The notes under the pieces: model-generated
The model's database searches: none
Told to the model about the DNA's origin: nothing
Seen by the model: the letters and a program-made list of their open reading frames with translations, nothing else
DNA from: Candidatus Aminicenantota bacterium
Lineage (GTDB): Bacteria > Acidobacteriota > Aminicenantia > Aminicenantales > JAFGBC01
Assembly: GCA_022867325.1 (NCBI GenBank)
Contig: JALHUR010000005.1
Coordinates: 1 to 32,158, forward strand
Length of the DNA stretch: 32,158 nt
Direction of reading: 5' to 3'
Made by a program: the position numbers and the translations under genes
In this document: positions 1 through 32,158 of the stretch, in pieces
Layout: every line of letters starts with the position of its first letter
How positions within the stretch are numbered: the stretch's first letter is position 1

Positions 1-37
1 AGCCCCGGCCTTCAGGCCGGAGTGTCGAGGGTTTCAC
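1..37 (+). mobile_element. Right-end remnant of the palindromic IS200/IS605-like non-autonomous element (copy 1, truncated by window edge)
   Basis: AGCCCCGGCCTTCAGGCCGG..GTCGAGGGTTTCAC matches the right ends of the copies at 5393-5430 and 11376-11413, with small degeneracy (GGCCGG instead of GGCCGGGG; terminal TTTCAC instead of TTTGAC). Confidence 0.65.
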
Positions 38-1327
38 ATGAGCTTTCCCTTCGCCTGGAACGAGTTCGCCGACCAGCCGCACAACGTGGCCCCCAAGAGC
101 GAACGCCTCCGCTATCATTTTCGACACGCCGGAAGCTATGTCGACTTGGCCTGGTCGAATATTGTAAGGGCGGCCCCCATCATAGCCAACCTGGCCCGCT
201 ATCGGGCCGGGATGTACAAACGCCCCGTGATCCTTTCGAACGCTTTCGGCCTGGCCGTCTCTCCCACCGCGGATGGCGATGCCGATCCCCTCGATTTTCT
301 CGCGGAGACCGGGGTGCGCGAAACGCTCCTCCGCATTCCGTCTTGGGAGAAAGACAGGCTGGGGGACTATGAGAGGTTCGCCCGCCGCGTCCGCGACCGG
401 GGTTTCGGCTTGGTGTTGGCCCTCCTCCAGCGCAGGGACGACGTCTTCGACCTCGCTGGCTGGACCGAATTCCTGGACGAGGTCTTCGACCGTTTCGGCC
501 CGCTCGCGTCGCACTTCGAGATCGGCCATGCCTGGAACCGGACGAAGTGGGGCCTGTGGAGTTTTAGAGAGTATCTCGACCTGGCCCGGCCCGCCTTCGA
601 CCTCGCCCCAAAAATCGGCGTCAAGCTCATCGGTCCGGCCGTCATCGATTTCGAATTCCATCTCTACCCCCCGACCCTGTCCCGCCTCCCCTTCGACAAA
701 GTCAGCTCTCTCCTCTATGTCGACAGGACCGGGCCGCCCGAGAGCCGGCAGTTCGGATGGAGCGCGGCCGGAAAAGCGGCCCTTCTCAAGGCCGTCGTCG
801 ACGCGTCGTCCCGCGCGGGCCGGGACGGCTGGGTGACCGAGGTCAACTGGCCCCTCAAAGGGACCGGGCCGTATTCGCCCGCGGCGGGCCGGCCCAATGT
901 GTCCGAGGACGAGCAGGCGAGCTACCTCGTCCGCTACTACATCCCGCTCCTCGCCGGCGGCCTGGTCGAACGGATCTATTGGTGGCAGCTCGCAGCGCCG
1001 GGCTACGGGCTGGTCGATACGCGCGGCGGCGCCTGGCGGAGGCGGCCCGCGTTCGCGGCGTTCCGGACCCTGGTTCGCGAGCTCGACGAAAGCGAGTTCA
1101 TCGGCAGGGCCGGTCGCGGCCCGGCCCGGATTTTTTATTTTAAGAAGGGTGGCGAATACACGGCCGTCGCATGGAGCGCGGGGAAAACCTGCGAATTCGA
1201 ATTCGCCGTCCCCGCGCGCCGGGCCTTGAACCGCGACGGCGCGGAGGCGTCTGGCTCGGGCGGCCGCCGTTTCCGGCTTGAAGGGAGTCCCCTCTATGTC
1301 GTCTTCAGCGAACGTCCCGTTCCGTAA
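38..1327 (+). CDS. Glycoside hydrolase family 39-like / TIM-barrel glycosidase-like protein (frame open to window start, true N-terminus uncertain)
   Basis: 429-aa ORF; (beta/alpha) barrel-like pattern with ...HFEIGHAWNRTKWG..., ...WVTEVNWPLKGTGPYSP... and ...YYIPLLAGGLVERIYWWQL..., reminiscent of GH39-type proteins. Confidence 0.55.
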   Translation: MSFPFAWNEFADQPHNVAPKSERLRYHFRHAGSYVDLAWSNIVRAAPIIANLARYRAGMYKRPVILSNAFGLAVSPTADGDADPLDFLAETGVRETLLRIPSWEKDRLGDYERFARRVRDRGFGLVLALLQRRDDVFDLAGWTEFLDEVFDRFGPLASHFEIGHAWNRTKWGLWSFREYLDLARPAFDLAPKIGVKLIGPAVIDFEFHLYPPTLSRLPFDKVSSLLYVDRTGPPESRQFGWSAAGKAALLKAVVDASSRAGRDGWVTEVNWPLKGTGPYSPAAGRPNVSEDEQASYLVRYYIPLLAGGLVERIYWWQLAAPGYGLVDTRGGAWRRRPAFAAFRTLVRELDESEFIGRAGRGPARIFYFKKGGEYTAVAWSAGKTCEFEFAVPARRALNRDGAEASGSGGRRFRLEGSPLYVVFSERPVP

Positions 1328-1955
1328 GCACGAGGTCGAGGACTACGAACGGCGCCGCTATCGCGGCCTCGATCAGAAGATCGTCCACGGGCGGGAGATG
1401 CGGATTCTGCGGCGCTTCTTTCGTCGGATCGGGCCGGGGCCGGAGCGGATACTGGACGTTCCCTGCGGCTACGGCCGATTCTCCGGACTGTGCCTGGGGC
1501 AGGGGCTTGCGCTCAGCGGCGCCGATCTCTCCTTCCATATGGTCCGCCGCGCCCTGGACGCATCGCCGGAGCCCGCCCGCCATTCCGGCGCCGTGGCCGA
1601 CCTCAAGACAGGACTGCCCTTCAAGGACGGCGCTTTCGAAGTCATTTTTTCGATGAGGTTCTTCCACCATGTCCACGACCCGGATGACAGAAGAAGGATC
1701 CTGGCCGAGTTCGGCCGCGTCTCGGGGCGATGGGCGATCGTTTCTTTTTACAGGATGAACGGACTCCATGGCCTCCAGCGCCTGATCCGGCGGCGGCTGT
1801 TCGGCAAGAAGACGAAGATCAATATGGTTTCCTGGTCCGAGTTCAAACGCGACCTCGAGGCGGCCGGATTCGCCGTCCGGAAAAAGAAGGCCCTGATAGC
1901 GGGCATCCACGCCCAGCACATCCTTCTTTTGGAGAAGGTCAGAAACGGATCTTGA
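1296..1955 (+). CDS. Class I SAM-dependent methyltransferase
   Basis: ILDVPCGYGRFSGLCLG motif I, ...GLPFKDGAFEVIFSMRFFHHVHD...; ATG at 1296 preceded by AAGGGAG; overlaps the upstream CDS by 32 nt. Confidence 0.8.
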   Translation: MSSSANVPFRKHEVEDYERRRYRGLDQKIVHGREMRILRRFFRRIGPGPERILDVPCGYGRFSGLCLGQGLALSGADLSFHMVRRALDASPEPARHSGAVADLKTGLPFKDGAFEVIFSMRFFHHVHDPDDRRRILAEFGRVSGRWAIVSFYRMNGLHGLQRLIRRRLFGKKTKINMVSWSEFKRDLEAAGFAVRKKKALIAGIHAQHILLLEKVRNGS

Positions 1956-2913
1956 GCCCGGTCCGGAGGGAAATTCCGGTCAGGTCGATCCGGGCCTCCC
2001 GCGCGTCGTAGACGCCGGCTTCCGAAGGCGGCCGTTCCCGAACGAACATGAGCGGGAAGGCGTCTCCTTCGTCGATCTTGCCCGTGTAGAAATAGAGCGT
2101 GCCGTCCTCGCTGGCGGAGGTTCCATCCGGCCGCTTCGAGACGTCCGTCCCCTTGAATCCCGAAATGCGGGCTATACGTCCCGAAGCCTCGATCAGGATC
2201 GAGACGGGGCCGAAGATCGGGCGCTCCCAGGAGAGACTCGCGAACAGCCCGAAGCCGCGGGCCTTGGCGTCCCCCTGCCACTCGGTTTGGGCATCGGCGT
2301 CCGATAGACGATAGAGATACCGGCAGCGGGCGAAGTGGTACTCGAATCCCGCCTTGGCGACGAAATCAGGATAGGGCGAGAGGACAAGATGGAGCCGGAC
2401 GGGAATGGAGTCGATCTCGGGGACGATCTCGAGCTGCGCTTCGCGTTCCCCGCTCCTGAAAGTGACCAAGCCCTCGTCCCCCCCGTAGACGACTTCGGCG
2501 GCGACGCCGATACCGATCCGAGGGCGAATCCAGTAATCGAACGACAGGCCGGCGGAGGGTCCGAGGTGGGCGGACCCGACGCGGCCGCTATAAGGGATAC
2601 CGAGGCGGGCCTGGTAATAGTCGGCCGTTCCCCGGGCGGCCCGGTTGGGATCGCCGCCGGCCAGGTAAACGCCGCCCCCCATGACCTCGAACGAATAGGG
2701 GCGGAACGACGACGGCTCGACTTCTTTCCCCTTGGATTCGAGGATCGTCCCCTGGGGGACCTGCCGGACGAGCGCGCTTCCGATATCGGGCCGGCGCCGG
2801 ATGTCGGCCTGCTCGGCCGAGACCTTGAGCCTTACGGTCTGGGCCCATAGAACCGGGGCGAGGAATCCGACGAGAAGGGCCGCCGTAAAATGTCTTGTGT
2901 TTCTATGCTTCAT
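1939..2913 (-). CDS. Secreted SH3b-like domain plus outer-membrane beta-barrel protein
   Basis: N-terminal signal peptide (FTAALLVGFLAPVLWA), VRLKVSAEQADIRRRPDIGSALVRQVPQGTILE SH3b-like repeat, then alternating amphipathic strands ending ...SLRTGLKIRF (C-terminal aromatic). Confidence 0.6.
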   Translation of the reverse strand: MKHRNTRHFTAALLVGFLAPVLWAQTVRLKVSAEQADIRRRPDIGSALVRQVPQGTILESKGKEVEPSSFRPYSFEVMGGGVYLAGGDPNRAARGTADYYQARLGIPYSGRVGSAHLGPSAGLSFDYWIRPRIGIGVAAEVVYGGDEGLVTFRSGEREAQLEIVPEIDSIPVRLHLVLSPYPDFVAKAGFEYHFARCRYLYRLSDADAQTEWQGDAKARGFGLFASLSWERPIFGPVSILIEASGRIARISGFKGTDVSKRPDGTSASEDGTLYFYTGKIDEGDAFPLMFVRERPPSEAGVYDAREARIDLTGISLRTGLKIRF

Positions 2914-3050
2914 GACGGACGCCTGTTATTCTAACAAAAAGGCTATGATCATCCAATTGCCGGAAACGTCCGATGTTGACATCGAATCCAACCTCACCCT
3001 ATAGTCGTTCTGCACAATCTTCTCCGGGCTTTATCCTTGAGGCAATAGAA

Positions 3051-4451
3051 TCGATGCGGCATCCAAGACAAGGCGTCGCCGCCGTATTCTTGGCTTTGTT
3101 TTTATTGTCAGTGATAGTCCGAGTCGGCCTGTTTTGCGCGAGCTGGGGCAACCTCCGGCATGCTTCCTCCGAGCATTTTGGCTCCACGGCTCTTGGTCTG
3201 TTGTTCGGAAAAGGACTCACCTTGAATTCCACGGAAGCCGAGACTATTGCCCGGTTGCCCAACAACCATCGCGGCGATTTTAGAGAATTCTATACGCCCG
3301 ACCGGAGAATTCCGTCGACGAGGTTCCTCCCGGGACCCTCGTTCTTGTTGTGGCTGCTTTGGAAAGTATTCGGGGTTTATAACTTTGCCCCATACATAGC
3401 TTTACAGATCATACTTGAAGCTCTATGCATTTCTTTTTTCTACCTGTGCTTCAAGCGCGAGACAAGCGCGATTTTCCGCTTGATAACCATTATTTTAATC
3501 TTCAATTTTCCGGGAATCACCAAGACTTTGGAGATGGGATATGATTTCTGGCCCTCCTTCTGCGTCATGGTCAGTTTCATAGGAACCGCATGGGCTCTGA
3601 AAGCTACAAAAAATAAACCGGCGCTCTTGGTCACTGGAATCATGGCCGGGTTGACAATCTGGTTTCGAGAAACGACGAGTTTCCTTCCTTTCTATATTTC
3701 AGTTCTTTTATTTTTTTATTGGCGGTCAAAGAGCAAGCGCAGCCTTAAGGATATTGTATTCGGCATCGCGGTCTACCTGCTTCCGGTTGTGGTTTCAGTG
3801 GCGGCCCTGAGCTTTCATCGATATGAACTGACCGGAAACTTCAGGCCCACCTTCTCTCCGTTCTGGAATACCTTCTGGGCGGGCGTGGGGCAGTTTCCCA
3901 ATCCCTATCATATCTCGGCCGAAGACTCTTCGATCTGGAATCTCGGGAAAAAGCTTGATAGCCGGCTCGATAATCATGCGCTATCCGAGATGTTCCAGTC
4001 TCCGAATTCTCTCTATGAAAAGACGCTGAAAAAAGAGGCGATCCGTTTTCTTAAAAAACGTCCTTTTCTGTTCTTGCGGAATGCGGCCTGCCGAGTCGCC
4101 ATCATGATCGCGCCGCCCTTGTACAACCTTATGGCTTCACGCCTGACAAAATTGAACAGGTTTTCGGCCTTGTTGGCCAATAAATCCTCCGCATTGTTAT
4201 TAGTGTCCGTCGGCGTCATTCTGATGGTCTTGTGGTTTTCGGGAATGCTTAATCTCTATAAACGGAATAATCTTGTGTTCTGGCTTTCTATCACTATCTA
4301 CATCTACTTTTTTTTCACCTCCGGGTTCTTTTATTTGGTGGGCAGGACGATTCTTCCGTTCCTTTTCTTGAATGTGCTTGTTTATTTCTTTGGGACGGAC
4401 AACATCGTTCGGGCCGTGATGATTCATGCAAGAAAACGATCGCGGTCCTGA
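3051..4451 (+). CDS. Multi-pass membrane protein, glycosyltransferase family 39/ArnT-like (hypothetical); ORF extends to 2973
   Basis: Many hydrophobic TM segments; ...FYTPDRRIPSTRFLPGPSFLLWLLWKVFGVYNFAPYIALQ... resembles the first loop of PMT/ArnT-like transferases. Confidence 0.55.
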   Translation, partial: SMRHPRQGVAAVFLALFLLSVIVRVGLFCASWGNLRHASSEHFGSTALGLLFGKGLTLNSTEAETIARLPNNHRGDFREFYTPDRRIPSTRFLPGPSFLLWLLWKVFGVYNFAPYIALQIILEALCISFFYLCFKRETSAIFRLITIILIFNFPGITKTLEMGYDFWPSFCVMVSFIGTAWALKATKNKPALLVTGIMAGLTIWFRETTSFLPFYISVLLFFYWRSKSKRSLKDIVFGIAVYLLPVVVSVAALSFHRYELTGNFRPTFSPFWNTFWAGVGQFPNPYHISAEDSSIWNLGKKLDSRLDNHALSEMFQSPNSLYEKTLKKEAIRFLKKRPFLFLRNAACRVAIMIAPPLYNLMASRLTKLNRFSALLANKSSALLLVSVGVILMVLWFSGMLNLYKRNNLVFWLSITIYIYFFFTSGFFYLVGRTILPFLFLNVLVYFFGTDNIVRAVMIHARKRSRS

Positions 4452-4484
4452 AAGGTAAGGTCGGCCGCGGCGGAAGGTCAGCGC

Positions 4485-5159
4485 CTAGCGGACGCTCCGG
4501 CGGGCCCTCGGGCGCTGAATCCTCCGGGAGTCAGCCCATCCCTGCCGAGAATACGTTTTCAACGGCCGAATGATGTAGAGGTTGTGAACGCGGAAAAAAG
4601 TCTCCATCCCAAGGAGCTCGAAGTCCGCCTCTTTGATCAAGGCCAGGATCGTCTCGGTCGGCAGGTTATGCTTGTTTCCGGAGGCGAACTTGGCCGGATC
4701 GCGGTCGAGGATGACCACGGTCGCGCCGGGTTTGAGGCTGGGGACGATGCCGCGGAGGAGCCCCACGGGCTTGGTCAAGTCATGGAAGACGTTGACCATG
4801 AACACCATGTCCAGGGCGGCGCTCGGAAGGAGCGGGTTCTCGACCTCGCCGACGATGGTCTCGATGTTGGAGAATCCCTCCCGGCCGGCTCTTGCCGCGA
4901 GAGTCCGCAGAGCCCGGGCGTCGACGTCGTTCGCGTAAACCTTGCCCGATGGCCCGACCCGGGCCGCCAGCTTGAAGGTGAAATAGCCTTCCCCGGCCCC
5001 GACCTCTCCGATAACCATGCCCGCGGTCAATCCCGCGATGTCCATGACCTTGTCGGGTTGGTGGTCCCTATCCCGGACCTCCATCTGAGCCGTTAGCCCG
5101 GATTGGCAAACGAAAAGCGCCGCCAGAATGAGACAACGGGATCGTCTATCTCGCATCAT
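4485..5159 (-). CDS. Exported SAM-dependent methyltransferase (ORF extends to 5261; likely start 5156 or 5159)
   Basis: Signal-like N-terminus MRDRRSRCLILAALFVCQSGLTA, VIGEVGAGEGYFTFKLAARVGPSGKVYANDVD motif, ...MVFMVNVFHDL... Confidence 0.7.
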   Translation of the reverse strand: MMRDRRSRCLILAALFVCQSGLTAQMEVRDRDHQPDKVMDIAGLTAGMVIGEVGAGEGYFTFKLAARVGPSGKVYANDVDARALRTLAARAGREGFSNIETIVGEVENPLLPSAALDMVFMVNVFHDLTKPVGLLRGIVPSLKPGATVVILDRDPAKFASGNKHNLPTETILALIKEADFELLGMETFFRVHNLYIIRPLKTYSRQGWADSRRIQRPRARRSVR

Positions 5160-5322
5160 GCTTTCCTTGCTATTCCCGATTCGTCCCGCATCCGGAATTC
5201 CGAAACGTCCGTAAAGAGCCTTGACATTTCGCGGGTCGCCAAGAGCTTGCTCCCCGGACATAAAGATCCGGATCTATCAAAGCAAAATATAGAGCAAGTC
5301 CCATGCCATTTTTTAAGTTGAC

Positions 5323-5430
5323 CCATTCGCCGACGCCAAGCCCCGCCTTTCATGGCGGGGATGAGAAGCGAGGCTCAGGGTTAATCCTTTACAAGCCCCG
5401 GCCTTCAGGCCGGGGAGTCGAGGATTTGAC
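5323..5430 (+). mobile_element. Non-autonomous palindromic IS200/IS605-like element (PATE/MITE), short 108-bp form, copy 2
   Basis: Flanked at left by target-like TTGAC (5318-5322) and ends in TTGAC (5426-5430). Left hairpin CCCCGCC-TTTCAT-GGCGGGG (5341-5360), right hairpin CCCCGGCC-TTCA-GGCCGGGG (5396-5415). Same ends as copy 3. Confidence 0.8.
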
Positions 5431-5454
5431 TCGGAGGCCCGTCCTCCCTATAAT
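5426..5454 (+). promoter_or_regulatory. carAB promoter: TTGACT-N17-TATAAT
   Basis: TTGACT at 5426-5431, 17-nt spacer, perfect TATAAT at 5449-5454, just upstream of carA. Confidence 0.75.
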
Positions 5455-5480
5455 CATCCGGGTATTGAGTCCCTGAATGG

Positions 5481-6545
5481 ATGAATAGACGGCGCGCCAG
5501 CCTGGTCCTCGAGGACGGACACGTCTTCGAGGGCGAGGTATTCGGCGAGGCGCGCCCGGCGGCCGGAGAGGTCGTCTTCAACACCGGGATGGCCGGGTAT
5601 CCCGAAAGCCTGACCGACCCGAGCTACTCGGGACAAATCCTCGTCCTCACCTACCCCCTGATCGGCAACTACGGCGTTCCGCCCGGGACCGGCCCCGAAA
5701 GCCTGGACGGGCCTTTCGAGTCGGGCCGGGTCCAAGTCGCCGGCCTGATCGTTTCCTCCCTGTGCCCCGCGCCCAGCCATTGGTCCTCGACCCGCACCCT
5801 GGACGCCTGGCTCCGCGAAGAGAACGTCGCCGGCATCCAGGGCATTCCCACCCGGACCCTGACCAAGATCCTGCGCGAGAAAGGGACCATGCTCGGGAAG
5901 ATCGTCCTCCCCGGACGGGACACGGATTTCTTCGACCCTGACAAGATCAACCTCGTCGAGCGCGTTTCCACGAAAAAGGTCCTATCCTACGGATCGGGCC
6001 GCAAGAGGATCGCCCTTCTCGACTGCGGCGCCAAGAACAATATCATCCGCTGCCTGGTCAACCGGGGCGTCACGGTGCTCCGTGTTCCCTGGGATCACGA
6101 CCTCGCCTCCCTCGACTACGACGGCCTTGTCATCTCGAACGGACCCGGAAATCCCAAAATGTGCGGCCGGGCGGTCGAGGAAGCCCGCAAGGCCATGGCC
6201 CGGGGCAAGCCTATCTTCGGCATCTGCCTGGGAAACCAGATCCTCGCCCTGGCCGCCGGCCTCGACACCTATAAATTGAAATACGGCCACCGCTCCCAGA
6301 ACCAGCCTTGCCTGGACACGCGGACCGGCCGCTGTCCGATCACCAGCCAGAACCACGGCTACGCCGTCAAGCCCGAGCTCGGCCCCGACTGGGAGGCCTG
6401 GTTTGTGAACGCCAACGACGGAACGAACGAGGGCATCCGCCACAAGCGGCTTCCCTTCCGGGCCGTCCAGTTCCACCCCGAGGGCGCGCCGGGGCCCCGC
6501 GACACAGAGTATCTATTCGACGAATTCCTGGAGGCCGTCAAGTGA
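5481..6545 (+). CDS. carA: Carbamoyl-phosphate synthase small (glutaminase) subunit
   Basis: LVLEDGHVFEGEVFGE..GEVVFNTGMAGYPESLTDPSYSGQILVLTYPLIGNYGV, GICLGNQILALA, FHPEGAPGPRDTEYLF. Confidence 0.95.
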   Translation: MNRRRASLVLEDGHVFEGEVFGEARPAAGEVVFNTGMAGYPESLTDPSYSGQILVLTYPLIGNYGVPPGTGPESLDGPFESGRVQVAGLIVSSLCPAPSHWSSTRTLDAWLREENVAGIQGIPTRTLTKILREKGTMLGKIVLPGRDTDFFDPDKINLVERVSTKKVLSYGSGRKRIALLDCGAKNNIIRCLVNRGVTVLRVPWDHDLASLDYDGLVISNGPGNPKMCGRAVEEARKAMARGKPIFGICLGNQILALAAGLDTYKLKYGHRSQNQPCLDTRTGRCPITSQNHGYAVKPELGPDWEAWFVNANDGTNEGIRHKRLPFRAVQFHPEGAPGPRDTEYLFDEFLEAVK

Positions 6546-9500
6546 AGGTCCTCCTGCTTGGGAGCGGTGCCCTCAAGATCGGCGAGGCGGGCGAGTTCGA
6601 TTATTCCGGATCCCAAGCCCTCAAGGCGCTCAAGGAGGAGGGCGTCAAGACCGTCCTCGTCAACCCCAACATCGCCACCATCCAGACCGGCCGCGAATTC
6701 GCCGACCGCATTTATTTCCTCCCCGTCAACCGCGAGTTCGTGGAGCGGATCATCAGGCGCGAGAAGCCCGACGGGATCCTGCTTGGGTTCGGCGGCCAGA
6801 CCGCCCTCAACTGCGGCGTGAGCCTGGAGGGAGTCCTCGATCGGCACAAAGTCCGCGTTCTGGTAACTCCGCTCAAGACGATCAAGGAGACCGAGGACCG
6901 GGCCTTGTTTGTCGCCAAGCTGGCCGAGATCGGGGTTCTGACGCCGCGCGGCGTCGTCGTGACTTCGGTCAAGCGCGGGATGGCGGCGGCGTCCTCCTTG
7001 GGTTTTCCGCTCATGGTCCGCGTTTCCTACGACCTGGGCGGACGCGGCTCGGGCGTCGTCCGGGACTTGGCCGAGCTCCAGATCAAACTCGAGCGGGCTT
7101 TCGCCTTCTCCAAAAGGGTCCTTCTCGAGGAGTACCTCCACGGCTGGAAGGAGATCGAGTACGAGGTCGTCCGGGACGGCCGGGACAACTGCCTGACCGT
7201 CTGCAACATGGAGAACCTCGACCCGATGGGTTTCCATACCGGCGAGAGCGCGGTCGTTGCTCCCACTCAGACGCTGACGAACTTCGAGTACCACGAGCTG
7301 CGCCGGATCGCCATCCAGGTCGTCCGCCACCTGGGGGTGGTCGGCGAGTGCAACATCCAGTTCGCCCTCGACCCCTACCGCTGGGACTACCGGGTGATCG
7401 AGGTCAACGCGCGCCTGTCGCGGAGCTCGGCCCTGGCCTCGAAGGCGACCGCCTATCCGCTGGCCTACGTGGCGGCCAAGCTCGCTTTAGGCAAGACGCT
7501 CCCCGAGCTCAAGAATTCCGTCACCGGCGTCACGACGACCTGTTTCGAGCCCGCCCTCGACTACATCGTCTGCAAGATTCCGCGCTGGGACCTCCAGAAA
7601 TTCCGCCGGGTCGAATCGCGGATCGGCTCCGAGATGAAGAGCGTCGGCGAAGTCATGGGGATCGGCCGGAGCTTCGAGGAGGCCTTCCAGAAGGCCTTCC
7701 GCATGCTCGAGATCGGGGTCGACGGTTTCGTCTCCGACTTCAAGCTAGGGCCGCTCGCCGATGAGCTAAGGACCGACAAGCGATTCTTCGCCATCGCCAA
7801 GGCGCTGCGGCTCGGCTGGCCGGTCTCCAAGCTCCGCCGGATCACGGGAATCGATCCCTGGTTCCTGGAGCGGATGAAAGGCCTGGTCGGGATGGAGGAA
7901 AGGCTGCGGCAGAAACGCCCGCCCCGGCCCCTCCTCCTCCAAGCCAAACGGGCCGGCTTCTCGGACGCGCGGATCGCGGCCCTGGCCGGGCGGAAAGAAG
8001 CGTCTGTGCGCGCCCTTCGCAAGAAGTGGGGGATCGTCCCCGCCGTCAAGCAGATGGACACGCTGGCCGCCGAGTACCCGGCCCGGACGAATTACCTCTA
8101 CCTGACCTACCACGAGACCGAGGACGACGTCGCTTTCGGCGAGCGGGGCGTGCTCGTCCTCGGCTCCGGGCCCTACCGGATCGGCTCCTCGGTCGAGTTC
8201 GACTGGTGCTCGGTCAGCTGCGTCCGGTCGCTGGCCGCCCAGGGGCGCAAGACCATCGTCCTCAACTCGAATCCGGAGACGGTCTCGACCGACTACGATA
8301 TGTCCGACCGCCTTTACTTCGAGGAGATGACCCTGGAGCGGGTTCTCGACGTCTGCGACAAGGAGCGGCCCGACGGGGTCGTCGTCTCGATGGGCGGCCA
8401 GACCCCCAACAACCTGGCCGTCCCGCTGGCCCGGAACGGCGTCAGGATCTTGGGGACGGCGCCTTCGGACATCGTCCGGGCCGAGGACAGGAATAAATTC
8501 TCGGCCCTGCTCGACCGGCACGGCGTCGAGCAGCCCGAGTGGAAGGATCTCTCCTCGCTCCGCTCGGCCCGCGCTTTCGCCCGCGCGATCGGGTTCCCGG
8601 TCCTGATCCGGCCCAGCTTCGTTCTGAGCGGATCGGCCATGTCGGTCGCTTTCGACGAGAGCGGCATGGAGCGTTTCCTGGCCAAGGCCGGAAGTTTTTC
8701 CCCCGGGCAGTCCGTCATCATCACCAAGTTCATCGAGGGCGCCAAGGAGATCGAGTTCGACGGGGTCGCCGCCCAGGGCGAGCTCCTCTGCTACGCGATC
8801 GGAGAGCACATCGAAAATGCCGGCGTCCACTCGGGTGACGCGACCATCATCCTGCCCGCCCAGCGCATCCACGTCCAGGCCCACCGCGAGGTCCGGCTCA
8901 TCGCCAAGACGATCGCCCGCGCCCTCCGGATCACCGGCCCCTTCAACATCCAATTCATCGCCAAGGACGACCGGATCAAGGTCATCGAGTGCAACCTGCG
9001 GGCGTCCCGTACCTTCCCCTTCGTCTCCAAGACCTACGGGGTCGACTTCATCGACATCGCGACGAGGGCCATGCTCGGGGATTCGACCGGCCCCGTCCAT
9101 AAGTCCCTGTTCGAAACGGACGCCATCGCCATCAAGGCCCCCCAATTCTCCTTCTCCCGGCTCAAGAAGGCGGACCCGATCCTGACGGTCGAGATGGCCT
9201 CGACCGGCGAGGTCGCCTGCTTCGGACGGAGCGTCCATGAGGCCTTCCTCAAGGCCATCGTCGCCACCGGCTTCCGCATCCCGCGCCGGTCGGTTTTCGT
9301 TTCGATCAAAGGGGACGTCAACCGGGTCCGCTCCCTCGACTGGATCAGGGCCCTGGCGGCGCTCGGGTTCGAGATGACGGCGACCGAGCACACGGCCGAT
9401 TTCCTGCGGCGGAACGGGATCGCGGCCGAACGCCTCTTCAAGATCCACGAGAGCCGGGAGCCCAACGTTCGGACCCGGCTTCAGGGCCGGCGGATCGACC

Positions 9501-9685
9501 TCGTCATCAATATCCCCTTCTCCTACGACCGGATCGAGTTCGACGACTCCTACGAGATCAGGCGCATGGCGGTCGACTTCGGCGTGCCGCTCATCACGAA
9601 CATCCAGCTCGCGCGGCTGCTGGCCGAGGCCCTGGCCGCCAAGCCCGAGCTCGAGGTCCGCGCCTGGGACGAGTATCTGGGATAA
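6542..9685 (+). CDS. carB: Carbamoyl-phosphate synthase large subunit (GTG start overlapping carA stop)
   Basis: [34 protein letters not shown]..., duplicated ATP-grasp halves, second half [22 protein letters not shown], C-terminal MGS-like domain. The ORF caller start at 6308 is too far upstream; GTG at 6542 starts the conserved N-terminus. Confidence 0.95.
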   Translation: [1047 protein letters not shown]

Positions 9686-9751
9686 TTCCTCGGCTTGCGC
9701 GGCGCGGCCAATTGGGGTAAAAAGTAATAAAGGAATAAAAAGGAGAAAACC

Positions 9752-10531
9752 ATGCGGGTCGTTCAAACAATATCGAAAGCCGCCCTGGCCGCGGCCGTCT
9801 GCATCCTGATCGCGGCGTCCCCGCTCCTGGCCGCCAAGACGCCGCGCATTAAGTTCAAGGAAGAGGTCTGGAACTTCGGCAAGGTCAAGGATGGGGACGC
9901 CCTCAAACATGAATTCGTCTTCAGGAACATCGGCGACGCCGACCTGGTCATCGACAAGGTTCGAACGTCCTGCGGCTGCGCGGCCGCCCTCGCTTCGGAC
10001 AAGACGATCCCTCCCGGCCAGGAGGGGAAAATCGGCGTCAGCTTCGATGTCCGCTCCTACTCCGGTAAAGTCGTCAAGTACATTTACGTGGACTCGAATG
10101 ATCCGTCCAATCCCAACAAGGAGCTCCAGGTCGCGGCCGACGTCGAAATTCCGCCCCGGGCCCGGATCGAGATCATCCCCTTCAACCTCGACCTCGGGCT
10201 TCTCCTCGAGGGCGATGAGATCAAGGGCCAATTCATCATCTCCAGCGTCGGCGAGCTCGAGCTCAAGGCCGAGTTCACCCACCGCGACGCCAAGTACTTC
10301 GTCAAGGGGAAGCCGGTCGGCTTCCCGCTCAAGGTCGCGGCCGGCAAGGAGGTCGAAGTCGAGTTCCGGATTCCCGCCGAGACGCGGAGAGGAATGATCC
10401 GGGAGTACATCCTGGTCAAGTCCAACGACCCGGTCCGCTCGACGGTCTCCGTCTACCTCGGCGGATTCCTGATCAGCCGGGAGCAGCTCAAGGATCTGTT
10501 CAAGCGCTATAAAGGCATCCTCAAGGATTGA
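9752..10531 (+). CDS. DUF1573 domain-containing secreted protein
   Basis: Signal peptide; KFKEEVWNFGKVKDGDALKHEFVFRNIGDADLVIDKVRTSCGCAAALASDKTIPPGQEGKIGVSFD is the classic DUF1573 pattern; AAAAAGGAG ribosome-binding site. Confidence 0.85.
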   Translation: MRVVQTISKAALAAAVCILIAASPLLAAKTPRIKFKEEVWNFGKVKDGDALKHEFVFRNIGDADLVIDKVRTSCGCAAALASDKTIPPGQEGKIGVSFDVRSYSGKVVKYIYVDSNDPSNPNKELQVAADVEIPPRARIEIIPFNLDLGLLLEGDEIKGQFIISSVGELELKAEFTHRDAKYFVKGKPVGFPLKVAAGKEVEVEFRIPAETRRGMIREYILVKSNDPVRSTVSVYLGGFLISREQLKDLFKRYKGILKD

Positions 10532-10547
10532 GGCGGCCGTCCCGTCC

Positions 10548-10838
10548 ATGGAGCTCAGGCTGAGGGTCAAAGTCCAGCCCCGGGCGAGGAAGCGGGGCGT
10601 CGACTGGCTGGGGCCGGGCGAGTGCCGGGTCCGGGTTCTCGCGCCGCCCGTCGAAGGGAAAGCCAACAAGGAAGTCCTGGAGGTGCTGGCCGGCGACCTC
10701 GGCCTGGCCGCCGGCCGCCTGACCATCGTCCGGGGCGAGAAGGCCTCCCATAAGGTTGTGGCCGTCGAGGTCGACGAGAAGACGCTCCCGGCCCTGGCCG
10801 GAAAACTGGCCGTTCCCAAGAAGGGAGTTCAGCCATGA
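10548..10838 (+). CDS. DUF167 / YggU family protein
   Basis: LRVKVQPRARKRGVDWLGPGECRVRVLAPPVEGKANKEVLEVLAGDLGLAAGRLTIVRGEKASHKVVAVE. Confidence 0.88.
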   Translation: MELRLRVKVQPRARKRGVDWLGPGECRVRVLAPPVEGKANKEVLEVLAGDLGLAAGRLTIVRGEKASHKVVAVEVDEKTLPALAGKLAVPKKGVQP

Positions 10839-11227
10839 CCATCAACAATCTCGTCAGCTTCCTGGGCATCTTCATCCTGGCCGGGGTCGCCTGGCTCTGC
10901 TCCGAGAACCGCTAGGTCGTCAACTTCAGGGTTGTTTTTTGGGGATCGCCCTCCAGCTGCTCTTCGCCCTGTTCATCTTCGCCGTCCCGATCGGGAGCCG
11001 CTTTTTTCTGGGCGTCAACAACGTCGTCGTATCCGTCCTCGACAGCGCCACGGCCGGGACGAAGTTCCTGTTCGGACGGCTCGCCCTCGCGCCCGGCGCC
11101 GTCAACGAGGCCGGCGAGACCTCGCTCGGCTTCTTCCTTGCCTTTCAAGCCCTGCCGACCATCATTTTCTTCGCCGCCCTGGTCGGCGCCCTTTACCCGT
11201 TCGCCGACGCTAAGCCCCGCCTTTCAA

Positions 11228-11257
11228 TACTCATGAACCGGAAACGGTTCATGAGTA
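11228..11257 (+). repeat. Perfect inverted repeat: 13-bp stem, GAAA loop, inside copy 3
   Basis: TACTCATGAACCG-GAAA-CGGTTCATGAGTA. Confidence 0.9.
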
Positions 11258-11262
11258 CAGGC

Positions 11263-11289
11263 GCTCCAACGGACGTAAGTCCGTGGAGC
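11263..11289 (+). repeat. Inverted repeat with GTAA loop inside copy 3 (11 bp with one bulged A)
   Basis: GCTCCA-a-CGGAC-GTAA-GTCCG-TGGAGC. Confidence 0.85.
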
Positions 11290-11321
11290 TTCGGGGCGGG
11301 GACGAGAAGCGACACTTTTGT

Positions 11322-11353
11322 ACTCAGCCCCTTTAGAGGGGATGGGGCTGAGT
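11322..11353 (+). repeat. Inverted repeat, 10-bp perfect stem, 12-nt loop, inside copy 3
   Basis: ACTCAGCCCC-TTTAGAGGGGAT-GGGGCTGAGT. Confidence 0.9.
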
Positions 11354-12220
11354 GGGCTCAGGGTTAACCCCGAACAAGCCCCGGCATTCATGCCGGGGAG
11401 TCGAGGGGTTGACTACCTCAAGATCATGGATTGGGTCATCCGGGGATTCGCCTATGTTTTCACCCGGCTGATGAGGATCAGCGGGGCCGAATCCCTCTCG
11501 ACTTCGGCCAATATTTTCGTGGGAGTTGAATCGGCCCTCGTCGTCCAACCCTACCTGGCGGGCATGACCCGCTCCGAGCTCACCACCATCCTGACCGCGG
11601 GGATGGCGACGATCGCCTCCACGGTTCTGGCCATGTACGTCATCATGCTGCAGAGCGTGCTCCCGACGATCGCGGGGCATCTCGTCTCGGCCTCTTTCCT
11701 GGCCGCGCCGGCCACGCTGGTCATGTCCAAGCTCATCATCCCCGAGACGGGGCGTCCGGAAACCCTGGGCCTCAACATCAAGCCGTATTCCGAGCGCGAG
11801 GACAACCTGATCATGGCCATCATCAACGGCGCCAACGCGGGGCTGCGTTTGCTGGGCGGAATCGTCGCCCTCCTCCTCGCCTTCCTGGGGCTGCTGGCCC
11901 TCCTCGACCTCATCCTGGGCTGGGCCGGGGGCGGAGTCAACCACCTTTTCGGCTGGAACGTGACCTGGTCGATCAAGACGCTTCTCGGCTATGTCTTCTA
12001 CCCGTTCACCCTCATCCTCGGCGTCGCGCCGTCGGACGCCATGGCGGTCGCCCGGCTCATCGGCGAACGAACGGTCAGGACCGAGGTCGTCGCCTACCAG
12101 GATCTGGCCAAGCTCCTGGCCGCGACCCTGGCCTGCCTGATGACGGCCGCCGTGGCCGGCGCCTTCGCCACCAGCGGCTCCGTCCTTCTCGGTAGACTCT
12201 GGCCATAAGGCTCGCAAGAC

Positions 12221-12249
12221 GCGAATTGGCCCCAGCGAGTCCAATTCGC
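12221..12249 (+). repeat. Perfect 9-bp inverted repeat downstream of nupC
   Basis: GCGAATTGG-CCCCAGCGAGT-CCAATTCGC, followed by CCTCTCT...AGAGAGG (12262-12282). Confidence 0.6.
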
Positions 12250-12448
12250 TCCGACTCAGGACCTCTCTCTCCTCAAGAGAGGAACCATGCCCGTTCGGTC
12301 CTTCGACGGCCTGCTCCGCCTTATGGCCCTCGTCTGTCCTCAATAAAACAGATAGGACTTAGGTTCAATTCTCTAGGGGCGGTTTTTATTTATGAGATTT
12401 CCTGGTAAAATAGCTTGACCCGAGAGGGTCCAGAGGGCCGAGCCTACG

Positions 12449-13624
12449 ATGATCGGAGCGTCCGTTTCCGGAGCCGCCTGCGAGAATAAAGGGGCGGTTG
12501 CTCGCGTCGTAATAGACAAGGTGGCGGATCATCGCGTATACTGGGTGGCCTTGAACCTGGTCCTGGGCGACAGCCTGGGGCCGGCTCAGCGGATCGCCGC
12601 GCGGTTCGCCCCGTTGGAGGAGGCGTTCCAGGCGGGGCCATCCGTTCTCCGGGGCTTCGGACTGAACGAGGCCCAAGCGGAGCGGCTGTCCTCGGGTAAA
12701 ATCCTGGAGGAGGCCGCGCGCGAGCTGGAGCGGATCGAGAAGAGGGGCATCGCTCTTCTCCTCCGGGACGATCCCGCCTATCCGCCCTACCTGAGGGAGA
12801 TTTACGATCCGCCGCCGGTCCTGATGTGCGCCGGACGGTCCGAGGTTCTCAGCCGGCCCGGCGTCTCCATCGTCGGGTCGCGGCGCCCCTCGCCCTACGG
12901 GCGGGCGGTCGCCGAGCGGCTCAGCCGGGACCTGGCCGAACGGGGGCTGGTCGTCGTGAGCGGCCTGGCCATCGGGATCGACGCCGCGGCCCATTGGGGC
13001 GCCCTCAGGGGCGGCCTGACGACGGCGGTGCTGGGATCGGGCTTGAACGTGCCCTATCCCAAGGAGAACAAGAAGCTCATGGATAAGATCGTGGATTGCG
13101 GCGGGGCCGTCGTGACGGAGTTCCCGCTCGACGCGAAGCCGCTCGGGTTCCATTTTCCGCTCCGGAACCGGATCATCAGCGGCCTGTCCATGGCCCTGAT
13201 CGTCGTCGAGGCGACCCGCAAGAGCGGAGCGCTGATCTCGGCCCGATTCGCCCTCGAGCAGAACAGGGAGGTCATGGCCGTGCCCGGGAACGTTTCGTCG
13301 GAGCTCAGCGCCGGGGCCAACTGGCTCATCCAAACCGGGGCCAAGCTCGTCCAGGAATGGGAGGACGTCGCCGTTGAGCTTCCTCCTCCCCTGCGGGATG
13401 AGCTGCTGGCCCAGGCCGCCGGCCGCGGAGAAAGCCGCTCGGAACCGAGCCCCGAGGGCCTCGAGGTCCTGGCCCTGCTCCGGGAAGACGGCTTGACGGA
13501 TATCGACGACCTGGCCGACCGGTCCGAACGCTCCATATCCGAGCTGCTGACCGTCCTGCTCGAGCTCGAGCTCAAGGGATGGGTTCTCCAGCATCCCGGC
13601 AAGCGCTTCCAGAGGAGACCGTAA
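12449..13624 (+). CDS. dprA: DNA-processing protein DprA
   Basis: SIVGSRRPSPYGRAVAERLSRDLAERGLVVVSGLAIGIDAAAHWGAL..TTAVLGSGLNVPYPKENKKL..GAVVTEFPLDAKPLGFHFPLRNRIISGLSMALIVVEATRKSGALISARFALEQNREVMAVPGNV. Confidence 0.95.
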   Translation: MIGASVSGAACENKGAVARVVIDKVADHRVYWVALNLVLGDSLGPAQRIAARFAPLEEAFQAGPSVLRGFGLNEAQAERLSSGKILEEAARELERIEKRGIALLLRDDPAYPPYLREIYDPPPVLMCAGRSEVLSRPGVSIVGSRRPSPYGRAVAERLSRDLAERGLVVVSGLAIGIDAAAHWGALRGGLTTAVLGSGLNVPYPKENKKLMDKIVDCGGAVVTEFPLDAKPLGFHFPLRNRIISGLSMALIVVEATRKSGALISARFALEQNREVMAVPGNVSSELSAGANWLIQTGAKLVQEWEDVAVELPPPLRDELLAQAAGRGESRSEPSPEGLEVLALLREDGLTDIDDLADRSERSISELLTVLLELELKGWVLQHPGKRFQRRP

Positions 13625-15979
13625 ATGCAGAAATCCCTCGTCATCGTCGAATCGCCGGCCAAGGCCAAGACGATCAACCGCTACCTGGGCCCCGGCTTTC
13701 TGGTCAAGGCGTCCATGGGACATGTCCGGGACCTTCCCAAGACGAAGCTGGGCGTCGACATCGAGAAAGACTTCGCGCCCAGCTACACCGTCATCCCCGA
13801 TAAGAAAAAGGTCGTCGCCGAGCTCAGGAAAGCCGCCGAGGACGCGGAAGCCATCATTCTGGCTGCCGACCCGGATCGCGAAGGAGAGGCCATCTCCTGG
13901 CACCTGTCGGTTCTGTTCCAGGACCTCAACAAGACGATTCACCGGGTCCTCTTCCACGAGATCACCAAGAAGGCCGTCGAGGAGGCCTTCCGGCACCTGG
14001 GGACGCTCGACCAGAACAAGATCAACGCCCAGCAGACGCGGCGGATCCTGGACCGGCTGGTCGGATACAAAATCAGCCCCCTCCTCTGGAAAAAAATCGG
14101 CGGGAAGAACCTGAGCGCCGGCCGCGTACAATCCATCGCCCTCCGACTCATCTGCGACCGGGAGAAGGAGATCAAGGCCTTCGTCCAGGAGGAATACTGG
14201 TCGATCGCGGCCAGGCTCGAGGCGTCGGCTCCGCCGGCCTTCAAGGCCGAGCTCGTCAAGGCCGACGGCAAGAAGCTCAAGGTCGAGACGGGAGAGAAGG
14301 CCGAGAGGATCGCGGCCGACCTCCGGTCCGCCGCGTTCGTCCTGGATAAGGTCAACGTCCGGACCAAGAGCCGGCAGCCCGGCCCGCCCTACCTCACGAG
14401 CACGCTCCAGCAGGACGGGTTCCGGCTTCTGTCCTACCCGGTCAAAAAAACGATGATCGTCGCCCAGCACCTCTACGAAGGCCTCGAGATCGGCGATCGG
14501 GGCCTGGTCGGGCTGATCACCTACATGCGCACGGACTCCTTCCGGATTTCGGATGAGGCGTTGCAGGGAGCCCGGGACACCATCGCCCGGACTTACCCTC
14601 CGGCCTACCTCCCCGCTTCTCCCAATGTCTTCAAGAACAAGAAAGCGAGTCAGGACGCCCACGAGGCCATCCGCCCGACCTCCTTCGACCTTCCGCCCGA
14701 CGTCGTCGCCCCCTATCTCAAGAAAGAAGAGCTCCGGCTCTACACCCTGATCTGGAACAAGTTCATCGCTTCCCAGATGAGCCCGGCTAAAATCGAGGAG
14801 ACCGCGTTCGAGATCTCGGCGACCCCGAACGCTCCGGCCGGCGCGGCTGAAACGCACGCCCCGGCGCCCTTCGCTTCGAAGTATGAGCTCAAAACCAAAG
14901 GCGAGGTCATCCGCTTCGACGGTTTCCTGGCCCTGGCCGGAAACCAGAAGAAGGAGGACGAGATCCTGCCCGCGGCCAAGCCGGGCGAGGTCCTCCGTCT
15001 GCTTGAAGTCGAGACCAAGCAGAACTTCACCCAGCCGCCGCCCCGATACACGGAGGCCAGCCTGGTCAAGGAGCTCGAGGCCAAGGGCATCGGCCGGCCC
15101 TCGACCTACGTGCCCATCATCGACGCCCTCCACAAGCGGGTCTACGTCATCCGGGACCAAGGCAAGTTCCTGCCGACCGAGCTCGGCATGTTCGTCACGG
15201 ACTACCTCGTCCAAAACTTCGCCCATCTCATGGAGATCAAGTTCACGGCGCTCATGGAGGAAGAGCTCGACCGGATCAGCGACGGCGAGAGGAACTGGAT
15301 CGAATCCCTGCGCAATTATTATCAAGTTCTGGAACAGGACCTCGTCCAAGCCCAGGCCCAGGTGGGCGTCACGGCCAACGGCGGGATCCCGGCCGAGGAT
15401 CCCTGTCCCAAGTGCGGGAAACAGGTCCTCATCAAAGGAGGCCGCTTCGGCCCCTTCAAGTCCTGCACCGGCTACCCCGACTGCGACTACAAGCAGAGCC
15501 TGGGCAAAAAGGAACCCCAGCTGCTCGACGAGCTCTGCCCCGAGTGCGGCGCGTCCCTGGTCCTTCGCTGGGGACGTTACGGGCCGTTTACGGCCTGCTC
15601 AAAATATCCCGAGTGCAAGTACGTCAAGAAGGAAAGGACGGACACCGGCATAGTCTGCCCGCTCGACTGCGGCGGAACTATGCTCCGCCGCAAATCGAAG
15701 AGGGGCCGCTTCTTCTACGGCTGCAGCTCGTTCCCCAAGTGCAAGTTCGCGACCTGGGACGAGCCGATCGATCAGCCCTGCCCGAAGTGCGGAAAGCGGG
15801 TCCTTCTCCGCAAGGTCCGGGTTAAAACCGGCACTCAGATCTGTTGCCGGGACGAGGCTTGCGGTTACAAGCAGGCGGTCGAGACGCCGGCCGAACCGGC
15901 CAAGGCCGAGGATGCGAAGCCGGAAGCGAAAGCGGCCGCGGCCGGGGAGACGACCCCCGATCATGACCAAGGAGCTTGA
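13625..15979 (+). CDS. topA: DNA topoisomerase I with C-terminal zinc-ribbon repeats
   Basis: KSLVIVESPAKAKTINRYLGPGFLVKASMGHVRDLPK, AADPDREGEAISWHL, YMRTDSFRIS (catalytic Tyr), several CPKCG..C zinc ribbons. Confidence 0.97.
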   Translation: MQKSLVIVESPAKAKTINRYLGPGFLVKASMGHVRDLPKTKLGVDIEKDFAPSYTVIPDKKKVVAELRKAAEDAEAIILAADPDREGEAISWHLSVLFQDLNKTIHRVLFHEITKKAVEEAFRHLGTLDQNKINAQQTRRILDRLVGYKISPLLWKKIGGKNLSAGRVQSIALRLICDREKEIKAFVQEEYWSIAARLEASAPPAFKAELVKADGKKLKVETGEKAERIAADLRSAAFVLDKVNVRTKSRQPGPPYLTSTLQQDGFRLLSYPVKKTMIVAQHLYEGLEIGDRGLVGLITYMRTDSFRISDEALQGARDTIARTYPPAYLPASPNVFKNKKASQDAHEAIRPTSFDLPPDVVAPYLKKEELRLYTLIWNKFIASQMSPAKIEETAFEISATPNAPAGAAETHAPAPFASKYELKTKGEVIRFDGFLALAGNQKKEDEILPAAKPGEVLRLLEVETKQNFTQPPPRYTEASLVKELEAKGIGRPSTYVPIIDALHKRVYVIRDQGKFLPTELGMFVTDYLVQNFAHLMEIKFTALMEEELDRISDGERNWIESLRNYYQVLEQDLVQAQAQVGVTANGGIPAEDPCPKCGKQVLIKGGRFGPFKSCTGYPDCDYKQSLGKKEPQLLDELCPECGASLVLRWGRYGPFTACSKYPECKYVKKERTDTGIVCPLDCGGTMLRRKSKRGRFFYGCSSFPKCKFATWDEPIDQPCPKCGKRVLLRKVRVKTGTQICCRDEACGYKQAVETPAEPAKAEDAKPEAKAAAAGETTPDHDQGA

Positions 15980-16847
15980 GGCCTTCCTGGCGTTCCTCGT
16001 GCACGAGCGGAACGCTTCGGTCCATACCGTGGCTGGATACCGGAGGGACCTCGTCCAATACGCGGCCTATCTCAAGGAGAAAAAAGCGGATTTTCGACGG
16101 GCGGATTCCTATGTCATCCGCGGCTTCCTGGCCCGGCTCCACGAAAGCGAGCTCCGTAAATCGAGCGTGGCCCGAAAGCTGGCCGCCCTGCGCTCGTTTT
16201 ACAGGTTCTGCCTCAAACGAAAATGGGTCGAGGACAACCCGGCCAAGGTCGTCGCGACCCCGAAGCTCGACAAGCCCATCCCCTCGTTTCTGAGCGAGGA
16301 CGAGATGGCCGCTTTCCTCGATATGCCCAAGGGCGATAAGCCGCCGGCCCTGCGGGACAGGGGATTGCTCGAATTCCTCTACGCGACCGGAATCCGGGTC
16401 GGCGAGCTGGTCGGGATGAACATCGAGGACGTGCATCTCGGAGAGAGGCTCGTCCGGGTCCGGGGCAAAGGAAAGAAGGAGAGGGTGGTTCCGTTCGGCC
16501 GCTTGGCCGAGGAGAGACTCCAAGCTTATCTACGGGCGAGGGGTGTCCTGGCCGGGGATCGGCCCGGCGAGAGGGCCGTCTTCTTGAATAGGAGAGGAGG
16601 GCGCCTGACCGCGCGCTCGGTCGAGCGAATCGTCGACAAGTATATTCGCCGGGTAGCCGTCCGGCGCAAGATCACTCCTCACTCCCTGAGGCATTCGTTC
16701 GCGTCCCATCTCCTGAGCCGCGGAGCCGACCTGAGGACGATCCAGGAGCTCCTCGGCCACGCCAGCCTGGCCACGACCCAGAAGTATACCCACATCGATC
16801 TGGGCCGGCTTCTCGAGACTTACCGCAAGAGCCACCCCCGCTCGTAG
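15963..16847 (+). CDS. xerC: Tyrosine recombinase XerC/XerD
   Basis: N-terminal SAM-like domain; ATGIRVGELVGMNIEDV, HSLRHSFASHLLSRGADLRTIQELLGHASLATTQKYTHI; 17-nt overlap with topA. XerC versus XerD not resolved. Confidence 0.88.
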   Translation: MTKELEAFLAFLVHERNASVHTVAGYRRDLVQYAAYLKEKKADFRRADSYVIRGFLARLHESELRKSSVARKLAALRSFYRFCLKRKWVEDNPAKVVATPKLDKPIPSFLSEDEMAAFLDMPKGDKPPALRDRGLLEFLYATGIRVGELVGMNIEDVHLGERLVRVRGKGKKERVVPFGRLAEERLQAYLRARGVLAGDRPGERAVFLNRRGGRLTARSVERIVDKYIRRVAVRRKITPHSLRHSFASHLLSRGADLRTIQELLGHASLATTQKYTHIDLGRLLETYRKSHPRS

Positions 16848-16867
16848 TTGCCCGATTCCCTCGGGGC

Positions 16868-17260
16868 CTATCGAATCGCGGCCGGTTTGATTTTGATCAG
16901 CTTGCCCGAAGCCGAGGCCAGTTCCTGACCGGACTCGTCCCGCATCACGGATTCGCATTCGATGACGCGAGCTTTCTCGCCGATGACGCGGCCTTCAACG
17001 ATGACCTTCCGGCCGATCCGGGCCGGCTTTTTGAATCGCACCATCATCTCGGCTGTGACCGCCGCTTCACCGGCAGCGCGCGCGGAACCTCCCAGAGCAT
17101 GGGCGAAGGCTTCGTCGAGAAGGGTGAAAATGATGCCGCCGTGGAGGATGCCCTGCCAGCCCTGGAATTTCCGCTCGGGAATGAATTCGATCCGGCAGAA
17201 TCCCGGCCCCTCAAGGACGGATGGAGGAGGCTTAATTTTATTTGGAGAAGGGCTTGACAA
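16868..17260 (-). CDS. PaaI-like hotdog-fold thioesterase
   Basis: GWQGILHGGIIFTLLDEAFAHALGG...MMVRFKKPARIGRKVIVEGRVI. Confidence 0.82.
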   Translation of the reverse strand: MSSPSPNKIKPPPSVLEGPGFCRIEFIPERKFQGWQGILHGGIIFTLLDEAFAHALGGSARAAGEAAVTAEMMVRFKKPARIGRKVIVEGRVIGEKARVIECESVMRDESGQELASASGKLIKIKPAAIR

Positions 17261-17282
17261 AACAAACTTTTTCCACTATATA
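17254..17282 (+). promoter_or_regulatory. Promoter for padR operon: TTGACA-N17-TATATA
   Basis: TTGACA 17254-17259 and TATATA 17277-17282; the -10 overlaps the first operator. Confidence 0.65.
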
Positions 17283-17297
17283 TCGTAATACGATATA
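17279..17297 (+). promoter_or_regulatory. PadR-type operator 1
   Basis: 19-bp perfect palindrome TATATCGTAATACGATATA. Confidence 0.75.
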
Positions 17298-17325
17298 GCG
17301 AGAAACGAAATAGCGATGAACGTTA

Positions 17326-17340
17326 TATCGTAATACGATT
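17326..17340 (+). promoter_or_regulatory. PadR-type operator 2
   Basis: TATCGTAATACGATT, same core 45 bp (centre to centre) downstream of operator 1. Confidence 0.7.
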
Positions 17341-17397
17341 GACAATGGATAGCCTGGCGATCAGATAAGATTCAGTGCCAGGGAAGAAGGAGACGAA

Positions 17398-17760
17398 ATG
17401 AGCGAAATTAGAGACAGAGCGCAGAGGTTCCTCCCTCTTACGGAGGCGACCTACTATGTCCTGATTTCCCTGGTCGAGCCCCGGCACGGCTACGGTATTA
17501 TGCAGAACGCGGCCGCTTTGAGCGGGAACCGGGTCAAGCTCGGACCGGGCACTCTGTACGGAGCCCTTACGAACCTCCTCAAACAAGGGCTGATCGAGAG
17601 GGCCGAAGAACAGGACTTGGAAGGGGAACGGCGCAAAATCTACGCCTTAACCTCGCTCGGGATGGCCGTTATCGTCGCCGAGTGCGAAAGGCTTGAAGCG
17701 CTGGTTCGGAGCGGCCGCGAAGCGGCGGAGAAAATCTTGGCGGCCCACAAGGAGTCATGA
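17398..17760 (+). CDS. PadR family transcriptional regulator
   Basis: FLPLTEATYYVLISLVEPRHGYGIMQNAAALSGNRVKLGPGTLYGALTNLLKQGLIE. Confidence 0.93.
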   Translation: MSEIRDRAQRFLPLTEATYYVLISLVEPRHGYGIMQNAAALSGNRVKLGPGTLYGALTNLLKQGLIERAEEQDLEGERRKIYALTSLGMAVIVAECERLEALVRSGREAAEKILAAHKES

Positions 17761-17761
17761 C

Positions 17762-18316
17762 ATGAACGCGAAAGATCGGAAAACCGTTCTTAGGGTCCAT
17801 TGGGCCTGGAACAACGAAAAAGAGGAGAGCTGGCTGGCCAGGATGGCCCGGGACGGCTGGCACTTGACCGCGCCCCGCGGCTTCTTCTACCGTTTCGAAA
17901 AGGGCGAGCCGGCCGACGTCGTCTACCGCATGGATTACCAGAGCCCGGGCAAGTTCGAACGCAAGGACTATTTGGGCCTCTTCAAAGACGCCGGCTGGGA
18001 ACACATCGGCGAGTTCAGCAACTGGTACTATTTCAGGACCAAGGCCGGCGACGGCCCGGCGCCCGAAATCCACACCGATCCGGAATCCAAGATCGCCATG
18101 TACCGCCGGCTGTTGGGGCTCCTGGCGATTATCACCGTCGTGGTCTGGGCTCCCTTAGTGACAAGCATCGGCGATCACAGGCATCCTCACGGCCTCTGGC
18201 ATACGATCCGGGGCATTCAAGTCGCGGCCTTGTTTCTGATGGTTTACGCCGTGGTCAGGATCGCTCTCAAAATCGGTCGGATAAAGAAAAACCGGCGTCA
18301 ACAGGAGTCGAAATGA
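17762..18316 (+). CDS. DUF2812 domain-containing membrane protein
   Basis: NEKEESWLARMARDGWHLTAPRGFFYRFEKGEPADVVYRMDY...DYLGLFKDAGWEHIGEFSNWYYFR plus two TM helices; immediately follows PadR. Confidence 0.82.
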   Translation: MNAKDRKTVLRVHWAWNNEKEESWLARMARDGWHLTAPRGFFYRFEKGEPADVVYRMDYQSPGKFERKDYLGLFKDAGWEHIGEFSNWYYFRTKAGDGPAPEIHTDPESKIAMYRRLLGLLAIITVVVWAPLVTSIGDHRHPHGLWHTIRGIQVAALFLMVYAVVRIALKIGRIKKNRRQQESK

Positions 18317-18381
18317 ATACCGTTATGCTCTTGTGTCTGGTGATTCTAGTGATTCTTTGCGCTTGGCTCGTCCTGGCCTGA
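18313..18381 (+). CDS. 22-aa single-pass membrane microprotein (putative)
   Basis: ATGA overlap with the DUF2812 stop; MNTVMLLCLVILVILCAWLVLA, nearly all hydrophobic. Confidence 0.4.
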   Translation: MNTVMLLCLVILVILCAWLVLA

Positions 18382-18680
18382 TTCGGCCTTCAGGAGCCGA
18401 GGCTGATCGAGGTTTTCTTCTTGCCGTAAACGCTGCACTCGCTGACAACGGTGAGTTCGGCGCCCTGGGGGAGGGAGACGGTCGCAGTGATAAAATCGTC
18501 TTTCAAGTGTCTAATATGACGGGCAATATCTACCTGGCCATGCCGAAAACGCGTTAGGAACGAGAGTCCGCCGATCGCGCCGTTCGCTTCATTGAGGGGA
18601 TTCAATCAACTTCGGTTAACGGCCCGGGCCGCTTCTGCCTACCGGGGTTGACTAGCCTCGCCCGGGGTCGATCATAATAA

Positions 18681-18693
18681 ATTGATTATCAAT
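18681..18693 (+). promoter_or_regulatory. AT-rich palindrome upstream of sigma-54 promoter, possible activator site
   Basis: ATTGAT-T-ATCAAT perfect inverted repeat. Confidence 0.35.
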
Positions 18694-18714
18694 AAGATAC
18701 GACGGACAATCTTC

Positions 18715-18730
18715 TGGCACCCTCCTTGCT
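18715..18730 (+). promoter_or_regulatory. Sigma-54 (-24/-12) promoter
   Basis: TGGCACCCTCCTTGCT fits TGGCACGN4TTGCW with correct GG/GC spacing. Confidence 0.7.
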
Positions 18731-18755
18731 ATAGAGGATGGCGAAAGGAGGCAGC

Positions 18756-19067
18756 ATGCTTCACCCCAAATTTAAGGCAGCGGCCGCGCTTGTGGCGGTC
18801 CTAATCCTCTCGGCCGGTTTCGCTTCAGCCTTCGCCCAGTCGAAAGGCGCGGCGGAAAAAGTCAACATCAACACGGCCTCGGCCGGCGAGCTCGAGAAGC
18901 TCCCCCAAATCGGGCCCAAAGTCGCCCAGCGGATCATCGATTTCCGCAAGGAGAATGGAGGGTTCAAGCGGATCGAGGACATCATGAAGGTCAAGGGGAT
19001 CGGCGAGAAGATCTTCGGCCGGATCAAGGACCTGATCACAATCGGAAACGAAGCCGCCGCCAAGTGA
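18756..19067 (+). CDS. ComEA-like helix-hairpin-helix DNA-binding protein, secreted
   Basis: Signal peptide plus EKVNINTASAGELEKLPQIGPKVAQRIIDFRKENGGFKRIEDIMKVKGIGEKIFGRIKDLI; AAAGGAGG upstream of ATG 18756. Confidence 0.9.
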   Translation: MLHPKFKAAAALVAVLILSAGFASAFAQSKGAAEKVNINTASAGELEKLPQIGPKVAQRIIDFRKENGGFKRIEDIMKVKGIGEKIFGRIKDLITIGNEAAAK

Positions 19068-19069
19068 GA

Positions 19070-19090
19070 GGAGGGGGCTTGTCCCCCTCC
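19070..19090. terminator. Hairpin between convergent comEA-like and rdgB genes
   Basis: GGAGGGGG-CTTGT-CCCCCTCC inverted repeat between convergent genes. Confidence 0.5.
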
Positions 19091-19096
19091 CTCCTC

Positions 19097-19714
19097 TTAT
19101 CGTTCCCCTAGAAGCTCGGGGTGGGCGGCCAACCAGCCGGCCAGCTTTTTAAGCGCTCGTCCCCGGTGACTGATCCGGTTCTTGTCCGCGGCCTCGAGCT
19201 CCCCGAAGGACTTGCGGAGTGGCGGGTACCAGAAGACGGGGTCGTAGCCGAATCCCAGGACGCCCTTTTTTTTGAGGGCGATGAACCCATGGACGCGGCC
19301 CGTGACTTCCTTGAGAACCCGGCCCCGCCGGGACAGGACTGCGCAGCAGACGAAGCGGGCTTTGCGCTTCTCGCGCGGAAAACCCCGCATCAGCCGGAGC
19401 AGCTTCCGGATGTTTGTCTCGTCGCTGGCGGCGGGTCCCGAGAAGCGGGCCGAATAAATCCCCGGCGCCCCGCCCAGGCTCTCGACCTCGAGCCCCGAGT
19501 CCTCGGCCACGGTCAGGAGCTCCGTCCTCCCGCTGTAGAAGAGGCTTTTAGCCCGCGCATTCTCCAGGAAGGACGTCCCCGTCTCGGGTGCACGGCCGCG
19601 AAGGCCGAGCGCATCGAGGGTGAGAAGGACGACCGGGAGGCCGGCCAGCGCGGCGCGCATCTCGGCGACCTTGCCTCGGTTGGTCGTGGCCGCGAGGATG
19701 CGAGTCTCAGTCAA
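19097..19714 (-). CDS. rdgB: XTP/dITP diphosphatase (RdgB/HAM1), TTG start
   Basis: RILAATTNRGKVAEMRAAL...ETGTSFLENARAKSLFYSGRTELLTVAEDSGLEVESLGGAPGIYSARFSG. Confidence 0.93.
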   Translation of the reverse strand: MTETRILAATTNRGKVAEMRAALAGLPVVLLTLDALGLRGRAPETGTSFLENARAKSLFYSGRTELLTVAEDSGLEVESLGGAPGIYSARFSGPAASDETNIRKLLRLMRGFPREKRKARFVCCAVLSRRGRVLKEVTGRVHGFIALKKKGVLGFGYDPVFWYPPLRKSFGELEAADKNRISHRGRALKKLAGWLAAHPELLGER

Positions 19715-20354
19715 TCTTGATCTCGAGGATGTCGCCGATTTCGCCCAGGCTTTGGCTGAATTCCTGCTCCTTGTCTTCGGGCGCGGTCAACGCGAACGAG
19801 ACAACGGCGATGTCCTTGTCCCGTCTCAGATGGAAATCCTCGATCTTGACCCCCAGATGGATCGAGAGCTTCCGGAGGCTCCCCAAAGTCTCGGCCGAAT
19901 CCTTCATCCTCAGGTGGAAATGGACGGCCGCCCGGCGGTGGAGGCGTCCCTCGAGTTTCAAGAACAGGACGAGGGTCAGGATGACGAGGCCGGTGAAAAT
20001 GACGGCCTCGAGATAAAATCCGGCCCCGACGACGAGGCCAAGGCCGGCCACCACCCATAGCGTCGAGGCCGTCGTCAAGCCGTGGATCATGCCTCTGGCC
20101 TGGATGATGGCCCCGGCGCCGATGAAGCCCATCCCCGTTATGACCGCGGCGGCCATCCGGGTCAGATCGCCTTGGCTCCCCCCGCCTTTCTGGAGAATGA
20201 GATCGGACAGGATCATCAGCATGGCCGATCCGACGCAGACCAGGATATTAGTTCGGAGCCCGGCCGGCTTCTGACTCGTTTCCCGCTCGATTCCGATCAG
20301 GCCGCCCAGGGCGACCGCCAGCAGGAGTTTGAGGACGGTTTCGGTAAGGGTCAT
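19707..20354 (-). CDS. MgtC/SapB family membrane protein with C-terminal ACT-like domain
   Basis: LLAVALGGLIGIERETSQKPAGLRTNILVCVGSAMLMILS...RMAAAVITGMGFIGAGAIIQARGMIHGLTTASTLWVVAGLGLVVGAGFY; GGGGAG RBS before ATG 20354. Confidence 0.9.
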   Translation of the reverse strand: MTLTETVLKLLLAVALGGLIGIERETSQKPAGLRTNILVCVGSAMLMILSDLILQKGGGSQGDLTRMAAAVITGMGFIGAGAIIQARGMIHGLTTASTLWVVAGLGLVVGAGFYLEAVIFTGLVILTLVLFLKLEGRLHRRAAVHFHLRMKDSAETLGSLRKLSIHLGVKIEDFHLRRDKDIAVVSFALTAPEDKEQEFSQSLGEIGDILEIKID

Positions 20355-20397
20355 GAGCGTTCTCCCCGTATCCGGAATGAGGCCGTCTCGGCCCGAG

Positions 20398-21315
20398 TCA
20401 TCGTCCGACCTCATCCAGGATGAAGGCCAGGACGAAAAGGAGGGCGAGCAGGAGCGTCGTCAGCGCGACCGGGACGTTCTTGAGAAGGTGCTCGGGTTCC
20501 TCCATGAGGTCCCGATCGGCGAGCATTTTCCGGTAGACGAGGCCGAAGAAGAAGAGGATGAGCGGAAGGAAAAGAAGGAAGGACTGGAGATTGCAGCGGA
20601 GGGCGAAATAAAGAAAGGTCGCGGCAAAAACCGCGACGCTCGCGAGCATGCCCAGGCCGAGCGACGTCCGGGAGTAGGCCTTGTGGGACTGCCGGTAGAA
20701 GCCGGCCTTGTCCTTCAAGAACCGGTATTCCGAGAATCTCTTGGCGACCATCAGGAAGTTGCCGAAGGCCCACCAGCTCAGGATCAGGCTCATGGGCGGC
20801 CGGGTGGGCGGGAAGGCCGGCGACATGGCCGCGAACCATCCGATCAAGAACCGGATGGGATTATTGGCCGACTCGGACACCGAGTCCAGGAAGGGAATGT
20901 CCTTGGTCCGGAAAGGCCGGATGTTGTAGACGAACCCGGCCAGGAGCAGGGCGAGGAGCGATAAGACAAACGGCCGCGAGTACAGGACCCAGGCCGCGAC
21001 CAGGGCGGCCGAGGCCAGGCCGAGGCCGAGAAGCGCGAACGGGCCTCTTCTGATTTCGCCCTGGATCAGGGGGCGGAAGCGCTTGGTCGGATGATGGACG
21101 TCGAAGGGCGCGTCGGCGATCTCGTTGACGATATAGTTGGCGGTCGAGATCATCCAGGTCAGCAGGAACGCGAGGCCGAGCCGGCCGATCAGATCGGGCC
21201 GGCCGAGCCGTTCGAGCTGCGAACGGAAAAGAAAGAAAAAGGCGGCGCTCCCCACGAAAATGGCCAAGCTCCGCGGCCACCGTTCGAGGCGCATGGCGCG
21301 AAGGTAGGCTTTCAT
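20398..21315 (-). CDS. UbiA-family prenyltransferase (decaprenyl-phosphate phosphoribosyltransferase-like)
   Basis: MKAYLRAMRLERWPRSLAIFVG...TANYIVNEIADAPFDVHHPTKRFRPLIQGEI, multiple TM helices. Confidence 0.8.
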   Translation of the reverse strand: MKAYLRAMRLERWPRSLAIFVGSAAFFFLFRSQLERLGRPDLIGRLGLAFLLTWMISTANYIVNEIADAPFDVHHPTKRFRPLIQGEIRRGPFALLGLGLASAALVAAWVLYSRPFVLSLLALLLAGFVYNIRPFRTKDIPFLDSVSESANNPIRFLIGWFAAMSPAFPPTRPPMSLILSWWAFGNFLMVAKRFSEYRFLKDKAGFYRQSHKAYSRTSLGLGMLASVAVFAATFLYFALRCNLQSFLLFLPLILFFFGLVYRKMLADRDLMEEPEHLLKNVPVALTTLLLALLFVLAFILDEVGR

Positions 21316-22232
21316 CCCGTGGATCTCTTGCGGGCGTAAATCTCGAAGGAATCGCCCAGCGCCAATTTTATCGGAATTCTCCTCAAAAAAGAAGCGAACC
21401 GGCCTTCCCCGGCCAGGAACCGCAGGCGCTCGATCCGGGAGACCAGATAGTGGGCGCTGAATGTCCAGGCATAGCGTCGGCGCCTGATGATGGCAAAGCC
21501 GGCCCCTTCGAGCAGCCGGGTCAAACTCCGCCTCGTGAAATAGGAGAGGTGCCCGGGCCGGAAGTGCCACCATTTCCGGCCTATGAACGCTGCGGCCGCG
21601 CTGCCGATATCCGGCGTTACGACGCAGAGGAGTCCGCCCGGCGCCAGGATCTCGAAAGCGCGCCGCAGAGCTTCGGCCGGCCGGGGCGTGTGCTCGATGA
21701 CGTCGATCATGGTCACGGCCCGGTAGGCCCCGGCCGGTAGGCCGGCCGTCTCGAAGTTCCCCGTCCGGATCGTCAGTCCGTATTTGTCCTTGGCGAAGCG
21801 GACGGCCCAAGCGCTCGGCTCTATACCGTCCGGTTCCCAGCCCCGGGCGCGGGCCAAGTCGAGGAGGATTCCGGTCGCGGCGCCGACGTCGAACAGCCGC
21901 CCCCGTCCGGGCAGCAGGCGCTCCAGGGCAGCCAGAATCTTCTTGAAGTTCCGGGAGCGCCCCTCCGCTTCCTCGTCATAGAGAGGGTCTTCGACGGCCG
22001 CGTACAGTGCGTTCATCAGGGCGGGCGAAGGACAGGGGTTGGCGAAAACATGGCGGCAGTCGCGGCAAAGGCCGAGGTCCCAAAGCCGGCCGTAGCCGCG
22101 GTCGGTGATCTTGATCTCTTCGGGGCTCAAGTCGAACCCGGCGAGGGTTCCGGGCCGGTAGGCGATGATACGTTCGCCCCCGCAGACGGGGCAGCGGGCG
22201 AGCTGTTCCATGCGGTCCGCTCCCGTCTCCAT
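21312..22232 (-). CDS. Class I SAM-dependent methyltransferase with N-terminal zinc-ribbon
   Basis: CPVCGG..CRDCRHVFANPCPS; RLFDVGAATGILLDLARARGWEPDGIEPSAWAVRFAK; VTMIDVIEHTPRP. Confidence 0.85.
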   Translation of the reverse strand: METGADRMEQLARCPVCGGERIIAYRPGTLAGFDLSPEEIKITDRGYGRLWDLGLCRDCRHVFANPCPSPALMNALYAAVEDPLYDEEAEGRSRNFKKILAALERLLPGRGRLFDVGAATGILLDLARARGWEPDGIEPSAWAVRFAKDKYGLTIRTGNFETAGLPAGAYRAVTMIDVIEHTPRPAEALRRAFEILAPGGLLCVVTPDIGSAAAAFIGRKWWHFRPGHLSYFTRRSLTRLLEGAGFAIIRRRRYAWTFSAHYLVSRIERLRFLAGEGRFASFLRRIPIKLALGDSFEIYARKRSTG

Positions 22233-22371
22233 ATCAGCGCCCGAGGTCCCAGAAAACGCGAAGGCTCTGTCCTGTCATTTCCTCTATTATATCCGGACAC
22301 TCCCTAAAATAAAGCGACTCCGGCAGTAATTCTTTTCCGAGGTTCAGCCCGGATAAACCCCGAAAAAAATC

Positions 22372-22400
22372 TTGACAAATCCCGCCCGATTTTGTTAAAT
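22372..22400 (+). promoter_or_regulatory. Promoter upstream of rrf2: TTGACA-N17-TTAAAT
   Basis: TTGACA 22372-22377; TTAAAT 22395-22400. Confidence 0.65.
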
Positions 22401-22416
22401 GAGTTTGTCTATTGAG

Positions 22417-22428
22417 TTAGTCGACTAA
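22417..22428 (+). promoter_or_regulatory. Rrf2-type operator candidate
   Basis: Perfect 12-bp palindrome TTAGTCGACTAA just downstream of the -10. Confidence 0.55.
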
Positions 22429-22441
22429 GGACAGAGATAAG

Positions 22442-22867
22442 ATGCGATTGTCAACGAAGGGCGAGTACGCGAGCCGGGCCATGCTCGAGCTTTCCATCCG
22501 CTATGGTGACGGCCCGCTCCATATCAGGGACATCTCCCAGGCGCAGCACATCCCCGAACGATTCTTGGAGCAGATCCTCCTCCTTCTCAAGAGGGCGGGC
22601 TACCTCAAGAGCCGGAAGGGCCACCAGGGAGGGTACGCCCTGGCCAAGCCGCCGTCGGCGATATCGGTGGCCGAAGTCATCCGGGTCATGGACGGGCCGC
22701 TGGCCCCGATCGATTGCGTCTCGGTGATGGCCCACGAAACCTGTCCCATGGAGGACAGTTGCGGGCTTCGCTGGCTCTGGAAGGAAGTCCGGGACGCGGT
22801 GGCCCAAATCATGGAGAGGACCACCTTCGAAGACTTGGTCCGCCGGTCTAAGCACAAGCGTCGCTGA
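22442..22867 (+). CDS. Rrf2 family transcriptional regulator
   Basis: MRLSTKGEYASRAMLELSIRYGDGPLHIRDISQAQHIPERFLEQILLLLKRAGYLKSRKGHQGGYALAKPP; cysteine cluster DCVSVMAHETCPMEDSC. Confidence 0.93.
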   Translation: MRLSTKGEYASRAMLELSIRYGDGPLHIRDISQAQHIPERFLEQILLLLKRAGYLKSRKGHQGGYALAKPPSAISVAEVIRVMDGPLAPIDCVSVMAHETCPMEDSCGLRWLWKEVRDAVAQIMERTTFEDLVRRSKHKRR

Positions 22868-22891
22868 AAGATCTTTCGCTATAGATTTTAG

Positions 22892-22921
22892 CGTTCCCGG
22901 CCAAGCGCGCGGACGGGAACG
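22892..22921 (+). repeat. Inverted repeat between rrf2 and porin gene
   Basis: CGTTCCCG-N14-CGGGAACG. Confidence 0.5.
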
Positions 22922-22959
22922 GATTAGGAAAGCTTGAAAGGAAGGAGTCTGCCTACGTC

Positions 22960-23970
22960 ATGAATACGATCCCTAAATTCAAGACAGGCCTCAGGGCGGC
23001 CGCCGCCTGGGGCTTGATCATCGGTTGTCTGGCTTTGCCGGGGACCGTCCTCGGCCAGGACAAGAAGGAGCCCTCGCCCCTAGTCGCGGCCGTGCCCCTC
23101 AAGCTGACCGGATTCAGCCAGTTCCTCTACACGGCCTGGGACAAGGGCGTCGACAGCTTCAGCGCCCGCCGCGTCCGGTTTTCGCTCAGCGGCGAGCTCT
23201 TCAAAAACGTCAATTACAAGATTCAGGTCGACGCCGTCAAGAGTCCCCTGATCCTCGACGCCCTGGTCGAGTTCAAATTGTCCTCGGAGGTCGGGCTCCG
23301 GGTCGGCCAGTTCAAGGTCCCTTTCAGCACGGAGAACCTGACCTCGAGCGCTGATCTCGCCACCATCAACCGGTCCCAGCCGGAGGAGAAGCTCGCTCCA
23401 GGCCGGGATACCAAAATGAATGGGCGCGACATCGGCGCCGCCCTGTTCGGGAAGTGGTCCGTCCTGGAGTATACGCTCGGCGTCTTCAACGGCTCCGGGA
23501 TCGACATCAAAGACAACAACAGCCAGAAGGACGTCGGCGGCCGCGTCGTCGTCCGTCCCGTCGAGTTTCTGGCCTTGGGAGCCGCCTTTTATAGAGGCCG
23601 GACGAGCATCGCGACAGGGTCACCCGCCTACGACCGCGACAGGACCGGCCTCGAGCTGGCCGTCCTCCACGGCCCGTTCTCCCTCAAGGGCGAATATATC
23701 TTCGCTAAAGACGATAAGCTCGAACGGTCGGGCTGGTATATCCAAGGCGGCTGGTTTCTGAAGCCCAAGAAGCTCCAGGCCGTTCTCAAGCTCGACAGCT
23801 ATGACAAGGACCGCAAGACGACCGATAACCGGACGAACCTGTCGACGGTAGGCTTGAATTGGTTCTTGACCGCGAAGTCGAAGCTCCAAGTCAACTATGA
23901 GCTCTATAAGCTTGAAGGCGGCAAGACGGACAACTCGGCCTTTCTTGTCCAGCTTCAAGCCGGTTTCTGA
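22960..23970 (+). CDS. OprO/OprP-like outer-membrane porin
   Basis: Signal peptide; LKLTGFSQFLYTAWDKGVDSFSARRVRFSLSGELFKNVNYKIQVDAVKSP...GLRVGQFKVPFSTENLTSS; C-terminal F. Confidence 0.8.
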   Translation: MNTIPKFKTGLRAAAAWGLIIGCLALPGTVLGQDKKEPSPLVAAVPLKLTGFSQFLYTAWDKGVDSFSARRVRFSLSGELFKNVNYKIQVDAVKSPLILDALVEFKLSSEVGLRVGQFKVPFSTENLTSSADLATINRSQPEEKLAPGRDTKMNGRDIGAALFGKWSVLEYTLGVFNGSGIDIKDNNSQKDVGGRVVVRPVEFLALGAAFYRGRTSIATGSPAYDRDRTGLELAVLHGPFSLKGEYIFAKDDKLERSGWYIQGGWFLKPKKLQAVLKLDSYDKDRKTTDNRTNLSTVGLNWFLTAKSKLQVNYELYKLEGGKTDNSAFLVQLQAGF

Positions 23971-23989
23971 CACTCCGAGGAGAAAAGAC

Positions 23990-24955
23990 ATGAACAAACG
24001 AATCGCGTTCGGACTCTTGATACTATGGGCCGCCGCCATGATCGCCGGCCCCGCCGTGGGAGCCGCCCAGAAAACGGAGCTCTCCGGCAATCTATCCCTG
24101 TCCGGAGCCTGGGCCCTCTACCCGATGGCCGTCAAATGGGCGGAGGAATTCCAGAAGATCCATCCCCGGGTCCGGATCGACGTCCAGGCCGGAGGGGCCG
24201 GCAAAGGGCTCACCGACGCCCTGACCGGAATGGTCGATATCGGGATGGTTTCCCGCGAGATCCATCCGGCCGAGGTCGAGAAAGGCGCCTTCCCGATCGC
24301 GGTTAATAAAGATGCCGTCATCCCCACCCTCAACGCCCGGAATCCCTTCCTCAAGGAGCTCCTCAAAAGGGGCGTCAAGCGCGACGAGTTCGCGGGAGTC
24401 TGGATCAGCGGCGCCGTTAAGACCTGGGGCGACCTGCTGGGGACTTCGGATAAAACTCCCATCCGCGTTTTCACCCGTTCGGATTCCTGCGGGGCGGCCG
24501 AAACCTGGGCCGCCTATCTGGGCAGGCGCCAGGAGGACCTGACCGGGATCGGTGTCTACGGAGATCCCGGCCTGGCCGACGCCGTACGGCGCGACCCTCT
24601 CGCCGTGGGCTTCAACAACGTCAACTTCGCCTACGACGCGAGAACCTTGAAGCCGATCGAAGGCCTTGCCGTCTGCCCGCTCGACATCAACGGGAACGGC
24701 GTCGTCGATCCCGCCGAGGCCGTTTATGCCACCCGCGATGACCTGACCAAGGCCATCGTTAGGAACGTTTATCCCTCCCCTCCGGCCCGGGATCTCTATT
24801 TTGTGACCAAGGGAAAACCCGCCAAACCGGCCTTGGTCGAGTTCATCCGCTGGGTCCTGACCGAGGGACAGAAGTTCGTGCCCGAGACGGGCTACATCAA
24901 TTTAAGCCCGGAAAAACTCCGGGAGGGACTCTCCCGGATCGGAGCCGGGACGTAA
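23990..24955 (+). CDS. PstS-like (PBP_like_2) phosphate/oxyanion ABC substrate-binding protein
   Basis: LSGNLSLSGAWALYPMAVKWAEEFQKIHPRVRIDVQAGGAGKGLTDALTGMVDIGMVSREI...; followed directly by PstCAB homologues. Confidence 0.82.
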   Translation: MNKRIAFGLLILWAAAMIAGPAVGAAQKTELSGNLSLSGAWALYPMAVKWAEEFQKIHPRVRIDVQAGGAGKGLTDALTGMVDIGMVSREIHPAEVEKGAFPIAVNKDAVIPTLNARNPFLKELLKRGVKRDEFAGVWISGAVKTWGDLLGTSDKTPIRVFTRSDSCGAAETWAAYLGRRQEDLTGIGVYGDPGLADAVRRDPLAVGFNNVNFAYDARTLKPIEGLAVCPLDINGNGVVDPAEAVYATRDDLTKAIVRNVYPSPPARDLYFVTKGKPAKPALVEFIRWVLTEGQKFVPETGYINLSPEKLREGLSRIGAGT

Positions 24956-24974
24956 GGACAGCGAGGAGCGCCGG

Positions 24975-25856
24975 TTGAGACTTCTTAAAGAGAAGGCCGG
25001 TCGCACGGTCATGTTCATCCTGACCGTGCTGCCGACCCTTCTGCTCGTCCTGATGTTCTTCGGGCTGTTCCGGAAATCGAGGGCCATCCTGGCCCTAAAG
25101 TCCTTCGGCGGCCTGCTCTTCTCATCGGGCTGGCATCCCCTCCGGGGGGAGTTCGGCCTGTTTCCTTTCCTGATTGGAACGCTCTGGGTTACGGCCGTCG
25201 CCCTGGTCATCGCCGTCCCGATCTCTTTGCTGATGGCCGTCTACCTGTCCGAATACGCGCCCCGCGGCTTTCGCGATTTTGCCAAACCCCTCATCGACCT
25301 CCTGTCCGGCATCCCTTCGGTCATCTTCGGCGTCTGGGGGGTCCTGGTCATCGTCCCCCTGGTCGGCCGGATCGCTCCCCTGTTCGGACGGTACTCGAGC
25401 GGCTATTCCGTCCTGGCGGGCGGGATCGTCCTAGCCGTCATGATTTTTCCCACGATCATCCATGTCGCGCTCGAGGTCTTCTCCGCCATTCCCTTCCCGC
25501 TTCGCGAAGCCTCCCTGTCTTTGGGCGCGACCCGATGGGAGACGACCCGCCATGTCGTCCTCCGCAAGGGATCCCAGGGGATCATCGCGGCTTGCGTTCT
25601 GGGTCTCTCGCGGGCCCTGGGCGAGACGATGGCCGTCCTGATGGTCGTCGGGAACGTTCCGGCCGCGCCCAAGTCCGTCTTCGACGCCGGCTATCCGCTG
25701 CCGGCCCTGATCGCCAACAACTACGGCGAAATACTGTCGGTGCCGCTTTACGATTCCGCTTTGATGCTGGCGGCCCTGGTCCTCTTCATCGTCGTCCAGA
25801 CCTTCAATATCCTGGCCCGTTGGTTCCTGGTCCGGGCCGAGCGGAGGGCCGAATGA
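24975..25856 (+). CDS. pstC: PstC-like ABC permease
   Basis: PISLLMAVYLSEYAPRGFRDFAKPLIDLLSGIPSVIFGVWGVLVIVP...EASLSLGATRWETTRHVVLRKGSQGIIAACVLGLSRALGETMAVLMVVGN; TTG start. Confidence 0.88.
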   Translation: MRLLKEKAGRTVMFILTVLPTLLLVLMFFGLFRKSRAILALKSFGGLLFSSGWHPLRGEFGLFPFLIGTLWVTAVALVIAVPISLLMAVYLSEYAPRGFRDFAKPLIDLLSGIPSVIFGVWGVLVIVPLVGRIAPLFGRYSSGYSVLAGGIVLAVMIFPTIIHVALEVFSAIPFPLREASLSLGATRWETTRHVVLRKGSQGIIAACVLGLSRALGETMAVLMVVGNVPAAPKSVFDAGYPLPALIANNYGEILSVPLYDSALMLAALVLFIVVQTFNILARWFLVRAERRAE

Positions 25857-26704
25857 ACAAGCGGAGGCTGGTCGAGAGGTTCTGGAAGGCTTTGATGATC
25901 GCCTCGACGGCCGTCGTCATCGGCTGCCTCCTCTTCATCGTCGTGACCGTTATCTGGAAGGGCCTGCCGGCCTTGAGCCTGTCCATGATCACCCGGATAC
26001 CCAAAGGGGGCTATTACTTGGGCAAGGAAGGCGGGATCCTCAACGCCATCCTCGGCTCCCTCTACCTCGCCCTGGGCGCCACGGCCCTGGCCTGCGTCCT
26101 GAGCCTGCCCGTCGTCATCTTCCTCAACGTTTACTGCCGGAAACGGTCCCGCCTGGCCGAGCTGACCCGGTTTTCGTTCGACGTTCTATGGGGGATTCCG
26201 TCCATCGTCTACGGCGCTTTCGGGTTCGTCCTGATGGTCTACTTCGGGATGAGGACGTCCCTCCTGGCCGGGATTGTCACGGTCGCCCTTCTCGAGGTCC
26301 CGATCATGAGCCGGGCCATCGACGAGGTCATCAAACTGGTTCCGCGGGAGCTCAAGGAGGCCTCCTATTCGCTGGGGGCGACCCGGCTCGAAACGTCCCT
26401 CAAGGTCATCATCCGCCAGTGCCTGCCCGGAATCCTGACCGGGATCCTGATCGCCTTCGGCCGCGGGATCGGCGACGCCGCCTCGGTCCTCTTCACGGCC
26501 GGGTTCACGGACAGGATTCCGACTTCGCTCGGCCAGCCGGCCGCGACTCTCCCCCTGGCCATTTTCTTCCAGCTCGGCACGCCTTTTCCCGAGGTCCGGC
26601 AGAGGGCCTACGCCTCGGCGGCCATCCTGACCATCCTGATCCTTTTCATCAGCGTCCTGGCCCGCGTCCTGAGCCGCCGCTACACGAAGCACGTCATTCG
26701 ATGA
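25853..26704 (+). CDS. pstA: PstA-like ABC permease
   Basis: ATGA overlap with pstC; LWGIPSIVYGAFGFVLMVYFG...EASYSLGATRLETSLKVIIRQCLPGILTGILIAFGRGIGDAASVLFTAGF. Confidence 0.88.
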   Translation: MNKRRLVERFWKALMIASTAVVIGCLLFIVVTVIWKGLPALSLSMITRIPKGGYYLGKEGGILNAILGSLYLALGATALACVLSLPVVIFLNVYCRKRSRLAELTRFSFDVLWGIPSIVYGAFGFVLMVYFGMRTSLLAGIVTVALLEVPIMSRAIDEVIKLVPRELKEASYSLGATRLETSLKVIIRQCLPGILTGILIAFGRGIGDAASVLFTAGFTDRIPTSLGQPAATLPLAIFFQLGTPFPEVRQRAYASAAILTILILFISVLARVLSRRYTKHVIR

Positions 26705-26717
26705 AAGGTCCGCAGCC

Positions 26718-27482
26718 ATGAATGATGTCCGGAGCCACCTCAGCATCAGGAACCTCAACGTTTTCTACGGCGATCTTCAGGTCCTTAAGAACATCTCGCT
26801 GGACATCCCCGACCGGAAAATTTCGGTTATCATCGGTCCTTCGGGTTGCGGCAAGACGACCCTTCTCAAGTCCATGAACCGCCTCCTCGACCATGTCGAC
26901 GAGGTCCGGGTCGATGGCGAAGTCCTCGTCGACGGCGAGGATATCTACGGCCCCAATGTCGAGGTCACCCGCATCCGGAAGAAGATGGGCCTCCTCTCCC
27001 AGAAGCCCCAGGTCCTGCCCATGTCCATCTACGACAACATCGCCTACGGCCCCCGAATCCACGGACATCGGGACCGGAAGAGGCTCGACTTCATCGTCCG
27101 GAATTATTTGAGCGCCGCGGGCCTCTGGGAGGAAGTCAAAGACCGGCTCCACCATCCCGCTTCGCGCCTCTCGGTCGGCCAGCAGCAGCGGCTCTGCCTG
27201 GCCCGGGGGCTGGCCGTCGAGCCCGAGATCATCCTGGGCGACGAGCCGACCTCGGCCCTGGACCCCCAATCCAGCCAGCGCATCGAGCGGCGCCTGGTCG
27301 AGCTCAAGAAAGATTACACGGTCGTCGTCGTGACCCACATCCTGCGCCAAGCGCGGCGGATCGCCGACTACATCGTCTTCCTCTATTTGGGGGAGCTGGT
27401 CGAGCACGGCCCGGCCCAGGATGTCTTCGCCAACCCCAGGGATCCGCGGACGCGGGCCTACCTGACGGGCGAGATCAGCTAA
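26718..27482 (+). CDS. pstB: PstB-like ABC ATP-binding protein
   Basis: LNVFYGDLQVLKNISLDIPDRKISVIIGPSGCGKTTLLKSMNRL..., RLSVGQQQRLCLARGLAVEPEIILGDEPTSALDPQSSQRIE. Confidence 0.92.
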   Translation: MNDVRSHLSIRNLNVFYGDLQVLKNISLDIPDRKISVIIGPSGCGKTTLLKSMNRLLDHVDEVRVDGEVLVDGEDIYGPNVEVTRIRKKMGLLSQKPQVLPMSIYDNIAYGPRIHGHRDRKRLDFIVRNYLSAAGLWEEVKDRLHHPASRLSVGQQQRLCLARGLAVEPEIILGDEPTSALDPQSSQRIERRLVELKKDYTVVVVTHILRQARRIADYIVFLYLGELVEHGPAQDVFANPRDPRTRAYLTGEIS

Positions 27483-27823
27483 ATCTCAATCTCGATTTTT
27501 TCCAGGACGATGTCCGTCCCTTCCAGGAGTTTCCAGCGGTCGGAGCCGCAGTGCGGACAGCTGTAGGCGTCCGGGGCGGGCCGGAAGATCCTGCGGCAGG
27601 ATCGGCAGCGGGCCTTGACCGGGACGACGACGATCTCGAGCTCGGCGTCCTCGGCCAGCGTCCCCTTTTTGTAAGTGTCGAAAGCCGTCTCGAAGAGTTC
27701 GGGGACGACGCCGGACATCCGTCCGAGTTGGACCCGGACCCGGGTCACCGCCTTGGGCTTTTGTTCCTTGACATGGCATTCGATGACATCGAACAGGCTC
27801 GCGACCAGGGACAGCTCATGCAT
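27479..27823 (-). CDS. hypA: Hydrogenase nickel-incorporation protein HypA
   Basis: MHELSLVASLFDVIECHV...CRSCRRIFRPAPDAYSCPHCGSDRWKLLEGTDIVLEKIEIE. Confidence 0.95.
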   Translation of the reverse strand: MHELSLVASLFDVIECHVKEQKPKAVTRVRVQLGRMSGVVPELFETAFDTYKKGTLAEDAELEIVVVPVKARCRSCRRIFRPAPDAYSCPHCGSDRWKLLEGTDIVLEKIEIEI

Positions 27824-28541
27824 GGCGGAGGGCGGCCAGTCGGGCGGCCAGGAATTCGACGAATTCGGGAAGCCCCTGGCCGGTCAGGGCCGAGATGACG
27901 AACACCAGCAGCCTGGGGTTGACGTCCAGGGCCTCGCGGGCGGCCCGGGCGGCGTCGAACGGCAGATGGGGGAAGAGGTCGGCCTTGCTGATGATGAGAA
28001 CGTCCGCGGACAGGAACGCCTCCGGGTACTTCTTGGGCTTGTCGTCGCCCTCGGGGGAAGAGAGCAGGACCAGGCGGAGGGACTCGCCGAGGTCGAAGCT
28101 CGCCGGGCAGACGAGGTTTCCGACGTTCTCTATGAACAGGAGCTCGACGTCCCCGGGAATGGAGGGAATGACCTTGCCGATCATCTTGGCCTCGAGGTGG
28201 CAGGCGCCCCCGGTGGTGATTTGCCGGGCCGGGACGCCCTTGCGGCGGATCCGTTCGGCGTCCCGCTCGGTTTCGATATCGCCCTCGATGACGGCCATCC
28301 GGAACCGGCCCTTGACCCGGTCGGCCAGCGCTTCGAGCAGGGCCGTCTTTCCCGCGCCCGGCGAGCTGATCATATTGACGGCCAGGACGCCCCTTTCCTC
28401 GAATCTCTTCCGCAGTTCCGCGGCGACCTTGCGGTTCGTGCCCAGGATTTCCTCGCGGACGAGGATCTCCTTCCGCCGGGACCGGCTGACGGCCGGCCTG
28501 CCGGCGCGGGTTTGCGGGGCGGGCGGCGTTCCTCGTTTCAT
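27816..28541 (-). CDS. hypB: Hydrogenase nickel-incorporation GTPase HypB (without His-rich N-terminus)
   Basis: VNMISSPGAGKTALLEALADRVKGRFRMAVIEGDIETERDAERIRRKGVPARQITTGGACHLEAKMI...LLFIENVGNLVCPASFDLGE. Confidence 0.95.
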   Translation of the reverse strand: MKRGTPPAPQTRAGRPAVSRSRRKEILVREEILGTNRKVAAELRKRFEERGVLAVNMISSPGAGKTALLEALADRVKGRFRMAVIEGDIETERDAERIRRKGVPARQITTGGACHLEAKMIGKVIPSIPGDVELLFIENVGNLVCPASFDLGESLRLVLLSSPEGDDKPKKYPEAFLSADVLIISKADLFPHLPFDAARAAREALDVNPRLLVFVISALTGQGLPEFVEFLAARLAALRHA

Positions 28542-28561
28542 CGTGGTGTCCTCGGAGGCTA

Positions 28562-29056
28562 TTATAAGTTTTTCCGGGTTCGGGGGCGAGCCCGCTTCCG
28601 TCGCGTCGCGGCCGTTCCGGGCCGGATGAACTCGGCCAGATGGCCCAGGGCCGCCTCGAGGTTCCGCTCGGCCCTCCCGGATAAGCCCTCCCCGAGGCCG
28701 AAATCATACCCCCGGATGGCCAGGAGAAAGGCGGTCGGAGTCTTACGATAGAGCTCCCGGCTGAGAGCGAGAACCGTATGGGGCGCGAGCGAGTGGGTCG
28801 TGAAGGCGAATTCGGCGAGGGGCTCGACCTCTGTCATTTCGAAAGGGGCCTCGATCGCCCGCGCCGCGTCCACGAAGACGACCCTCTTGAAGCGGGAGAC
28901 CGACAGGGCGTCCTCGACTTGGAGCTGGTAGTTGGCGTCGGCCGCGACGCCCGGAAGATTCAAGGCGCGCAGTCGGTCGATGAAATGAGGGCCCAGGCCA
29001 TCGTCCCGTCGTCCCGGGTTCCCGATACCTAAGACCAGGATTATCGTCTTCGGCAA
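28562..29056 (-). CDS. hoxW: Hydrogenase maturation protease (HoxW/HycI-type)
   Basis: ILVLGIGNPGRRDDGLGPHFIDRL...VVFVDAARA; adjacent to hoxH. Confidence 0.85.
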   Translation of the reverse strand: MPKTIILVLGIGNPGRRDDGLGPHFIDRLRALNLPGVAADANYQLQVEDALSVSRFKRVVFVDAARAIEAPFEMTEVEPLAEFAFTTHSLAPHTVLALSRELYRKTPTAFLLAIRGYDFGLGEGLSGRAERNLEAALGHLAEFIRPGTAATRRKRARPRTRKNL

Positions 29057-30489
29057 TCCAGCACCAGGCCCCGGGGATCGACGATCGAGACCTCGAGCGG
29101 CATGGCCCCCAAAGCGTGGGTCGCGCAGCTTAGGCAGGGATCGTAGGCGCGGATGGCGACCTCGACCTGGTTCAGCATGCCCTCCGTGATCTGGGGCTTC
29201 TCGGACAGGACGTTCTGGGCGACCCAGTGGACGGCCCGGTTCATGGGCTCGTTGTTGTTGGTCGTGGAGACGATCAGGTTGGCCATCGCGATTAGATCGT
29301 TGGCGTCGACGCGGTAATGATGGAAGAGGGTGCCCCGGGGCGCTTCGATCAGGCCGATCCCTTCGCCGCTTTTTCGGCCCCGGTAGGTCAGAACCGTTCC
29401 CTGAAGATCGGGGTCGAGGAGAAGCTCCTTGATGACCTCGGCCGCGTGGAGGAGCTCGACAAGCCGCGCCCAGTGGGAGTGGAGGGACATCGAGTTGGGC
29501 TTGCCGGATGTGTAAGCCCGAAATTCCTCGAATTCCTTCTGGGCCCGGGGCGAGGGGATGAAGTCGCAGGTGTTGAGACGCGCCAGCGGCCCGACCCGGT
29601 ACCAGCCCTTGTCCTTTCCCAGCGACTTGAGGTAGGGAAACTTCATGTAGCTCCAGGTCCGAACCTCTTCGGCGATGTGCCGGAGATAGTCGCGGTAGTC
29701 GATGTCGTCCAGGATCTTATGTCCGTTCGCGTCGACGGCCCGGAGGACCCCGTGGTAGAAATCGAGAGCGCCGTCCTTGCGGACGAGGCTCAGGTGGTTC
29801 GAGGGGAATTCGGCGAAGCCGTCGATGAAGGCCTTGTTTTTCTTATGGTAGGACTTGAAGAAATCGAGGGCGCCCTGAGCCCAGTCGATCATGGTGTCGG
29901 CATTGAGGGGGGCCGGGCTCTTGAGGAAGGAATCCCGTTCCTGCGGGCTCAGGTTCTTGTTGATGCCGCCCGGGACGGCACCCGTGCCGTGGATCTTCTT
30001 GCCGGCCGTGGCCAGGATGACTTCCTGGCCGAACTTCCGGAGAAGAACGCCCCGAACGGCCAGGTCCTTGTGCTTGAGTGCGACGCCGACGATGTTGCGG
30101 ACGGCCGGGTCGGCGTCGACCCCGAACAGGAGGTCGGGCGATACAAGGTGGAAGAAATGGAGGGCGTGGGACTGGAGCATCTGTCCGTAGTGCATGAGGC
30201 GGCGCATCTTTTCCGCCGTCGGCGGGAGGCTGTCCGGATCGGCCCCGACGACGAGGTCCATGGCCTTGGCGGCCGCCAGGTGGTGGCTGACCGGGCAGAT
30301 TCCGCACAGCCTCTGGACCAGGACGGGGGCCTCCCAGTAAGGCCGCCCCTGGACGAAGCGCTCGAAGCCCCGGAATTCGACGACATGGAATCGGGACTGG
30401 ATGAGCTTGCCCCGGTCGTCGAAATGAAGCGTGACCTTCCCGTGCCCTTCGACCCGGGTCACGGGCTCGATCGTGATTTTCTTGGCCAT
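29041..30489 (-). CDS. hoxH: Bidirectional [NiFe]-hydrogenase large subunit
   Basis: EPVTRVEGHGKVTLHFDDRG, EAPVLVQRLCGICPVSHHLAAAKAMD, C-terminal DPCLSCATHALGAMPLEVSIVDPRGLVLDCRRR. Confidence 0.95.
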   Translation of the reverse strand: MAKKITIEPVTRVEGHGKVTLHFDDRGKLIQSRFHVVEFRGFERFVQGRPYWEAPVLVQRLCGICPVSHHLAAAKAMDLVVGADPDSLPPTAEKMRRLMHYGQMLQSHALHFFHLVSPDLLFGVDADPAVRNIVGVALKHKDLAVRGVLLRKFGQEVILATAGKKIHGTGAVPGGINKNLSPQERDSFLKSPAPLNADTMIDWAQGALDFFKSYHKKNKAFIDGFAEFPSNHLSLVRKDGALDFYHGVLRAVDANGHKILDDIDYRDYLRHIAEEVRTWSYMKFPYLKSLGKDKGWYRVGPLARLNTCDFIPSPRAQKEFEEFRAYTSGKPNSMSLHSHWARLVELLHAAEVIKELLLDPDLQGTVLTYRGRKSGEGIGLIEAPRGTLFHHYRVDANDLIAMANLIVSTTNNNEPMNRAVHWVAQNVLSEKPQITEGMLNQVEVAIRAYDPCLSCATHALGAMPLEVSIVDPRGLVLDCRRR

Positions 30490-30501
30490 AACGTCGATCC
30501 T

Positions 30502-31044
30502 TCAGTCGAATTTGATGAGGTCGTAGGTCAGGTTGAGGGGGCGGCCTTCGATCAAGGCCGTCAGGGCTTCCCAGATGAGATCGGCCGAGGGCGGGCAGCC
30601 GGGGAGGAAGGCGTCGATCTTGACGATCTCGTGGCAGGGATAGACCTTGTCGAGGATGATGGGGAGCTCCTCGTCGTTGGGGATGATCGTATTGCCCTCG
30701 GTTGTCGGCGAGCGGAGGTAGGCCTCCTCGAGGCAGTCCTTGATCGGGATGGCGTTCCGCATGGCCGGCAGGCCGCCCATGATGGCGCATTCCCCGACCG
30801 AGACGAGGATTTTGCAGTTTTTCCGGAAGGAGCGGAGGACTTCGACATTCTCGCTGTTGCAGCAGCCGCCCTCGATCAGGCCGATGTCGCAGGGCTTCTG
30901 GAACGTCTTGATGTCGTTGATCGGGGACTTGTGGAACTCGACCAGTTCGATGAGCTTGAGGATGCGCTCGTCGATGTCCAGGAAGGACATGTGACAGCCG
31001 AAGCAGCCGGCCAGGGACGCGGTGGCGATGACGGGTTTACTCAT
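30502..31044 (-). CDS. hoxY: Bidirectional [NiFe]-hydrogenase small subunit
   Basis: TASLAGCFGCHMSFLDIDERILKLIELVEF...DIGLIEGGCCNSENVEVLRSFRKNCKILVSVGECAIMGGLPAMRN...FLPGCPPSADLIWE. Confidence 0.94.
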   Translation of the reverse strand: MSKPVIATASLAGCFGCHMSFLDIDERILKLIELVEFHKSPINDIKTFQKPCDIGLIEGGCCNSENVEVLRSFRKNCKILVSVGECAIMGGLPAMRNAIPIKDCLEEAYLRSPTTEGNTIIPNDEELPIILDKVYPCHEIVKIDAFLPGCPPSADLIWEALTALIEGRPLNLTYDLIKFD

Positions 31045-31053
31045 GGTTCGACC

Positions 31054-31749
31054 TCATTTCGACTCGATCTCGCTTCCGATCGGAGCCCGGTCGAACTTGC
31101 GGCGCCCGATCGGGACTGCGAAGCCGACCTCCTTGCGGAGGATGGCCCCGACCGGGCAGATGTCCATGGCCTTCCGGGCCGTTTCGTCGTCGAGACGGGC
31201 GGCCAGCTCAGGGTCGACTCCGATCCGCATCCGGCCGGCCCGCTCCTGGGCGGCGAAGATCCCCTTCCCGTCCTCGGTCCGAATGGACCGAACGCAGCGG
31301 AGACACTGGATGCAGCGGTTGTGCTCCATGATGATCTTGGGGAGGGAGCCGTCGGTGGCGCGCAGGGGCCATTGGAAGGGAAAGCGGGGGGCCAGCATTC
31401 GGAAACGGTAGGCCAGGGCCTGGAGCTCGCAGTTCCCGCTCTTCTCGCAGCTGGGGCAGAGGTGGTTTCCCTCGACGAAGAGCATCTCGACGACGGCCCG
31501 GCGCATGTCCTCGAGCTCGGGCGTCGCGTTCTCGACAACCATGCCCTCGGCGACGGGCTGGGTGCAGGCGGCCACGGGCCGCCCGCCGACCCGGACCGTG
31601 CAGATTCGGCAGCTTCCGGCGGGCTTGAGTCCTTCATAGCGGCAGAGGACGGGGATATAGACCCCGTTCGCCTTGGCCGCCTCGACGATCGTCTGTCCCG
31701 GCCGGGCCGTGCAGGCTTTGCCGTCGATCGTGAACTTGATCTCAGTCAT
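31054..31749 (-). CDS. hoxU: HoxU-type diaphorase FeS subunit (NuoG N-terminal-like)
   Basis: FTIDGKACTARPGQTIVEAAKANGVYIPVLCRYEGLKPAGSCRICTVRVGG, CPSCEKSGNCELQALAYRF, HNRCIQCLRCVRSI. Confidence 0.92.
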   Translation of the reverse strand: MTEIKFTIDGKACTARPGQTIVEAAKANGVYIPVLCRYEGLKPAGSCRICTVRVGGRPVAACTQPVAEGMVVENATPELEDMRRAVVEMLFVEGNHLCPSCEKSGNCELQALAYRFRMLAPRFPFQWPLRATDGSLPKIIMEHNRCIQCLRCVRSIRTEDGKGIFAAQERAGRMRIGVDPELAARLDDETARKAMDICPVGAILRKEVGFAVPIGRRKFDRAPIGSEIESK

Positions 31750-32158
31750 GATGGATCTCCTCGGTCGGGACGGGACGCCCGGTCGCTTCGCAGGCCTCCC
31801 GGACGGAGGCGGCCAGGTCGAACTCCGGGAGGAAATCGACATCCCGGCGGACCTTGGCTTCATAGAGGTCCCGGAAGTTGGCCAGAGTCGTCAGGATGGG
31901 ATTGGCCGAGGTCTGGCCGAGGCCGCAGCGGCTCATGGTCTTCACGATCCTGCCCCAGGATTCGATGTCTCCCAGGTCCTGGAGCGTCCCTTTGCCGCCG
32001 ATGATCTTTTCAAGCTTTCTCCTGAGCAGGGTGTTGCCGACGCGGCAGGGGACGCATGAGCCGCACGATTCCTCGATGAAGAAATCCATGAAGTTATGGA
32101 CGACTTCAAAGAGATCTCTCTGCGGCCCGATGATTATGACCGAGCCGCCCGTCGGCAG
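31742..32158 (-). CDS. hoxF: HoxF/NuoF-type diaphorase flavoprotein subunit (C-terminal part; continues past window end)
   Basis: GGSVIIIGPQRDLFEVVHNFMDFFIEESCGSCVPCRVGNTLLRRKLEKIIGGKG...TMSRCGLGQTSANPILTTLANF; frame open to 32158. Confidence 0.9.
   Translation of the reverse strand: MPTGGSVIIIGPQRDLFEVVHNFMDFFIEESCGSCVPCRVGNTLLRRKLEKIIGGKGTLQDLGDIESWGRIVKTMSRCGLGQTSANPILTTLANFRDLYEAKVRRDVDFLPEFDLAASVREACEATGRPVPTEEIHHD

Follow-up and report, generated by a model that had tools for sequence, protein, structure and literature searches.

Element inserted in the carAB promoter

The window (the whole 32,158-nt stretch of DNA analysed, which is one entire contig) carries on its forward strand carA, encoding the small chain of carbamoyl-phosphate synthase (5481–6545; Pfam PF00117 and PF00988), and carB, encoding the large chain (6542–9685; assigned by Pfam, with the start given by a simple gene caller). 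Ahead of carA, on the same strand, lies the promoter TTGACT-N17-TATAAT (5426–5454), composed of TTGACT at 5426–5431, a 17-nt spacer at 5432–5448, and TATAAT at 5449–5454. It is an 11/12 sigma-70-like match and the sole one in the region, where shuffled sequences gave an expectation of 0.1. The first five bases of this promoter belong to a 108-nt non-autonomous mobile element (5323–5430, forward strand), recognised through its repeat family, and the remainder is native.

To the left of the element stands the target pentanucleotide TTGAC (5318–5322), the former -35 core, and the element terminates in a TTGAC of its own (5426–5430), which is now the -35 core. Between them, all on the forward strand, are a left hairpin CCCCGCC...GGCGGGG (5341–5360), predicted from its fold and from pair counts across copies, a central GGGTTAATCCT (5378–5388), and a right hairpin CCCCGGCCT..AGGCCGGGG (5396–5415). 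Within the central segment, GGGTTAA is pairable with the left TTGACCC and AATCCT with the right AGGATT, with pair counts taken over 36 copies; the segment may have a role as a guide. The sequence-only reading had placed the left TTGAC, the element, its right end, and the -10 box at exactly these coordinates. Its further claim that removing the element yields the same promoter was borne out at carA, as excision of 5323–5430 in silico retained TTGACT-N17-TATAAT ahead of the gene.

A second, composite copy of the element was found at 11250–11413, with its right-end TTGAC at 11409–11413; a likely ATG follows after about 10 nt, and no -10 box is present at 16–18 nt. The window also starts (1–37) within an element right end, a TTTCAC variant. 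The same sequence is found at the end of contig C334, indicating that the assembly breaks at this repeat. An Rfam search of the window gave no match.

Anatomy of the repeat family

A genome search identified 40 scored copies of the element in the window's genome (G000), and the right-end pattern gave 159 genome matches vs 1 for the reversed control pattern. The family was also present in G056, G051, and G046, which represent another genus of the order, and a single copy was found in G001, the sister genome from the same genus as G000. The family alignment spans the base after the left TTGAC through the right-end TTGAC, and a typical copy measures 108 nt, although some composite forms are longer. 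From left to right, the element consists of CCGTTCGCCGACGC, hairpin 1, a central GGGTYAAyCC, hairpin 2, GTCGA, and then GGGGTTGAC. Palindromes are thereby found near both ends, and terminal inverted repeats are absent. The left target was exactly TTGAC in 53 of 82 copies, with 65–80 of 82 agreeing at each position, and the sequence further upstream was random.

Across copies, hairpin 2 (the right hairpin at carAB) showed a double change from C-G to A-T at one pair. The central GTYAA, located 5′ of the right hairpin, was pairable with the terminal TTGAC in 35–36 of 36 copies, in columns that hardly vary. Because most paired columns are near-invariant, the structural evidence for the predicted hairpins and pairing is moderate.

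Each insertion creates a new TTGAC at its right end, and copies therefore stack head to tail: in head-to-tail and nested copies at individual loci (L-numbers) such as L290, L297 (G056), and L301 (G051), the TTGAC that ends one copy has served as the target for the following one. None of the copies read was a transposase-bearing version. We considered right ends that lacked a nearby left end as candidates for autonomous copies, and they proved to be truncated, at contig edges, or composite.

Several derivatives and neighbouring repeats were also observed. At L109 (G000:C353, near 1482–1532), a derivative of about 50 bp consists of two outward-facing right ends that form a palindrome, with TTGACA-N18-TATATT on both sides ahead of divergent genes, so that one palindrome supplies two -35 boxes; a similar palindrome occurs at L117. 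The first ~100 nt after the right end were similar at L094, L101, and L109 (G000), L260 (G051), and L274 (G056), reading TTGACA...GATATATT...GTTAGGAGGGGAGATTCAT with a -10 box and a Shine-Dalgarno-like stretch. This common stretch may be either a dispersed leader repeat that is often hit or part of a longer mobile unit. Another repeat, AAAGTGTAGGTTTGACCCCGA with its inverse, recurs beside element copies at L027, L033, L050, L061, and L110 and seems to be used by the element as a target.

Uninterrupted promoters in related genomes

At eight occupied loci besides carA, uninterrupted relatives carry TTGAC at the insertion point. These loci are rnpB, a rubrerythrin-like gene, rpmH, rplU, a tsaC-like gene, an XRE regulator, a response regulator, and an SDR gene; the last three of these were named by eye from their translations, and the remaining genes were scanned where possible. 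TTGAC occurs once at the junction of the empty sites, which shows that the target is not duplicated. These eight uninterrupted promoters agree with the earlier proposal that target, right end, and -35 are the same sequence and that insertion consequently re-supplies the -35.

In G001, the rnpB promoter was read on two contigs, as GATTGACGGCCCGCCCTCCCAGGCTGTATAAG on the one where the orthologous upstream gene is also present and as GATTGACAGGCCGCCCGCCAGGCTGTATAAG on the second, vs AATTGAC[element]AGGCCGCGGGCTAACCGGTATAAG before the full RNase P RNA in G000. The two rnpB gene starts with similar promoters in G001 (L254 and L258, on C55 and C83) represent either two copies or a mixed bin. For the rubrerythrin-like gene, the promoter has 16-nt spacing in both genomes and reads TTTTTTGACAGACGGCGGAGGATGGCTATAAT in G001 vs CTTTGAC[element]AGACGGTCCGGATCGGATATAAT in G000. 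The comparison set for the other genus comprised seven genomes of the G056/G051 genus, six of which were searched for the element without a match at these sites. All seven have an uninterrupted rpmH promoter, CCTTGACAGGC...TTCGGGTAACATAC, and the corresponding sequence in G056 is CCTTGAC[element]AGGCTGGCGGCCTTCGGGTAACATAC. Uninterrupted promoters were likewise found for rplU in seven genomes, the XRE regulator in six, the response regulator in four, the SDR gene in about five, and the tsaC-like gene in one. The region upstream of mscL was too diverged for an interpretable empty promoter, and at L094 (an ETF gene) the relative L257 aligns within the gene and offers no usable promoter alignment.

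For carAB, the comparison with close relatives was only partly possible. The congeneric G001 gave no match to carA, and the contig search elsewhere returned only relatives near 60% identity. Among relatives from the order, the carA promoters were mostly TTGxxx-N17-TATAxx: in 22 of 30, a TTG-type -35 was followed at 16–18 nt, nearly always 17, by a TATA-type -10. The sequence-only reading had made its case depend on relatives carrying TTGAC at this position, a condition that did not overturn it: TTGACC/T-N17-TATAAx precedes carA in five relatives from the order.

Spacing between right ends and -10 boxes

We scored -10 boxes over 103 right ends, requiring TA...T and at least four of six matching positions. 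A -10 box occurred at a spacing of 17 in 11 cases and of 18 in 10, and other spacings gave 0–4. At 16–18 nt, 22 right ends had a -10 box vs 4.5 ± 2.0 in shuffles, a comparison with random expectation that the sequence-only reading had proposed. Of these 22 right ends, 21 had a co-directional gene 19–233 nt downstream, and none was inside a gene. The rule left uncounted three loci (L006, L028, and L072) with TATAAA or TATAAG at 17 nt. No -10 box was recognised at 16–18 nt for about three quarters of the right ends that were read.

A model for insertion into -35 boxes

The insertion at carAB is confirmed, and the pattern across the family is real and general. The target, ends, empty sites, spacing, and distribution described above are direct observations, and we consider it highly probable that they reflect an IS200/IS605 (PATE-like) repeat that lands in promoters and rebuilds the -35, with selection sparing the intact core promoters. 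According to this model, the element inserts directly 3′ of TTGAC, preferring A or T as the next base and making no target duplication, and its right end finishes with TTGAC. As TTGAC[A/T] outside genes is very often a sigma-70-type -35 in these genomes, a good share of intergenic insertions would fall inside -35 boxes. The right end would then give the downstream promoter a new -35 core with the spacing to the native -10 unchanged, and the old TTGAC and all upstream DNA would be shifted away by the length of the element. With the core promoter kept, insertions could persist even ahead of essential genes, and those in genes would mostly be lost. Transposition probably proceeds through single-stranded DNA, catalysed by a Y1 (HUH) enzyme supplied in trans. 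That copies persist upstream of essential genes suggests that the rebuilt promoters are active after insertion, and the insertions may alter or rewire regulation.

The sequence-only reading described the element as replacing everything upstream of the core hexamers. This part has to be amended, since the upstream DNA is displaced and not deleted: at both rpmH and the XRE gene, conserved upstream motifs are still present beyond the left end of the element. In G056, AGAGTCAACGCGC, which lies upstream of the rpmH -35 in relatives, is retained left of the element, at a distance increased by about 110 nt. For the XRE gene, nested copies have moved a conserved TTGTCAA and a T-tract to a distance of more than 300 nt. 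A more far-reaching reading, which we regard as possible and rather doubtful, is that the repeat has repeatedly captured housekeeping -35s and cut them off from upstream control (UP elements and activator or operator sites), giving insulated core promoters that share the same hairpin DNA upstream and could revert by precise excision. It would apply to about a fifth of the copies read, and so to perhaps a few tens of promoters in the genome.

Free target sites and alternative explanations

As a control for the occupied sites, we collected free target sites from a 247-kb sample of G000, of which 8% is intergenic according to a home-made gene caller checked only against the obvious genes of the window. 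Insertions avoided genes: sites inside genes accounted for 5 of 83 occupied vs 58 of 95 free sites (P = 1e-15). T or A was favoured after TTGAC, also among intergenic sites (P = 0.0007).

One alternative is that the element creates new promoters by bringing a -35 to chance -10 boxes, with insertions selected for switching genes on. Outward -35 motifs at IS ends that form fusion promoters are well known (PMC9330008), and the occupied copies are commonly oriented toward the downstream gene (69 same, 20 opposite). However, at eight sites the element-free relatives already have the same promoter with TTGAC in the same place, and free TTGACW sites (where W is A or T) are oriented in this way as well, with 34 of 36 pointing at a co-directional gene. 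The new-promoter explanation is thus contradicted at the tested sites and could hold for others, and we judge it very unlikely as a general account.

Active targeting, in which the transposition machinery would recognise promoters or open complexes beyond TTGAC itself, could be suspected from the copies ahead of rnpB, rpmH, and rplU, genes that are probably highly transcribed, and from G056, G051, and G046, where a -10 box was present for 13 of 23 right ends read. In G000, to which the free-site control applies, a -10 box followed 22 of 78 occupied intergenic TTGACW sites vs 16 of 37 free ones (Fisher P = 0.14), a difference in the direction opposite to enrichment. These proportions speak against a special, promoter-seeking mode of insertion, and we consider active targeting highly improbable. 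Since a free intergenic TTGACW is no less often part of a promoter than an occupied one, targeting can be explained without promoter sensing, and the simplest account of the promoter location is the identity of target and -35 combined with the loss of harmful insertions. The probability that an ordinary repeat has its TTGAC end close to a -10 by coincidence, conceivable in that TTGAC is short and the repeat frequent, is close to nil, as this explanation is refuted for the family by the spacing peak over 103 copies, the shuffled expectation, and the conserved empty promoters in relatives.

Candidate mobilising enzymes

Neither an autonomous copy nor an enzyme sharing the element ends was found in the assembly, which is 92% complete and in 498 contigs. 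G000 encodes one IS200-type TnpA and three RAYT-like proteins, the latter all below the NCBIfam cut-off. The TnpA (L048, G000:C497) was rejected as the mobiliser, since it has hairpins of its own in the CCCCGCGGC-TTGC style and its ends differ from those of the element family. The RAYT-like genes had no element flanks except for one truncated copy. Searches for TnpB (PF07282) gave no match in G000, G056, G051, or G046, while the control genomes did match, and a Y1 search in G051 and G046, both of which carry element copies, also gave no match.

Implications

A transposon would be expected either to disrupt a promoter or to introduce one. For the element described here, the target site and the element end both equal the core of the promoter box most common in bacteria, which makes insertion into a -35 close to self-repairing. 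This is a simple rule by which a repeat could become highly abundant in a gene-dense genome, and such self-repair would account for copies lying directly ahead of rnpB, rpmH, rplU, and carAB. The occupied and empty sites also form a natural before-and-after set of promoters, with related genomes as controls, that bears on the importance of sequences upstream of the -35.

Comparison with known systems

IS200/IS605-type elements are marked by insertion 3′ of a fixed site, absence of target duplication, and subterminal hairpins (PMC8612924, PMC7290912). The present element would be best described as a non-autonomous IS200/IS605-like (PATE-like) family, because it inserts 3′ of a fixed pentanucleotide without duplication and has hairpins near its ends and no terminal inverted repeats. 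PATEs are transposase-free derivatives of IS605-type elements known from Haloquadratum walsbyi (PMC3119063) and Halanaerobium (PMC7290912). Like them, the element is short, lacks a transposase, has near-terminal palindromes without terminal inverted repeats or target duplication, occurs in many copies, and was probably moved in trans. Unlike PATEs, its target and right end equal the -35 core, tens of its copies lie in promoters, and no parent transposon with matching ends was found. In our literature search, which was not exhaustive, no IS200/IS605 element was reported to regenerate a -35.

Within the IS200/IS605 family, ISDra2 inserts 3′ of TTGAT and IS608 3′ of TTAC, in both cases without duplication (PMC8612924). 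The element shares with these the 3′ insertion at a fixed penta- or tetranucleotide, the lack of duplication, and the hairpins at both ends, whereas it differs in having neither tnpA nor tnpB, in its TTGAC target, and in that no TnpB was detected in the genome. REPs are defined by a GTAG-type tetranucleotide 5′ of a palindrome, inverted pairs, and RAYT (TnpA-REP) proteins (PMC8266576). The high copy number, intergenic location, and palindromic structure of the element, as well as the RAYT-like genes in the genome, are reminiscent of this system. We rejected membership of it, as the element has no GTAG, no inverted pairs apart from the two palindromic derivatives, and a fixed TTGAC target.

Correia elements (CREE) of Neisseria have terminal repeats, duplicate TA, and carry whole promoters (PMC9330008, PMC10969869). 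They resemble the element in being high-copy miniature elements near genes that affect promoters and whose target is like a promoter box (TA/TATA, similar to a -10), but the element described here uses the -35 and brings the -35 alone. As in the fusion promoters formed by IS911, IS2, IS256, and others (PMC9330008), the -35 comes from the element and the -10 from the flank. In contrast to those cases, a native -35 pre-existed at the sites described here, and the insertion restores a promoter rather than creating one.
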